DNA from: Herbiconiux sp.
GTDB lineage: Bacteria > Actinomycetota > Actinomycetes > Actinomycetales > Microbacteriaceae
Direction: 5' to 3'
DNA length: 64,000 bases
NCBI RefSeq assembly: GCF_023264895.1
Contig: NZ_JAHFUY010000015.1
Location: 33,712-97,711, forward strand
The notes under the pieces were generated by a model. The model worked only from the letters and a program-made list of their open reading frames with translations, was not told where the DNA came from and did no database searches. The position numbers and the translations under genes are program-made. This document shows, in pieces, positions 1 through 64,000 of the stretch; the stretch's first letter is position 1, and every line of letters begins with the position of its first letter.

Positions 1-957
1 CGGCGCACCGGAGGGCGCCGACAGCGGCTCACCCGTCTCGGGGTCGATCTGGCCGACGGCGTGGAACTGGTCGGCCACGTCGGTGAGGGCGGGCTCGTAG
101 CCGCGACCCTTCTCGGTGATCGCGTGCACGATCACCGGGGCGGCGTACTCCTTGGCCTGGCGGAGCGCCTCCTCCATGGCCACGAGGTCGTGCCCGTCGA
201 CCGGACCGAGGTACTTGATGTCGAGGTTCGCGTACAGCGCGGAGTTGTTGGTGACCCGGCTCAGGAAGCCGTGCAGTCCGCCGCGGGCCCCCCGGTACAG
301 TGCGCGAGCCGGAGCGCCGAGGCGATCGAACAGCTTGCGGCTGGACTGGTGCAGGTCGTGGTAGCCCTTCTTCGTGCGCACGCCGTTGAGGTAGCGGGCC
401 ATGCCGCCGATGGTGGGTGCGTAGGAGCGGCCGTTGTCGTTGACGACGATCACGAGGTTGCGCGAATTGTCGTCGCTGATGTTGTTGAGCGCCTCCCAGG
501 TCATGCCCCCCGTGAGCGCGCCGTCGCCGACGACCGCCACGACGTGCCGATCGGTCTGGCCCGTCATCTCGAAGGCGCGGGAGATGCCGTCGGCCCAGGA
601 GAGCGAGCTCGAAGCGTGCGACGACTCGACGACGTCGTGCGGGCTCTCCGAGCGCTGCGGATAGCCAGCGAGGCCACCCGCCTGCCGGAGCAGCGAGAAG
701 TCCTGCCGCCCCGTCAGGAGCTTGTGCACGTAGGACTGGTGACCCGTGTCGAAGACGATCGCATCCCGGGGCGAGTCGAACACGCGATGGATGGCGATCG
801 TCGTCTCGACGACGCCGAGGTTCGGACCGAGGTGACCGCCGGTCTTCGAGACCTCCGCCACCAGGAACGCACGGATCTCGGCCGCGAGAACCTCGAGCTC
901 CTCCGGAGAGAGAGCGTCGAGGTCACGCGGTCCGTCGATCCTCTTGAGCAGGCTCAT
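1..957 (-). CDS. dxs: 1-deoxy-D-xylulose-5-phosphate synthase, N-terminal part (runs off window)
   Basis: Thiamine-diphosphate enzyme that condenses pyruvate with glyceraldehyde 3-phosphate, the first step of the non-mevalonate isoprenoid pathway in the cytoplasm. The reading frame is open from the ATG at 957 to the window edge, giving 319 codons, about half of a usual protein of roughly 640 residues. Typical DXS stretches are visible: LGPNLGVVE and FDTGHQSYVHKLLTGR near the N-terminus, then the ThDP/Mg-binding GDGALTGGM followed by NDN. The gene is the last on this minus-strand side; acnA lies upstream with a gap of about 60 bases. Only the 5' half can be judged and it looks intact. Confidence 0.95.
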   Translation of the reverse strand, partial: MSLLKRIDGPRDLDALSPEELEVLAAEIRAFLVAEVSKTGGHLGPNLGVVETTIAIHRVFDSPRDAIVFDTGHQSYVHKLLTGRQDFSLLRQAGGLAGYPQRSESPHDVVESSHASSSLSWADGISRAFEMTGQTDRHVVAVVGDGALTGGMTWEALNNISDDNSRNLVIVVNDNGRSYAPTIGGMARYLNGVRTKKGYHDLHQSSRKLFDRLGAPARALYRGARGGLHGFLSRVTNNSALYANLDIKYLGPVDGHDLVAMEEALRQAKEYAAPVIVHAITEKGRGYEPALTDVADQFHAVGQIDPETGEPLSAPSGAP

Positions 958-1020
958 ACTGTCCACCTTCCCATGACGGCGTGATCTTCCAGTCTACGCC
1001 GCCAGGGAATCAGGCAACGA

Positions 1021-3858
<2,838 letters not shown>

Positions 3859-3964
3859 GTCGACCTCACCTTCGCTGACTCACGACAATCTTGGTTCGCG
3901 AGAGGGGTGAATGGCTAGCAAGGGCAACCTAAGGCTGCACTGCCCCGCCGTTCACGCCCGATTG

Positions 3965-3988
3965 ATTTATCTTGACGTCAAGATAAAT
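3965..3988. promoter_or_regulatory. perfect 24-bp palindrome upstream of acnA, putative MarR/TamR-type operator
   Basis: Two 12-base arms (ATTTATCTTGAC and its exact reverse complement) abut with no spacer. The AT-rich site stands out in about 70% GC surroundings and lies about 107 bases upstream of the acnA GTG. Its core TCTTGA-CGTCAAGA resembles operators of MarR-family regulators; the Streptomyces regulator TamR is known to control aconitase through such palindromes. That a TamR-like protein binds here is inference; no regulator gene lies next to it. Confidence 0.65.
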
Positions 3989-3997
3989 ATACCACCA

Positions 3998-6427
3998 TCA
4001 CTCCCGGTCGAAGACCAGGGCGCGCCGCCGGGCGACCCGGTACCAGAGCTCCACCCCCGCTGCCCCGACGGCACCCGCGAGCAGCGCGATCACCAGGGCG
4101 AGCGGATCGCCGAGCTCGAGCTGGAAGAAGTCGCGGGCGGCCGGCACCGCGAAGGCCAGGGCGAACGCCACGGCGACCGCGAGCACGAGTGCGAGCCGCC
4201 AGGAGGTGAGCGGCCTCGCCAGCACGCACAGCACCCAGAGCGAGACGATGAACAGCGAGATGGTGGTGAGGCTCCGCGCCTCGGCGAGCGGTACGCGCTC
4301 CTGCAGCACGGCGAAGGCGGCCACCACCGCCACCGAGGCGATGACCCCGGTCGGGATGGAGAAGGCGAGCACGCGCTTCAGCACCCCGGGCCGGTAGCGC
4401 CGCCGGTTGGGCGCGAGGGCGAGGAAGAACGAGGGGATGCCGATGGCGAGCGAGGAGACGAGCGTCATCTGCCGGGGCAGGAACGGGAACTTCCAGAGCA
4501 GCACGGCCGAGACGAGGGCGAGCACGATGCCGTAGACGGTCTTGGCCAGGAAGAGGTTCGACACCCGCTCGACGTTGGCGATGACGCGCCGGGCGTAGGA
4601 GAGCACGGTCGGCAGCCGGTCGAAGCGCCCCTCGAGCAGCACGATGCGGGAGACCGCCCGGGTGGCGGGGGTCGCGTTGCCCATCGCGATGCCGAGGTCG
4701 GCGTCTTTGATGGCCATCGCGTCGTTGACGCCGTCTCCGGTCATGGCGACCGTGCGGCCCTCGGCCTGCAGGGCGTGCACCACGCGGCGCTTCTGCTCGG
4801 GCGCCACGCGACCGTAGATGCTCGACACGCCGAGCGCCCTATCCAGTTCGTCGTCGGCCTTCAGCGCGCTCGCGTCGACGGCATCGCTCTCGAGGCCGAG
4901 CTCCCCCGCGATCCGGCCCACCGTGACCGGGTTGTCTCCGGAGAGCACGACGACCCGCACGTCCTGCTCGGCGAAGAAGTCGAGGGTGGGGCGCGCATCC
5001 GGCCGCACCGACTCGTGGAAGACCACGATGGCGGACGGCCGCACGCCGGCGTCGAGCGGAGCGTCGAGCAGAGCATCGGTGGGCCGATCCGCCCCGTCGT
5101 GGGCCCAATCGCCGGCCCGGCCGCCCGCTCGGGCCAGGGCCAGGGTGCGGCGACCGAGCGCGGCGATCCCCTGGGCCTCGCCGAGGGCATCCGGATGCGA
5201 CGCGAGAAGACGCTCGGGTGCGCCCAGCAGCCAGGTCTGCTCGGACTGCGTCGCCGGATCGACCACGGTGATCGCGCTGTAGGTGCGGCGGGAGCTGAAC
5301 GGGAGGCGCTCGACGACGGAGGGGCCGGTGCCGTCGGCCGCCTCGGGATAGTGCTCGCGGAGCGCGAGCGCCGTCTGGTTGGCGGCGACATCGTGGGCGA
5401 TGAGGCCGAGCACGGTGTCGACGGCCCCCACGGGAACGGTGTCGTCGACCATGATGAGCCGCTCGAAGCCGATCTCGCCCGTGGTGAGGGTGCCCGTCTT
5501 GTCGAGGCAGAGCACGTCGACCCGCGCGAGCACCTCGACGGCCGCGAGCTCCTGCACGAGCACCTTCTGCCGACCGAGCTGGATGACGGCCACCCCGAAC
5601 GCGAGGCTCGTGAGCAGCACGAGACCCTCCGGGATCATGCCCACGACGCTGGCGACGGCATCGAGCCCGGCCTGTCGCCAGGTCTCGACGGGCACGAGCG
5701 CCAGATCGCCGAGGTCCCCGCCGGCGTAGGTGAGCACGCGGCCCACGAGCACGATCACGATCACCGGCAGGAGCAGCCAGGTGAGGTAGACGAGGATGCG
5801 GGTGGTCGCCGCCCGGAGCTCGGAGTGCACGAGGCTGTGCGCGCGGATCTCCCGCGTGAGGGTGTTGGCGTAGGAGTCGGCGCCGACGGCGGTGACACGG
5901 GCCTCGGCGGTTCCGGAGACCACGAACGAACCCGAGAGCAGCGCGTCGCCGGCGCTCTTGGCGATCGGCTCCGACTCCCCCGTGAGCATCGACTCGTCGA
6001 CGAGGAGGTCGGCCACCTCGCTGAGCCGCGCATCCGCCGTGATCTGGTCGCCCGGACGCAGGAGCATGAGATCGCCCAGCACGACCTGCTCGGGCTTCAG
6101 CACGACGGTGTCGCCGGCCCGCCGCACCGCGGTCTCGGGCGCCGCGAGCAGTGCCAGGCGCTCGAGGCTCGCCTTGGCCCGGAGCTCCTGCACGATGCCG
6201 ATGAGCGAGTTCGCCACGACGATGCCGAAGAAGAGGCCGTCGCCGAGGTCGCCGAGCAGCAGCACGGCGATGAAGCACACGGTGAGGATGCCGTTGAAGA
6301 ACGTGAAGACGTTCTCGCGCAGGATGCTCCCGACCGAGCGGGAGGTCGTGTCGTCGGCGACGTTGGTCTGGCCCGCTGCGATCCGCGACTGCACCTCCTC
6401 GAGGGAGAGGCCGGGATCGCCGGGCAC
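3998..6427 (-). CDS. HAD-type P-type cation ATPase, CtpE-like
   Basis: Predicted ATP-driven cation pump in the cytoplasmic membrane, 809 residues. The actuator motif TGES lies at 149-152, the membrane motif PEGL at 266-269, the phosphorylation site DKTGTLT at 309-315, and the hinge GDGVNDAMAIKDADLGIAMG in the second half. Hydrophobic segments occur in pairs before and after these domains and as a cluster of about six at the C-terminus. The context GMIPEGLVLLTS and the absence of N-terminal metal-binding domains resemble mycobacterial CtpE, reported to be a calcium transporter, rather than copper or zinc pumps; this substrate is inference. The next gene upstream (DUF3159) ends three bases before the start, so the two probably share a transcript. 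Confidence 0.88.
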   Translation of the reverse strand: MPGDPGLSLEEVQSRIAAGQTNVADDTTSRSVGSILRENVFTFFNGILTVCFIAVLLLGDLGDGLFFGIVVANSLIGIVQELRAKASLERLALLAAPETAVRRAGDTVVLKPEQVVLGDLMLLRPGDQITADARLSEVADLLVDESMLTGESEPIAKSAGDALLSGSFVVSGTAEARVTAVGADSYANTLTREIRAHSLVHSELRAATTRILVYLTWLLLPVIVIVLVGRVLTYAGGDLGDLALVPVETWRQAGLDAVASVVGMIPEGLVLLTSLAFGVAVIQLGRQKVLVQELAAVEVLARVDVLCLDKTGTLTTGEIGFERLIMVDDTVPVGAVDTVLGLIAHDVAANQTALALREHYPEAADGTGPSVVERLPFSSRRTYSAITVVDPATQSEQTWLLGAPERLLASHPDALGEAQGIAALGRRTLALARAGGRAGDWAHDGADRPTDALLDAPLDAGVRPSAIVVFHESVRPDARPTLDFFAEQDVRVVVLSGDNPVTVGRIAGELGLESDAVDASALKADDELDRALGVSSIYGRVAPEQKRRVVHALQAEGRTVAMTGDGVNDAMAIKDADLGIAMGNATPATRAVSRIVLLEGRFDRLPTVLSYARRVIANVERVSNLFLAKTVYGIVLALVSAVLLWKFPFLPRQMTLVSSLAIGIPSFFLALAPNRRRYRPGVLKRVLAFSIPTGVIASVAVVAAFAVLQERVPLAEARSLTTISLFIVSLWVLCVLARPLTSWRLALVLAVAVAFALAFAVPAARDFFQLELGDPLALVIALLAGAVGAAGVELWYRVARRRALVFDRE

Positions 6428-6430
6428 GGC

Positions 6431-7207
6431 TCAGCCTGCCGGGGTGGTGGCGGGCTGCGGCTTCGAGTACGCGGTGCGCACGAGGAGCCAGGTCACCCAG
6501 AGCACGACGGCGTAGAAGGGCACGCCGAGGATGAGCTTGACCGAACCGAGGAGCTCGGTCTGGCCGGCGAAGTAGAGCGGCAGCTCGGCGATCAGGCGGA
6601 TGGCGAACAGCCCCACCCAGCACCAGCTCGCCACGAGCACGACGCGGCCCTTCGCCTTGTCCTTCCGGTAGCCGCCCGGGTCGTTCGCGAGCAGGCTCAC
6701 GATGACCCCGATGAGAGGCCGCCTCGCGAGGATCGAGACGAGGAAGACGACGAGGCACACGATGTTGATGCCGATGCCGAGCACGAAGTTGTCCTCGGCG
6801 CGGCCGGTGAAGAGCGCGAGCGCCGCGGAGACGCCCACCCCGAGGAGCCCGGCGACCGCCGGCATGACGGCGCTCCGCATGACCAGTCGCGCGATGACGA
6901 AGATCACAGAGACCGCGATGGGCGCGATCACGGCGAGCGGGAGGTTCTTGGTGAAGGTGTAGAGCACGAGGAAGCCGAGACCCGGGAGGATCGACTCCAC
7001 GAGCCCGCGCACGCCGCCGATCGCGCGGAGGAGGGACGCGCCGGTCGGGGTCTCCCCCGGTGCGACCTCGCTGATGCCGGCCTTGCGGGCGGCCTGGGCG
7101 AAGGCCTCGTGGAAGGTGGGCGCCCGGTCGGGGCCGTCGACCTCGCTCGGGGCGGCGACCGTCTTGTCGACGGCGCTCGGGGTGTTCTCGCGGGCGGGGT
7201 CGCTCAT
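6431..7207 (-). CDS. DUF3159 family membrane protein
   Basis: 258-residue integral membrane protein of unknown function. After a polar N-terminus of about 60 residues there are around six hydrophobic segments (for example LPLAVIAPIAVSVIFVIARLV and NFVLGIGINIVCLVVFLVSILA), and a loop with DPGGYRKDKAKGR. The family is restricted to actinobacteria and usually sits beside DUF3710 and dut, as here. The start overlaps the upstream DUF3710 stop by one base (TGATG), indicating translational coupling. No catalytic motif is evident. Confidence 0.85.
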   Translation of the reverse strand: MSDPARENTPSAVDKTVAAPSEVDGPDRAPTFHEAFAQAARKAGISEVAPGETPTGASLLRAIGGVRGLVESILPGLGFLVLYTFTKNLPLAVIAPIAVSVIFVIARLVMRSAVMPAVAGLLGVGVSAALALFTGRAEDNFVLGIGINIVCLVVFLVSILARRPLIGVIVSLLANDPGGYRKDKAKGRVVLVASWCWVGLFAIRLIAELPLYFAGQTELLGSVKLILGVPFYAVVLWVTWLLVRTAYSKPQPATTPAG

Positions 7208-7896
7208 CAGCTGCCCGCGGGCTGCGCCCCGCCGGTGGCGGCGGTCTTCGGGATGGTGAGCGGGATCAGGTCGCGCGGCGGCATCGGCTGCGAGCCGCGC
7301 ACCACGACGACGCTGCGGAAGAGCTCCTCGACGGCCGTGCGGGCCGCCGGGTTCTGGATGGCCTCGCCCGCGATGACGCCGCGGAGGAGCCAGCGCGGTC
7401 CGTCGACGCCGACGAAGCGGGCGACGCGGAGGCCCTGGCTGCCGTCGGGAGCCGTGGCCGGGACGCCGGCCACGAGCTCGGGCCCGAACGGGCCGTTCTG
7501 CACGGTGCTCTTGCCGCCCTGCTTGAGAATCTGGTCCTCGATCTGCTCGCGGATCTCGTGCCAGAGACCGGTCGAGCGCGGTGCGGCGAACGCCTGCACC
7601 TGGAGCGTCGACTTGGCGTAGTCGAGGCCCACCGCGACGACGCGGTTGGTGCCTTCCTCGACCTCGAGGCGGAGGTGCAGCCCCTCGCGGGGAAGGATCT
7701 TGATGCCGCCCAGGTCGACGTAGGGGCGGGCGGGGTTCGCCTCGGAGGCGTCGAAGGGGCCGTCGGTGGCGCGATCGGCGGGAGCGGACTTGGCGTCGCG
7801 GTCGATCACATCCGCGACGTCGGCGCTCTCGACCTCGGTGGCCGGTTCGGCCGCCTCGGAGTCGGGCTTGATGTCTTCGGGCTCGTTGTCGGTCAT
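7207..7896 (-). CDS. DUF3710 domain-containing protein
   Basis: Soluble 229-residue protein of unknown function. It has an acidic, low-complexity first 55 residues followed by the conserved family region (PYVDLGGIKILPREGLHLRL, LQAFAAPR-type strand, then DGPRWLLRGVIAG and a C-terminal RGSQPMPPRDLIPL). It lies between dut and DUF3159 with overlaps on both sides (four bases with dut, one with DUF3159), a conserved actinobacterial arrangement. No enzymatic motif is recognisable. Confidence 0.87.
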   Translation of the reverse strand: MTDNEPEDIKPDSEAAEPATEVESADVADVIDRDAKSAPADRATDGPFDASEANPARPYVDLGGIKILPREGLHLRLEVEEGTNRVVAVGLDYAKSTLQVQAFAAPRSTGLWHEIREQIEDQILKQGGKSTVQNGPFGPELVAGVPATAPDGSQGLRVARFVGVDGPRWLLRGVIAGEAIQNPAARTAVEELFRSVVVVRGSQPMPPRDLIPLTIPKTAATGGAQPAGS

Positions 7897-8351
7897 GACT
7901 GGTTTCCGTTCGTGGGCGACGAGTATCCGGTGGAGCCGAACCCGCCCTCGCCCCGGTCGCTCCCGGGGAGCGTCTGGACGGGCACGAACACGGCTCGCGT
8001 CACCGGCATCACGATCAGTTGCGCGATTCTGTCGCCGACGGCGATATCGTACGGCACCCGGCTGTCGGTGTTCAGAAGGATCACCTTGATCTCGCCGCGG
8101 TAGCCCGCGTCGACGGTGCCGGGAGAGTTCACGACGGTGATGCCGTGCTTGGCCGCCAGGCCGCTCCTCGGCACGACGAACGCCACGTGGCCGTCCGGCA
8201 GCGCGATCGACACGCCGGTGCCGACGAGACGCCGCTCGCCGGGCTCGAGGGTCAGCGCCTCGGCCGAGAGCAGGTCGGCTCCCGCGTCGCCGGGATGGGC
8301 GTAGGAGGGCACGTTCGCCGCGGAGATCAGGATCTCGATGGAGGAAGTCAC
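7893..8351 (-). CDS. dut: dUTP diphosphatase (trimeric dUTPase)
   Basis: Hydrolyses dUTP to dUMP and pyrophosphate, keeping uracil out of DNA and supplying dTMP synthesis. At 152 residues it matches the homotrimeric family. All five motifs are present: HPGDAGADLLS (motif 1), PRSGLAAKHGI (2), GTVDAGYRGEI (3), GDRIAQLIV (4) and the C-terminal arm GEGGFGSTG (5). It is the first gene of the dut-DUF3710-DUF3159 series; its TGA overlaps the next ATG. The DUF3093 gene is divergent, 39 bases away. Confidence 0.97.
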   Translation of the reverse strand: MTSSIEILISAANVPSYAHPGDAGADLLSAEALTLEPGERRLVGTGVSIALPDGHVAFVVPRSGLAAKHGITVVNSPGTVDAGYRGEIKVILLNTDSRVPYDIAVGDRIAQLIVMPVTRAVFVPVQTLPGSDRGEGGFGSTGYSSPTNGNQS

Positions 8352-8390
8352 CCGTCGAGGCTAGTGCAGAAAGGATGATCGAATAGAGGC

Positions 8391-8837
8391 ATGTCGCACT
8401 ATCGGGAGAGACTCTCTCCGTCGCTCTGGGTTCTCGCCTCGACCGCCCTCGTCATCCCGGCCAGCGTGATCGTGTTCGCTCCGCTGCCCGCGGTGCCAGG
8501 GCTCCTGGTGGGGCTCGTCGTCGGGCTCATCCTCTATGCGGGAGTGCTCGGACTCCTCATCGGGCTCGCCCCCGTGATCGAGGTCGAGGGCGGCAGCGTG
8601 CGCGTGGGCCGGGCGTCCATCCCGCTCGAGCTCCTCGGCGACTGCGAGGGCTTCACGGGAGACGAGGCGACGGCCGAGCGCGGGCCGCGGCTGGACGCCA
8701 GGGCGTTCCTCTGCCTCCGCGGGTGGATCGGGCCGGTCGTGAGAATGAGAATCGCCGACCCGCAGGATCCGACACCGTACTGGCTGGTGTCGACCCGGCG
8801 GCCCGGCGATCTCGTCGAGGCGCTGAAGACGTCTTAG
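8391..8837 (+). CDS. DUF3093 family membrane protein
   Basis: 148-residue protein of unknown function with two adjacent hydrophobic segments near the N-terminus (residues about 13-30 and 34-60) and a soluble C-terminal domain containing the family-typical CLRGWIGPVVRMRIADPQDPTPYWLVSTRRP. It is widespread in actinobacteria next to dut. The last four bases overlap the end of the convergent DUF4193 gene, so the two transcripts are antisense at their 3' ends. Confidence 0.85.
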   Translation: MSHYRERLSPSLWVLASTALVIPASVIVFAPLPAVPGLLVGLVVGLILYAGVLGLLIGLAPVIEVEGGSVRVGRASIPLELLGDCEGFTGDEATAERGPRLDARAFLCLRGWIGPVVRMRIADPQDPTPYWLVSTRRPGDLVEALKTS

Positions 8838-9127
8838 GAGGCGCACTCGACGCAGATGGCGCCGAGCTTCTCCTCATGGTCGATCTGCGAGCGGTGCTTC
8901 ACGAGGAAGCAGCTGACGCAGGTGAACTCGTCGGCCTGCGGGGGCAGGACGACGACGTCGAGGTCGAGGTCGGAGAGGTCGGCTCCGGGCAGCTCGAAGC
9001 CACCCGGGTTGTCGGCGTCGTCGACGTCTACGACTCCGGACATCTTGTCCGGCACCCGCTCCTTCAGCGCTTCGATCGAATCCGAGTCGTCATCGGTCTT
9101 GCGCGGTGCGTCGTAATCAGTCGCCAT
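8834..9127 (-). CDS. DUF4193 family zinc-ribbon-like protein
   Basis: Acidic 97-residue actinobacterial protein of unknown function. The N-terminus MATDYDAPRKTDDD is the family hallmark, which is why I prefer the ATG at 9127 over one two codons upstream at 9133. The C-terminus has CVSCFLVKHRSQ followed by CVEC, a four-cysteine pattern suited to a single zinc site. It is convergent with DUF3093 and divergent from sepH across a 200-base intergenic region that is richer in AT than the genes and probably holds both promoters. Confidence 0.88.
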   Translation of the reverse strand: MATDYDAPRKTDDDSDSIEALKERVPDKMSGVVDVDDADNPGGFELPGADLSDLDLDVVVLPPQADEFTCVSCFLVKHRSQIDHEEKLGAICVECAS

Positions 9128-9327
9128 GCCCATCCACTTCTAGAAAACAGCCCATTAACCAAATCGGCGGCGTTAGTTTGCATCAAACGGGCGGGAATAG
9201 CAAACCGTCGCATGAGCAATGAATACTCACGCCGCCTGCAACTTGCGGCACGCCCGGAACATTCCCCGCTGGCGCCCCCTCCTCGTGGCATCCTGACAGC
9301 GAACGCGACCCTTGGAGGCCTTTCACC

Positions 9328-10491
9328 ATGCAGGATTTGACGGTTGTCGGAGTCGAGAACGGGGCACTGATCGTCTCGAGCGACGGCGGTGAGCGCTATC
9401 GCATCGTCATCGACGAGCTGCTCCAGTCGCGGCTGCGCCAGGGCATCGCCTCGGCGGAGGGCGGCAAGAAGGTCTCGCCGCGCGAGATCCAGACCCACGT
9501 GCGCGCTGGTCTCTCGGCCTTCGAGGTCGCCGAGCTCACGGGCGCGTCGGTCGAGTACGTCGAACGGTTCGAGGGCCCCGTGCTCGCCGAGCGCCAGTTC
9601 ATGGTGGATTCCGCTCTGCGCGTACCCGTGCAGCCGACCTCCCCCGCCGACCCGCTCGGCGAGGAGCCGCTGTCGACCTTCGGCGACGCCCTCGAGGAGC
9701 GGCTCGAGGGGCTCGCCGCCCAGGACATCCGCTGGGCGAGCTGGAAGGACGAGACCGGCTGGATCGTCAAGCTCACCTTCACCTCCCGCGAGATCGAGCA
9801 CGACGCGCGCTGGCAGTTCGACCCGAAGCGGCACGTGCTCACCCCGCTCAACAACGAGGCCACCACCCTCTCCCGGCACGGTGAGCTGGCGGAGGGCCTG
9901 ATCCCGCGCCTGCGTGCGGTGTCGTCGACCGTCGACGCCGCCGACACCGCTGACGCGCGCTTCGACAGCGGTGCGTTCTCGCCGCTCGAGCGCCCGACCG
10001 CGGCCGAACCGGCCGAATCGGCGTCGGATGCGCCCGAGCAGGCACCGATGCGACTGGATGCCCCGGCGACCGGCCGCAAGGAGCAGGGCCGCCCGTACGA
10101 CGGTTTCGCGATCAAGCGCACGCCGGACACCGGGGAGACGAACGACCACAACCAGACCGCCGATCTCCTGGAGGCCCTCCGCCGCCGCAGGGGCGAGCGC
10201 GAGTCCGCCGCGTTCGAGCCCGAGGCGCCCGAGATCGCCCAGGCCCGGGACGACGACGAGCGGCAGTCCGAAGCGGGCGTGCACCCGGCGTTCGGCGGAC
10301 CCAGGGCCGTCGCCGACGTGCCCGACACTCCGCTCGAAGGGCTCGAGGCCGAGCTCGGCTTCACCTCGTCGCCCGAGCCCGAGGTGCGCCAGACCGCCCC
10401 CAAGCAGGGATCGGCGAAGCGTCAGCGCGCTTCGATGCCGAGCTGGGACGAGATCGTCTTCGGAGCGCGCAGCGAGGACGACCCGGCCTAG
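9328..10491 (+). CDS. sepH: septation protein SepH (DUF3071)
   Basis: Cell-division protein. In Streptomyces and mycobacteria SepH binds FtsZ and promotes its assembly. The conserved N-terminal domain begins MQDLTVVGVENGALIV and contains a helix-turn-helix-like segment at about 50-85 (SPREIQTHVRAGLSAFEVAE). The C-terminal half (about 200-387) is low complexity and ends in a short conserved segment MPSWDEIVFGAR, as in other SepH proteins. The start has a strong TTGGAGG site eight bases upstream. The stop lies one base from the stop of the convergent phosphodiesterase gene. Confidence 0.93.
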   Translation: MQDLTVVGVENGALIVSSDGGERYRIVIDELLQSRLRQGIASAEGGKKVSPREIQTHVRAGLSAFEVAELTGASVEYVERFEGPVLAERQFMVDSALRVPVQPTSPADPLGEEPLSTFGDALEERLEGLAAQDIRWASWKDETGWIVKLTFTSREIEHDARWQFDPKRHVLTPLNNEATTLSRHGELAEGLIPRLRAVSSTVDAADTADARFDSGAFSPLERPTAAEPAESASDAPEQAPMRLDAPATGRKEQGRPYDGFAIKRTPDTGETNDHNQTADLLEALRRRRGERESAAFEPEAPEIAQARDDDERQSEAGVHPAFGGPRAVADVPDTPLEGLEAELGFTSSPEPEVRQTAPKQGSAKRQRASMPSWDEIVFGARSEDDPA

Positions 10492-10492
10492 G

Positions 10493-11638
10493 TCAGAGCG
10501 CGAACGCGCCGGCCCGGAGGAGCGGCACGAGCGTCTCCTCCGCGGTGAGCGACCCGTGCTGCCCCACCATGGAGCGGCCCGTGGTGTCGCCGTCCCGGCC
10601 GTCGTAGTAGGCCACGAGCTTGCGGGCCGCCACGATCACGTCGCCGATCCTCGGCAGCACCTCGTCGTCGACCTCGCCGAACCAGCCGGCAGCGATCGCC
10701 TCCTCGCGGGTGGCGATCCAGGCCCGGGCGTCCTCGCGGCGGTGCCAGGCGTCGGCGAGCCGCGTGCGCGCATCCGGAGCCGACCCCTGCTCGAGGTAGA
10801 GCTGCACGCAGCGCGGGTCGCCGCCCACGTGCCGCACGCCCTGCACGAGCTCGGGCACGTCGCCGAAGAGCACGTGGCTCGTGGCGGGCACGTCGACGAT
10901 GCCGTGGTCGGCGGTGAGGAGCAGTCCCTCGCGCCGGCCGAGCCGGGCCGAGAAGCGGGCGTACTCCGCGTCGAGCGTCTCGAGGGTGGAGAGCCACCGG
11001 TCGGACTCCCAGCCCCGCGCGTGCGCGATCTGGTCGAGCTCCGGCACGTAGAGGTAGACGAGCCTTCGCCCACCCTGGTCGAAGAGGGCGCGCGCGGCGT
11101 CGAAGCGTTCGGCGATGGATCCGGCCGGCACGTACTGGGCACCGCGCAGGATCGCGTGGGTGAGCCCTGAGTCGGCGTACTTCGCCGGGCCGATCGTGCT
11201 GCTCGGCACGCCGTCCGCGGCCAGCTGCTCGAAGATCGTCGGCAGCCGCTGCCAGGTGGCGGGCCGCATGACGTCGGACCAGCCGGACAGCTGATTGACT
11301 ACCGCATCGGCCTCCGGCACGAGCGCGGTGTAGCCCACGATGCCGTGCTGCCCCGGCCGGCCACCCGTGGTGAGCGAGCTCAGCGCCGCAGCCGTGGTGG
11401 TGGGGAAGCCGCTCGTCAGGGTCGTGCGCTTCGACAGACCGGATGCCATCGCCCGAGCATGGCCGGCCCGGGCGCGGAGGGCCGCGGAGCCCAGCCCGTC
11501 GACCAGCACGACGACCACGCGGTCGGCCGCGGGGAGCTCCAGCACACCTCCACCGCCGCCCAGCGAGGCCACGCAACTCGGCAACACGTCGGCCAGCGTC
11601 GGCTCGGCTGCCTGCCGCGTCGGTAGCATGGTGGACAT
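10493..11638 (-). CDS. alkaline-phosphatase-superfamily nucleotide pyrophosphatase/phosphodiesterase
   Basis: Metal-dependent hydrolase of the NPP type, 381 residues from the ATG at 11638. A metal-binding aspartate lies in VVVVLVDGLG, the predicted nucleophile threonine in TSGFPTTTAAALSSLTTG, followed by PGQHGIVGY, and further metal ligands in YVPELDQIAHARG and LLTADHGIVDVP. There is no signal peptide, so it is probably cytoplasmic; the substrate is unknown. An upstream in-frame extension to 11743 would overlap the parC promoter and is unlikely. The gene diverges from parC with about 80 bases between them. Confidence 0.85.
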   Translation of the reverse strand: MSTMLPTRQAAEPTLADVLPSCVASLGGGGGVLELPAADRVVVVLVDGLGSAALRARAGHARAMASGLSKRTTLTSGFPTTTAAALSSLTTGGRPGQHGIVGYTALVPEADAVVNQLSGWSDVMRPATWQRLPTIFEQLAADGVPSSTIGPAKYADSGLTHAILRGAQYVPAGSIAERFDAARALFDQGGRRLVYLYVPELDQIAHARGWESDRWLSTLETLDAEYARFSARLGRREGLLLTADHGIVDVPATSHVLFGDVPELVQGVRHVGGDPRCVQLYLEQGSAPDARTRLADAWHRREDARAWIATREEAIAAGWFGEVDDEVLPRIGDVIVAARKLVAYYDGRDGDTTGRSMVGQHGSLTAEETLVPLLRAGAFAL

Positions 11639-11717
11639 TCGGCCAAGTCTGGCACACGACCCCCCGACCCCACCCGCCCTTGACGCGGAGTGCGGACGGC
11701 CTGCGAGAAAAACAGGA

Positions 11718-14195
11718 ATGACGAGAGCAACGGACGATCCCACCGGAACGAGCGTCGAGAAGATCCTCGACGTCGACGTCTCGACGGAGATGCAGGACTC
11801 GTTCCTCGAGTACGCCTACTCGGTCATCTACTCCCGGGCCCTGCCCGATGCGCGTGACGGTCTGAAGCCCGTGCAGCGCCGCATCCTCTACATGATGAGC
11901 GAGATGGGCCTCCGCCCCGAGAAGGGGCACGTCAAGAGCGCCCGTGTGGTGGGCGAGGTGATGGGCAAGCTGCACCCGCACGGTGACACGGCCATCTACG
12001 ACGCCCTCGTGCGGCTCGCGCAGTCGTGGACCATGCGCATCCCGCTCGTCGACGGCCACGGCAACTTCGGCTCCCCTGACGACGGGCCCGCGGCCGCGCG
12101 GTACACGGAGGCCCGCCTCGACGCCGTCGCTCTGCTCATGGTCGACCAGCTCGACGAGGACGTCGTCGACTTCGTGCCGAACTACGACAACCAGCTCACC
12201 CAGCCCGACGTGCTGCCCTCGGCCATCCCGAACCTGCTGGTGAACGGGGCGAGCGGCATCGCCGTGGGCATGGCCACGAACATGGCGCCGCACAACCTGA
12301 TCGAGGTCGTGGCGGGCGCCCGCTACCTGATCGAGCACCCGAACGCGACGCTCGACGACCTGATGGCCTTCATCCCCGGCCCCGACCTGCCGGGGGGCGG
12401 CACGATCGTGGGGCTCGCCGGCATCCGCGACGCCTACGAGACCGGCCGCGGCGCCTTCAAGACGCGCGCGAAGGTCTCGATCGAGACCCTCGGCCCCCGC
12501 AAGACGGGTCTCGTCGTGACCGAGCTCCCCTACCTCGTGGGCCCGGAGAAGGTGATCGCCAAGATCAAGGACGGCGTGACCGCCAAGAAGATCCAGGGCA
12601 TCAGCGACGTCACCGACCTCACCGACCGCACGAACGGCCTCCGCCTCGTGATCGGCATCAAGACGGGGTTCGACCCCGAGGCCGTGCTCGAGCAGCTCTA
12701 CAAGCTCACACCGCTCGAAGACGGCTTCAGCATCAACAACGTCGCGCTTGTCGACGGCGGCCCGCACACGCTCGGGCTCCGCGACCTGCTGATCGTCTAC
12801 GTGAACCACCGCATCGAGGTCGTCACCCGGCGCACGAAGTACCGCCTGGCGCGTCGCCGCGAGCGGCTGCACCTCGTCGAGGGCCTCCTCATCGCGATCC
12901 TCGACATCGACGAGGTCATCCAGGTGATCCGGGCCAGCGACGACACCGATCAGGCCCGTACCCGGCTGATCGACGTGTTCGAGCTGAGCGTGCTGCAGGC
13001 CGACTACATCCTCGAGCTCCGCCTGCGCCGGCTCACGAAGTTCTCCCGCATCGAGCTCGAGGCCGAGCGTGACAGGCTCCGTGAGGAGATCGCCCAGCTC
13101 GAGGCCCTGCTCGGCGACCCCGCGCTCATCCGCAGGACCGTCTCGGACGAGCTCGACGAGGTCGCCGAGAAGTACGGCACGCCCCGTCGGACCCTGCTCA
13201 CGGAGGCGCGCCCCTCGATCGCCGGGGCCTCCAAGCGCGCCCAGCCGGTGCTCGAGGTGGCGGACGCCCCGTGCACCGTCTACCTCAGCACCACCGGCCG
13301 CGTCGTGCGGGTCGACCGCGAGGAGACCGACGAGCTCCGCGCCGACGGCCTCACCGCGCCCGTCGTGGCGAGCCGCCGCAGCAAGCACGACGCCATCCGC
13401 AGCGAGGTCGTGACCACGCGGCGCTCGGAGATCGGAGCGATCACCGACACGGGGCGACTCGTCCGCATGCCCGTGCTCGACCTGCCCGCCGTGCCCGCCA
13501 ACTCGGTGCAGCTCGGCGCCGGCGTCAAGGCCGGCGACTACCTCTCGCTCGACGCCAAGAGGGAGACGGTCGTCGGACTGGTCTCCCTCGACTCGGCCGT
13601 GCCGATCGCCCTCGGCACCGCTCAGGGCATCGTGAAGCGCATCGCTCCCGGCGCCTACCCCGCGCGCCCCGACTTCGAGGTGATCGCGCTGAAGACCGGC
13701 GACGCCGTGGTGGGCGTGGCTCAGCACTCGGAGGAGGACGAGCTCGTCTTCATCACCTCGGATGCGCAGCTGCTGCGCTTCTTCCAGGCCAGCGTGCGGC
13801 CGCAGGGACTCGCCGCGGGCGGCATGGCCGGCATCAACCTCGGCGCCGGTGCCTCGGTGATCTGGTTCGGCTCGGTGCCCGACACGGGCGACGCGGTGGT
13901 CGTGACGATCGCGGCGAGCACGTCGACCCTCGCGGGAGCGGATGTCGGCACCGGCAAGGTCTCGGAGTTCACCGAGTTCCCGCCGAAGGGCCGGGCGACC
14001 GGTGGCGTGCGCGCCCACCGCTTCCTGAAGGGCGAGGACACGCTGACCGTCGCCTGGGCAGGCCCCGCGCCCGCACTCGCCGTCGGACACGACGGCGCCG
14101 CCCGGACCCTTCCCGAATCGGGAGCCCGGCGCGATGCGTCCGGGGTGGGTCTGAGCGGCGTCGTGGGGTCGGTGGGAGCGGCCCGCCGGAGCTAG
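11718..14195 (+). CDS. parC: DNA topoisomerase IV subunit A
   Basis: Cleavage/rejoining subunit of a type IIA topoisomerase, which decatenates replicated chromosomes together with the parE product. The 825-residue protein shows [17 protein letters not shown], the quinolone region [17 protein letters not shown], and the active-site tyrosine in AARYTEARL. The C-terminal part forms a beta-pinwheel-like region. The GyrA-box of gyrase is not evident, and pairing with parE rather than a dnaA-linked gyrB favours topo IV. I used the ATG at 11718 with AACAGGA just upstream; the longer open frame upstream is antisense to the neighbouring gene. Confidence 0.93.
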
Positions 14196-14201
14196 AGCGA
14201 C

Positions 14202-14432
14202 CTACTTGTCGTTGAGCTTGGCCGACTCGTCGTGCCAGCCGGTGGCGATCTGGGAGAGCTTCTCCTGGTACTTGCGGCCGTGGTGGGCGCAGAACAGCAG
14301 CTCTGCTCCGGACGGCATGTCGACACGCACGTAGGCCTGCGCACCGCAGCTGTCGCAGCGGTCGGCTGCGGAGAGCTGGTAGGCGTTCTCGAGGTCGGAA
14401 ACGGCGTTGGTCTCTGCGGCGACTGACTGCAT
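14202..14432 (-). CDS. small zinc-ribbon-like protein (DUF7455 type)
   Basis: 76-residue protein of unknown function that sits between parC and parE but reads in the opposite direction. It has CDSCGAQAYVRVDM followed by LLFCAHHGRKYQEKL, so two cysteines plus a Cys-His-His group could bind one zinc ion. Homologues of this size are common in actinobacteria near topoisomerase genes and are annotated only as a domain of unknown function. The upstream region (14433-14647) holds both its promoter and that of parE. Confidence 0.8.
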   Translation of the reverse strand: MQSVAAETNAVSDLENAYQLSAADRCDSCGAQAYVRVDMPSGAELLFCAHHGRKYQEKLSQIATGWHDESAKLNDK

Positions 14433-14647
14433 GGTCTGCTCCTCTAGCGACTCGGGCGTTCACTGGCTTGGTAGTGCAATCAAAGCACTCTTCTCCGGGA
14501 GCAGAACGCCAAACGGGTGTGTTTCGCTCTGCGCGTAGTGAGAACGTGCCCGAGGGTGTGGCGCACGGGGCGGGCGGCCCGGAGCGGTTAGCCTTGTGGA
14601 CTGGGACGCGGCATCCGCTCCCCTGCACGACCTTCTAAGGAGAACCG

Positions 14648-16735
14648 GTGGCCTCACCGTCCGACTACTCTGCCCGGCACCTCTCGGTGCTCGAAGGCCT
14701 CGAGGCCGTGCGCAAGCGGCCCGGCATGTACATCGGCTCCACCGACTCCCGCGGTCTCATGCACTGCCTGTGGGAGATCATCGACAACTCGGTCGACGAG
14801 GCGCTCGGCGGTCACGGCACCGAGATCGACATCGTGCTGCACGGCGACGGCAGCGTGACCGTGCGCGACACCGCGCGCGGTATCCCCGTCGACATCGAGC
14901 CGAAGACCGGGCTCTCGGGCGTCGAGGTCGTGTTCACGAAGCTGCACGCCGGAGGCAAGTTCGGCTCGGGCTCGTACGCCGCGTCCGGTGGACTCCACGG
15001 CGTGGGCGCCTCCGTGGTGAACGCGCTCTCGGAGCGGCTCGACGTGGAGGTCGACCGCGGCGGCAAGACCTGGGCGATGTCGTTCCACCGGGGCGAGCCA
15101 GGGGTGTTCGACGACAAGGGCGGCGAGCCGAGTCCGGATGCGCCGTTCACGCCGTTCGAGAAGCGCAGCGAATTGCGGGTGGTGGGCAAGACCGCCCGCA
15201 ACGTCACCGGCACGCGGGTGCGCTACTGGGCCGACCGCCAGATCTTCACGAAGGGCGCCGAGTTCCAGACCGACGACCTCACCGTGCGCGCCCGCCAGAC
15301 CGCGTTCCTCGTGCCCGGCCTCAAGATCGCCATCGACGACGAGCGCGGCGACGAGCCCCGCTCGGAGTCGTTCCGCTTCGAGGGCGGCATCTCGGAGTTC
15401 GTCGACCACCTCGCGGTCGACGCGCCCGTGACCGACATCTGGCGGATCGAGGGCACGGGCGAGTTCAAGGAGACCGTCCCGGTGCTCACCGACTCTGGAG
15501 CGATGATCCCCACCGAGCTCACCCGCGAGTGCGCCGTCGACATCGCGCTCCGCTGGGGCATCGGCTACGACACGTCGTTCCGGAGCTTCGTCAACATCAT
15601 CTCGACCCCGAAGGGCGGCACCCACCAGGCCGGCTTCGAGGCCGGGCTGCTGAAGTTCCTGCGCCAGACCGTCGAGGCGAACGCCCGGCGGCTGAAGGTG
15701 GGCAACGACAAGCTGGAGAAGGACGACGTGCTCGCCGGGCTCACCGCAGTGCTGACCGTGCGCATCCCGGAGCCGCAGTTCGAGGGGCAGACCAAGGAGA
15801 TCCTCGGCACCCCGGCGGTGCGGAACATCGTGTCGCAGGTCGTGACCAAGGGCCTCAAGGAGCGCTTCTCCTCCCCCAAGCGCGACGACAAGACGCAGTC
15901 GGCCCTCGTGCTCGACAAGGTCGTGGCCGAGATGAAGTCGCGCATCTCCGCCCGGGCGCACAAGGAGACGCAGCGGCGCAAGAACGCGCTCGAGTCGTCG
16001 TCGCTCCCCGCGAAGCTCGTCGACTGCCGCTCCTCCGACGTGGCGAACAGCGAGCTCTTCATCGTGGAGGGCGACTCCGCGCTCGGCACCGCCAAGCTCG
16101 CCCGCAACAGCGAATTCCAGGCGCTGCTGCCCATCCGCGGCAAGATCCTGAACGTGCAGAAGGCCTCGGTGGCCGACATGCTGTCGAACACCGAGTGCGC
16201 CTCGATCATCCAGGTGATCGGTGCCGGATCCGGCCGCTCGTTCGACCTGTCGGCGGCGCGCTACGGGAAGATCATCCTGATGAGCGACGCGGATGTCGAC
16301 GGTGCGCACATCCGCACCCTTCTGCTCACGCTGTTCTTCCGCTACATGCGGCCGCTGATCGAGGACGGCCGGGTCTACGCCGCCGTTCCGCCGCTGCACC
16401 GGGTGGTTGCGATCAACCCGGGCTCGAAGCCCAACGAGACCATCTACACCTACTCGGAGGCCGAGCTCGCCGCCGTGCTCGGGGCGCTGAAGAAGTCGAA
16501 CCGCCGCTACCAGGACCCGATCCAGCGGTACAAGGGCCTCGGCGAGATGGATGCCGACCAGCTGGCCTCCACCACGATGGACAAGCGCCAGCGCACCCTC
16601 CGCCGCGTGAACGTCTCAGACGCCGCGGCCGCCGAGCGCATGTTCGAACTCCTCATGGGCGACGAGGTGGCGCCGCGCAAGGAGTTCATCATCGCGGGAA
16701 GTGAAGGCATGAGTCGCGAGAGAATTGATGTCTAG
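14648..16735 (+). CDS. parE: DNA topoisomerase IV subunit B
   Basis: ATPase subunit of topo IV, 695 residues. The GHKL ATP-binding elements are present: EIIDNSVDEALGG, DTARGIPVDI and GGLHGVGASVVNALS. The TOPRIM motifs are EGDSALGTAKLARN and the metal-binding DADVDGAHIRTL. The C-terminal RYKGLGEMDADQLASTTM closes the protein. It starts at GTG 14648 with AAGGAGA six bases upstream. It pairs with parC (11718-14195), separated by the small antisense gene. A strong GC-rich hairpin follows about 60 bases after the stop. Confidence 0.94.
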   Translation: MASPSDYSARHLSVLEGLEAVRKRPGMYIGSTDSRGLMHCLWEIIDNSVDEALGGHGTEIDIVLHGDGSVTVRDTARGIPVDIEPKTGLSGVEVVFTKLHAGGKFGSGSYAASGGLHGVGASVVNALSERLDVEVDRGGKTWAMSFHRGEPGVFDDKGGEPSPDAPFTPFEKRSELRVVGKTARNVTGTRVRYWADRQIFTKGAEFQTDDLTVRARQTAFLVPGLKIAIDDERGDEPRSESFRFEGGISEFVDHLAVDAPVTDIWRIEGTGEFKETVPVLTDSGAMIPTELTRECAVDIALRWGIGYDTSFRSFVNIISTPKGGTHQAGFEAGLLKFLRQTVEANARRLKVGNDKLEKDDVLAGLTAVLTVRIPEPQFEGQTKEILGTPAVRNIVSQVVTKGLKERFSSPKRDDKTQSALVLDKVVAEMKSRISARAHKETQRRKNALESSSLPAKLVDCRSSDVANSELFIVEGDSALGTAKLARNSEFQALLPIRGKILNVQKASVADMLSNTECASIIQVIGAGSGRSFDLSAARYGKIILMSDADVDGAHIRTLLLTLFFRYMRPLIEDGRVYAAVPPLHRVVAINPGSKPNETIYTYSEAELAAVLGALKKSNRRYQDPIQRYKGLGEMDADQLASTTMDKRQRTLRRVNVSDAAAAERMFELLMGDEVAPRKEFIIAGSEGMSRERIDV

Positions 16736-16793
16736 AAACGTCAGGTATCCCGACTGAAAGCCGCGGGCAGCGCTGAGTACGCGTGAGACCTTG

Positions 16794-16820
16794 GGCGCGC
16801 CGCCGCCTCTGCGGCGCGCC
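16794..16820 (+). terminator. GC-rich stem-loop after parE
   Basis: Two 10-base arms (GGCGCGCCGC and GCGGCGCGCC) are perfectly complementary around a 7-base loop. A second, weaker hairpin around GCGTG...CACGC follows at about 16831-16857. There is no T-tract, as is common in high-GC actinobacteria. Its place between convergent parE and the gatD-like gene suits a bidirectional terminator. Confidence 0.55.
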
Positions 16821-16909
16821 GGGACATGTTCGCGTGCGGTCGCTTCGCGGCCACGCGCTCACCTTGGGTCGTCTAAGAGCGCCCAGCAGCATTCAGATCC
16901 GGCGGGAGC

Positions 16910-17650
16910 TTATTCGGAGAGGGGGTTGGCCGCTATCGTGCCGCGGGCCTCTCGGGCCCGGTCGTCGATCTCGCGCAGGCGCTCGGGGGCCGGGTCGGTG
17001 TAGGCGAGGCCTCGGCGGGTGCGGGCCGTGTCGAGGAGGGAGTCGGCGAGGCCCGGGTTGTTGGCGAGGATGGGGCCGTGCATGTGGGTGCCGAGGAGGT
17101 TGTCCTCCCAGAAGCCCTCCTCGAAGGGGGTCTCGGTGTTGCCGCGGCCGTAGACCACGCGGCCGAGCGTGCCGTGCGGCCCCACGTCGACGAACGATCC
17201 GCGGTTCTCGAACCCCACGACGGTTCCGAGCCGAGGAGACTCCACCACGAAGTCGCCCACCACGCGCGTGCCGCCGTGGCGGGTGGCCACCGGGAAGACG
17301 CCGGCGCCCTCGAGCACCTCGCCGCCCTCGAGCGCGATCGTCTGGCCGAGCAGCTGGAACCCGGCGCCGATCGCGAGGAACGGCCGGCCGTCGGCGGCGA
17401 GCTCGCGGAGCTCAGCGGCCACATCGAGCACGAGCGGATGCGCCAGCAGCTGCGCCGAGGTGGGGCCGCTGCCGATGAACACGAGGTCGGCGTCGCCGAA
17501 GCCCACGGGCGTGCCGCCGTCGTGGCGCGTGACCTCCACCGGCAGTCCGCGCCACTCGGAGCGGAGGGTCAGGATGTCGACGTTGCCGCTCTCGCCGTTC
17601 AGGCCGAGCAGTCGCGGGAACAGGTGCAGGATCTTCAGCGAGGCGCTCAT
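16910..17650 (-). CDS. GatD-like class I glutamine amidotransferase fold protein lacking the catalytic cysteine
   Basis: 246-residue partner of the MurT-like ligase encoded just upstream (ATGA overlap). In known MurT/GatD complexes, GatD hydrolyses glutamine and passes ammonia to MurT, which amidates the alpha-carboxyl of D-glutamate in lipid II. The fold motifs are here: LFPRLLGLNGESGNVDIL at the start, LVFIGSGP at 57-63, FLAIGAGFQLLG at 91-102 and THMHGPILANNPG at 188-200. However, the position normally occupied by the nucleophile cysteine in the pattern LAxCxGxQ is glycine 95 (codon GGC, 17366-17368). The catalytic-type histidine (191) is kept. Glutaminase activity is therefore unlikely by sequence; the protein may be structural or repurposed. 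The frame is intact. Confidence 0.88.
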   Translation of the reverse strand: MSASLKILHLFPRLLGLNGESGNVDILTLRSEWRGLPVEVTRHDGGTPVGFGDADLVFIGSGPTSAQLLAHPLVLDVAAELRELAADGRPFLAIGAGFQLLGQTIALEGGEVLEGAGVFPVATRHGGTRVVGDFVVESPRLGTVVGFENRGSFVDVGPHGTLGRVVYGRGNTETPFEEGFWEDNLLGTHMHGPILANNPGLADSLLDTARTRRGLAYTDPAPERLREIDDRAREARGTIAANPLSE

Positions 17651-18978
17651 GCCGCTCCCCCGCCCTCGAGCTCCTTGAAGCCCAGGATCTTGCGGATCAG
17701 CATCATCTGCTCGTAGTTCAGGATCATCACCTTGTGTCCGGTGGCGGGCTTCGGCCGGGCGAGGAACGCCTTCAGCGCGCGGCGCACGTCGAGGTCGACC
17801 TCGCCGACCGGGATGCCGAGGTAGCCGAAGCGCACGGCGAACTGCCACGCCTTCGATCCGGTGATGCCGTCGACGTGGTCGAGTGCCGAGAAGTCGATGT
17901 CGTAGATCCAGGAGGGGTCGGGGGTGCCCTCGTCGACCGCGAGGAAGACCTGCTCGGGAGCACCCTCGAGCGAGTCGAGGTTGAGCTGCAGGCTCGCCGG
18001 GTTCTTCATCATGATGATCTCGATCTGCTCGCCGGCGACCTCGAGCATCTCGCCCCGGCCGTAGACGGTCTCGAGGGTGTCGAGGGCGCGCGTGACGAGC
18101 TCCGGCCGGAACCGTTCGCCGAGCACGCTGCGCGCGGTCGCGGCCGCTCCGGCGGCGTCGAGGGCGTAGTGCATGCCGCGGGCCGGGAGACGCACCTCGA
18201 TCTGGGTGCGGGCGGAGGCGACGCCGTCGCCGGTCTCCCCATCCGTCCAGGGATCGATCGCGAGAGTGGCTCGCGCCCCGTCGAGCGCCACGACCTCGAC
18301 GGCCGCCGCCCGGGATCCGGGAACCGCCGAGCCCTCGTCGAAGCGGTCGGCCGAGGCCACACCGTGGCTCGCGTCGTCGACGAGACTCGGCACGCCTCCG
18401 AAGAAGCTGACCCGGCGACCGGTGCGGCCGGGGATGCGCGCATCCATGTCGACGAGGAAGTTGTCCTCGCGGTTGAGGATGAGCCCGTCGGTCGAGGTGG
18501 CCGCGACGCGCCCGAGCATGGTCGCCACGCGATCCGGCTCGTGATAGCGGTTGAGCTGGTCGATCTGGATGTTCAGCAGCAGCACCGTGCGCGGCTTCAG
18601 GAGCTCGGCGAGCCTCGTGCCGTAGCCCTCGTCGATCTCGAGGATCGCGATGTCCTTGTTCAGCCGTCCGCCGGTCGAGACCTCGGAGAGCAGCGCCGAC
18701 GCGATCCCCTGCGGGAGGTTGCCGCCGGAGGGGTTCGTGAAGACGCTCAGCCCGTGCGCCCGGATGATGGCCGCGAGCATGTTGGTGGTGGTCGACTTAC
18801 CGTTGGATCCGGAGACGGCCACGACGCCGTGCGGGATGCGCGCGATGGTGCGCTCGAGGAAGCCGGGATCGATGCGGAGGGCGATGTTGCCGGGGATGGC
18901 CGAGCCGCCGCCGCGAAGGCGTGCGGCGACCCGGACGGCCCGCCCGACGAGGACGGCGGCCGTGGTTCGGAGGGCCAT
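17647..18978 (-). CDS. murT: MurT-like Mur-ligase-family protein, no zinc-ribbon cysteines
   Basis: 443-residue ATP-dependent ligase of the MurT/DUF1727 family. The P-loop GSNGKSTTT starts at 57, LEIDEGYG lies near 113-120, the middle-domain NREDNFLVDMD near 169-179, and the conserved DPSWIYDIDF of the C-terminal domain begins at 354. Characterised MurT proteins carry a Cys4 zinc ribbon inserted in the middle domain; this protein contains no cysteine at all. The start is the ATG at 18978, five bases after the rpoD stop; the longer open frame to 19071 overlaps rpoD and is rejected. Its TGA overlaps the ATG of the GatD-like gene, so the two are translationally coupled. Confidence 0.88.
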   Translation of the reverse strand: MALRTTAAVLVGRAVRVAARLRGGGSAIPGNIALRIDPGFLERTIARIPHGVVAVSGSNGKSTTTNMLAAIIRAHGLSVFTNPSGGNLPQGIASALLSEVSTGGRLNKDIAILEIDEGYGTRLAELLKPRTVLLLNIQIDQLNRYHEPDRVATMLGRVAATSTDGLILNREDNFLVDMDARIPGRTGRRVSFFGGVPSLVDDASHGVASADRFDEGSAVPGSRAAAVEVVALDGARATLAIDPWTDGETGDGVASARTQIEVRLPARGMHYALDAAGAAATARSVLGERFRPELVTRALDTLETVYGRGEMLEVAGEQIEIIMMKNPASLQLNLDSLEGAPEQVFLAVDEGTPDPSWIYDIDFSALDHVDGITGSKAWQFAVRFGYLGIPVGEVDLDVRRALKAFLARPKPATGHKVMILNYEQMMLIRKILGFKELEGGGAA

Positions 18979-18982
18979 CGGC

Positions 18983-20293
<1,311 letters not shown>

Positions 20294-20493
20294 TAGTTCA
20301 CCTTTCATGCCACGCGACCGGTGCTGAGATGAGATCTCCCGGCGTGAACGCCGGCCGCATGAAGATGTTTTTGGACAGTACTAAGACCCATGTCAAGTGC
20401 CGGATCGCTGCAGCCTCGACTACGACTGCATCCGTACACAGGAACGGGTCTTCATTATCAATTATTGCACGGAAAGAACAGCCCTCTCGCCGT
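20294..20493 (-). promoter_or_regulatory. rpoD upstream region with AT-rich segment and 5' hairpin
   Basis: This 200-base intergenic stretch separates the rpoD start from the end of the MFS gene. On the minus strand it contains an AT-rich block (around 20450-20475), a TTGACA hexamer near 20391-20396 without a well-spaced -10 partner, and a small inverted repeat CCGGCG-TTCA-CGCCGG about 40 bases before the start codon. It most likely holds the rpoD promoter and leader; the exact start cannot be read from sequence. Confidence 0.4.
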
Positions 20494-21807
20494 TCACGCC
20501 CCCCGGCGCCTCCATGCTCGATACAGTGCAACCCAGATGGGGCCCACGGATATTCCCTCGTCCTCCTCGAGCTTGCGGCGTGTCCGCCGTCTCGCCGAGA
20601 GGAGCATCACGACGCCGAACCCCACCACCACGTACTGCACCGCGAAGGCGAGCCGGAAGGCGTCGAGGTCGTAGAGCGCGTCGCTCCAACCGGCCGAGAG
20701 CTGGGCGTCGAGGATGACGCCGATGAGGAACATCGTCACGAAGCTCGCCAGGAACCCGCCGACGTTCACGATGCCGTTGGCCGAGCCGAGCGAGCGGATC
20801 GGGTTGAACGAGCGCGCGAAGTCGAAGCCGATGAGCGAACCCGGCCCGCCCGCCCCCATCGTGATGACGAGCACGACGACGAGCCAGGCGGGCGGAACCC
20901 CCGGCCAGAGCAGCACGGCGGCCCAGACGAGCCCGAGCAGCGCCGTCACCCCGAGCACGAGGTTGGAGCGGCGGAGCGGGAAGCGGGCGGTGAGGATGCC
21001 GAGGATGGGGCCCGCGATGAGCCCGGTCACCACGATGGTGACGAGGAGGATCGACGCGGTCGTCTCGGGGATGCCGAGGGCCGAGACCATGAAGGGGAAG
21101 CCCCAGAAGAGGGCGAAGACCGTGCCGGAGGACTGCGTGACGTAGTGCGACCAGAAGCCGAGCTGGGTTCCCGGCCGACGGATCGTCTGGCGGAGGCCGT
21201 GCAGGGCGTCCTTGATCGAGGCGGCGCGCGTCTCCGTCGCTCCCGCCGGTCGATCGGCGAGGAAGGCGATGGTGAGCACGAAGCCCACGAACGAGACCGA
21301 CGCCGCTGCCGTGAAGGCCGTCGTCCAGCCCTGTTCGTGCAGCAGCCAGGCGAAGGGCACGGCTGAGAGGATCTGACCGATGGCTCCGACGTTGCCCGTC
21401 CATTGCGACAGCAGGGGCACGGTGCGTCCGTTGAACCACGAGTTGATGAGCCGGATGAGGGAGATGAAGATGGCGGCGTCGCCCGCGCCCACGAGCATCC
21501 GCCCCGCGATCGCGAGCTCGATGGCCGGCGCGAAGGCCACGACGAGCTGGCCCGCGACCATCACGCCGGAGCCCGCGCAGATGAGCAGCTTCGGGCCGAC
21601 GCGGTCGATCAGGAGGCCGATCGGGATCTGGAGGGCCGCGTAGACCGCGAGCTGCAGCACGGCCAGCGCCGAGAGCAGCGCCGCCGTGGTGTCGAACCGT
21701 TCGGCGGCGGAGACACCCGCCACGCCCAGCGACGACCGCTGCAGGACGCCCGCCATGTAGGCGAAGACGCCCACGGCGAAGACCAGCCAGGCGCGTCTCG
21801 AATTCAT
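20494..21807 (-). CDS. MFS transporter
   Basis: Major facilitator superfamily permease of 437 residues with twelve predicted membrane segments. The first begins RRAWLVFAVGVFAYMAGVLQRSSLGVAG; the loop 2-3 signature appears as GLLIDRVGPKLLI. A short cytoplasmic C-terminus is rich in Arg. The sequence around ERFDTTAALLSALAVLQLAVYAALQIP resembles permeases of the nitrate/sugar-phosphate type only distantly, so the substrate cannot be named. The ATG at 21807 is preferred over one 12 codons upstream because it places the first membrane helix in the usual position. The PAC2 gene ends about 35 bases upstream on the same strand. Confidence 0.85.
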   Translation of the reverse strand: MNSRRAWLVFAVGVFAYMAGVLQRSSLGVAGVSAAERFDTTAALLSALAVLQLAVYAALQIPIGLLIDRVGPKLLICAGSGVMVAGQLVVAFAPAIELAIAGRMLVGAGDAAIFISLIRLINSWFNGRTVPLLSQWTGNVGAIGQILSAVPFAWLLHEQGWTTAFTAAASVSFVGFVLTIAFLADRPAGATETRAASIKDALHGLRQTIRRPGTQLGFWSHYVTQSSGTVFALFWGFPFMVSALGIPETTASILLVTIVVTGLIAGPILGILTARFPLRRSNLVLGVTALLGLVWAAVLLWPGVPPAWLVVVLVITMGAGGPGSLIGFDFARSFNPIRSLGSANGIVNVGGFLASFVTMFLIGVILDAQLSAGWSDALYDLDAFRLAFAVQYVVVGFGVVMLLSARRRTRRKLEEDEGISVGPIWVALYRAWRRRGA

Positions 21808-21843
21808 CGCTCGGAGTCTACGCCTGCGGCCCCATCGGCCCAC

Positions 21844-22776
21844 CTACCCCACGGTGCCGGGCGGGAGGTCGTCTCCTGAGCGGTTGCCGGCGAGGAAGCG
21901 CTGCAGCTCGTCGGCGATCTCGTCGGCCGAGGGCAGTTCGCCATCGACGTCGGTGAGGGGTGAGCGGATGCTCGTGCCCTCCATGTAGGTGTCGTGGCGC
22001 TCCTCGAGGGTCGTCACCAGGCGGGCGAGCTCGGCGTTCGAGTCGACCTGCTCGTCGATCTTCGACGAGAACAGCCGGCCCTCCTCGCGGAGCTGGTCGG
22101 TGGGGAAGATGAGCCCGGTGGCCGCGCTGATCGACTCGACGGCCACGAGGGCGGTGGCGGGGTACTCGGTGTCGGCGAGGTAGTGGGGCACGAGCAGCAC
22201 GAAGCCCGCGACGGGGTGGCCGAGCTCCTGCAGCCGGTATTCCACGAGGTGCAGCGCGTTGGCGGGCGCCTGGGTGCTCGGCCGCCAGACCGACAGGGCA
22301 TCGATGAGCTCGATCCGGTTGCCGCTCACGGTGACGTTGATGGGCCGGGTGTGCGGCACCGGCATGGGGATGGCATGCACCCAGGTGGTGGTCTTCACCT
22401 TGAACGTCTGCACGAGCTCGATCACGGCGGCCGCGAAGCGCTCCCACTGGAAGTCGGGCTCGAAGCCGTTGAGGAAGAGGAAGCGGTGCCCCAGCTCGTC
22501 GCTCATCAGGTAGAGCCGGAGGGTCTGCGGTTGGTAGTCGCTCAGGTGGTCGTGATCGAACGTGATGATCGGTCGCCTGGCGCGGTAGTCGAGGAGCACG
22601 TCGGCGTCGAACTCGGCGATGACCCGGTTGTCGAGGGTGTCGAGGAGGTAGTCGCCGAACTGCGAGACGGCCGCTCCGGCATCCGTGAACCCGGTGAGGC
22701 CGGCGACCAGGTCGAGGCCCTCGGGAACGATGCCGCTCTCGGCGACGATGTCGTACAGCCCACTGGGTCGATCCAT
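21844..22776 (-). CDS. PAC2 family protein (proteasome assembly chaperone-like)
   Basis: 310-residue soluble protein of the PAC2 superfamily, found across actinobacteria and related to eukaryotic proteasome assembly chaperones. Conserved features are LVAGLTGFTDAGAAVSQFGDYLL near the N-terminus, FDADVLLDYRARRP, and LFLNGFEPDFQWERFAAAVIEL. The C-terminal quarter (about 230-310) is helical and charged. The bacterial function is not established. It diverges from the leucyl aminopeptidase gene across 85 bases and precedes the MFS gene on the same strand. Confidence 0.88.
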   Translation of the reverse strand: MDRPSGLYDIVAESGIVPEGLDLVAGLTGFTDAGAAVSQFGDYLLDTLDNRVIAEFDADVLLDYRARRPIITFDHDHLSDYQPQTLRLYLMSDELGHRFLFLNGFEPDFQWERFAAAVIELVQTFKVKTTTWVHAIPMPVPHTRPINVTVSGNRIELIDALSVWRPSTQAPANALHLVEYRLQELGHPVAGFVLLVPHYLADTEYPATALVAVESISAATGLIFPTDQLREEGRLFSSKIDEQVDSNAELARLVTTLEERHDTYMEGTSIRSPLTDVDGELPSADEIADELQRFLAGNRSGDDLPPGTVG

Positions 22777-22861
22777 GTCTCAACTCTAAACCGGGCAGCC
22801 GGGGCGACCTCCCGGAGGCGGCATGCCGAGAGCGAACAGGCAGCGGGAATACGATGGCGGG

Positions 22862-24427
22862 ATGACTTCGGCCACGCTCTCGATCCGCTCCTCCGACCAG
22901 ACCACGACCGACGGCGAGGTGCTCGTGCTTGCGGCCCATACGCGGAGCGGCGGATCCGGTCTCGTCGTGCTCGGAGCCTCCGACGAGGTCGCGACGGCTG
23001 TCGCCGCCTCCCTCGAGGCCATCGGCTTCGGCGGCAAGAAGGACGAGTTCGTGCGACTGCCCGCGCCGGCGGGGCTGACGGCGGCGAGCATCGCCGTGGT
23101 GGGCCTCGGCACCGCCTCGCCCGACGACGACACGCTCCGCTACGCCGCGGGGGTCGCCGGCCGTCGCACGACGGCGAAGGACGCCGTCGTGATCTCGTTC
23201 GGCCAGGAGTCGGCCGACCAGCTCGTGGCCGTCGCCGAGGGAGCGGGCCTCGGCTCCTACGACTACACCGACTACCGGGGCACCGGCGCCGATCCGGCCG
23301 ACGGCTCGCCCGCCGAGGCGGCGGAGCCCGTGGGCGAGGAGGCGGGGTCGGCGACCTCGTCGCCGCGCGCCCGCTCCATCTCCATCGTGTCGGCCCTCGA
23401 CAGCGAGACGGCGGCCTCGGCGCTCGAGCGCGCCCTCGCATCCGTCGACGCGGTGGCGCTCGTGCGCGACCTCGTGAACATCCCCGCGCTCGACCTCTAC
23501 CCCTCCGTCTACGCCGATCGCGTGCAGGAGCTCGCGGCGGGCCTTCCGCTCGACGTGACGGTGTGGGACGAGCAGGAGCTCGTGGCCGAGGGCTTCGGCG
23601 GCATCGCCGGGGTCGGTCAGGGCTCCACCCGGCCGCCGCGGCTCGTCAAGGTGGCCTACTCCCCCGCCGGCGCCGCCAAGCACATCGCCCTCGTGGGCAA
23701 GGGCATCACGTTCGACACGGGCGGCCTCTCGCTCAAGCCGCCGGTGTCGATGATCGGCATGAAGTACGACATGGCCGGATCCGCCACCGTGCTCGCCGCC
23801 GTGCTGGCCGCGGCCCGGCTGTCGCTGCCGGTGCGCATCACGGCGTGGCTGTGCCTCGCCGAGAACATGCCCTCGGGCACCGCCATCCGCCCCGGTGACG
23901 TGCTCACCATCAAGGGCGGCCGCACCGTCGAGGTGCTCAACACGGATGCCGAGGGCCGGCTCGTGCTCGCCGACGGCCTCGTCGCCGCGAGTGCCGAGCA
24001 GCCCGACGCCATCGTCGACGTGGCGACCCTGACCGGGGCGGCGGTCGTGGCGCTCGGCAACCGCTACGTCGCCGCCATGGGCGACGAGGCCCTCGTCGAC
24101 GACGTGCTCGGAGCGGCGAAGCAGGCCGGCGAGTCGTTCTGGCCGATGCCGCTGCCGGCGGAGCTCCGGCCGCTGCTCGCCTCGGACATCGCCGACATCG
24201 CGAACGTGAAGCCAGGCAACACGGCGGCGGGGATGCTCGTGGCGGGCGTCTTCCTGCAGGAGTTCGTGGGCAAGCGGGAAGACGGCGGCACCATCCCCTG
24301 GGCTCACCTCGACATCGCCGGCCCCGCCCAGAACAAGGACGGCGGCTATGGGTACACGGTGAAGGGGCCGACGGGCGTGACCGTGCGGACCCTGCTCCGA
24401 CTTGCCGAGTCCTTCTCTCGTGCGTAG
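22862..24427 (+). CDS. pepA: leucyl aminopeptidase (M17)
   Basis: Cytosolic dimetal exopeptidase that removes N-terminal residues and recycles peptides. The 521-residue protein has a variable N-terminal domain (to about 170) with an insertion rich in Ala/Glu/Ser at about 140-175, and the catalytic domain with the metal and substrate motifs GKGITFDTGGLSLKP, MKYDMAGSA and NTDAEGRLVLADGL. The start is the ATG at 22862; the in-frame ATG 13 codons upstream has no better site. It precedes lpdA by 91 bases and may be co-transcribed. Confidence 0.94.
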   Translation: MTSATLSIRSSDQTTTDGEVLVLAAHTRSGGSGLVVLGASDEVATAVAASLEAIGFGGKKDEFVRLPAPAGLTAASIAVVGLGTASPDDDTLRYAAGVAGRRTTAKDAVVISFGQESADQLVAVAEGAGLGSYDYTDYRGTGADPADGSPAEAAEPVGEEAGSATSSPRARSISIVSALDSETAASALERALASVDAVALVRDLVNIPALDLYPSVYADRVQELAAGLPLDVTVWDEQELVAEGFGGIAGVGQGSTRPPRLVKVAYSPAGAAKHIALVGKGITFDTGGLSLKPPVSMIGMKYDMAGSATVLAAVLAAARLSLPVRITAWLCLAENMPSGTAIRPGDVLTIKGGRTVEVLNTDAEGRLVLADGLVAASAEQPDAIVDVATLTGAAVVALGNRYVAAMGDEALVDDVLGAAKQAGESFWPMPLPAELRPLLASDIADIANVKPGNTAAGMLVAGVFLQEFVGKREDGGTIPWAHLDIAGPAQNKDGGYGYTVKGPTGVTVRTLLRLAESFSRA

Positions 24428-24518
24428 TAAGCTCGCAGGGGCGAAAAGATATCGCTCCAATTCCGGTGCACGTCGCACTGACGCTGCACGGATCCTGACG
24501 CACGAGGGAGTTGCATAG

Positions 24519-25892
24519 GTGTCGGACCAGAACTTTGACCTTGTTGTTCTCGGCGGTGGCAGCGGCGGCTACGCGGCCGCACTGCGCGCAAGCCAGCTGG
24601 GCTTCTCGGTGGCGATGATCGAGAAGGACAAGGTAGGCGGCACGTGCCTCCACCGCGGCTGCATCCCGACCAAGGCGCTGCTGCACTCGGCCGAGGTGGC
24701 CGACGTCTCCCGCGAATCCGCCAAGTACGGCGTGAACACGACCTTCGAGGGCATCGACATCGCTGCCGTCACCGCCTACCGCGAGGGCATCGTCGCCTCG
24801 AAGTTCAAGGGCCTCGAGGGCCTCGTGAAGGCGCGCAAGATCACCACGATCCCGGGCGAGGGGCGTCTCACCTCCCCCACGACCGTGCAGGTCGGCGGAG
24901 ACACGATCACGGGCAAGAAGATCGTGCTGGCCACGGGCTCCTACTCGCGCACCCTCCCCGGCCTCGAGATCGGTGGCCGGGTCATCACCTCCGAGCACGC
25001 CCTCGCGCTCGACTTCATCCCCAAGAAGGTCGTCATCCTCGGCGGCGGCGTCATCGGCGTCGAGTTCGCGAGCGTCTGGAAGTCGTTCGGCGTCGACGTC
25101 ACGATCATCGAGGCGCTTCCCCACCTCGTGCCGAACGAGGACGAGGCGATCTCGAAGCAGTTCGAGCGCGCGTTCCGCAAGCGCGGCATCGCCTTCAACC
25201 TCGGCACCCGTTTCTCGGGCGTCACGCAGGACGACAACGGTGTGGTGGTCTCCCTCGAAGACGGCAAGACCTTCGACGGCGACCTTCTGCTCGTGGCCGT
25301 GGGGCGCGGCCCGGCGACCCAGGGCCTCGGCTTCGAGGAGGCCGGTGTCACGGTCGACCGCGGCTTCGTGATCACGAACGACCGCCTCGAGACGAGCGTT
25401 CCCGGCGTCTACGCCGTGGGCGACATCGTTCCCGGCCTGCAGCTGGCCCACCGCGGCTTCCAGCAGGGCATCTTCGTGGCCGAGGAGATCGCGGGCCTCA
25501 ACCCGCAGGTGGTCGAAGACGTCAACATCCCCAAGGTCACCTACTCCGACCCCGAGGTCGCCTCCGTGGGCCTCACCGAGGCGAAGGCCGCCGAGAAGTA
25601 CGGCGCCGACAAGATCACCGCCTACGACTACAGCCTCGCCGGCAACGGCAAGAGCCACATCATCGGCACGACCGGATCGGTGAAGGTCGTGCGTGTCAAC
25701 GACGGCCCCGTCATCGGCATCCACATGATCGGCGCCCGCGTGGGCGAGCTGATCGGCGAGGGCCAGCTGATCGTGAACTGGGAGGCCTACCCCGAGGACG
25801 TGGCCTCGCTCGTGCACGCACACCCCACGCAGAACGAAGCACTCGGCGAAGCGCACCTGGCCCTGGCCGGGAAGCCGCTGCACGCCATCTGA
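24519..25892 (+). CDS. lpdA: dihydrolipoyl dehydrogenase (E3)
   Basis: FAD-dependent disulfide reductase that reoxidises dihydrolipoyl groups of 2-oxoacid dehydrogenase complexes using NAD+. The 457-residue protein shows the FAD motif GGGSGGYAAALRA, the redox disulfide GGTCLHRGCIPTK, the NAD motif GGGVIGVEFASVW, and the C-terminal catalytic HAHPTQNEA. It starts at GTG 24519 with GAGGGAG eight bases upstream. sucB follows after 111 bases and a stem-loop; together they supply E2 and E3, probably for AceE (57050-59776) and 2-oxoglutarate dehydrogenase. Confidence 0.96.
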   Translation: MSDQNFDLVVLGGGSGGYAAALRASQLGFSVAMIEKDKVGGTCLHRGCIPTKALLHSAEVADVSRESAKYGVNTTFEGIDIAAVTAYREGIVASKFKGLEGLVKARKITTIPGEGRLTSPTTVQVGGDTITGKKIVLATGSYSRTLPGLEIGGRVITSEHALALDFIPKKVVILGGGVIGVEFASVWKSFGVDVTIIEALPHLVPNEDEAISKQFERAFRKRGIAFNLGTRFSGVTQDDNGVVVSLEDGKTFDGDLLLVAVGRGPATQGLGFEEAGVTVDRGFVITNDRLETSVPGVYAVGDIVPGLQLAHRGFQQGIFVAEEIAGLNPQVVEDVNIPKVTYSDPEVASVGLTEAKAAEKYGADKITAYDYSLAGNGKSHIIGTTGSVKVVRVNDGPVIGIHMIGARVGELIGEGQLIVNWEAYPEDVASLVHAHPTQNEALGEAHLALAGKPLHAI

Positions 25893-25902
25893 TCGGACCC
25901 CT

Positions 25903-25937
25903 CCGCGCGGCGGCTCACACGAAGAGGCGCCGCGCGG
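25903..25937 (+). terminator. stem-loop between lpdA and sucB
   Basis: Perfect 10-base arms (CCGCGCGGCG at 25903-25912 and CGCCGCGCGG at 25928-25937) enclose a 15-base loop, starting 10 bases after the lpdA stop. No T-run follows. It may terminate or attenuate the lpdA transcript; a possible -10 (TAGGCT, 25964-25969) for sucB lies just downstream. Confidence 0.5.
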
Positions 25938-26003
25938 CCCGAGCAGCACAAGGTCCGGCCCACTAGGCTTGAAAACGAACGGTTCCAAAAGGAGACAAAG
26001 GTC

Positions 26004-27524
26004 ATGAGCGAATCCGTCAACCTTCCCGCACTCGGAGAGAGTGTCACTGAAGGAACGGTCACCCGATGGCTCAAGAACGTCGGCGATCGTGTCGAGGTTG
26101 ACGAGCCCCTTCTCGAGGTCTCGACCGACAAGGTCGACACCGAGATCCCCTCGCCGGTGGCGGGTGTGATCGAGGAGATCCTCGTGCAGGAGGACGAGAC
26201 GGTCGAGGTCGGGACCGCTCTGGTCACGATCGGCGACGGATCGGGCGGCGGTTCTGCGGCTCCCGAGGCCCCTGCCGAGGAGGCTCCGGCCGCCGAGGCC
26301 GAGGCTCCCGCCGCCGAGGCCCCCGCCGAGCCCGCTCCCGCGGCTCCGTCGGAGGAGGCCCCGGAAGAGGTCATCACCTCGTCGGTCGACGCTCCGGCAC
26401 CTGCCGAGGAGACCCCGGCCGAGGCCCCCGAGCCTGTCCAGGAGGCTCCGGCCGCCGCCGCACCGGCACCTGCCGCCGCGCCTGCTGCTCCGGCTCCGGC
26501 CGCTGCACCTGCTGCTGCTCCGGCCCCCGCTGCTGCACCGGCTCCTGCCGCTGCTCCTGCACCCGCTGCTCCGGCCGCCGCGGCACCGTCGGCTCCCGCA
26601 GCCACCGGTTCCAACGCCGGCTACGTCACCCCGCTCGTGCGGAAGCTCGCCCACGACAAGGGCATCGACCTCTCGAGCGTCACGGGTTCGGGCGTCGGAG
26701 GCCGCATCCGCAAGGAGGACGTGCTCGCCGCCGTCGAGAAGGCGGCAGCTCCGGCTGCCTCCACCGCTGCGGCCGCTCCGGCCAAGCGCGCTCCGCTCGA
26801 GGTCTCCGAGCTCCGCGGCACCACGCAGCCGATGTCGCGTCTCCGCAAGGTCGTCGCTGAGCGCGCCGTGGCCTCGATGCAGGCCTCGGCCCAGCTGACC
26901 ACGGTGGTGAAGGTCGACGTCACGAAGGTGGCGGCCTTCCGCACCGCGGTCAAGGACCGCTTCCTCGAGAAGACCGGCACCAAGCTCTCCTTCCTGCCGT
27001 TCTTCGCGCTGGCTGCGACCGAGGCGCTGAAGGCCTACCCGGTCATCAACGCCACCGTCGACGGCGAGTCGATCGTCTACCCGGACCACGAGGGCATCAG
27101 CATCGCGGTCGACACCGAGCGCGGCCTCCTCACCCCCGTGGTGAAGAACGCCGGAGACCTCGACATCGCAGGCTTCGCCGCCCAGATCGCCGATCTCGCC
27201 GCCCGTACCCGCGACAACAAGCTGAAGCCCGACGAGCTCTCCGGCGGCACCTTCACGCTCACCAACACGGGTTCGCGCGGCGCGCTGTTCGACACCCCGC
27301 TGGTGTTCCTGCCGCAGGTGGCCATCCTCGGCACCGGCATCGTCACGAAGGAGCCGACGGTCGTGACCGTCGACGGCGCCGACGCGATCGCCGTGCGCTC
27401 GATCGTGTACCTCGCGCTCAGCTACGACCACCGCATCGTCGACGGAGCGGACGCCGCGCGCTTCCTCACCGCCGTGAAGAACCGCCTCGAGGACGGCGAC
27501 TTCGAGGGCGACCTGGGCATCTAG
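26004..27524 (+). CDS. sucB: dihydrolipoamide acyltransferase (E2), SucB type
   Basis: Lipoyl-bearing core of a 2-oxoacid dehydrogenase complex, 506 residues. One lipoyl domain occupies about 1-76 with the modified lysine 43 in [13 protein letters not shown] long linker of Ala, Pro and Glu repeats spans about 80-205. The peripheral subunit-binding domain begins [17 protein letters not shown] and contains [15 protein letters not shown]. The catalytic domain ends with the active-site motif [23 protein letters not shown] lies nine bases before the ATG. Many actinobacteria use one such E2 for both pyruvate and 2-oxoglutarate; which E1 it serves cannot be decided here. Confidence 0.93.
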
Positions 27525-27538
27525 CCCTCGCCGCCGTC

Positions 27539-28885
27539 TCACGGGCCCACCGGCCCGTACGATCGCAGTCTCCAGCCGGCCCCGCCCCTCACCACGAGGA
27601 GCGGGGCCGCTGCCGTTCCCGGCCCAGTCACCTCGACGAGCGCGAAGTCGCCCACCCGCTGCACCAGACGGAGGACCCCTGCCCCGGGGTCGGCCGGCAG
27701 CATCCTCCGTTCGCTCGAATCACCCTGCATCTCCTCCAGATCAGCCGCCAGCGCCGGCGACCCCCACTGATCCACCCCGTCGAGGCACGCCGCGTCGCCG
27801 GCCGCGAAGCACGTGGCCCGCACCCGCAGCAGCGCCGCCGTCGCCGCGACCGGATCGTCACCCCGCACCGCCGAATCCGTCTCGCCATCCGCACCGCCGC
27901 CACTTCCCTCGTCGCCGTCTGCCTCGTCGCCATCCACCTCGTCGCCGTCCGTTCCGCCGCCAGCGGCCACCCCGGCGCCGTCAGATTCCACCGTTCCTTG
28001 TCCCCCACCCTCAGCCGGTTCACCACCCGGCATCAGCACCACGACCGCGGTGACCACCACCGCCACCAGCACGGCAGCGAGCCCGGCCTTCGCGAACACC
28101 CGGCGCGGCAAGCGCCGAGCCCAGCCACCCGGCGCGGCTCGCACGGCGCGGAGGAACTCGCCCACCGCCACCAGCGCCGGATCGACCGTCTCGGCGACCC
28201 GCGGCGCCTCACCGGCCGCCGGCACGGACGCGCGCTCATCCGCCCACGCCCACTCCTCCCCGAGCCCGGCCCTGGGGTCGTCCGCGCCGACGGTCCGCCC
28301 CGGCGTCCGCGCCAGCCGCGACACCCACGCGCTGTCGCGGCCCACGGCTTCGTCGAACCCCGGTGCCCCGCGCGCGACGGCGCGACCGAACCCCACGAGG
28401 GTGACGCCCGCATCCGGCCCCACGAGCACCGACCCGGGGTCGAGACCACCGTGCGCCCAGCCTGCCTCGTGCAGCTGCCGCACCGCGGCACCGACCGCCC
28501 GCACCACCGAGTCATCGGAGTGGCCGGACGCCCCGAGCACATCTCCCAGCGGCCGGCCCTCACACCGCGACAGGACGAGTGCGGGGCGCCCCTCCTCGCC
28601 GCTCACCACCTCGATCAGGCGGGGCATCGCCGCGATCGGCCGCGCGGAGAGCGCCTCGAGCTCGGCGAGGTGGCTCGCCGTGGCGAACCGAGCGTGCCGC
28701 ACCGAGGTGCCGGCACCGCCCAGCCGCACCTTCACCACGACGGAGCGCGCGGCGACCGACGGCGGTTCCCGGGCAGCCACGGCGGCGAACACGTTCGCGC
28801 GCTCCCCCACCGACAGCACCTCGGTGAGGGTGTACCCGCCCACCACGGGCACCCGGGGCTCGGAGATCGTGTCGGCACGTCGCAT
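27539..28885 (-). CDS. membrane-anchored protein with degenerate protein-kinase-like domain
   Basis: 448-residue protein from the ATG at 28885. Residues about 15-255 resemble a Ser/Thr kinase fold: a glycine-loop-like GYTLTEVLSVGERANVFAAV, VVVKVRL with lysine 52, then HEAGWAHGGLDPGSVLV at 139-155 and LVGFGRAV near 163-170. The catalytic loop HxDxxxxN is HGGLDPGS, and DFG is GFG, so both key aspartates are missing and it is a predicted pseudokinase. One transmembrane helix lies at about 266-284. An Asp/Glu/Gly-rich linker (about 290-345) precedes a small extracytoplasmic domain of about 100 residues. It is convergent with sucB and diverges from DUF4191. Function unknown; the topology resembles PknB-like sensors. 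Confidence 0.8.
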   Translation of the reverse strand: MRRADTISEPRVPVVGGYTLTEVLSVGERANVFAAVAAREPPSVAARSVVVKVRLGGAGTSVRHARFATASHLAELEALSARPIAAMPRLIEVVSGEEGRPALVLSRCEGRPLGDVLGASGHSDDSVVRAVGAAVRQLHEAGWAHGGLDPGSVLVGPDAGVTLVGFGRAVARGAPGFDEAVGRDSAWVSRLARTPGRTVGADDPRAGLGEEWAWADERASVPAAGEAPRVAETVDPALVAVGEFLRAVRAAPGGWARRLPRRVFAKAGLAAVLVAVVVTAVVVLMPGGEPAEGGGQGTVESDGAGVAAGGGTDGDEVDGDEADGDEGSGGGADGETDSAVRGDDPVAATAALLRVRATCFAAGDAACLDGVDQWGSPALAADLEEMQGDSSERRMLPADPGAGVLRLVQRVGDFALVEVTGPGTAAAPLLVVRGGAGWRLRSYGPVGP

Positions 28886-29036
28886 CCACCCAGGGTGCCC
28901 CGCACGCGGCGGAGAGAGGTCGCAGAGCACGTTCCGGTGGACGACCGAGGACGATGGCGGCGCTGTGCAGGAAGCGCCGCACGCCTGCCGCGAACAGTGG
29001 CGCGGGCAGAGGGGCCGACGAAGTATCCTTGGAGTC

Positions 29037-29750
29037 ATGGCACGCAAGACCGACTCCGCACCGAAGAAGCCCAAAGAACCGGGCCGCATCAAGCAGATGT
29101 GGCAGGTCTTCAAGATGACCCGCCGCTACGACTCCAACGCGGTGTGGATCATGGCGCTCGGTTTCGCGCTCCCGGTGCTCGCCGGCGTGGCCCTCGCGCT
29201 CATCCTGTCGCGCGACAACGTCTTCGGGCTCGTCATGTGGATCCTCGCGGGCGTGCTCGCGGGCCTCCTCGCCGCCCTCATCATCCTCGGCCGCCGCGCC
29301 GAGCGCGCCGCGTACAAGCAGATCGAGGGCCAGCCCGGTGCCGTCGGCGCCGTGCTCCGCAGCTCGCTGAAGCGCAGCTGGACCGGCAGCGAGATGCCGA
29401 TCGCCGTCAACGGCAAGTCGCAGGATGCGGTCTACCGGGCCGTCGGCCGCGGCGGGGTCGTCCTCATCGGCGAGGGTCCGCGCACCCGCACCACGAAGAT
29501 GCTCGAGGAGGAGCGCCGAAAGGTGCTCCGCATCCTCCCCAACGTGCCCGTGACCTTCCTCACCGTGGGCCCCGACCCCGACGCCGTGCCGCTCCACCGC
29601 GTGGCCGCGAAGATGGCCCGCCTGAAGCCCGCGCTCACCAAGCCCGAGGTGCTCGCCGTGTCGAACCGCCTCACGTCGCTGTCGTCGTCTCCTCTGCCCA
29701 TCCCGAAGGGCATCGACCCGATGCGGATGCGCCCTCAGCGCGGCCGCTGA
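29037..29750 (+). CDS. DUF4191 family membrane protein
   Basis: 237-residue actinobacterial protein of unknown function. A basic N-terminus (MARKTDSAPKKPKEPGRIKQMWQVFKMTRR) is followed by two transmembrane helices at about 38-58 and 63-86 and a cytoplasmic C-terminal domain with GQPGAVGAVLRSSLKRSWTG and GVVLIGEGPRTRTTKMLEEERRK. It ends in a Pro/Arg tail. It lies directly upstream of the RDD gene (seven bases) and glnA, a conserved order. The ribosome site GGAG is unusually close to the ATG. Confidence 0.88.
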   Translation: MARKTDSAPKKPKEPGRIKQMWQVFKMTRRYDSNAVWIMALGFALPVLAGVALALILSRDNVFGLVMWILAGVLAGLLAALIILGRRAERAAYKQIEGQPGAVGAVLRSSLKRSWTGSEMPIAVNGKSQDAVYRAVGRGGVVLIGEGPRTRTTKMLEEERRKVLRILPNVPVTFLTVGPDPDAVPLHRVAAKMARLKPALTKPEVLAVSNRLTSLSSSPLPIPKGIDPMRMRPQRGR

Positions 29751-29757
29751 GAACCGC

Positions 29758-30168
29758 GTGACCACCACCTCCGGCGGAGCCGCCCCGAGCGACTGGCCAG
29801 GCGAGAGGCTTGGCTTCAACCGCGAGGGGCGCGGCTCCGTGGCGCGCCCCGGTCGTCGCATCCTGGCGCTGCTGATCGACTTCGCCTTCTGCTACGTCAT
29901 CTACTTCGCGTTCTTCTTCGAGAACCCCTGGGCCTCGAGCGTCATCTTCCTGATCGAGCAGGTCGTGCTCATGGCCACGCTCGGCGGCGGCCTCGGCCAC
30001 CTGCTGCTCGGCATGCGTGTGGTGCGGCTGAACGGGTCGTACGCCGGCTGGTGGCGCCCGATCGTCCGCACGGTGCTCCTGATGCTCGTCATCCCGGCTG
30101 TGGTCTGGGATTCGGATCAGCGGGGCCTGCACGACGTCTTCTCCGGCACGGTCCTGGTGAAGCGCTAG
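29758..30168 (+). CDS. RDD family membrane protein
   Basis: 136-residue protein with the RDD-family layout: the RPGRRILALLIDFAF motif begins the first helix and three hydrophobic segments follow, ending in DVFSGTVLVKR. RDD proteins are small membrane proteins of largely unknown role, some implicated in ion tolerance. It starts with GTG seven bases after DUF4191 and precedes glnA by 115 bases, with a regulatory stretch between them. Confidence 0.86.
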   Translation: MTTTSGGAAPSDWPGERLGFNREGRGSVARPGRRILALLIDFAFCYVIYFAFFFENPWASSVIFLIEQVVLMATLGGGLGHLLLGMRVVRLNGSYAGWWRPIVRTVLLMLVIPAVVWDSDQRGLHDVFSGTVLVKR

Positions 30169-30170
30169 CC

Positions 30171-30186
30171 GTAACATCCCGGAAAC
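30171..30186 (+). promoter_or_regulatory. GlnR-type box upstream of glnA
   Basis: GTAAC-N6-GAAAC matches the actinobacterial GlnR half-site pair (GTnAC-n6-GAAAC). Further GTGAC (30191-30195) and GTAAC (30204-30208) elements follow, at non-standard spacing. The site lies about 100 bases before the glnA ATG, where nitrogen regulation is expected. Binding is inferred from the motif only. Confidence 0.55.
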
Positions 30187-30283
30187 AAGGGTGACACCGA
30201 GGGGTAACGGCTTACCGCTAGCCTTACCTGTGGCTACATCTTTGTAGTTTTTTCCTGTTCCAAGCCATTTGGAGATCTCTCAC

Positions 30284-31708
30284 ATGTTCAGTGATTCTTC
30301 CGAGGTGCTCAAGTTCATCAAGGACACCGACGTCAAGTTCCTTGATATCCGCTTCACCGACCTCCCCGGTGTGCAGCAGCACTTCAACATTCCCGCCTCC
30401 ACCGTCGATGAGGAGTTCTTCGCCGTCGGCCAGCTCTTCGATGGCTCGTCGATCCGCGGCTTCGCGTCGATCCACGAGTCGGACATGCAGCTCATCCCTG
30501 ATGTCTCCACGGCTTACGTCGACCCCTTCCGGGCCGAGCGCACCCTCATCCTCGTCTTCGACATCTACAACCCCCGGAACGGTGAGATCTACAGCCGCGA
30601 CCCGCGTCAGGTCGCCAAGAAGGCCGAGAAGTACCTGGCATCGACCGGCATCGCCGACACCGCGTTCTTCGCTCCCGAGGCCGAGTTCTACATCTTCGAC
30701 GACGTGCGCTACGAGGTGAAGCAGAACTCGAGCTTCTACTCGGTCGACTCCGACGAGGCCGCCTGGAACACGGGCCGCGTGGAAGAGGGCGGAAACCTCG
30801 GCAACAAGACCCCCTACAAGGGCGGCTACTTCCCCGTCTCCCCCGTCGACCAGCACGCCGACCTCCGCGACGACATCTCGCTGAAGCTCATCGACGCCGG
30901 ACTCATCCTCGAGCGCGCCCACCACGAGGTCGGCACCGCCGGCCAGGGTGAGATCAACTACCGCTTCGACACCATGGTGCACGCGGCCGACGACATCCTG
31001 AAGTTCAAGTACATCGTCAAGAACACGGCGAACCTGTGGGGCAAGACCGCCACGTTCATGCCGAAGCCGCTCTTCGGCGACAACGGATCGGGCATGCACA
31101 CCCACCAGTCGCTCTGGAACGACGGCACCCCGCTGTTCTACGACGAGGCCGGCTACGGCGGACTCAGCGACCTGGCTCGCTGGTACATCGGAGGCCTGCT
31201 CAAGCACGCCCCCGCCGTGCTCGCCTTCACGAACCCGACGGTGAACTCCTACCACCGCCTCGTTCCCGGCTTCGAGGCCCCCGTGAACCTGGTCTACTCG
31301 GCCGGCAACCGCTCGGCGTCGATCCGCATCCCGATCACGGGCACGAACCCCAAGGCCAAGCGCATCGAGTTCCGCGCGCCCGACGCCTCGGGAAACCCGT
31401 ACCTCGCGTTCGCCGCGCAGCTGATGGCGGGCCTGGACGGCATCCAGAACCGCATCGAGCCGCACGAGCCCGTCGACAAGGACCTGTACGAGCTTCCCCC
31501 CGAGGAGGCCAAGAACATCCCCCAGGTCCCCGCGTCGCTCGATGCCGCCCTCGACGCTCTCGAGGCCGACCACGAGTTCCTCACCAAGGGCAACGTCTTC
31601 ACTCCCGACCTGATCGAGACCTGGATCTCGTACAAGCGCGAGAACGAGATCAAGCCCATCGCCCAGCGCCCGCACCCGTTCGAGTTCGAGCTCTACTACG
31701 GCGTCTGA
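30284..31708 (+). CDS. glnA: glutamine synthetase, type I
   Basis: Makes glutamine from glutamate, ammonia and ATP; the main ammonium-assimilating enzyme. The 474-residue protein has [12 protein letters not shown], the catalytic [22 protein letters not shown] and the ATP loop NRSASIRIP. The adenylylation tyrosine is residue 402 in [10 protein letters not shown], so the glnE product (35493-38486) can regulate it. I start at the ATG 30284, with GGAG nine bases upstream; a TTG five codons earlier is unlikely. The leader contains a GlnR-type box and a tiny hairpin (CTACA-TCTT-TGTAG) followed by six T at 30234-30253. A rho-independent-type terminator follows. Confidence 0.97.
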
Positions 31709-31723
31709 TCCGCTGATCATGTC

Positions 31724-31757
31724 GAAGGCCGCATTCTCCTTGGAGGGTGCGGCCTTC
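31724..31757 (+). terminator. glnA terminator
   Basis: Perfect 10-base arms GAAGGCCGCA and TGCGGCCTTC enclose a 14-base loop that itself pairs CTCC with GGAG, giving a long hairpin 16 bases after the glnA stop. Downstream bases are TTCGTG, so the T-tract is weak. Confidence 0.75.
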
Positions 31758-31780
31758 TTCGTGTACACATGGCGTGAGAG

Positions 31781-32749
31781 ATGAACCCACCGCTGAAGCA
31801 CCACAACGTCTTCCAGACCCCGGATCTCGCCGAGGCCCGGGACGAGGTTGCGCGCGTCTTCTGCGATCACCGGCTCACCATGACCGACCCGCGCGGCCGC
31901 CTCGACACGGTGCTGAACGGTGCCCGTGTCGGCGAGGTGGGGCTGAACTACCTCCGCTACGGCGACGAGGTGCGCATCTCGCCCGGTCGTCTCGACGACT
32001 TCTACCTCGTGCAGATCCCGCTCGCCGGCCGCGCCGCGGTGAAGGTCGGCGACCAGACGGTCATGTCGGATCGCCGCCGAGCCTCGCTCGTCTCCCCCAG
32101 CGAGGCCGTCGACATGCTGTGGTCCGACGGCTGCGAGCAGCTCATCGTCTACCTCGACCGGCATGCGGTCGAGCGGATGGCGGGCGCCGGCGACGAGCAG
32201 CGCCCGGTCGTCTTCTCCCCCGCGGTCGACCTCGACATCCCGGCGGTGCGCAGCTGGCTGCGGATCGTGCACCTCATGCGCGACGAGATCGAGGCCGGCG
32301 ACACCGTGCTCACCTCGCCGCTCGCGCACGCCCACTTCGAGCACCTGCTGATCGGCGGGCTGCTCGCGGCGCAGCCCAACAGCGCACTCGTGGAGGAGCG
32401 CACCGCCTCCTGGCGGCCCGGCGGGCCGAGTCGTGCCGTGCGCCGCGCCACCGCCCTCATCGAGGCCGAGCCCGAGCGCGCCTGGCGGGTGGCCGAGCTC
32501 GCCTCCGCCTCCGGCACCACCGTGCGCCAGCTGCAGGAGTCGTTCCAGCGCGAACGCGGAGCGAGCCCCATGGAGCTCCTCCGCCGCACCCGGCTCGAGC
32601 GTGCACGGGCCGAGCTGCTCGAGGCGGATGCCACGCACAGCACGGTCTCCGAGATCGCCACGAAGTGGGGCTTCTTCCACCTCGGCCGCTTCTCGGTGCA
32701 GTACCGGGAGACGTTCCAGGAGTCCCCCTCGCAGACGCTCGCCCGCTGA
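31781..32749 (+). CDS. AraC family transcriptional regulator
   Basis: 322-residue regulator with an N-terminal cupin-like AraC-binding domain (about 1-190; DFYLVQIPLAGRAAVKVGDQTV resembles the ligand-binding jelly roll) and a C-terminal double helix-turn-helix (about 215-322; WRVAELASASGTTVRQLQESFQRERGASPMELLRRTRLERARAELL). It precedes, in the same direction, the SDR-styA-styB genes by 133 bases. AraC-type regulators of this layout control indole and aromatic degradation operons, so it is the likely activator of the cassette. Confidence 0.9.
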   Translation: MNPPLKHHNVFQTPDLAEARDEVARVFCDHRLTMTDPRGRLDTVLNGARVGEVGLNYLRYGDEVRISPGRLDDFYLVQIPLAGRAAVKVGDQTVMSDRRRASLVSPSEAVDMLWSDGCEQLIVYLDRHAVERMAGAGDEQRPVVFSPAVDLDIPAVRSWLRIVHLMRDEIEAGDTVLTSPLAHAHFEHLLIGGLLAAQPNSALVEERTASWRPGGPSRAVRRATALIEAEPERAWRVAELASASGTTVRQLQESFQRERGASPMELLRRTRLERARAELLEADATHSTVSEIATKWGFFHLGRFSVQYRETFQESPSQTLAR

Positions 32750-32882
32750 CCCCGGGCATCCGTCACCAAGCGTTAATCGCAATCCGGATAGCGAGAGCAC
32801 GCACCGGATAGTCACCGCCCGCCTTTCTGACGACCATGGGTCCACCGCGCATCCCGCGGCCCCGTCGTCGAGAGGACCAGCA

Positions 32883-33659
32883 GTGTTCGAAGGCAAGACC
32901 GTCATCGTCACCGGCGCCGCCACCATCATCGGAGCGGCGGTCGTGGCCGAGTTCGCGTCGGCCGGGGCGCACGTCGTGGCCGCCGACATCGATCGGGAGG
33001 GCGGCGAGGCCGTGGCGGCGGCGCACCCGCGCACCCGGTTCGTCGCCACCGACATCCGCGACGACGCGCAGCTCGAAGCCCTCGTGGCCGACTCCCTCGC
33101 GGCCACGGGCTCGCTCGACACCGTGGTCAACCTCGCCTGCAGCTACGGCGACGAGGGGGCCGCGAGCGATCGCGCCACCTGGCTCGACACTCTCAACGTC
33201 AACGTCGCGAGTGCGGCCGTGCTGGGCGGCATCGCCCGCCCGCACCTGGCCGCCTCCCGCGGCAGCATCGTGAACTTCGGCAGCATCTCGTCGAAGGTCG
33301 CCCAGACCGGCCGCTGGCTCTACCCGGTGAGCAAGGCCGCCGTCGTGCAGCTCACCCGCTCGATGGCGATGGACTACGCGCCCGACGGCATCCGCGTCAA
33401 CAGCGTCTCACCCGGCTGGACCTGGTCGGCCGTGATGGATCGGCTCTCGGGCGGCGACCGGGCCAAGACGGATGCCGTGGCCGCCGACTTCCATCTGCTC
33501 CGCCGCGTCGGCGACCCCGAGGAGGTGGCGGCCGTCGTGGCCTTCCTGGCCTCGACCAAGGCCGGCTTCGTCACGGGAGCCGACTGGGCCGTCGACGGAG
33601 GCTACTCCGCCATGGGGCCCGAGCAGTCGGTTCCCGCCATCCCCCGGCTCGCCACCTAG
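32883..33659 (+). CDS. SDR family oxidoreductase in a monooxygenase cassette
   Basis: Classical short-chain dehydrogenase of 258 residues. The NAD(P) motif is TGAATIIG (10-17), the catalytic Ser134 lies in NFGSIS, and Tyr147 and Lys151 in YPVSK. The usual NNAG motif is altered to NLAC. It starts at GTG 32883 with GAGAGGA upstream. It is followed after 49 bases by a StyA-like monooxygenase and its reductase. In Acinetobacter iif-type indole operons an SDR dehydrogenates the dihydrodiol formed by the monooxygenase; an equivalent role here is inference. Confidence 0.87.
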   Translation: MFEGKTVIVTGAATIIGAAVVAEFASAGAHVVAADIDREGGEAVAAAHPRTRFVATDIRDDAQLEALVADSLAATGSLDTVVNLACSYGDEGAASDRATWLDTLNVNVASAAVLGGIARPHLAASRGSIVNFGSISSKVAQTGRWLYPVSKAAVVQLTRSMAMDYAPDGIRVNSVSPGWTWSAVMDRLSGGDRAKTDAVAADFHLLRRVGDPEEVAAVVAFLASTKAGFVTGADWAVDGGYSAMGPEQSVPAIPRLAT

Positions 33660-33708
33660 GCGAGCCGCCCCCGCAACTCCCCTTCCAGTCGCACACGAAA
33701 GGCACTCC

Positions 33709-34968
33709 ATGAGCACGAAGACCTTCACCATCGTCGGAGCCGGTCAGGCCGGCCTCCAGCTCGGCATCGCCCTGCTCGGAGACGGCCACGCCGTCACCAT
33801 CGTCTCCAACCGCACCCCCGTCGAGATCGCCGAGGGCAAGGTCACGTCGAGCCAGTGCATGTTCGACACCGCCCAGTCGTACGAGCGCGAGCTCGGCCTG
33901 AACTTCTGGGACGAGATCACCCCGCCCGTCGAGGGCATCGCCTTCGCCGTGCCCCACCCGGCCGGCGACGGCACCAAGGCCCTCGACTGGGCCGGTCGCC
34001 TCGACGCCGTCGCCCGCTCGGTCGACCAGCGGGTGAAGATGCCGCGCTGGATCGACGAGTTCATCGCCCGGGGCGGCGAGTTCGTGATCGGCGACGCCGG
34101 TGTCGACGACCTCGAGCGCTACGCCGCCACGAGCGACCTCGTGCTCGTGGCCGCCGGCAAGGGCGAGATCGCCCGCCTGTTCGAGCGCGACGCCGAGAAG
34201 TCGCCCTACGACGCTCCGCAGCGCGCGCTCGCCCTCACCTACGTCAACGGGCTCGCCCCGAGGGCCGAGCACTCCGCGGTGGCGTTCAACCTCATCCCCG
34301 GTGTCGGCGAGTACTTCGTCTTCCCGGCCCTCACCACCACGGGGCCGTGCGAGATCATGGTGTTCGAGGCCGTGCCCGGCGGGCCGATGGACCTCTGGAA
34401 GCCCGGCATGACCCCCGAGGAGCATCTCGCCACGTCGCTGCACGTGCTCGAGACCTTCGTGCCGTGGGAGGCCGAGCGCGCCCGCGACGTGACCCTCACC
34501 GACGACAACGGGGTGCTCGCCGGCCGCTTCCCGCCCACGGTGCGGAAGCCGATCGCGACGCTGCCGAGCGGCGCCACCGTGCTCGGTCTCGCCGATGTCG
34601 TGGTGCTGAACGACCCCATCACCGGCCAGGGCTCGAACAACGCCAGCAAGTGCGCCGAGAGCTACCTCTCGAGCATCCGCGAGGAGGCCGCCGCCGAGGG
34701 ATCCTTCGACGACGCCTTCAAGCAGGGCGCCTTCGACCGCTACTGGGACAACGCCCAGCACGTCACGCGCTGGACGAACGCGCTGCTCGCCCCGCCGCCC
34801 CCGTTCGTGCTCGAGGTGCTGGGCGCCGCAGGCCAGTTCCCGGAGATCGCGCATCGCTTCGCGAACGGGTTCGACGACCCGCGCGACTACGGCACCTGGT
34901 TCCTCGACCCCGAGGGCTCGGCGACCTACGTGCGCGAGGTGGCCGAGCGGGCCGGGGTGGGAGCATGA
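33709..34968 (+). CDS. StyA/IifC-like FAD-dependent monooxygenase (group E)
   Basis: Oxygenase part of a two-component flavoprotein monooxygenase, 419 residues. The FAD dinucleotide fold is IVGAGQAGLQLGIAL near the N-terminus; the family-typical SNRTPVEIAEGKVTSSQCMFD follows. Near the C-terminal half, VVLNDPITGQGSNNASKCAESYL matches the FAD-binding DPxxGQGxNxA pattern. Enzymes of this group epoxidise styrene or indole with reduced FAD from a partner reductase. The next gene overlaps its stop (ATGA) and encodes that reductase. The neighbouring SDR and AraC regulator, with no StyC isomerase or StyD dehydrogenase, argue for indole-type rather than styrene metabolism. Confidence 0.9.
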   Translation: MSTKTFTIVGAGQAGLQLGIALLGDGHAVTIVSNRTPVEIAEGKVTSSQCMFDTAQSYERELGLNFWDEITPPVEGIAFAVPHPAGDGTKALDWAGRLDAVARSVDQRVKMPRWIDEFIARGGEFVIGDAGVDDLERYAATSDLVLVAAGKGEIARLFERDAEKSPYDAPQRALALTYVNGLAPRAEHSAVAFNLIPGVGEYFVFPALTTTGPCEIMVFEAVPGGPMDLWKPGMTPEEHLATSLHVLETFVPWEAERARDVTLTDDNGVLAGRFPPTVRKPIATLPSGATVLGLADVVVLNDPITGQGSNNASKCAESYLSSIREEAAAEGSFDDAFKQGAFDRYWDNAQHVTRWTNALLAPPPPFVLEVLGAAGQFPEIAHRFANGFDDPRDYGTWFLDPEGSATYVREVAERAGVGA

Positions 34969-35489
34969 GCCCCGCCGAGGGCGGGATCGACGTCGAGGCC
35001 TTCAAGCGCGGCATGCAGGCCCTCGCCGGCCACGTCACGGTGCTGACCGCGCGGGATGCCGACGGCAGCCCGGTGGGCATCACCGCGACGGCGGTGTGCA
35101 GCCTCACCGCCGAACCGCCGTCGCTGCTCGCCAGCATCAACCGCTCCACCTGGCTCGGCGCCGTGCTCGACCGCTCCGGATCGTTCGGGGTCAACATCCT
35201 CTCGCACGAGCAGGTGCGGGTGGCCGAGGTCTTCGCCGGAATGGATCGCGAGCTCACCGGATCGCGCAAGTTCGAGGCCGGCAGCTGGACAGACGGCGTC
35301 AACGGCAGCCCGCTGCTCGACGACGCCCTCGCGGCCTTCGACTGCACCCTCGACCAGCTCGTGGAGCGCTCCACCCACCTGGTGGCCTTCGGGCTGATCT
35401 CCGAGAGCCGGGTCTCCGAGGGTCCGGCCGATCCGCTGATCTACCACCGGAGGCTGTTCGGCACGATGGCGGCAGCGGTGGCGGGTTAG
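34965..35489 (+). CDS. flavin reductase, StyB/IifD-like
   Basis: 174-residue flavin reductase-like protein that should supply reduced flavin to the monooxygenase. The family hallmark GHVTVLTARDADGSPVGITATAVCSLTAEPPSLLASINRST lies at about 23-64, and GSFGVNILSHEQ and DCTLDQLVERSTHLVAFGLI follow. Its ATG overlaps the monooxygenase stop, coupling translation of the two subunits. It is convergent with glnE, whose stop is four bases away. Confidence 0.92.
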   Translation: MSPAEGGIDVEAFKRGMQALAGHVTVLTARDADGSPVGITATAVCSLTAEPPSLLASINRSTWLGAVLDRSGSFGVNILSHEQVRVAEVFAGMDRELTGSRKFEAGSWTDGVNGSPLLDDALAAFDCTLDQLVERSTHLVAFGLISESRVSEGPADPLIYHRRLFGTMAAAVAG

Positions 35490-35492
35490 TCC

Positions 35493-38486
35493 CTACTGTC
35501 CGTAGAAGAGGCGCTCGAAGACCGCTCGTGAGCGCCGGGTGACGCCGAGATAGTCGTCCTCGAGGCGGGAGGCGGAGCCCGGCGGGTACTCCAGCAGGCG
35601 CGCCACCCCCTCGAGCTGGCGGCGGTCGGTCGGCAGCACGTCGGAGGTCTTGTTGGTCCAGAGCGTCATGGCCGAGCGCGCCCGCGAGGCGAACAGCCAG
35701 GCCTGCTCGAGCTTGCGCGCGTCGTCGTGGCCGATGAGCCCGCCCGTGTGCTCGGCGGCGAGGGCCTCGAGCGTCGAGGTGGTGCGGATGGCGGGCTGCG
35801 CGGCGGCGTGCTGCAGCTGCAGCAGCTGCACGAGCCACTCGACGTCGCTGAGCGAGCCGCGGCCGAGCTTGAGGTGCCGGGCCGGGTCGGCGCCCTGCGG
35901 CAGCCGCTCCTTCTCCACCCGCGCCTTGATGCGCTTGACCTCGCGCACCTCGGTCTCTGAGATCGAGGCCGGGTAGCGCACGGTGTCGGCGAGGGCGTGG
36001 AAGTCCTCGATCAGCGCCTGGTCGCCCGCGACCCCGTTCGCCCGGAGCAGGGCCTGCGCCTCCCAGGTGAGCGACCAGCGTGCGTAGTAGCTCGCGTAGG
36101 AGTCGAGCGAGCGCACCGACGGGCCGTTCTTGCCCTCGGGCCGCAGATCGATGTCGAGGTCGAGCGGCAGCCGGTGGTCCTCGGTGAGGCGCTTGAGCTC
36201 GTTCACGATGAACTGGGCCACGGACTGCGCGGTCTGGGGGTCGACCCGCACGGCACGGTAGACGTAGAGCACGTCGGCGTCGCTCCCGAAGCCGAGCTCC
36301 CCGCCGCCGTAGCGGCCCATGCCGATGATCGCGAACTCGATGCCGTCTCCCGAGGAGGGCGCCGCCCACTGCCGGATGCTCGCGAGCGTGCCACGGAGGT
36401 GCGAGGTCGTGACGTCGGTGAGGCCCGTGCCGAGCTCCTCCACCGTGCAGAGGCCGAGGATGGACGAGATCGCGAGCCGGAGCACCTCGCGACGCCGCAC
36501 GGTGCGGAGGGCCTGCGCCGCGGCATCCGGAGTGTCGTGCCGCGCCACGATGGCGCGGGTCTCCTCCTCGAGCAGGGCTCGGGAGCGAGGACGCAGCTCG
36601 TCGTCGTTCTCGAGCCACGCGGCCGCCTCGGGGATGCGCTCGAGCAGCTCCCCCACGAAGCGCGAGCCCGAGAGCACCTGCGTGAGCCGCGCCGCCGCAC
36701 CGGAGGAGTCGCGCAGCATGCGGAGGTACCAGTAGGTCTCGCCGAGGGTGTCGGAGAGGCGGCGGAAGGCCAGCAGCCCGTAGTCGGGGTCGGCGCCGTT
36801 CGCGAACCACTGCAGCATGACGGGCAGCAGCGTGCGCTGGATCGACGCGCGCCGGGAGACGCCCGAGGTCATCGCCGCGATGTGCCCGAGCGCGCCCGAG
36901 GGGTTCGTGAAGCCGATCGCCGCGAGCCTGGCCTCGGCCTGAGCGCTCGAGAGGGCCAGCTCGTCGGGCGAGAGCGCCGCGACGGCGGCGAGCAGCGGGC
37001 GGTAGAAGAGCCGCTCGTGCAGCGTGCGCACGCGCACCTTGATGGCGTCCCAGCGCGTGATGAGCTCGCTCGCGCTGGCGGCGAGGCCGCTGCCCCTGGC
37101 GAGCACGCGCTGCTCGGTCTCCTCGCGCGGCATGAGGTGGGTGCGGCTGAGCTGGCGCAGCTGCAGGCGGTGCTCGAGCAGGCGCAGGATGCGGTAGTCC
37201 TGCCCGAACTCGACCGACTCCACGCGCCCGATGTAGCCGGCGTCGGCGAGGGCCTCGAGGGCCTCGAGCGTGCCGCGCTGACGCACGCTCTCGTCGCCCT
37301 GCCCGTGCACGAGCTGCAGCAGCTGCACGGTGAACTCGATGTCGCGGAGGCCGCCGGGCCCGAGCTTCAGCTGATACTCCACGTCGGCCGATTTGATGTG
37401 CTCGGTCACGCGCTCGCGCATGCGCTGCACCGACTCCACGAAGTTCTCCCGCGAGGCGCTCGACCACACCTGGGGGGCCACGATGCGGGTGTACTCGTCG
37501 CCGAGCGCGAGGTCGCCGGCGAGCGGACGCGCCTTCAGCAGCGCCTGGAACTCCCAGTTCTTCGCCCACCGGTCGTAGTAGGCGGCGTGCGACTCGAGCG
37601 ATCGCACGAGCGCACCGGCCTTGCCCTCGGGCCGGAGGTTCGGGTCGACCTCCCAGAGGCCCGGCTCGATGCCCGCCTCGCCGATCCCTCGCATGGTGAC
37701 CATCGCGAGCCGGGTGGCGATCTCGATCGCCGTGCTGGAAGGCACGATCCCGGAGTCGTCGGGCTCGCCCACGAAGATCACGTCGACGTCGCTCACGTAG
37801 TTGAGCTCGCCCGCACCGGCCTTGCCCATGCCGATGATGGCGAGCCTCGTAGCGCGCACCTGCTCCTCCGGGAACTGCCAGAGGCCGTTGCCCTTCGTGA
37901 CCAGCTGTCGGCGCGCCACGGCGAGAGCGCCCTCGAGGGCGCCTGCGGCGAGGTCGGCGAGGGCCCGGGCCACCAGGTGGAGGCCCGCCACCGGGTTCGG
38001 CTGCTCGAGGTCGAAGGCTGTCACCTGGGCGAGCAGCACGCGGTAGCGGATGCGCAGGGCGATCCACGCGTCCTCCCCCACGAGGGTCGAGAGGCCGTCG
38101 ACCGCGCCGACCGACTCGAGCAGCGACGCCTTCGCCGACTCGGCATCCGGAAGCGTCAGCACCGGCGAGGCCAGCGCCGTGAGCTCGAGCGGATGCCGCA
38201 GGAAGAAGTCGGCGAGCCCGGAGGACGCACCGAACACCCGGATCACCCGATCGCGGAGCACCGGATCGGCGAGCGTCGCGACCGCGACCTCGGGAGAGCG
38301 CTGCTCGATCCGGATGATGCTCGCGAGAGCGAGATCCGGATCGGCCGCCCGCGAGAACGCCGGCAGCAGTTCGTCGAGCCCCAGGTGCACCCGCTCGGCG
38401 AGAGCGCGCAGCTGCTCACCCGACCCGCCCAGGTCGGCGAAGCCGGCCCGGGCGAGATCGGTGAGCGTGGTGGTGGAGCGGGGCAT
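35493..38486 (-). CDS. glnE: bifunctional glutamine synthetase adenylyltransferase/deadenylase
   Basis: Adds or removes AMP on the glutamine synthetase tyrosine in response to nitrogen status. At 997 residues it has the full two-domain length. The N-terminal nucleotidyltransferase (deadenylase) motif is GAGELNYVSDVDVIFV at about 225-239; the second (adenylylating) domain has GGGELGFGSDADVLYVY. Each is followed by the DLRPEGK-type loop and a helical GlnD-PII-like domain (LGPGGLRDIEF, LGRGSLSDVEW). It lies 16 bases after glnA2 on the same strand, an arrangement shared with mycobacteria, where glnA1 is next to them. Confidence 0.96.
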   Translation of the reverse strand: MPRSTTTLTDLARAGFADLGGSGEQLRALAERVHLGLDELLPAFSRAADPDLALASIIRIEQRSPEVAVATLADPVLRDRVIRVFGASSGLADFFLRHPLELTALASPVLTLPDAESAKASLLESVGAVDGLSTLVGEDAWIALRIRYRVLLAQVTAFDLEQPNPVAGLHLVARALADLAAGALEGALAVARRQLVTKGNGLWQFPEEQVRATRLAIIGMGKAGAGELNYVSDVDVIFVGEPDDSGIVPSSTAIEIATRLAMVTMRGIGEAGIEPGLWEVDPNLRPEGKAGALVRSLESHAAYYDRWAKNWEFQALLKARPLAGDLALGDEYTRIVAPQVWSSASRENFVESVQRMRERVTEHIKSADVEYQLKLGPGGLRDIEFTVQLLQLVHGQGDESVRQRGTLEALEALADAGYIGRVESVEFGQDYRILRLLEHRLQLRQLSRTHLMPREETEQRVLARGSGLAASASELITRWDAIKVRVRTLHERLFYRPLLAAVAALSPDELALSSAQAEARLAAIGFTNPSGALGHIAAMTSGVSRRASIQRTLLPVMLQWFANGADPDYGLLAFRRLSDTLGETYWYLRMLRDSSGAAARLTQVLSGSRFVGELLERIPEAAAWLENDDELRPRSRALLEEETRAIVARHDTPDAAAQALRTVRRREVLRLAISSILGLCTVEELGTGLTDVTTSHLRGTLASIRQWAAPSSGDGIEFAIIGMGRYGGGELGFGSDADVLYVYRAVRVDPQTAQSVAQFIVNELKRLTEDHRLPLDLDIDLRPEGKNGPSVRSLDSYASYYARWSLTWEAQALLRANGVAGDQALIEDFHALADTVRYPASISETEVREVKRIKARVEKERLPQGADPARHLKLGRGSLSDVEWLVQLLQLQHAAAQPAIRTTSTLEALAAEHTGGLIGHDDARKLEQAWLFASRARSAMTLWTNKTSDVLPTDRRQLEGVARLLEYPPGSASRLEDDYLGVTRRSRAVFERLFYGQ

Positions 38487-38502
38487 CGGAGCGGTCAGAG
38501 GC

Positions 38503-39840
38503 TCAGAGGATCTCCAGGTTGGACTCGAGCTCGTAGGGCGTGACCTGCGCGCGGTAGGCCTTCCACTCCTGCCGCTTGTTCAGCAACACGTAGTTGAAGA
38601 CCTGCTCGCCGAGCGTCTCGGCGACGAGCTCGGAGTCCTCCATGAGGCCGATCGCCCGGTCGAGCGACGCCGGAAGCGCGTTGTAGCCGAGGGCCTTCCG
38701 CTCGGAGTCCGTGAGGCTCCAGACGTTGTCCTCCGCCTCGGGCGGCAGCTCGTAGTCCTCCTCGATGCCCTTGAGCCCGGCTGCGAGCAGCAGGGAGTAG
38801 GAGAGGTAGGGGTTGGCGGCCGAGTCGATCGCGCGGTACTCGATGCGCGAGGACTGCCCCTTGTTGGGCTTGTAGAGCGGCACGCGCACGAGGGCGGAGC
38901 GGTTGTTGTGGCCCCAGCAGACGAAGCTGGGAGCCTCGTCGCCGCCCCAGAGGCGCTTGTAGGAGTTCACGAACTGGTTGGTGACGGCCGTGATCTCGGG
39001 CGCGTGCTTGAGCAGCCCGGCGATGAAGTTGCGGCCGATCTTCGACAGCTGGTACTCGGCACCGGCCTCGTAGAAGGCGTTCGCGTCGCCCTCGAAGAGC
39101 GAGAGGTGCGTGTGCATGCCCGATCCGGGGTGCCCGGAGAGCGGCTTCGGCATGAACGTGGCGTACACGCCCTGCTCGATCGCGACCTCCTTGATGACCG
39201 TGCGGAAGGTCATGATGTTGTCGGCGGTCGTGAGGGCGTCTGCGTAGCGCAGGTCGATCTCGTTCTGGCCGGGGCCGGCCTCGTGGTGGCTGAACTCCAC
39301 CGAGATCCCCAGGTCTTCGAGCATGCGCACCGAGCGGCGGCGGAAGTCGTGGGCCGTGCCACCCGGCACGTTGTCGAAGTAGCCGGCCGAGTCGACGGGC
39401 TCGGGGCCGCCCGGGCCGTACTGCGACGACTTGAGCAGGTAGAACTCGATCTCGGGGTGCGTGTAGAAGGTGAAGCCGCGGTCGGCCGCCTTCGCGAGGG
39501 TGCGCTTCAGCACGTTGCGGGGATCGGCCACGGCGGGCTGGCCGTCCGGCGTCGTGATGTCGCAGAACATGCGCGCGGTGGGGTCGATCTCGCCCCGCCA
39601 GGGCAGGATCTGGAAGGTCGTCGGATCCGGATGCGCGAGCACGTCGGCCTCGAACGAGCGGGTGAGACCCTCGATCGCGGAGCCGTCGAAACCGAGACCC
39701 TCGGCGAACGCGCCCTCCACCTCGGCGGGCGCGATGGCGACGGATTTCAGGGTGCCCACGACGTCTGTGAACCACAGTCGCACGAACTTGATGCCTCGCT
39801 CTTCGATCGTGCGAAGAACGAAGTCCCTTTGCTTATCCAT
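38503..39840 (-). CDS. glnA2: glutamine synthetase-like GlnA2
   Basis: Second glutamine synthetase family member, 445 residues. It has RLWFTDVVGTLKSVAI, the catalytic HPEIEFYLLK, PGSGMHTHLSLF and the ATP loop NNRSALVRVPLY. Unlike GlnA at 30284 it lacks the LYELPPEE adenylylation loop, carrying DYELPPEAEDNV instead. Family members include true glutamine synthetases and polyamine-specific gamma-glutamyl ligases; sequence does not decide between these. The ATG at 39840 gives the standard N-terminus MDKQRDFVL; a GTG nine codons upstream is less likely. Confidence 0.92.
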   Translation of the reverse strand: MDKQRDFVLRTIEERGIKFVRLWFTDVVGTLKSVAIAPAEVEGAFAEGLGFDGSAIEGLTRSFEADVLAHPDPTTFQILPWRGEIDPTARMFCDITTPDGQPAVADPRNVLKRTLAKAADRGFTFYTHPEIEFYLLKSSQYGPGGPEPVDSAGYFDNVPGGTAHDFRRRSVRMLEDLGISVEFSHHEAGPGQNEIDLRYADALTTADNIMTFRTVIKEVAIEQGVYATFMPKPLSGHPGSGMHTHLSLFEGDANAFYEAGAEYQLSKIGRNFIAGLLKHAPEITAVTNQFVNSYKRLWGGDEAPSFVCWGHNNRSALVRVPLYKPNKGQSSRIEYRAIDSAANPYLSYSLLLAAGLKGIEEDYELPPEAEDNVWSLTDSERKALGYNALPASLDRAIGLMEDSELVAETLGEQVFNYVLLNKRQEWKAYRAQVTPYELESNLEIL

Positions 39841-39917
39841 CGGCGGAACAAACCCTCTCTCCGGCACTGGTTCATGCCCCTATCAGGCTAGTGGCTCCGC
39901 CGGGACTTCGCTGAGCG

Positions 39918-39940
39918 TCGGCGGGAAAACGACCCGCCGA
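39918..39940 (-). terminator. hairpin after the hydrolase-like gene
   Basis: Perfect 8-base arms TCGGCGGG and CCCGCCGA around AAAACGA, located five bases beyond the stop of the minus-strand hydrolase-like gene and upstream of glnA2. It suits termination of the former transcript. Confidence 0.5.
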
Positions 39941-39944
39941 CCGG

Positions 39945-41882
39945 CTAACTCGGGAGGACGACGATCCAGACGAACCAGATGATCATGCCGAGCCAGACCA
40001 GGGTGGCCAGAGCGGCCAGGGCCGCGGCGGCACGGCTGCCGAGACGCCACACGGGGATGAGGCCGAAGAAGCCCACGCCGAGGAGGATGCCGAGCCACGG
40101 TGTGACGGGCGGCACGCCCAGCAGCGCGAGGCCGGGCTGGCCGCCCAGGGCCGAGGTGACCGTGATCCAGACCGCGGCGAGGAAGGCCACTCCGGTGACC
40201 GGCGCGATGCCGCTCGCGATGAGCATGCCCATCGGCTCCCGGCGGAGGCCCTGCACCAGGAGGGCGATGAGCCAGCCCAGGAGCCAGAGGCCCGAGAGGG
40301 CGGCGAAGATGAGCGGAACGGTGAGCTCGAAGGCGTTGCGGTCCTCGATCGCGCGCACGACCGAGTCGAAGCGCGACGTCGGATGCACGTCGTCGGCTGC
40401 GATCACCTGCACGGCCTCGGCGGAGGTCGTGCAGGTCGTCTCGACCGGCGTACCGGGCGCTGCGAGCCAGGTGGCGAGCTGGTCCAGAGCGCACTCGTCG
40501 GCCGTGGCACCCGCCCGGCCGCCGGACTGCACGGTCACGACCTGGTTGTTGGGGAAGGCGGCGAGACCGGACTGCGCGGCGCCGACCGAGATGAGAGGAT
40601 CGGTGTCGCTCGCGAAGATGAGCGTGGGCTGACCCGCCGCTCCCGTCACCCTGTCCTCGGGGGCGGTGGCCGGGAGGCCGAGCGCGCCGCACACCTCGTC
40701 GGTGGCCGTGAAGTAGGTGAGCACCGGCAGGGGGGTGGGCTCGGCGCCCTCGACGCCCTCCTCGGCCGGCAGCACCGGGTCGGCCGACCAGTAGGGCTGC
40801 TCGTCGCGGCACGCCTCGATCCAGTACTGCCCCAGGTCGGTCTCGCCCATCTGCTGCAGCACGCGTGCCACGAAGGGGTTGATCGCATCCCGCTCGCCGT
40901 CGGCGAGGCGCGCGAGGAGCTCCGGCACCGCCGCGGCTGTTCCGGGGTCGTAGAGGGCCTGCTGCACGAGGGTCACGACGTCCGAGCCCGTGAGCGAGTA
41001 GTAGCGCTGCTTGCCCGAGTAGGGGTTGGTCATCAGGCCGCCGACCGGATCGTCGCTGAAGAGCGCGGCCGCTTCGGTCAGAGTGGCGTTCAGGTCGGGG
41101 TACTCGCCGTCGGAGCGCTCGGAGAGTTTCGTCAGCGAGTCCGAGAGGGCCAGGTAGGCGTCGCCCTTGAGGTCGCGGTCGAGGGGGCTGAAGCCATCGA
41201 GCACCACGGCGTCGACGGCTGCGGCGTCGCGCGCGGCCACGAGCTGCATGACCTTCGTCGACCAGGCGTCGCCGTAGAGCGACCAGACCGTGTAGCCGAG
41301 GGCCTGCCGGAGGTCGATCACGTCGTTCGCGTGCGCCACCCGGTCGTAGGAGTTGATCTGGCCGGTCTCGCCGAAGGCCGCCACGCACTCCTTCATGGCG
41401 GCGACGACCTCGGTCATCTCCCCCGAGGGCGTGTCGTCGGTGGTGAAGGTGTTGACGTAGGCGGCGGAGGCGGCCGGGCAGTCCAGGGGATCGCTCGACT
41501 CGAGGCCGCCGCGCTGGGCGAGCGACACGATGTCCCGCCCGGCGCCGATGCGCTCGTCGGCCGCGAGGGCCTCGGCCACGGCGGTGCCGGTGCGGCCCGG
41601 TCCTCCGGGCATGGTGACGAGGGGGGCGGCCGTCGGGGTTCCGGACGACGCGGGGAACACCGTGTACTCCAGGTCGATCGTGCGGGAGGCCGGATCGGCC
41701 CGGTTCTCGGGCACGGTGAGCAGGCCGCAGACGGCGGTGGAGGGGAGCTCGGCGGCGCAGTCCCGTTCGGCGACGGTGGCCGCCTGGGCGGCCGGCGCGG
41801 GCAGCAGCACCGTGCTCCCGGCGAGCAGGACGGCTCCTACGGTGGCGCCCAGCACGAACTGCGCAATGGATCGACGGCCCAC
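39945..41882 (-). CDS. secreted alpha/beta-hydrolase-fold protein with four C-terminal membrane helices, catalytic residues not conserved
   Basis: About 645 residues. An N-terminal signal peptide (GRRSIAQFVLGATVGAVLLAG, cleavage after AQA) leads into a TAP-like alpha/beta-hydrolase domain: GLLTVPENRADPASRTIDL, PLVTMPGGPG, then the nucleophile-elbow region SLYGDAWSTKVM. In active homologues the elbow is YGxSYGT; here the serine position is alanine (206). The C-terminal part has FASDTDPLIS, but the usual GHG histidine motif is SGGRAG. Four hydrophobic segments follow (about 480-645). GTG 41882 has a strong AGAGGA site; an ATG at 41918 is an alternative start. It diverges from panB. Function is unknown, and classical hydrolase activity is doubtful. 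Confidence 0.8.
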   Translation of the reverse strand: MGRRSIAQFVLGATVGAVLLAGSTVLLPAPAAQAATVAERDCAAELPSTAVCGLLTVPENRADPASRTIDLEYTVFPASSGTPTAAPLVTMPGGPGRTGTAVAEALAADERIGAGRDIVSLAQRGGLESSDPLDCPAASAAYVNTFTTDDTPSGEMTEVVAAMKECVAAFGETGQINSYDRVAHANDVIDLRQALGYTVWSLYGDAWSTKVMQLVAARDAAAVDAVVLDGFSPLDRDLKGDAYLALSDSLTKLSERSDGEYPDLNATLTEAAALFSDDPVGGLMTNPYSGKQRYYSLTGSDVVTLVQQALYDPGTAAAVPELLARLADGERDAINPFVARVLQQMGETDLGQYWIEACRDEQPYWSADPVLPAEEGVEGAEPTPLPVLTYFTATDEVCGALGLPATAPEDRVTGAAGQPTLIFASDTDPLISVGAAQSGLAAFPNNQVVTVQSGGRAGATADECALDQLATWLAAPGTPVETTCTTSAEAVQVIAADDVHPTSRFDSVVRAIEDRNAFELTVPLIFAALSGLWLLGWLIALLVQGLRREPMGMLIASGIAPVTGVAFLAAVWITVTSALGGQPGLALLGVPPVTPWLGILLGVGFFGLIPVWRLGSRAAAALAALATLVWLGMIIWFVWIVVLPS

Positions 41883-41981
41883 GTCTTCCTCTCGGCCCGG
41901 GGTCTGGAATTCACGCATTCGGGTTACGCGCCCCCAACCTAACGCATCACCCGGCCCCGGCCGCGGAACTAGACTGTCGAC

Positions 41982-42815
41982 ATGCCTGAGCAGACGTCGT
42001 CGTCCGAGAAACCCGTGGCGAAGCGGGTCAGGACCCGTCATTTCCAGACCGCCAAGGACGGCGGCATCAGCATCACGGGCCTCACCAGCTACGACATGCT
42101 GTCGGCTCAGATCTTCGACGAGGCCGGGATCGACTTCCTGCTCGTGGGCGACTCGGCGGGCAACAACGTGCTCGGCTACGACACCACCGTTCCCGTCACC
42201 GTCGACGAGCTGATCCCGCTCGCCCGCGGGGTCGCCGGCGCGGTGAAGCGCGCCTTCGTGGTGGCCGACATGCCCTTCGGCTCCTACGAGAACAGCGCCG
42301 AGGAGGCCCTGCACACGGCCGTGCGCTTCATGAAGGAGTCCCGCGCCCACGCCGTCAAGCTCGAGGGCGGCGTGCGCAGCGCCGACAAGATCCGCCGGAT
42401 CGTCGACGCCGGCATCCCGGTCATGGCCCACATCGGCTTCACCCCGCAGAGCGAGCACGGCCTCGGCGGCCACATCATCCAGGGCCGGGGCGAGGGCGAA
42501 GCCGCTCTGCTCGCCGACGCGCTGGCCGTGGAGGAGGCGGGCGCCTTCGCCGTCGTGCTCGAGATGGTGCCCGCCGAAGCGGCCGGCCGCGTCACCGAGG
42601 CCCTCCGCATCCCGACCATCGGTGTCGGGGCAGGCCCCCACGTCGACGGCCAGCTGCTCGTCTGGACCGACTTCGCCGGCTTCTCCACGGGTCGCATCCC
42701 CAAGTTCGTCAAGCAGTACGCCGACCTTCGGGGCGTGCTGACGGATGCGGTGACCCGCTTCCGCGAGGACGTCGCGGAGCGCAGCTACCCCGGCCCCGAG
42801 CACAGCTACGACTGA
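41982..42815 (+). CDS. panB: 3-methyl-2-oxobutanoate hydroxymethyltransferase
   Basis: First committed step of pantothenate and CoA synthesis: transfers a hydroxymethyl group from methylene-tetrahydrofolate to 2-oxoisovalerate. The 277-residue protein shows LTSYDMLSAQIFDEAGIDFLLVGDS, the metal-binding DMPFGSYE, KLEGG and IGFTPQSEHGLGG motifs, and GVGAGPHVDGQLLVWTD. It is the first of a plus-strand series panB-SPOR-like-ppgK-rnpB. Confidence 0.96.
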   Translation: MPEQTSSSEKPVAKRVRTRHFQTAKDGGISITGLTSYDMLSAQIFDEAGIDFLLVGDSAGNNVLGYDTTVPVTVDELIPLARGVAGAVKRAFVVADMPFGSYENSAEEALHTAVRFMKESRAHAVKLEGGVRSADKIRRIVDAGIPVMAHIGFTPQSEHGLGGHIIQGRGEGEAALLADALAVEEAGAFAVVLEMVPAEAAGRVTEALRIPTIGVGAGPHVDGQLLVWTDFAGFSTGRIPKFVKQYADLRGVLTDAVTRFREDVAERSYPGPEHSYD

Positions 42816-42854
42816 CCGACCTGCACCCCCCACCCCACCATCCACGGAGGAATG

Positions 42855-43046
42855 ATGAGCGACGACCCGTCGACCCAGTACTGGTACAACATGAAGACCG
42901 GAGAGGTCGAGAAGGGCTACCAGTCGTCCGTCGTCGATCGCGTCGGTCCCTTCAGCACGCACGAGGAGGCGGAGCACGCCCTCGAGAAGCTGCGCGCGAA
43001 CAGTGCGAAGTGGGCCGAGGACGACGCGGCAGACGACCGCCGATGA
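42855..43046 (+). CDS. small SPOR-like conserved protein
   Basis: 63-residue protein conserved in actinobacteria, sometimes annotated as SPOR-domain. It contains TQYWYNMKTGEVEKGYQS and GPFSTHEEAEHALEKLRANS. The aromatic WYN and the GPF..HEEAEHAL helix are the family core. Of two adjacent ATGs I choose the second (42855), since the first is only one base after GGAGGA. Its stop overlaps the ppgK start (ATGA). Confidence 0.82.
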   Translation: MSDDPSTQYWYNMKTGEVEKGYQSSVVDRVGPFSTHEEAEHALEKLRANSAKWAEDDAADDRR

Positions 43047-43834
43047 CGGCCAACACGCCCGACACCGTCGCGGTCGGCATCGACATCGGCGGAACCGGGA
43101 TCAAGGGCGCCATCGTCGACGTGACGACCGGCGAGCTGCTCACCGACCGCAAGAAGCTCCCGACGCCCGACGGCGGCGAGCCCGACGCGATCGCGAAGAC
43201 CGTGCTCGACCTCGTCGACTCGCTCGGCGAGATCCCCGCCTCGGCGTCGGTCGGCGTGTGCTTCCCCGCGGTCGTGCGGAGCGGCGTGACGATGTCGGCC
43301 GCCAACGTGTCGAAGAAGTGGATCGGCTTCGAGGCCGAGAAGCTCTTCGAGAAGACGCTCGGGCGCGACATCACCTTCGTGAACGACGCGGATGCCGCGG
43401 GCTTCGGCGAGGTGCGCTACGGCGCGGCCAAGGGCCGCGGTGGGCTCGTGATCGTGACGACGCTCGGCACCGGCATCGGCACCGCCCTCATCTACGACGG
43501 CGTGCTCATCCCGAACGCCGAGCTCGGACACCTCGAGATCGAGGGCGTGGACTACGAGACGAAGGCCGCCTACTCGGCCAAGGAGCGCGAGGACCTCAGC
43601 TGGAAGAAGTGGACCGCCCGGCTGCAGAAGTACTACTCCACGGTGGAGAAGCTGCTCTCGCCCGACCTCTTCATCGTCGGCGGCGGCGTCTCGAAGCACT
43701 ACGACGAGTTCCTGCCGCAGCTCGAGCTGCAGACCGAGATCGTGCCCGCGACGCTCCGCAACAACGCGGGGATCCTGGGGGCTGCGTGCCTGTCGACGAT
43801 CCGGTCGACCGTGCTGAAGGACATCCTGCAATAG
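43043..43834 (+). CDS. ppgK: polyphosphate glucokinase (ROK family)
   Basis: Phosphorylates glucose with polyphosphate (or ATP) to glucose 6-phosphate. The 263-residue protein has the phosphate loop VGIDIGGTGIKGAIVD, the substrate region FVNDADAAGFGE with catalytic Asp, TTLGTGIGTALIYDG and the glucose-binding ELGHLEIEG. The segment EDLSWKKWTARLQKYYSTVEKL is typical of polyphosphate-specific members. Translationally coupled to the small upstream gene; rnpB begins 11 bases after its stop. Confidence 0.94.
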   Translation: MTANTPDTVAVGIDIGGTGIKGAIVDVTTGELLTDRKKLPTPDGGEPDAIAKTVLDLVDSLGEIPASASVGVCFPAVVRSGVTMSAANVSKKWIGFEAEKLFEKTLGRDITFVNDADAAGFGEVRYGAAKGRGGLVIVTTLGTGIGTALIYDGVLIPNAELGHLEIEGVDYETKAAYSAKEREDLSWKKWTARLQKYYSTVEKLLSPDLFIVGGGVSKHYDEFLPQLELQTEIVPATLRNNAGILGAACLSTIRSTVLKDILQ

Positions 43835-43844
43835 ACTCGACGGA

Positions 43845-44216
43845 GTGAATGGGCCGGCAGACGGTCGCGTCGTCGTGCTCAGGCACGATGCCGAGGAACG
43901 TCCGGGCTCCACAGAGCAGGGCGGTGGGTAACACCCACCCGGGGCAACCCGCGAGACAGTGCCACAGAGAACAGACCGCCACGGGCTCCGGCCCGCGGTA
44001 AGGGTGAAACGGTGGTGTAAGAGACCACCAGAGGCCGCGGTGACGCGGTCGGCTCGGTAAACCTCGCCCGGAGCAAGGTCAACAGGATGTGCTAACGCTG
44101 CTCGCTCAGCATCCGGGTAGACCGCTCGAGGGCTGCGGTGACGCAGCTCCTAGATAGATGGCCGTCACGGGGCTTCGCGCCCCGGACAGAACCCGGCGTA
44201 CCGCCGGCCCATTCAC
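43845..44216 (+). ncRNA. rnpB: RNase P RNA, bacterial type A
   Basis: Catalytic RNA of RNase P, which removes tRNA 5' leaders. The conserved blocks are all present in order: GAGGAACGTCCGGGCTCC, GGTAACACC, GGGCAACCC, GTAAGAGACCACC, GGTAAACC, then CTAGATAGATGGCCGTC and ACAGAACCCGGCGTAC near the 3' end. A perfect 14-bp P1 helix pairs 43845-43858 with 44203-44216 and defines the ends. It directly follows ppgK, as in related genomes. Confidence 0.97.
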
Positions 44217-44250
44217 CTCACGCAGACCTCGGCGCCGGCCGCGCCGGCCG

Positions 44251-44281
44251 GCCGGCCTCAGACGCCGGCCTCAGAGGCCGG
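44251..44281. terminator. GC-rich inverted repeat between rnpB and the CdsZ-like gene
   Basis: CCGGCCTC and GAGGCCGG (44265-44281) pair across one base, and GCCGGCCTCAGA is repeated in tandem (44251-44262, 44264-44275). The stretch overlaps the last codons of the convergent gene and could terminate both transcripts. Confidence 0.4.
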
Positions 44282-45005
44282 ACTCCTCCGTGCGCACGAG
44301 GATGCAGTTGCTCTCGGGGTCGAACACGACCTCGTCCTCCGGCGCCGAGCGGATGGCGGCGAGATCCGACTCGGTGAGCGCCATGTTGCTGCCGAGCGAG
44401 ACCCCGCGGGTGAGGAGCGCCGCTCCCACGCCGTAGCGCTCGCGCTGGCGCTCGTAGAGGGCCAGCAGGTCGCTCTGGATGCCGCCGGCCACCGCCGAGC
44501 GCTCCGAGCCGGCGACGGTGAGCTGGGTGGCCAGTCGCTCCTTCTGCTCGTCGCGGGCGGCCGCGAGCAGGCGCTCCTCGGTGGCGATGTCGTCGCGCCT
44601 GGCCACGATGGCCGCGAGGCGCTCCTCGATCTCCTCCATCCGCTCCATCACGGCGAGCTCGATGTCCTCGAGGTTCGAGCGCCGCACCTTGAGCGAGGCG
44701 ATCTCGTGCTCGAGGCCCTGGATGTCCTTCGACGAGCTCGACACCTGCAGACGCTCCTGGTCGCGCTTCTCACGCGCCGCGACCGTCTCGATGTCGCCCT
44801 CGACGCGGGCGATCTCGGCCTTCGCATCCTCGAGCTCCCCGTTGACGCCCGCCCACTCCTTGCGGGCCGCCGCCGAGTCGCGCTGGAGCTCCGCCAGCCG
44901 CGCCTCCTGCGGCAAGGAGCGCAGAGCGTGCTGGAGCTGCGCGACGCGGTTGTCGGCGGCCTGGAGGTCGAGCAGCTTGCGCTGCTCGGAAGCGGGAGCC
45001 TTCAT
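44271..45005 (-). CDS. CdsZ-like coiled-coil protein with degenerate zinc ribbon
   Basis: 244-residue protein of the C4-type zinc-ribbon (CdsZ/YgcE-like) family. Residues about 5-170 form a long coiled coil with a hairpin at LQVSSSSKDIQGLEHEI. The C-terminal ribbon normally holds two CxxC pairs. Here the first is VSLGSN (202-207) and the second PESNC (230-234), leaving one cysteine (234), so zinc binding is unlikely. The rest of the ribbon scaffold (MALTESDLAAIRSAPEDEVV and ILVRTEESGL) is kept. It follows the Nif3-like gene by 58 bases, a conserved pairing in bacteria. Role unknown; some relatives act as adaptors or chaperones. Confidence 0.85.
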   Translation of the reverse strand: MKAPASEQRKLLDLQAADNRVAQLQHALRSLPQEARLAELQRDSAAARKEWAGVNGELEDAKAEIARVEGDIETVAAREKRDQERLQVSSSSKDIQGLEHEIASLKVRRSNLEDIELAVMERMEEIEERLAAIVARRDDIATEERLLAAARDEQKERLATQLTVAGSERSAVAGGIQSDLLALYERQRERYGVGAALLTRGVSLGSNMALTESDLAAIRSAPEDEVVFDPESNCILVRTEESGL

Positions 45006-45063
45006 CGGGGGTCCTTCGTGTGAGGGGTGGAGAGCTGGGCTGCGGGGTGACGGGCTGAAGCGG

Positions 45064-45879
45064 TCACTGCGTGACCACGAAGTCCCAGGGGTCGGTGCGG
45101 AGGTCGCTCACGGTGAACTCGACGCCCGGCAGCACCTCGGCGAGGGCGCGGGCGGCGCCGTCGAGCCAGAGCCACTCGCTCGCCCAGTGCGAGACGTCGA
45201 TGAGGGCAGGGCCGCCGGCGTGCAGGCTCTGCTCGCGCGACTCGGAGGCGGGGTGGTGGCGGAGGTCGGAGGTGATGTAGAGGTCGGCCGCACGCACCGA
45301 GGGGTGGCCGAGCAGCGAGTCGCCGGCGCCGCCGCAGAGGGCGACCGTGGAGACCGGCTGGTCGTACTCCCCCGACACCCGCACGCCACCGGCGGTGGCG
45401 GGCAGGATCTCACCGAGGGCGAGCGCCACCCGGCCGAGCGTGCTGGGGGTGGTCAGGCGGCCGACCCGGCCGAGCCCCGTCCCCGGGCGGGTGCCGGGCT
45501 CGATGGCGGTCTGCTCCACCAGTCCGAGGCGGTTCGCGAGAGCCGACGAGGTGCCGTCGTCGACGATGTCGGCGTTGGTGTGCGCGGCGATCAGGCCGCA
45601 GCGGGCCCGGATGAGCTTCGCGAGCAGGGAGCCCTTGAAGCCCGACTCGGCGACGGTGGTGACGCCGCGGAGAAGAAGCGGGTGGTGCACGAGCAGCGCG
45701 TCATAGCTCTCGTCGACGGCCTGGTCGACCGTGGCGGCCACGGCGTCGACCGCCAGCAGGACCTTTCGCACGGAGTCGTCACCCGCTCCCGTGACGGGGC
45801 CGGGAGCGTCCCACGACTCCGCGAACTCGCTCGGCCAGAGGCGCTCGACGGCGGCGTGGAGATCGGAGAGCGTGGTCAC
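45064..45879 (-). CDS. Nif3-like dinuclear metal-binding protein (YbgI family)
   Basis: 271-residue Nif3/YbgI family protein with a predicted dinuclear metal site: LLVHHPLLLRG, AAHTNADIV and the C-terminal DVSHWASEWLWL supply His, Asp and Glu ligands. Some relatives have been proposed to be GTP cyclohydrolase I-like or radical repair factors; the role is not established. It lies between an SDR gene (nine bases upstream) and the CdsZ-like gene. Confidence 0.92.
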   Translation of the reverse strand: MTTLSDLHAAVERLWPSEFAESWDAPGPVTGAGDDSVRKVLLAVDAVAATVDQAVDESYDALLVHHPLLLRGVTTVAESGFKGSLLAKLIRARCGLIAAHTNADIVDDGTSSALANRLGLVEQTAIEPGTRPGTGLGRVGRLTTPSTLGRVALALGEILPATAGGVRVSGEYDQPVSTVALCGGAGDSLLGHPSVRAADLYITSDLRHHPASESREQSLHAGGPALIDVSHWASEWLWLDGAARALAEVLPGVEFTVSDLRTDPWDFVVTQ

Positions 45880-45888
45880 CCGACCAGA

Positions 45889-46743
45889 CTAGTCGGCGGG
45901 GAGGCCGACCACCTCGGCCGCGCGCTCCCACAGTGCCCGCTGCAGCGTGGCATCCGTCGCCTGCTTCGCCGTGCGGCCGTGCGGCTTCAGGCGGTCGAAG
46001 TAGGCGCCGGAGTCGGTCGGCACGGGCGACGCCTCGGCGAGGGCGATGAGGGGCGTGGCCCCCACCTCGGCGGTGATCCCCCAGCGGCTTCCGGTGAGCG
46101 CGTTGCCGAGCTTGATCAGGGGCGAGGTCGCGCCGAATCCGGTGTTGACGGCACCCGGATGCACGGAGAACGCCACGAGGCCGGCCTGCGCACCGCGGCG
46201 GGCGAGCTCCTGGGTGAAGAGGATGACGGCGAGCTTGGCGGTGCCGTAGGCGCGCCAGCCGCCGCGCCAGGGGTGATGCGCGTAGTCGAGGTCGCCGAGG
46301 TCGATCCGGCCCCAGCGGTTGGCGACGCTCGCCGTGGTGATGACGCGCCCGCGACCGGGCTCGCCCGAGGCCGCCGCGCGCTCGAGCTCGGGGAGCAGCA
46401 GACGGGTCAGGAGGTAGTGCGAGTAGAGGTTGGTCTGGATCGTGGCGTCGTGGCCGTCGACCGTGAGGGTGCGCTCCGAGATGAGGCCTCCGGCGTTGTT
46501 GAGAAGCACGTCGATGCTGTCGGTGCGCTCCTGGAGCGCTGCGGCGAGGCCGCGCACCTCCGCGAACGACGCGAAGTCGGCCACGAGCGGCTCGGCGCCG
46601 AGCTCGACAGCCACCTTCCGCGTGCGCTCCGGGTTCCGGCCCACCACGATCACGCGCTCCCCCGCCTCGGCGAAGTGGCGGGCGGTCACGGTGCCGATGC
46701 CCGAGCTGGCTCCGGTGATGACGATCGTGCGCTGCTGGCTCAT
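45889..46743 (-). CDS. SDR family oxidoreductase (retinol dehydrogenase-like)
   Basis: 284-residue short-chain dehydrogenase. It has TGASSGIG for the cofactor, LLNNAGG, the serine in ITTASVANRWG and the active-site YGTAK; the arginine in VVGRNPER suggests NADPH preference. The extended C-terminal part is typical of the retinol dehydrogenase/WWOX-like group. The ATG at 46743 is preferred to a start seven codons upstream. The substrate is unknown. Confidence 0.87.
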   Translation of the reverse strand: MSQQRTIVITGASSGIGTVTARHFAEAGERVIVVGRNPERTRKVAVELGAEPLVADFASFAEVRGLAAALQERTDSIDVLLNNAGGLISERTLTVDGHDATIQTNLYSHYLLTRLLLPELERAAASGEPGRGRVITTASVANRWGRIDLGDLDYAHHPWRGGWRAYGTAKLAVILFTQELARRGAQAGLVAFSVHPGAVNTGFGATSPLIKLGNALTGSRWGITAEVGATPLIALAEASPVPTDSGAYFDRLKPHGRTAKQATDATLQRALWERAAEVVGLPAD

Positions 46744-46795
46744 CCTCCCGAGCCTAGGCCGCAACGGGGGTGCGGGGCTGTGGACTGCCTCGGGG

Positions 46796-47542
46796 TCAGG
46801 TGACTACCGCCGGAAGCGCCGCCGTGGCGACCGTCCCGCCGGCGGCGTCGAGGATCTCGACGCGCGTGGCATCCGGCCGGAGCGTGGCGGTGTTCATGCG
46901 GCAGTCGATGGGCACGGCGCTTCCCGTGAACGAGCCCGAGGAGTGCGGGATGCCCGCCTCGTCGACGACGACGACCTCGTAGCGGGCGCCCTCGGCCAGG
47001 CCGTCGATCTCGACGATGGTCTCGGTGCCCCAGGTGTGGGCCACGACGGCGCCGTCGACCCGCACGCCCGCAGGCTCGCCGGCGAAGTCGACGGCCTCGA
47101 GGGCACCGAGCAGGCCGGGCGCGCCCGGCTGCTCCTCGGCGGCAGGGGCAGCCGGGCCGCCCAGCAGCGGCAGGGCGAGCGCGCCGATGCCCATGCCGAC
47201 CGCCAGACAGGCCGCGGCGACGACAGGCAGGAGCCAGCGTCGGCGCGGCCGGAGGGCCGAGACCCGCGCGGTCGCAGCGGCGTTCGCGCCGGTCGTCCCT
47301 TCGGCGGCGTCGGCACCGATCGCCACCACCCGGCCGCGGAGGCCCACGTCGGGAGCGGAGTCGTCTCACACCGGAACCGCGTGCCGGACGCGGCCCAGCA
47401 GGGCGCGCAGCTCGGCGATCTCGCGGTCGACGGCCGGATCGCCCGCACGGAGGGCGTCGAGTTCGGCCCTCTCCTCGGCGGTCAGGGCGTCTGCTGCAGC
47501 GGCGGCGACGAGCTCGTCGCGCCGCTCGGGAGTCGAGGTCAT
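46796..47542 (-). pseudogene. anti-sigma factor (RskA-like) interrupted by an in-frame TGA
   Basis: From the ATG at 47542 the frame encodes a short anti-sigma N-terminal domain (TSTPERRDELVAAAAADAL, EERAELDALRAGD, EIAELRALLGRVRHAVPV) and stops at TGA 47366-47368 after 58 codons. The same frame continues without change: DDSAPDVGLRGRVVA, a transmembrane helix (RWLLPVVAAACLAVGMGIGALALPLLGG), and an RskA-type extracytoplasmic domain ending DAAGGTVATAALPAVVT. Without the TGA it would be a normal 248-residue membrane anti-sigma factor. A GTG at 47347 could restart the membrane half. The start overlaps the sigma gene stop (ATGA). A nonsense mutation is the simplest reading; sequencing error cannot be excluded. 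Confidence 0.75.
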
Positions 47543-47942
47543 GGTCGGCTCTCCTCTCCATCGATGTGGGCGCGCAGTGCGTAGAACACGCGCGATCGCA
47601 GGGTGCCGATCGGCACCCCGCTCCGTGCGGAGGCGTCGGCGTAGCTCCGGCCGTCGACGTGGATGGCCACGAAGGCGCTGCGGTGCTCCTCGCTGAGCTT
47701 GGCTAGAGCCTCCACGATCGCGAGCCGGTCGAGGGCATCGCCGATCTCGGCGGGCACGTCGTCCGCCTCCTCCCCCGACACGAGCCGCGGGAGCCGCTTC
47801 TGGGCGCGCTGGGCGTCGACGATGACGTTCCGCTGGATGGCGAAGAGCCAGGTCCGCACGCGTAGCCGAAGAGAGCGCCGCCGTGGGCGTCGTACTCGGC
47901 CGCGAGGTCGAACGCGGAGGGCGTCTCCGATGAGGCGTCCAT
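47539..47942 (-). pseudogene. ECF sigma factor with internal deletion and frameshift
   Basis: From ATG 47942 (AGGGGAG four bases upstream) the frame encodes MDASSETPSAFDLAAEYDAH and GGALFGYA, the start of sigma region 2. At about 47859 it leaves the coding frame. Two bases out of phase, coding resumes with RTWLFAIQRNVIVDAQRA (end of region 2) and a complete region 4 (ALAKLSEEHRSAFVAIHVDG, GVPIGTLRSRVFYALRAHI). By comparison with SigK-like factors about 35-40 codons of region 2, which bind core enzyme and the -10 element, are missing. A shorter open frame from GTG 47859 could make a region-4-only protein. It overlaps the anti-sigma gene, also broken. Confidence 0.75.
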
Positions 47943-48135
47943 CACACTCCCCTGCACGGTCACGGATCCTCCTCAGCCTGCCACACGGTCGAAGGGGGTA
48001 CGGCCGGATGGTGCCGTCCGTTCATCGCCACCCGCCTTCATCCGGAATTTCTCGCGATCACGGTGAACGCATCCGCTCGATCCGCCGTACCTCCCTCAGA
48101 ACGGGCGACTGGGCCCGCTCGGAAGAGAGGTCGTC

Positions 48136-48900
48136 ATGTCCATTCAGAGAACCGCTCGACGCCGCACGGGAATCATCGGACTGGGCGGTGCCGCCCTCGC
48201 CGGCGGGGTGCTCGTGTTCGGAGCCGCGGCACCCGCGCACGCCGAGACCGAGGTCGCCGAGCCGTCGAGCTTCACGAGCGCCTTCACCGTGATGGCCACA
48301 CCCGACCAGGTGCTGAACGCCGATGGCGTCGCGACGCCCGGCCCGGCCGGGGCCTCGGGCACCTTCGACTTCCGGGTCAACTCCGATCTCGACATCATCT
48401 GCTACGACATCACCGTGACCGGGATCTCGGGCGACTACATGAGCCCGGCGAAGACGGCCACCCACATCCACCAGGCCGCCGCCGGCAAGGCAGGCCCGCC
48501 GCGGATCGCCTTCCCGAACCCGGCGCCGGTCGGAGACGGCCCGCGCACGAGCTCGGGCTGCCTGCAGGGGCCGTTCACCACCGGGATCGTGAACAACGGC
48601 GTCGACACCGGCGATGGCTTCACCCTCGCGCAGCTCGAGGCCGACTCCGCGGCCTTCGCGGCCGACACCCACACGGCGGCGAACCCGGCGGGCGCCGTGC
48701 GCGGACAGCTCAGCCAGGTGCCGGTCGGCGGTGTGCAGACCGGTGGCGGAGGCGCGGCCTCGGCGCTCGCCGTGCCCGCGACTCCGGATGCCGCCGGCGC
48801 CACGGCCGGTGCGGTCGCTGCGGCGGCCATCGGCGTCGTGGGCCTCGGTCTCGCGGCCGGCGTCGCGCTCAAGCGTCGGCGCGACGGCATCGCCGGTTGA
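48136..48900 (+). CDS. secreted, membrane-anchored CHRD-domain protein
   Basis: 254 residues. A signal peptide (basic RTARRR, hydrophobic core to about 33, cleavage after AHA at 36) is followed by a CHRD-like domain (about 45-205) with ATHIHQAAAGKAGPPRIAF and HTAANPAGAVRGQL, including the HIH pattern. A Gly/Ala/Pro linker leads to a C-terminal helix (about 222-244) and the tail KRRRDGIAG. This is a sorting-signal layout, but no LPxTG is seen; LAVPATP precedes the helix. A sortase gene follows after 22 bases. The 193-base region upstream separates it from the broken sigma gene. Confidence 0.85.
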   Translation: MSIQRTARRRTGIIGLGGAALAGGVLVFGAAAPAHAETEVAEPSSFTSAFTVMATPDQVLNADGVATPGPAGASGTFDFRVNSDLDIICYDITVTGISGDYMSPAKTATHIHQAAAGKAGPPRIAFPNPAPVGDGPRTSSGCLQGPFTTGIVNNGVDTGDGFTLAQLEADSAAFAADTHTAANPAGAVRGQLSQVPVGGVQTGGGGAASALAVPATPDAAGATAGAVAAAAIGVVGLGLAAGVALKRRRDGIAG

Positions 48901-48922
48901 ACCGGGCTGACCTGAGGTTCGG

Positions 48923-49585
48923 ATGAGCGGGATCCTCCGCCGTGCGCAGCGGGGCGGGGTGGTGGCGGCTGTCGTGGTCGCCGCCGCCCTGCTCGGCGGA
49001 TGCGCGGGCTCAGGTGGTGCAGGCGCGCCGGTCGGCTCCTCGTCGCCGGCTGTCGCTGAGGGAGTGTCGCCGCCGGCCCCGACGTCTCCCTCGCCCACGC
49101 CGTCACCGGCGCCGTCGGGGGCGCCCGTGCCTCCGGCCCGCGGCGAGGTGCCCGCACGGCTCACGGTGCCGGCGCTCGGCCTCGACGAGGAGCTCATCGA
49201 CCTGGGCATCGGCACCGACGGCACCATGGAGGTGCCTCAGGACTTCTCGCGGGTCGGCTGGTTCACGGGCGGCGGTCGTGCCGGCGGGATCGGGCCCACG
49301 GTGCTCGCCGGGCACGTCGACTCCGCTGTCGGTCCGGCGGTCTTCTTCGACCTGGGGCTCCTGCAGGCCGGCGACCGGTTCTCGGTCACGGATGTCGCGG
49401 GGGCCGTCTTCGACTACGAGGTCTACCGCGCCGAGGACTTCCCGAAGGACGAGTTCCCCACCGGCGAGGTGTTCGGCGCGCTCCTCGACGACGAGGTGCG
49501 GCTCATCACCTGCACGGGACTCTTCGACGAGTCCGTCGGTCACTACAAGGACAACCGCGTCGTGTTCGCGGCCCGGGTCGCCTGA
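48923..49585 (+). CDS. class F sortase
   Basis: Cysteine transpeptidase predicted to attach proteins to the cell wall, 220 residues. An N-terminal hydrophobic segment ends in a lipobox-like LLGGC (Cys27), so it may be a lipoprotein or simply membrane anchored; a Pro/Ser linker (about 40-75) follows. Catalytic residues are His131 in TVLAGHVDS, Cys197 in LITCTG and Arg212 in KDNRVVF. Class F sortases of actinobacteria often stand beside one substrate; the CHRD protein just upstream is the natural candidate. Confidence 0.9.
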   Translation: MSGILRRAQRGGVVAAVVVAAALLGGCAGSGGAGAPVGSSSPAVAEGVSPPAPTSPSPTPSPAPSGAPVPPARGEVPARLTVPALGLDEELIDLGIGTDGTMEVPQDFSRVGWFTGGGRAGGIGPTVLAGHVDSAVGPAVFFDLGLLQAGDRFSVTDVAGAVFDYEVYRAEDFPKDEFPTGEVFGALLDDEVRLITCTGLFDESVGHYKDNRVVFAARVA

Positions 49586-49684
49586 GTCGGCCGTCACCCC
49601 TCCCGGGATGGGGTGGACCGGCCTACGGTGAAGAACGCAAGGCCGCACCGCCGACGGCACGGCCTCCGACGGAAGGACCGCCCC

Positions 49685-49975
49685 ATGGCACTCGAACTCG
49701 ACGAGACCACTCTCGATCACCGCGACCACGTCTACACCCTCACCGGCGGCGCCCCGGAATGGGCGATCATCCGAGACGGCGTCACCCTGGGCCACCTGGT
49801 GCTGACGTCGACGGCGGGTGAGGTGGACAAGCCGGTCTACGCCATCCGCACCACGGAGGGCACGGAAGGCAACCTCTTCGGCTCCGACTGGGAGCAGATC
49901 GTCAAGGCCTACCTCAACGACGTCGACCCCGCCATCGCCGCCCCGTACTCGGGCGAATCCGGCGCCTCCCAGTAG
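49685..49975 (+). CDS. hypothetical protein
   Basis: 96-residue soluble acidic protein without a recognised domain. The start is the ATG at 49685, with GGAAGGA upstream; the longer open frame is Arg-rich and unlikely. Visible segments are HVYTLTGGAPEWAIIRDGVTLGHLVL and VYAIRTTEGTEGNLFGSDWEQIVKAYL, suggesting a small alpha/beta fold. It ends 13 bases from the convergent secA2 stop. Confidence 0.75.
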   Translation: MALELDETTLDHRDHVYTLTGGAPEWAIIRDGVTLGHLVLTSTAGEVDKPVYAIRTTEGTEGNLFGSDWEQIVKAYLNDVDPAIAAPYSGESGASQ

Positions 49976-49988
49976 CGGTCGTGGGTTC

Positions 49989-52325
49989 TCACCCGAGGAA
50001 GCGGCGGAGCGACGTGGTGGCGCGGCGCCAGAGACGCTTCTCGGGGGAACCGAACGGATCCTCCGTGACCATGTAGGTCCAGGTGGAGCCGGGGCGGAGG
50101 AATCTCAGCCCTGCACCGTCGATGTCCCCGTCGGCCACCGCCTTCGCGAGGGTCGAGCCGATTCCGGATGCCACGTCGGGCAGGAAGCTCCCGAACTCCC
50201 GCTGGGCGATCTTCACGTACTCGTCGTGCGGGCTGTCGCGGCCGAGGGATCGCAGATGGATCCCCTCCCGCGCCTCCGCGAGGATCGCCGCGTGCCGGCA
50301 CCAGGACTCGTCGAGGTGGAACAGGGCCGCCCGGGTGGCGAACGCGTCGACCGCCGGCGCACCGAACTCACGCTCCACCGTCGCGAGATCGGCCGCGGCT
50401 GCCTGGGTGAGCAGGGTGCCGGCATCCGGTGCCCGGCGAAGGCCCTGCTCGAGCACCTGGTCGCGCAGGCGCAGCACCGCCGCGCGCTGCCGTGCCGGTG
50501 TCTCGGCGAAGCGGAGCGTGGCGGCCCGCTGCTGCTCGCGGGAGACCTCGCTCATCCGCTGGGCGTGGTCGAGGATGCCGGCGGCCCGGTCGAGACCCCC
50601 GGACCGGATGGCGGCGGAGTGCTCGTCGGACACGAGCTCCAGGTTCGACTGCACCACCTCGTCGTCGAGGCTCGCGAAGAAGATCGTCGAACCGGGGTCA
50701 CCCTGCCGGCCGGCGCGCCCACGGAGCTGGTCGTCGAGCCGGCCGTTGTCGTAGCGCTCGGCGCCGATCACGCAGAGGCCGCCGAGGGCCGCGACCCGTT
50801 CGCGGTCGCTCTCATCGGCACCGCCGAGGCGGATGTCGGTGCCGCGACCCGCCATCTGGGTCGAGATCGTGACCCGCCCGGCCTCGCCCGCCCGGGCGAT
50901 GATCGCGGCCTCCTCCTCGTCGTTCCTGGCGTTGAGCACGGCCGTGGCCACGCCGGCTCGCCCGAGGTCGGCGGCCAGCCGCTCCGACGCCGCGACACTC
51001 GCCGTGCCGACGAGCACGGGACGGCCGGTCGCGTGCTCCGAGCAGACGCGCTCGAGCAGTGCCGCGTGCTTCTCGTCGCGGGTGCGGAAGAGGCGGTCGG
51101 GGTGGTCGATGCGCCGGGAGGGCACTCGGGAGCCGATCTCGCCGGTCGTGAACCCGTAGCCCTCCGCCAGCAGCGGCGCCACGGCCAGCGCCGTGCCGCT
51201 CATGCCGCACACCGTGCGGTGCGAGGCGAGGAGCGATCGCACGGTGATCGAGTCCAGGACCTCGCTCACGGCACTCGGCCGGAGGCCCTCCTTCACCTCG
51301 ATGGCCTCGTGCAGCCCGTCCGGCCAGCGCTGTGCGACCGCCACCCGGCCGCGCGCGGCGCTGATGAGCTCGAGTCGCCCCTCGCGCACGAGGTAGTCGA
51401 CATCGCGCTGGACGAGCGCTCGGGCGTGCAGCGCGATGTTCACGGCGGTGAGGTGGTCGTGCGTGACCGAGTCGAAGAGGTTCGAGACCCCGAGCCGGCG
51501 TTCCACGGCGGTGGTGCCGGCCTCCGTGAGCGACACGTTGAGGCGATCGGTGTCGATCTCGAAGTGCTCGTGCTCCTCGAGCTCCGCCACCGCTGCCGCG
51601 ATGCGGGGTGAATCGATGAGGCGCTCGCCGCCGGCAGCGGCAGTGGCAGCAGCAGCGGCCAGGACGAGGGGGGTGCTCGCCTCGTCGATGAGCACGGCGT
51701 CGACCTCGTCGACGATCGCCACGTCCGGCCGCACCAGCGGCCCCTGCTCGCGGTCGACGCGGAAGCGGTCGCGGAGCGTGTCGAAGCCGAGCTCCGACGC
51801 GGAGACGTAGACGACGTCGGCGGCGTAGGCGAGGCGGCGCGACTCCGGATCCTGGTCGGCCGAGATCCACCCGACCGTGGCGCCGAACGCCTCGAGCAGT
51901 GGGCGCATCCACTCCGCGTCCCTCCGCGCGAGGTAGTCGTTGACCGAGATCACGTGCACGCGCCGGCCCTGCAGCACGAACCCGACCGCGGCGATCGCCC
52001 CGGCGAGCGTCTTGCCCTCCCCGGTGGCCAGCTGCACCCCGTGCCCGCCGAGCAGGGCGAGGGCTGCGATCAGCTGTGTGGAGAACGGCCGCTGTCCGAG
52101 GGTGCGCGCGCTCGCGTCGCCGACGATGCGACAGAACAGCCTCAGCTCGTCGTCGCTCCAGCGGCGCCCGACCGCCTCCCGCAGCCCGTCGATCACCATC
52201 GCATCAGACGACCCGTCCGAGGCCGGAACCGATGCGACGAGGCGCTCGAGACGATGGAAGCTCGCGACCCCGCCGATCCCGAGGAAGGCCTGGAGACGAG
52301 TGAGCGCGGGCCCCGAGATGAGCAT
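49989..52325 (-). CDS. secA2: accessory Sec translocase ATPase SecA2
   Basis: Motor ATPase that drives export of a subset of proteins through SecYEG, 778 residues, shorter than canonical SecA (about 850-950). Motifs: Walker A TGEGKTLAGA (GEGKT at 102-106), VNDYLARRDAEWM, Walker B VDEVDAVLIDEA (DEVD at 206-209), the NBD2 motif MAGRGTDIRLGG and QLRGRAGRQGDPG. The C-terminal zinc-binding tail for SecB is absent, as expected for SecA2. The preprotein cross-linking and scaffold domains are present but compact. No aSec partner genes lie nearby; the tRNA-Val insertion begins 30 bases upstream of its start. Confidence 0.9.
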   Translation of the reverse strand: MLISGPALTRLQAFLGIGGVASFHRLERLVASVPASDGSSDAMVIDGLREAVGRRWSDDELRLFCRIVGDASARTLGQRPFSTQLIAALALLGGHGVQLATGEGKTLAGAIAAVGFVLQGRRVHVISVNDYLARRDAEWMRPLLEAFGATVGWISADQDPESRRLAYAADVVYVSASELGFDTLRDRFRVDREQGPLVRPDVAIVDEVDAVLIDEASTPLVLAAAAATAAAGGERLIDSPRIAAAVAELEEHEHFEIDTDRLNVSLTEAGTTAVERRLGVSNLFDSVTHDHLTAVNIALHARALVQRDVDYLVREGRLELISAARGRVAVAQRWPDGLHEAIEVKEGLRPSAVSEVLDSITVRSLLASHRTVCGMSGTALAVAPLLAEGYGFTTGEIGSRVPSRRIDHPDRLFRTRDEKHAALLERVCSEHATGRPVLVGTASVAASERLAADLGRAGVATAVLNARNDEEEAAIIARAGEAGRVTISTQMAGRGTDIRLGGADESDRERVAALGGLCVIGAERYDNGRLDDQLRGRAGRQGDPGSTIFFASLDDEVVQSNLELVSDEHSAAIRSGGLDRAAGILDHAQRMSEVSREQQRAATLRFAETPARQRAAVLRLRDQVLEQGLRRAPDAGTLLTQAAAADLATVEREFGAPAVDAFATRAALFHLDESWCRHAAILAEAREGIHLRSLGRDSPHDEYVKIAQREFGSFLPDVASGIGSTLAKAVADGDIDGAGLRFLRPGSTWTYMVTEDPFGSPEKRLWRRATTSLRRFLG

Positions 52326-52355
52326 GGGTCATCTTACAACGGCTCCTGCAGAGGA

Positions 52356-52395
52356 GTGGGCCCTACCGGGATCGAACCGATGACATCCACGGTGT
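52356..52395 (-). repeat. direct repeat copy 1: duplicated 3' part of tRNA-Val (att site)
   Basis: A 40-base sequence identical to 53948-53987. On the minus strand it equals the tRNA-Val gene from the anticodon loop to the 3' end. Outside it the sequence diverges at once, and there is no 5' half, so it is not a functional tRNA. It marks the far end of an element integrated at tRNA-Val. Confidence 0.9.
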
Positions 52396-52545
52396 GGATG
52401 TGCCTAAGCCCCGGGATCCGCCATTCCACGAGTTTCTCGAATTCGCAGGTGCTCGAACTCGTCCCCGACTCCAACCGACGGGCACGCCTCAGGCGCGCGG
52501 TACGGGGAGGTGAAACTGCACGGTGGGGCCGTACGGGGCCATGAC

Positions 52546-52731
52546 CTAAACGCTCTCAGGTACGCCCTCCAGCACCAGAGCAACGCCGTCGTCCACCCAG
52601 TGGATCGCCGCAGACCGTCCAGCCGCTTGGAACATGGTGGACCCATCGTCCTCGTTGAAGATGTCGCCGAACGCGATGGTGCCGATGTGCTCCGGCCCGA
52701 TGTCCCCGGCTTCGATTTTGACGATGGACAA
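52546..52731 (-). CDS. small hypothetical protein in the tRNA-Val island
   Basis: 61 residues if started at the TTG 52731, which has AGGGAGA at suitable distance; a TTG seven codons further up is an alternative. Sequence: SIVKIEAGDIGPEHIGTIAF, then FNEDDGSTMFQAAGRSAAIHWVDDGVALVLEG. It looks like a small beta-rich soluble protein; no family is recognised. Codon use is less GC-biased than in the core genes. Confidence 0.45.
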   Translation of the reverse strand: MSIVKIEAGDIGPEHIGTIAFGDIFNEDDGSTMFQAAGRSAAIHWVDDGVALVLEGVPESV

Positions 52732-52901
52732 TTTGCTCTCCCTCGGTTGCAAGCAAGGGGGGACGCTGCCGTCTCAGGATAACAACCTTCGGCCCGCTAT
52801 CAACCTAACGCCGCGTGACGGCCCACGGAGGATCACGTGCCGGTTACTCGATGGGTGCGGTCCACCTCGGGCATGTCTGTGGGGACGGTTACGATTCGCA
52901 T

Positions 52902-53600
52902 ATGCCGGAAGTCAGCCAGGAGTTCCACGCCACCCGCTTCAAAGCTCAGACTCTCCAGAGGGGCATAGACTCTCTAAAGCAGTTGATGGAACGTCGAGTG
53001 ATGCAGTGGTGGGACGGGTACAACTCAAGTCACGACCCACACGGCTATCCAGCTCCCGCTGAGAGCCAGAGGCCCGGTGGAGAGATGGAGATGAATGTCA
53101 TCTACGCATCGATCGAAAGCTCAGCAGGCCGAACGCGCACGTTCGATGACATTGAAAAATTCCTGTTGGCGATGAGACAGCCGTACAAGAGCGTCAGTAT
53201 GAGCGTCTATATCACTCATCCGCTAGTAGGTAGCTACAAAATGGATCAGGGGCTCTCCTTTTCTGACTACGGATCAGGGACTACGACAGTCAAGGTTTCT
53301 GCCCCTTCAGACACCGACGCGGAGAGAGTCCTCTCTATCTTCATCGATGCTGCGGAGGAATCGAGGGTGCCCGTGGCGACACCTTCGAATGCTGCTCCGG
53401 AACCTCGTATCGATCGGAGACAAGCAAGCCCGTCCAGACTTCGTCGAGTCGGCTCTGCTCTCAACAAGCACCTGGTTCCTATCATCTCGGCCGCTGCGAT
53501 TGCCGCAGTCAGTGCATTCATCACGGTCTTGGTTACAAATGCGGTTGACAACGAACCACCGGCACCGGCTGTCACTGTCACCGTGACTCCGGGAGGCTAG
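52902..53600 (+). CDS. hypothetical membrane-anchored protein in the tRNA-Val island
   Basis: 232 residues from the ATG at 52902 (an in-frame start 29 codons upstream is possible but less likely). The first about 60 residues are helical and charged (FHATRFKAQTLQRGIDSLKQLMERRVMQWW), a mixed domain follows with MNVIYASIESSAGRTRTFDDIEKFLLAMRQ and ITHPLVGSYKMDQGLSFSDYGSG, and one transmembrane helix lies at about 195-218 (HLVPIISAAAIAAVSAFITVL), ending in a Pro/Val-rich external tail. No family is recognised. Lower GC and rarer codons than neighbours indicate transfer. It is the main cargo of the island; a defence or phage-related role is possible but unproven. Confidence 0.7.
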   Translation: MPEVSQEFHATRFKAQTLQRGIDSLKQLMERRVMQWWDGYNSSHDPHGYPAPAESQRPGGEMEMNVIYASIESSAGRTRTFDDIEKFLLAMRQPYKSVSMSVYITHPLVGSYKMDQGLSFSDYGSGTTTVKVSAPSDTDAERVLSIFIDAAEESRVPVATPSNAAPEPRIDRRQASPSRLRRVGSALNKHLVPIISAAAIAAVSAFITVLVTNAVDNEPPAPAVTVTVTPGG

Positions 53601-53947
53601 AGGTGACAAATCCAAATCAGGCGGTCCACAGGAGACAGTCTCGTCCGGACCCGCACGGTGTTGTTCGCAAGGTTCCGCGCCTGTCGCTCTAGGGGCGTGG
53701 TCGAGTCCGGGGGGACAAAATGAAGAAAGTCCCGTCATCGCGGCTGAGGCTTTCCCTCAACTCGATGATGTTCTCTTCCACAGCAAGCCGCGGGTGGCCG
53801 GACGGATCGCCCACGTCCCTGGCACCAGTCGCCAGATCCCACCGGTGTCGCAATACAGGCGGACGCCCTTCGGCAAAAGTAGGCCCGAAAAACAGAAAAC
53901 CGTCGGCTTGACCGGGGTTCCTTAACCTTGACCGAGGGTTCTACTAC
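53601..53947. other. gene-free end of the tRNA-Val island
   Basis: 347 bases without a convincing gene; short open frames here lack start sites and coding bias. The distal part holds two imperfect direct repeats, CTTGACCGGGGTTC (53907-53920) and CTTGACCGAGGGTTC (53927-53941), 20 bases apart and ending seven bases before the att core. Such repeats next to a tRNA core resemble integrase arm-type sites. Confidence 0.5.
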
Positions 53948-53987
53948 GTGGGCCCTACCGGGATCGAACCGATGACATCCACGGTGT
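53948..53987 (-). repeat. direct repeat copy 2: att core inside tRNA-Val
   Basis: Identical over 40 bases to 52356-52395 and forms the 3' part of the intact tRNA-Val gene. The repeat begins one base outside the tRNA 3' end and stops within the anticodon loop. Confidence 0.9.
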
Positions 53988-54021
53988 AAACGTGGCGCTC
54001 TACCAGCTGAGCTAAAGGCCC
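53949..54021 (-). tRNA. tRNA-Val (anticodon TAC)
   Basis: 73 bases, CCA not encoded. On the minus strand: acceptor GGGCCTT paired with AGGGCCC, D-arm AGCTCAGCTGGTAGAGC, anticodon stem CCACG/CGTGG around TTTACAC (anticodon TAC), T-arm with GGTTCGATCC. The gene is intact although its 3' part is an integration target. Confidence 0.96.
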
Positions 54022-54067
54022 CCTCGCGCCGAGGCGCCCCAAAAGCATACAGGCCTAGACTGCGGGT

Positions 54068-54772
54068 GTGCCTCCGCAGCCCTCCGCCTCCATCCGTGCG
54101 GAGAGAGCCCAGGCCGAGCACCGCTGGCCGGCGGCGATCGGGGTCATCGTCATCCTCGTGAGCTACGCGGTGCTGCCGAATCACCTGTTCGGGGTCATCC
54201 GCTACGGCGTCGTGGTCGTGTGCCTGGCACTGCTCGTGGCCGTGATCGTGGTCAACCCGCACCGGATGGTGAAGCAGACCGCCTGGTCGCGCCGGCTCGG
54301 GCTCGTGCTGGCCCTCGTGATCGGCGCGACGAACCAGCTGCTGCTCGTGCTCCTCATCTCGCTGCTCGTGCAGAACTCGCAGGACGGCCCGACCCTCCTC
54401 CTCGCCGCACTCCAGATCTGGGTGACCAACGTGATCGGCTTCGCCCTGCTCTACTGGGAGTTCGATCGGGGCGGCCCGGTCGTGCGCACGCAGCGCTCGC
54501 GCGAGCACCTGCCTCCCGCCGACTTCCGCTTTCCCCAGGACGAGGACCACGACGCCTCCCCCGAGGTCGCCGCGCACTCGTCGAAGTCGAGCAACTGGCT
54601 GCCGGGCTTCGTCGACTACTTCTACTTCTCGCTCTCGAACTCGATGGCGTTCAGCCCCACCGACACGATGCCCCTCACGCATCGCGCCAAGCTGCTGATG
54701 GGCCTTGAGGCCTTCGCCGGGTTCGTGCTGCTCGCTCTGGTGATCGCCCGCGGCGTCAGCCTGCTCGGCTGA
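54068..54772 (+). CDS. polytopic membrane protein, DUF1345-like
   Basis: 234 residues, GTG start. About five to six hydrophobic segments: AAIGVIVILVSYAVLPNHLFG, YGVVVVCLALLVAVIVV, LGLVLALVIGATNQLLLVLLISLL, LAALQIWVTNVIGFALLYWEF and a C-terminal LEAFAGFVLLALVIARGVSLL. The stretch YFYFSLSNSMAFSPTDTMPLTHRAKLLMGLE resembles the pore-like region of DUF1345 and two-helix channel proteins. Function unknown. It starts just beyond tRNA-Val and its 3' end faces the satD cassette. Confidence 0.78.
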   Translation: MPPQPSASIRAERAQAEHRWPAAIGVIVILVSYAVLPNHLFGVIRYGVVVVCLALLVAVIVVNPHRMVKQTAWSRRLGLVLALVIGATNQLLLVLLISLLVQNSQDGPTLLLAALQIWVTNVIGFALLYWEFDRGGPVVRTQRSREHLPPADFRFPQDEDHDASPEVAAHSSKSSNWLPGFVDYFYFSLSNSMAFSPTDTMPLTHRAKLLMGLEAFAGFVLLALVIARGVSLLG

Positions 54773-54778
54773 GACTGC

Positions 54779-54830
54779 ATATAAGCCCCCGCCTTATATC
54801 CGCCCGGATATCAGCCCTGAGCTGATATCC
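54779..54830. promoter_or_regulatory. paired inverted repeats downstream of the satD cassette (sites 3 and 4)
   Basis: Site 3 (54779-54799) is ATATAAGC-N5-CCTTATAT with one mismatch. Site 4 (54806-54830) is a perfect 10-5-10 palindrome, GGATATCAGC-CCTGA-GCTGATATCC. Both share the pattern ATATnAGC-N5-GCTnATAT with the sites upstream of satD. Their centres are 29 bases apart. Site 4 covers the last codons of the DUF3307-like gene. They may be operators or, in RNA, a terminator between the convergent genes. Confidence 0.6.
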
Positions 54831-55680
54831 AGAGGGCTCCCGCGGCCAGGATGGCGAGCGACCAGCTCACAAGACTGCCCACCAGGAAGTACTCGGCCTT
54901 GGACCCGCCCGGCCCGTCCTGCGAGATCTCGGGGAACCGCACGATCCCCTTGGCGGCGAGGATGCCCGCCACGATCGGCAGGGCCCCGGCGAGCGTGAGC
55001 CCGACGATCAGCAGCCGCTCGAGCGGCCCGATGATGCGCCCGCCCCGCAGATCCTCCACCACGAGAGGAGCAGCCTCGCTCTCGGCGACGGGCCGCCGCG
55101 ACCACCAGCGCGCTGCCGACCGGCGAGCGGGGGCGAGGGGCTCCGGATCGGCCGCGTCCGCGACCACCCGGCCGAGCCTGGCCTCCTCCATGGCCGGCCG
55201 GAGCGCCGAGCGCACGACGATGTTCGCGCTCTCGACCAGGAACAGCGCCGACCCGATCCCGAGCACCACGGTCGTCGGTGGCAGCGCGGCCACGGCTCCC
55301 GCCGGCGACGCGGCGAGAGCGTCGGCGAGGAAGCCCGAGAGGCCGGACGGCACGGGATCCACGAAGGCCGTGGCGACGAGCGCCACGACGACGGCCACAG
55401 CGGGGAGCGCCCGCGCACGGGACACCCGGGACACCCTTGACCGGCGGCCCGCCTCGACGGCCGGCTCGGTGCGGGTGGTGAGCAGCCAGCCCACGCCGAG
55501 CAGCAGGGGCACGGCGAGCCACGCCGGAGGCACCCCCAGCCCGGTGGCGGCGAGCACGAGCACCGCGACCCAGACGAGCCCGATCGCCGCGACGGTGACG
55601 GGCATCGGCGCCCGCCGGAGCCCGGCCCGGATGATGTCGGCCGCGCCGATGACGACGAGGATGAGCGCACCGATGATCAT
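54811..55680 (-). CDS. membrane protein partner of SatD (DUF3307-like)
   Basis: 289-residue integral membrane protein with about seven hydrophobic segments. The C-terminal third, GGRIIGPLERLLIVGLTLAGALPIVAGILAAKGIVRFPEIS followed by SKAEYFLVGSLVSWSLAIL, closely resembles the end of DUF3307 proteins, which commonly neighbour SatD family genes. A large loop (about 165-215) is Arg- and Ala-rich. The first ATG overlaps the satD stop by four bases. Function unknown; it forms a two-gene cassette with satD. Confidence 0.8.
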   Translation of the reverse strand: MIIGALILVVIGAADIIRAGLRRAPMPVTVAAIGLVWVAVLVLAATGLGVPPAWLAVPLLLGVGWLLTTRTEPAVEAGRRSRVSRVSRARALPAVAVVVALVATAFVDPVPSGLSGFLADALAASPAGAVAALPPTTVVLGIGSALFLVESANIVVRSALRPAMEEARLGRVVADAADPEPLAPARRSAARWWSRRPVAESEAAPLVVEDLRGGRIIGPLERLLIVGLTLAGALPIVAGILAAKGIVRFPEISQDGPGGSKAEYFLVGSLVSWSLAILAAGALWISAQG

Positions 55681-56315
55681 GACAGCCCCTTCAGCTGCGC
55701 CACCGCGGCCAGCAGGTTCATGCCCCCGGACCGCCGGAGGGCCTGCGACACGGCGCCCTGCGAGATCCCCTCGATCTCGGCGAGCTCGCTCTGCACGCGC
55801 CCGCTCATGGTGCCGAAGGTGAGGCGGCGCGCGCGCTCGCTCATCGCTCCGACGATGTGGTCGCGAGCGAGGAGGTAGGCGTTCACGGTGCCCTCCAGCG
55901 CCTCGTCGCCCGGCCCGGCCCTGAACCAGCCGCGGAGGCTCGGCGTGCGCGAGTCCTCACGGTCGTGGGCCTCGTCGATCGCCTCGCGCGCCCGCCACCA
56001 GCCCGAGCCGTCCTGGATCGGTCCGGCGGCGCCCGCACCCACCTCCTTCACCTCGCCGAGACCGAGGCCGAATCGGCAGTCGACCCCTTCGGGAAGGGCG
56101 AGCCGAGCCGCGAGAGTCGCCTCGAGGGCGACCCCGACGGACGGATACACGGCCTGGAACTCGTCGCCCACCGTCGCGCGGAAAGGCGAGCCGACGGCGA
56201 TGAGGTCGTCGACCTCGGCGAACGCGCCCTGGATGCCCGCCTGGACGACCGGGCGGTCGACCAGCGCGCGGGATCCGACGATGTCGACGATCACGGCCAC
56301 GCTCTGCTCGCTCAT
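55677..56315 (-). CDS. SatD family protein
   Basis: 212 residues. The N-terminal part VAVIVDIVGSRALVDR with a later FRATVGDEFQAVYPS is the SatD family core. The C-terminal part (about 160-212) is a helix-turn-helix: RVQSELAEIEGISQGAVSQALRRSGGMNLLAAV, so it probably binds DNA. SatD was first described in the streptococcal sat acid-tolerance operon; its activity is unknown. No ribosome site precedes the ATG, and a -10-like TAGGCT lies seven bases before it, suggesting a leaderless transcript. Two inverted repeats directly upstream are candidate self-operators. Confidence 0.85.
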   Translation of the reverse strand: MSEQSVAVIVDIVGSRALVDRPVVQAGIQGAFAEVDDLIAVGSPFRATVGDEFQAVYPSVGVALEATLAARLALPEGVDCRFGLGLGEVKEVGAGAAGPIQDGSGWWRAREAIDEAHDREDSRTPSLRGWFRAGPGDEALEGTVNAYLLARDHIVGAMSERARRLTFGTMSGRVQSELAEIEGISQGAVSQALRRSGGMNLLAAVAQLKGLS

Positions 56316-56317
56316 GG

Positions 56318-56366
56318 ATATTAGCCTAGCGCTAATAATCGGCGAATATAAGCTGTGGGCTGATAT
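56318..56366. promoter_or_regulatory. paired inverted repeats upstream of satD (sites 1 and 2)
   Basis: Site 1 (56318-56338), ATATTAGC-CTAGC-GCTAATAA, starts three bases before the satD ATG and overlaps a TAGGCT -10-like element. Site 2 (56346-56366) is ATATAAGC-TGTGG-GCTGATAT. Each has 8-5-8 geometry with one mismatch, and their centres are 28 bases apart. They match the two sites at 54779-54830. Confidence 0.65.
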
Positions 56367-56369
56367 CGA

Positions 56370-56843
56370 TCAGACGCGAGCGGGCGTGAGGTCCTCGACG
56401 GCCGCGCGATAGGCCTCGATCGAGCGGGCCTCACCCGGAGCGGTGATGAAGCTCGCGCGGATGATCCGGTTCGTGTCGATCAGGAACGTCGCGCGGTTGG
56501 CGAAGCCCTTCTCCTCCAGGAACACCCCGTAGTCCTTCGCGACATCGCCGTGCGGCCAGAAGTCGGCCACGAGAGTGAAGTCGTACCCCTCCTTCTCGGC
56601 CCACGCGCGGAGCGTGGCCTTCGAGTCGACGGAGATGCCGATGAGCTCGACGTTCGCATCCTTGAACATCGAGAGGTTCTCCTCGAGGGCGCAGAGCTCG
56701 CTCGTGCAGACGCCGGAGAAGGCGAGGGGGAAGAACACGAGGGCCACGGGCTTCTTGCCCTGGAACTGACTCAGGCGGATCCGCTCGCCGTACTGATTGG
56801 GGAGATCGAAATCGGGAGCGAGAGTGTCGTTCTCCAAAGCCAT
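56370..56843 (-). CDS. peroxiredoxin
   Basis: Thiol peroxidase that reduces hydroperoxides, 157 residues. The active-site segment is FFPLAFSGVCTSELCALEENL with peroxidatic Cys46 and a second cysteine (51) five residues later, as in BCP-type enzymes, although the overall pattern resembles mycobacterial AhpE. The ATG at 56843 has AAGGAAG upstream; the longer frame lacks support. It diverges from aceE across 206 bases. Confidence 0.92.
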   Translation of the reverse strand: MALENDTLAPDFDLPNQYGERIRLSQFQGKKPVALVFFPLAFSGVCTSELCALEENLSMFKDANVELIGISVDSKATLRAWAEKEGYDFTLVADFWPHGDVAKDYGVFLEEKGFANRATFLIDTNRIIRASFITAPGEARSIEAYRAAVEDLTPARV

Positions 56844-57049
56844 GAGGCTTCCTTTCACTGCCGGTCGTCGTTCCGGCAAACGCGTCCTCGATACTAGACC
56901 CGGTGCGCCGATACACCAAGCAACCCCGGATCGGCACCGGGCATCGGCACCGGAATAAGTCACTAGGCTGTTCTGTGGCGTTCCGCTCCACTATCCCGGA
57001 GCGGGCGTCCGCCACGTAACGATCTGTACACAACAGAAAGAGGTCGCCG

Positions 57050-59776
57050 GTGACTGTCAACGACCAGGACCCTTACTCGGCCGGACATTCCGATTCGGAT
57101 CCCGACGAGACCGCTGAGTGGAACGAGTCCCTCGACGCCCTCGTCGAAGCACGTGGCCACGGCCGCGCGCGGGACATCATGCTCAGCCTGCTGAAGCGGT
57201 CCAAAGAACTGCACCTCAACGTTCCGATGGTGCCGACGACCGACTACATCAACACCATCGCTCCGGAGAACGAGCCGGAGTTCCCGGGCGACGAGTCGCT
57301 CGAGCGCAAGTACCGCGCGTGGATCCGCTGGAACGCGGCCATGACCGTGCACCGGGCGCAGCGGCCCGGCATCGCGGTCGGTGGCCACATCTCGACCTAC
57401 GCGTCGAGCGCAGCGCTCTACGAGGTCGGCTTCAACCACTTCTTCCGCGGCCAGGACCACCCAGGCGGCGGCGACCAGATCTTCATCCAGGGCCACGCCT
57501 CTCCCGGCACCTACGCCCGCGCCTTCCTCGAGGGCCGCCTCGACACGCACCAGCTCGACGGCTTCCGCCAGGAGAAGTCGCACGCCGGCGGGGGCCTCAG
57601 CTCCTACCCGCACCCGCGTCTGATGCCGCACTTCTGGCAGTTCCCGACCGTCTCGATGGGCCTCGGCCCGATCAACGCGATCTACCAGGCGCAGCTCAAC
57701 AAGTACATCACCAACCGCGGCATCAAGGATGCGTCGGACCAGCAGGTCTGGGCCTTCCTCGGCGACGGCGAGATGGACGAGGTCGAGAGCCGCGGCCAGC
57801 TCCAGGTGGCGGCCAACGACGGCCTCGACAACCTCAACTTCGTGATCAACTGCAACCTGCAGCGTCTCGACGGCCCGGTGCGCGGCAACGGCAAGATCGT
57901 GCAGGAGCTCGAGAGCTTCTTCCGCGGCGCCGGCTGGAACGTCATCAAGGTGGTCTGGGGCCGCGAGTGGGACGACCTGCTCAACCGCGACACCGAGGGC
58001 GCTCTGCTGAACCTCATGAACACGGTCCCGGACGGCGACTTCCAGACCTACAAGGCCGAGTCCGGCGCCTACGTGCGCGAGAACTTCTTCGGTCGCGACC
58101 CGCGCGCGCTCGAGCTCGTCAAGGACTACACCGACGACCAGATCTGGAACCTCAAGCGCGGTGGCCACGACTACCGCAAGGTCTACGCCGCCTTCAAGGC
58201 CGCGAGCGAGCACAAGGGCCAGCCCACCGTCATCCTGGCGCACACCATCAAGGGCTACGGCCTGGGACCTGCCTTCGAGGGCCGCAACGCCACGCACCAG
58301 ATGAAGAAGATGACGCTGGACAACCTCAAGACGTTCCGCGACCAGATGCACATCCCGGTCACGGATGCGCAGCTCGAGGAGAACCCCTACCTCCCGCCCT
58401 ACTACCACCCGGGCGAGAACGACGAGGCGATCCAGTACATGCACGAGCGCCGTCGTGCGCTCGGCGGCTACCTGCCCGAGCGCCGCACGAAGCACACGGC
58501 GTTCACGATGCCGGACGACTCGAGCTACCAGACCCTGAAGAAGGGCTCCGGCACGCAGGAGATCGCCACCACGATGGCCTTCGTGCGCCTGCTGAAGGAC
58601 CTGACCCGGGCGAAGGACTTCGGCAACCGCGTCGTCCCGATCATCCCGGACGAGGCGCGCACCTTCGGCATGGACGCCTTCTTCCCGTCGAACAAGATCT
58701 ACAACCCCAAGGGCCAGACCTACACCTCCGTCGACCGGGAGCTCCTCCTGGCCTACAAGGAGAGCCCGCAGGGCCAGATCATTCACGTCGGCATCAACGA
58801 GGCGGGCGCCCTCGCGGCGTTCACCGCGGTGGGCACGAGCTACTCGACCCAGGGCGAGCCGCTCATCCCGATCTACGTGTTCTACTCGATGTTCGGCTTC
58901 CAGCGCACGGGCGACGCCCTGTGGGCGGCGGGCGACCAGATGGCGCGCGGCTTCGTGATCGGCGCCACCGCAGGCCGCACCACCCTCACGGGTGAGGGCC
59001 TGCAGCACGCCGACGGCCACTCGCTGCTGCTGGCGGCCACGAACCCCGCGGTCGTGACCTACGACCCCGCCTACGGCTACGAGCTCAACCACATCGTGCG
59101 CGCCGGTCTCGAGCGGATGTACGGGGGCGAGCACGAGGACCCGAACGTCATGTACTACCTGACGGTCTACAACGAGCCGCACGTGCAGCCGGCCGAGCCC
59201 GAGGGCCTCGACGTCGACGGACTCCTCCGCGGCATCTACAAGCTCAAGTCAGGAGGCGACAACGGGCCCAAGGCCCAGATCCTCTCCTCCGGTGTGGCCG
59301 TGCCGTGGGCTCTCGAGGCCCAGAAGCTGCTCGCCGACGACTGGGGCGTGTCGGCCGACGTCTGGTCGGTCACGTCGTGGACGGAGCTCCGCCGCGAGGG
59401 CCTCAAGGCGGAGGAGCACAACTTCCTCCACCCGAACGACGACAAGCGCGTGCCGTACCTCACGACCAAGCTGCAGGATGCCCGCGGCCCGTTCGTGGCG
59501 GTCACCGACTACATGCACGCGGTGTCGGACCAGATCCGTCAGTTCGTTCCCGGTGACTACGCCACGCTCGGCGCCGACGACTTCGGCTTCTCGGACACCC
59601 GTCCGGCCGCGCGGCGCTACTTCAAGATCGACGGCCCCTCCGTGGTGGTGCGCGTCCTCGAGCAGCTCGCCGAGCGCGGCGAGGTCGACCGCAACGCCCC
59701 GTCCTGGGCCATCGAGAAGTACCGTCTCTACGACGTGACGGCCGGCACCTCCGGCTCGGCGGGCGGCGAGAGCTGA
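57050..59776 (+). CDS. aceE: pyruvate dehydrogenase E1 component (homodimeric)
   Basis: Thiamine-diphosphate enzyme that decarboxylates pyruvate and transfers the acetyl group to E2-bound lipoyl, making acetyl-CoA. The 908-residue length is that of homodimeric AceE. It shows [60 protein letters not shown], the ThDP motif [12 protein letters not shown]...NFVINCN, and [15 protein letters not shown] 57050 has AAAGAGGT upstream. E2 and E3 are at 26004-27524 and 24519-25892. The fasR-fab genes follow after 44 bases, linking acetyl-CoA supply and use. The leader upstream has a 13-base-period repeat ATCGGCACCGG (56930-56953). Confidence 0.96.
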
Positions 59777-59820
59777 TCCGCCACCGATGAGCACACGATC
59801 GATCGCGGTCGGGAGCGCCG

Positions 59821-61053
59821 ATGGCTAAAACCAAGGCACAGACCCTGGCCTGGCTCCGCACCATCTCGGGCGAGCTCTCGACCGCGACGATCAAGAAGCT
59901 CGACGCCACGCTGCCCTGGTACGGCGACATGCCGCCCGGGCGGCGCTCGGCGGTGGGCCTCGTGGCCCAGGCGGGCATCAAGTCGTTCATCCAGTGGTAC
60001 GACGACCCCACCACCACGACCTGGATAGCGGCCGACGTGTTCGGCTCCGCACCCCGGGAGCTCCTCCGCTCGGTGAGCCTGCAGCAGACGCTGCAGCTCA
60101 TCCGGGTGGTCGTGGAGGTCGTCGAGGAGCGGGTCGCGGGCTCCGATCCGTCGCTCCGCGAGGCGATGCTGCTCTACTCGCGCGAGATCGCCTTCGCGGC
60201 AGCGGATGTCTACGCGAGGGCCGCCGAGGCCCGTGGGCTCTGGGACGCACGGCTCGAGGCCCTCGTGGTCGACTCCATCCTCTCGGGCGAGTACGACGAC
60301 GAGCTGCCGAGCCGGATCGCGGCGCTCGGCTGGCACGGCCACGGCGAGGTGAGCGTGCTCGTCGGAACGACTCCGCGCCAGCTCGACGTCGATCAGCTGC
60401 GCCGCACGGCCCGGCACCTCAACGCCGACCTCCTGATCGGCGTGCAGGGCGGGCGGCTCGTGCTCGTGATCGGGCGCGCGTATCCCGCCGACGGCGCTCC
60501 GCTCGACGCGGGAGGGCCGGAGGACGACGATCTGCCCGCGAACGCCGCGGGCCCCGACGAGGTGCTCTCGTTCCTCGACATCGCCACCCAGCTCGAGCCC
60601 GGCTTCGGCCCGGGCTACCTCGTGCTCGGCCACGAGGTGCCGAGCCTCGTGGATGCCTCTCGCAGCGCCAAGGCGGCCCTCGCCGGCTTCGCGGTGGCGA
60701 AGGCCTGGCGGAACGCGCCGCGGCCCATGCTCGCCGACGACCTGCTGCCCGAGCGCGCCCTCGCGGGCGACCCGCTCGCCCGCTCGACCCTCGTCAACCG
60801 CGTCTACCGACCGCTGCAGGACCAGTCGCCCGAGCTCATGACCACCCTCTGGTGCTACCTCGACAACGGCCGCTCGCTCGAGGCCACCGCACGCGAGCTC
60901 TTCGTGCACCCGAACACCGTCCGCTACCGCCTGAAGCGCGTCACGCAGGTGATCGGCTGGGACGCCACGGGCGCCCGCGAGGCCCTCATCCTGCAGTCGG
61001 CGCTCATCCTCGGTTCGATGAACGACCACGACTCCCCCACGCCGCGTCGGTGA
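59821..61053 (+). CDS. fasR: PucR-type transcriptional regulator, FasR-like
   Basis: 410-residue regulator with a PucR-type C-terminal helix-turn-helix: LMTTLWCYLDNGRSLEATARELFVHPNTVRYRLKRV (about 340-375). The N-terminal part starts MAKTKAQTLAWLRTISGELS and contains a GGDEF-like middle domain. In Streptomyces coelicolor FasR sits directly upstream of fabD-fabH-acpP-fabF and activates it; the same order is found here. The gap to fabD (93 bases) should contain its target, but I cannot identify the operator. Confidence 0.87.
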   Translation: MAKTKAQTLAWLRTISGELSTATIKKLDATLPWYGDMPPGRRSAVGLVAQAGIKSFIQWYDDPTTTTWIAADVFGSAPRELLRSVSLQQTLQLIRVVVEVVEERVAGSDPSLREAMLLYSREIAFAAADVYARAAEARGLWDARLEALVVDSILSGEYDDELPSRIAALGWHGHGEVSVLVGTTPRQLDVDQLRRTARHLNADLLIGVQGGRLVLVIGRAYPADGAPLDAGGPEDDDLPANAAGPDEVLSFLDIATQLEPGFGPGYLVLGHEVPSLVDASRSAKAALAGFAVAKAWRNAPRPMLADDLLPERALAGDPLARSTLVNRVYRPLQDQSPELMTTLWCYLDNGRSLEATARELFVHPNTVRYRLKRVTQVIGWDATGAREALILQSALILGSMNDHDSPTPRR

Positions 61054-61146
61054 CGCCCTGCGTGTATGCCTTTCCGACAATGTCTTTCGTGATCTGCTGT
61101 ATGCGATCGACACAAGCAATCACCGAACCTTTGGGAGACTGAACTG

Positions 61147-62082
61147 ATGATCGTCGTCGTATGCCCGGGCCAGGGCTCGCAGACCCCCGGCTTCTTGGAA
61201 CCCTGGATCGCCGAGCCGTCCTTCCGCGACACCCTCGAAGAACTGGGCGACGCCGCCGGGGTCGACCTCGTGCAGCACGGCACCGTGAGCGACGCCGACA
61301 CGATCCGCGACACCGCGGTGGCCCAGCCGCTCATCGTGGCCACCGGCATCCTGACCCTCGACGCGCTGTTCGACGGTCTCTCCAACACCGCCGGTCGGCG
61401 CGCGCGGGTGGGCGGCATCGCCGGACACTCGGTGGGCGAGATCACCGCAGCCGCCGGCGCCGGCATCCTCACCAAGGGTGACGCCATGCGCATCGTCGGC
61501 GAGCGAGGCCGTGCCATGGCCGATGCGGCGGCCGTGACCACCACCGGCATGAGCGCGGTGGTGGGAGGCGACCAGGCCGAGCTGCTGGCCCTCTTCGACG
61601 AGGTCGGCGTTCTTCCCGCCAACTACAACGGCGGCGGCCAGATCGTGGTGGCCGGTGCCCCCGACGCCCTCGCCCGTCTCGCCGAGAGCGTGCCGCGCGG
61701 CGTGCGCGTCGTGCCCCTGCAGGTGGCCGGCGCCTTCCACACCCACTTCATGGCCCCTGCCGTCGACCGGCTCGCGGCCGTCGCCGCCTCGGTGCACCCC
61801 GCCGACCCGACACTGCCGATCTGGACCAACAACGACGGATCGCGCGTCGACTCGGGAGCCCGATTCGTCGAGCTGCTCGTGGGCCAGGTCTCCTCCCCCG
61901 TGCGCTGGGACCTCGACATGGAGGCCTTCGCGGCCGCCGGGGTCACCGGACTCATCGAGGTCGCCCCCGCCGGCGCCCTCACCGGCCTCGCCAAGCGCGG
62001 CCTCAAGGGCGTGCCGGCCGTCGCCGTCAAGACCCCCGACGACCTCGCGGCCGCCTTCGACCTCCTCGACCAGGCCGCCTGA
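61147..62082 (+). CDS. fabD: malonyl-CoA:ACP transacylase
   Basis: Transfers malonyl from CoA to acyl carrier protein, 311 residues. The nucleophile is Ser95 in GHSVGE; CPGQGSQ opens the protein, and GAFHTHFM provides the catalytic histidine. First enzyme gene of the fab operon. Confidence 0.96.
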   Translation: MIVVVCPGQGSQTPGFLEPWIAEPSFRDTLEELGDAAGVDLVQHGTVSDADTIRDTAVAQPLIVATGILTLDALFDGLSNTAGRRARVGGIAGHSVGEITAAAGAGILTKGDAMRIVGERGRAMADAAAVTTTGMSAVVGGDQAELLALFDEVGVLPANYNGGGQIVVAGAPDALARLAESVPRGVRVVPLQVAGAFHTHFMAPAVDRLAAVAASVHPADPTLPIWTNNDGSRVDSGARFVELLVGQVSSPVRWDLDMEAFAAAGVTGLIEVAPAGALTGLAKRGLKGVPAVAVKTPDDLAAAFDLLDQAA

Positions 62083-62129
62083 GCGACCGCCATCTCACCC
62101 GACACACGGAAGGCCTCGCGGTAACCCCC

Positions 62130-63134
62130 ATGACGCAGCCCACCCTCACGCAGAGCTCCGGCCCCCAGTTCACCCGCATCCACGCCATCGGCGCTGCCCG
62201 CGGCGACCTCTCGGTCGTCAACGACGACCTGGTCGGCCCGATCGACTCCTCCGACGAGTGGATCCGCCAGCGCACCGGCATCGCCGAGCGCAAGCGCGCC
62301 TCGCACGACGTCTTCGCCGTCGACCTCGCCGAGGCCGCCGCGAAGGAGGCCATCGAGGGAGCCGGCATCCTGCCGTCGCAGATCGGCGCCATCCTCGTCT
62401 CCACCATCAGCAACCCGGTCATCACGCCCTCGCTCGCCACGCACGTGGCCGAGCGGATCGGCGCACCGCACGCCGCCGCCTACGACATCAGTGCGGCCTG
62501 CGCCGGGTACGCCTACGGCATCGGCCAGGCCGACTCGCTCATCAGGGCCGGTCTCGCCGAGTACGTGCTCGTGATCGGCGCCGAGAAGCTCTCGGAGTAC
62601 GTCGACCCGACCGACCGGTCGATCTCGTTCCTCCTCGGTGACGGGGCGGGAGCCGCGGTCGTGGGCCCGAGCGACAGCGTCGGCATCGGCCCCACCATCT
62701 GGGGCTCGGATGCGACCAAGCGCGACGAGATCTTCATGACCGGCACGAGCATCGCGTTCCGCGACCAGGAGACCGAGTGGCCGACCCTCCGCCAGAACGG
62801 CCAGGCCGTGTTCCGCTGGGCCGTGTGGGAGATGGTCAAGGTCGCCAAGCAGGCCCTCGAGGCCGCCGGGGTGACCGTCGACGACCTGGCCGCCTTCATC
62901 CCGCACCAGGCCAACATGCGCATCATCGACGAGTTCGCCAAGCAGCTGAAGCTCCCGGAGTCCGTCGCCATCGGTCGCGACATCGAGACCACCGGAAACA
63001 CCTCGGCCGCGTCGATCCCGCTCGCCACGCACAGGCTGCTGGCGGAGAACCCGTCGCTGTCCGGCGGTCTCGCGCTGCAGATCGGCTTCGGCGCCGGTCT
63101 CGTGTTCGGCGCGCAGGTCGTCGTCCTGCCCTGA
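62130..63134 (+). CDS. fabH: beta-ketoacyl-ACP synthase III
   Basis: Initiates fatty-acid synthesis by condensing an acyl-CoA primer with malonyl-ACP, 334 residues. The catalytic triad is Cys124 in SAACAGYAYG, His in PHQANMRI, and Asn in TTGNTSAASIP. GVGA-type C-terminal GFGAGLVFGAQV is present. Branched primers are usual in this family of bacteria, but specificity is not readable from sequence. 47 bases after fabD. Confidence 0.96.
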   Translation: MTQPTLTQSSGPQFTRIHAIGAARGDLSVVNDDLVGPIDSSDEWIRQRTGIAERKRASHDVFAVDLAEAAAKEAIEGAGILPSQIGAILVSTISNPVITPSLATHVAERIGAPHAAAYDISAACAGYAYGIGQADSLIRAGLAEYVLVIGAEKLSEYVDPTDRSISFLLGDGAGAAVVGPSDSVGIGPTIWGSDATKRDEIFMTGTSIAFRDQETEWPTLRQNGQAVFRWAVWEMVKVAKQALEAAGVTVDDLAAFIPHQANMRIIDEFAKQLKLPESVAIGRDIETTGNTSAASIPLATHRLLAENPSLSGGLALQIGFGAGLVFGAQVVVLP

Positions 63135-63186
63135 ATCCACTGACTACACTGAATCTCGGTCAAACCACACCTCAAGGAGAAGAACA

Positions 63187-63435
63187 ATGGCACTGTCCAA
63201 CGAAGAAGTACTGGCCGGGCTGGCCGAGCTCATCAACGACGAGACCGGCATCGCGACCGACACTGTCGAGCTGGACAAGTCCTTCACCGACGACCTCGAC
63301 ATCGACTCGATCTCGATGATGACCATCGTCGTGAACGCCGAGGAGAAGTTCGACGTGAAGATCCCCGACGAAGAGGTCAAGAACCTCAAGACGGTCGGCG
63401 ACGCCGTCACCTTCATCGTCGCCGCCCAGGGCTGA
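63187..63435 (+). CDS. acpP: acyl carrier protein
   Basis: 82-residue carrier that holds growing acyl chains on a phosphopantetheine arm. The attachment Ser41 lies in DDLDIDSISMM (DSI rather than the common DSL). The protein is acidic with a four-helix pattern. AAGGAGA lies seven bases before the ATG. A strong hairpin follows between acpP and fabF. Confidence 0.96.
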   Translation: MALSNEEVLAGLAELINDETGIATDTVELDKSFTDDLDIDSISMMTIVVNAEEKFDVKIPDEEVKNLKTVGDAVTFIVAAQG

Positions 63436-63454
63436 CACCGCCCCACCTGCGCCT

Positions 63455-63495
63455 GGTCGGCAGGATCACGTTCTTCAGATCCGATCCTGCCGACC
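63455..63495 (+). terminator. 13-bp perfect stem-loop between acpP and fabF
   Basis: GGTCGGCAGGATC (63455-63467) and its exact complement GATCCTGCCGACC (63483-63495) enclose a 15-base loop, within a 125-base gap in an otherwise tight operon. It has no T-tract. It may partially terminate transcription or protect the acpP mRNA end. Confidence 0.6.
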
Positions 63496-63560
63496 TCCCG
63501 CGCCCTGCAGCACCCGCCGTTCCCGGCACCCTGGACTGACCACCCACAGAAAGTTTCACC

Positions 63561-64000
63561 ATGAGCACGAAGAAGATCGTCGTCACCGGCATCGGCACGA
63601 CCTCCCCCCTCGGCGGCACCGCCCCCGAGAGCTGGAAGAACCTGCTCGCAGGCGAGTCCGGCGCCAGCACGCTCACCCAGGACTGGGTCGCGGAGCGCGA
63701 GCTGCCGGTCACCTTCGCCGCTCAGGCCCGCGTGCCCGCCTCGGAGTCGCTCGAGCGCATCGAGACCAAGCGCCTCGACCCCGGCAGCCAGTTCGCGCTC
63801 ATCGCCGCCCGTGAGGCGTGGGAAGACGCAGGCTCCCCCGACGTCGTGCCCGAGCGCTTCGGCGTCGACTGGGCCACCGGCATCGGCGGGGTCTGGACCC
63901 TGCTCGACGCCTGGGACACCCTGCGCGAGAAAGGCCCCCGCCGGGTGCTGCCCATGACCGTGCCCATGCTCATGCCCAACGGCCCCGCCGCCGCCATCGA
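63561..64000 (+). CDS. fabF: beta-ketoacyl-ACP synthase II, N-terminal part (runs off window)
   Basis: Elongating condensing enzyme of fatty-acid synthesis. About 146 codons are present from the ATG at 63561, roughly a third of the usual length of about 410. KKIVVTGIGTTSPLGGTAPESWKNLLAGESG is the typical start, and VLPMTVPMLMPNGPAAAI is the stretch before the active-site cysteine, which lies beyond the window. Confidence 0.93.
   Translation, partial: MSTKKIVVTGIGTTSPLGGTAPESWKNLLAGESGASTLTQDWVAERELPVTFAAQARVPASESLERIETKRLDPGSQFALIAAREAWEDAGSPDVVPERFGVDWATGIGGVWTLLDAWDTLREKGPRRVLPMTVPMLMPNGPAAAI

Follow-up and report, generated by a model that had tools for sequence, protein, structure and literature searches.

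Tandem palindromes at the satD promoter of Herbiconiux: candidate operators of a predicted cyclase-like autoregulator, with counterparts in distant phyla

The satD locus of Herbiconiux sp. is a two-gene cassette flanked by four related palindromes, which lie in pairs, two at each end; it was analysed in a 64,000-nucleotide stretch of DNA (the window). Both genes run on the minus strand. satD (55677..56315, minus strand) encodes 212 amino acids, with a predicted class III cyclase-like domain (about residues 1-157) followed by a C-terminal helix-turn-helix, an assignment that draws on Pfam, an AlphaFold2 model and fold matches. The partner gene (54811..55680, minus strand) encodes 289 amino acids, overlaps satD by 4 bases and carries the conserved C-terminus GRxIGxLER...AAK...RF...AEYxLxG. 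A peroxiredoxin gene stands upstream of satD on the same strand, and at the far end a DUF1345-like gene (54068-54772; Pfam E 0.00095, below the cut-off) converges on the cassette.

The two palindromes upstream of satD are putative operators. The distal one (56346..56366, minus strand; satD-strand sequence ATATCAGCCCACAGCTTATAT) fits the pattern ATATnAGC-N5-GCTnATAT without mismatch and is centred at -41 from the satD start, in the expected -35 region. The proximal one (56318..56338, minus strand; satD-strand sequence TTATTAGCGCTAGGCTAATAT) has one mismatch and holds a -10-like box. At the other end, the first putative downstream operator (54808..54828, minus strand) is again an exact fit; it overlaps the stop codon of the partner gene (54811-54813), and 54806-54830 forms a perfect 10-5-10 palindrome. 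The second (54779..54799, minus strand; one mismatch) lies 29 bp beyond the first, just past the end of the convergent neighbour (54772). Counted from start to start, the upstream pair is spaced by 28 bases and the downstream pair by 29.

These four sites are the sole matches in the window at up to three mismatches. Under the same tolerance, 100 dinucleotide shuffles of the window gave a mean of 0.17 matches and a maximum of 2, never four. In the organism's own 3.95-Mb assembly (completeness 92%), no other copy of the pattern occurs at up to two mismatches, and the reversed control pattern has no match there at that tolerance. An earlier note on this DNA had described two sites at each cassette end, a perfect 10-5-10 palindrome among them and spacings of 28 (upstream) and 29 (downstream), and all of this stands. 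Its statement that all four sites follow the pattern is right for the two exact sites and has to be relaxed by one mismatch for each of the others. Its picture of a bracketed satD is right in that sites lie at both cassette ends; the far pair stands 3' of the second gene, not of satD.

In leaderless actinobacterial promoters, the -10 box lies close before the start codon. The proximal palindrome contains a predicted -10 hexamer, TAGGCT (56323..56328, minus strand), 7 nt before the satD ATG, assigned from position and conservation. The comparison covers 43 loci whose promoter carries a TnAGC pair; to be included, a locus needed a spacing of 28/29 and a proximal site close to the start (L225, which is no close relative, could be a chance inclusion). 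TANNNT is found in the proximal palindrome in 42/43 loci and in the distal one in 2/43, and in 39 of the 42 proximal sites it sits 6-7 nt before the start codon. This near-fixed position supports the leaderless promoter that had been proposed earlier; the satD promoter is accordingly predicted to be leaderless, with its -10 box buried in an operator. A sigma-70 consensus scan of the window stretch returned no promoter, at an expectation of 0.0 and hence with little power. RNA hairpins or terminators were considered as another identity for the palindromes and rejected, because the upstream sites precede the predicted leaderless start; a search for terminator-like matches in 54700-56450 found none (expectation 0.1, little power).

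The position of the operators suggests repression without proving it. SatD might instead activate its own promoter, since the distal site alone lies where polymerase-adjacent activators bind, an argument from position only. A bound dimer would, however, bury the proximal site together with the -10-like box, and the array at one distant locus (L108) also reaches the start codon; activation is therefore quite improbable.

SatD of the window matches the Pfam family PF16264 at 58.8 bits (cut-off 29; E 7.8e-16). Its AlphaFold2 model, built from 62 sequences (61 of the 69 listed loci plus the window), has a pLDDT of 96.2 and a pTM of 0.92, and it contains the C-terminal helix-turn-helix noted earlier from the sequence. 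Residues 1-157 or so have the Pycsar cUMP synthase 7r65 as first Foldseek match (E 3.5e-4), and 1ybu follows at E 5.3e-4; the TM-score by query length is 0.43-0.44 for both. In VIA-align, OaPAC (8qfi) reaches Z 13.6 with 3.2 A over 141 residues, and GTP cyclohydrolase III scores equally (Z 13.6). A profile of the domain only ranked the Rv1900c cyclase first, weakly (E 0.14), with the motifs around D11 and D51 aligned. The helix-turn-helix resembles sigma-r4, KorA/TrfB and LuxR-type domains weakly (best E 0.025-0.05).

Nine residues are invariant in the 62 SatD sequences: D11, S15, G50, D51, E52, Q54, R81, A109 and R110. D11 and D51 fall at the metal-Asp places of class III cyclases, as placed by the weak Rv1900c alignment (E 0.14). 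Class III cyclases carry a transition-state motif N-x3-R, and the nucleotidyl-cyclase fold usually dimerises around NTP. In SatD, the place of the Asn is taken by W or F in nearly all aligned rows, and R110 is invariant. With the class III nucleotidyl cyclases, among them the Pycsar cUMP synthases, SatD shares the predicted fold, the metal-Asp places and the counterparts of R81, A109 and R110; it differs from them in the aromatic residue and in the added helix-turn-helix, and cyclase activity is putative. Because the transition-state Asn is replaced, the domain may sense nucleotides and not cyclise them.

Within the family, satD is patchily distributed. It occurs in 62/299 family genomes and in 3/6 other members of the genus. 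The pattern ATATnAGC-N5-GCTnATAT, with at most one mismatch, has 24 places in these 299 genomes, and 20 of these are no more than 1 kb from satD; genomes with a match number 14/62 among those having satD and 4/237 among the others. The reversed control pattern at the same tolerance matches in 5/299. The four places in genomes without a satD match belong to G270, G144, G082 and G043, and the one in G082 falls within a long open reading frame. In G043 (L211, ~1975-2025), a genome that yielded no satD, two palindromes spaced by 28 bp form an orphan tandem pair close to an acyltransferase-like reading frame; the second copy has 3 mismatches. This orphan pair may be a relic, or it may represent a second type of target.

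Two members of the genus without a satD match (G288 and G250) display the empty locus: the peroxiredoxin and DUF1345-like genes adjoin, 15 and 82 bases apart, and across the fetched stretches no palindrome is found at these junctions at up to four mismatches. Since both flanking genes adjoin without a palindrome there, the cassette genes and the palindromes come and go together in the genus. The DUF1345-like gene itself occurs in 5 of the 6 other members of the genus, whether or not they have satD, and was not found in G155. Further relatives were drawn from another collection (the best 80 of 96, with their loci fetched). Many of the closer ones have two palindromes, near -51 and -23 relative to satD, one locus (L013) has three upstream sites, and at many loci a second set of palindromes follows 3' of the partner gene.

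The earlier note had proposed searching for the pattern around other satD genes and would have counted its absence there as a refutation; tandem palindromes do precede many related and very distant ones, so this check did not go against the note. The scan for tandem dyads assumed neither sequence nor period (periods 21-40) and covered 173 non-redundant satD genes, a set that leaves out 52 near-identical loci (>=90%) as well as L167, L211 and L212, and in which the start of L086 is wrong and the codon taken for L060 is not a start. Upstream of satD, 84/173 loci score at least 23, against 15/519 Markov shuffles; the remaining 89/173 stay below 23. Among the 84, the period is 28 or 29 in 77 (44 at 28 bp, 33 at 29). 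Control windows elsewhere in the same loci reach 23 in 31/692, with 3/31 at 28 or 29. Distant satD genes have the same layout with another core, AACC-N5-GGTT, as found by a palindrome scan without assumed sequence, and some of these promoters carry arrays of three or four sites. At loci with 18-36% SatD identity, the geometry is kept and the half-sites differ. On sequence comparison, it is confirmed that tandem palindromes before satD extend far beyond Herbiconiux, wider than first claimed.

SatD is a widespread but little-studied bacterial protein. At E 0.001, PF16264 is found in 46/296 genomes of the window's class, in 52/247 of the phylum of a Rhodothermaceae MAG (G306), in 7/194 of the phylum of G307 (Opitutaceae) and in 2/151 of the phylum of G300 (Anaerolineaceae). 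Counted at a lax score of 21, which control windows reach in 217/692 at any period, a 28/29 pair is present in Actinomycetota (31/54), Verrucomicrobiota (4/5), Ignavibacteriota (3/4), Myxococcota (2/2), Balneolota (2/2), Bacteroidota (1/2), Rhodothermota (1/1), Chloroflexota (1/1) and Acidobacteriota (0/1), and in 64/101 of the remaining loci. Among 99 loci scoring at least 22 at 28/29, arrays of two dyads predominate (80), followed by three (11) and four to seven (8). The longest array, with seven dyads spaced by about 28-29 bp on a lax count, stands upstream of satD at L108. For the window's own helix class (class A), a matrix at 13 bits finds an upstream site in 49/55 loci, so some satD loci are without a recognisable site. 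In class E, the matrix finds an upstream site in 1/11, and a 28/29 tandem pair at lax score 21 is present in 12/13.

The half-site sequence changes together with the recognition helix of SatD. In the window's protein, the codons for I184-G197 (55725..55766, minus strand) encode the recognition helix (186-196), predicted from the AlphaFold2 model, with Q191, a position that covaries with an operator base. De novo half-sites differ by helix group: TATAAGC for QSAVSQ, ATGAAG for SASAVSQ, TATAACC for QPAVSK, TTnAACC for AVYKN and TGAAACA for IWKRR; among 31 mixed 'other' helices, the de novo search found no strong common motif. The operator model of a locus's own helix class, built without loci at >=60% identity, fits best in 120/142 loci (label permutation mean 39.6, maximum 57), in a test that is not blind because classes and half-site seeds were set after the promoters had been viewed. 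Five of the 22 misses come from QPAVSK, a small class that shares its AACC core with AVYKN.

A single half-site base appears to follow a single SatD residue. Residue 191 and the half-site base could be called in 100/173 loci by a caller that prefers AA at half-site positions 5-6 and C at position 8, leaving only position 7 free: Q goes with G in 70/70 and K with C in 21/23, and the rest are one gap and six further residues, each seen once and with mixed bases. A laxer caller, which excluded class E, agrees in 117/119 decided loci (88 Q/G, 29 K/C, 1 Q/C, 1 K/G), with 20 undecided, L058, L069 and L082 among them; the sole K/G locus (L168) has a doubtful site. The actinobacteria Nesterenkonia (L071, L078, L084, L085) and Auritidibacter (L080) have K191 and C-type sites, and another Nesterenkonia (L077) has Q191 with an AAG-type site. 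A tree of the first 170 SatD residues shows 5 changes at residue 191 and 6 at the base. Independent pairs number 3 with support (5 in all), of which 2-3 are concordant and 0 opposed, and with so few the sign test cannot reach significance; these few independent switches are the main weakness of the covariation argument.

Taken with the promoter data, these patterns make it very probable that the palindromes are DNA sites of SatD itself. Another regulator could bind them while the helix-turn-helix of SatD acts elsewhere, and the orphan pair in G043, where no satD was found, would fit such a case. Three observations weigh against it: the sites are nearly confined to satD loci (20/24 places in the 299 genomes, and only four in the organism's own genome), none occurs at the junctions of the two satD-less congeners, and their sequence follows the SatD recognition helix. 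A separate regulator is therefore unlikely.

SatD binding at a leaderless promoter is thus well supported by comparison, and a mechanism can be proposed. One SatD dimer would read one palindrome, and dimers would sit side by side on the tandem palindromes, with centres 28-29 bp apart. The proximal site would cover the -10 box and the distal site the -35 region of the satD promoter. Because the operators cover both elements, occupancy by SatD would shut off satD and its partner (negative autoregulation). DNA affinity is probably set by a nucleotide that the cyclase-like domain binds or turns over. In part of the window's lineage, the 3' pair may serve as auxiliary operators and strengthen repression through looping of about 1.5 kb. 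From sequence and models, we infer binding, repression, cooperativity, ligand and looping alike. The joint reading, in which SatD dimers on tandem operators silence their own leaderless promoter in a nucleotide-tuned manner with a 3' auxiliary pair, is given a probability of roughly 0.82. The 28-29 bp spacing kept across phyla also suggests a defined higher-order assembly on DNA.

The downstream pair is a feature of part of one helix class. In class A, the stretch from -60 to +100 around the partner's stop holds a site in 24/54 loci and a 28/29 pair in 15. The background is low, with 5 stray matches in 282 kb, or 0.003 expected per downstream window. The commonest positions are -18 and +10, the first lying over the stop codon. 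Other helix classes have 0/63, of which 11 loci belong to class E and are uninformative, the matrix being too weak. Looping between the ends is therefore not the mechanism of the whole SatD family, since the far pair is seen only in part of one class.

For the far pair, auxiliary operators that may loop about 1.5 kb of DNA fit best. A sizeable but smaller share of the probability goes to a different role, in which the pair would act as the next gene's operator-promoter or as an antisense guard, and not as a looping partner. In the window and its nearest relatives, the genes on either side of the pair converge, and at other loci, such as L042 and L043, a gene on the same strand follows it. However, the -10-equivalent TANNNT occurs in 1/41 downstream sites in the forward direction and 2/41 in reverse, and the neighbouring genes and strands beyond the 3' sites differ while the sites stay (genes called by cross-locus similarity only).

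Paired palindromes at both ends also recall the termini of a mobile cassette inserted between two genes. Clean presence and absence between the peroxiredoxin and DUF1345-like genes within one genus, and the patchy occurrence in genus and family, agree with this. Repeats at both ends are, however, missing from most copies, as the downstream counts given above indicate; neither gene has a transposase or integrase family match; no target duplication is visible by eye at the satD-less junctions; and relatives are absent from viral contigs and occur in one plasmid record. The empty sites are explained equally well by loss of the genes or by their replacement through homologous recombination. A mobile cassette is thus very improbable. 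A phage origin was likewise rejected: viral contigs yielded 19 pattern stretches, none of them a relative.

The partner is probably a membrane protein. Its membrane location is deduced from a hydrophobic, all-helical model (mean pLDDT 85), and its alignment (36 of 38 partners plus the window) has twelve invariant columns in 37 copies. The C-terminal motif is encoded 3' of satD in 81/173 loci in its strict form and in 55/64 class A loci in a looser form. The window's partner has no Pfam match. Five partner counterparts were scanned: L220, from the phylum of the Rhodothermaceae MAG G306, matches DUF3307 (E 4.7e-28), and the other four have no match above the cut-off. Foldseek of the partner against solved structures gave a best PDB match of E 1.6, and such a missing fold match does not show a new fold. 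It is conceivable, if rather doubtful at present, that SatD and its membrane partner form a widespread nucleotide-signalling module of two genes, in which a cyclase-like sensor or enzyme would repress its own gene and the nucleotide state would be read at the phased tandem operator, releasing a membrane effector. Such a module would resemble a Pycsar pair with a cyclase that in addition governs its own expression; a difference is that the window's partner has neither a Pfam nor a PADLOC match.

The proposed arrangement resembles known autorepressors. At the satD locus, palindromic tandem sites overlap the gene's own predicted promoter and specificity follows the recognition helix. As in lambda CI/Cro, KorA/TrfB and LacI, palindromes lie over -35 and -10 with regular spacing, and the remote sites of some SatD lineages are reminiscent of LacI-type auxiliary operators. 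SatD differs from these tandem-operator autorepressors in its sensor part, a nucleotidyl-cyclase-like fold, and in a 28-29 bp spacing that is kept across phyla while the half-site changes, in arrays of 2 to 7 dyads (lax count).

A 2001 paper by Kremer reportedly deals with the sat operon of S. mutans. The window's protein belongs by Pfam score to the SatD family (PF16264, secretion and acid tolerance). In the portions of the literature consulted, the SatD family is linked to acid tolerance, and those portions do not mention DNA binding, operators or a cyclase fold. The open-licence papers searched describe no SatD operator, in line with the earlier note, which knew of none. In S. pyogenes, satD is reported in the part of the source consulted as essential in several strains yet present in 178/249 genomes (PMC11323703). 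As far as that excerpt goes, a gene both essential and accessory is what one would expect if satD encoded a repressor of, or an antidote to, a neighbour that does harm; once its repressor is lost, that neighbour could be unleashed, a speculation, as the operon in S. pyogenes differs. On the reading proposed here, a family known mainly for 'secretion and acid tolerance' gains a predicted role as an autoregulator that responds to nucleotides and recognises DNA by a defined code, summed up in a candidate single-residue rule, Q191 with AGC and K with ACC.

A defence system was also considered and rejected for the cassette, as the window's two proteins and the partner at the Ignavibacteria locus L093 have no PADLOC match up to E 0.1. 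The SatD of that same locus (L093:1129-1758) has a weak PADLOC match to CasR (E 0.0057) over its C-terminal part.
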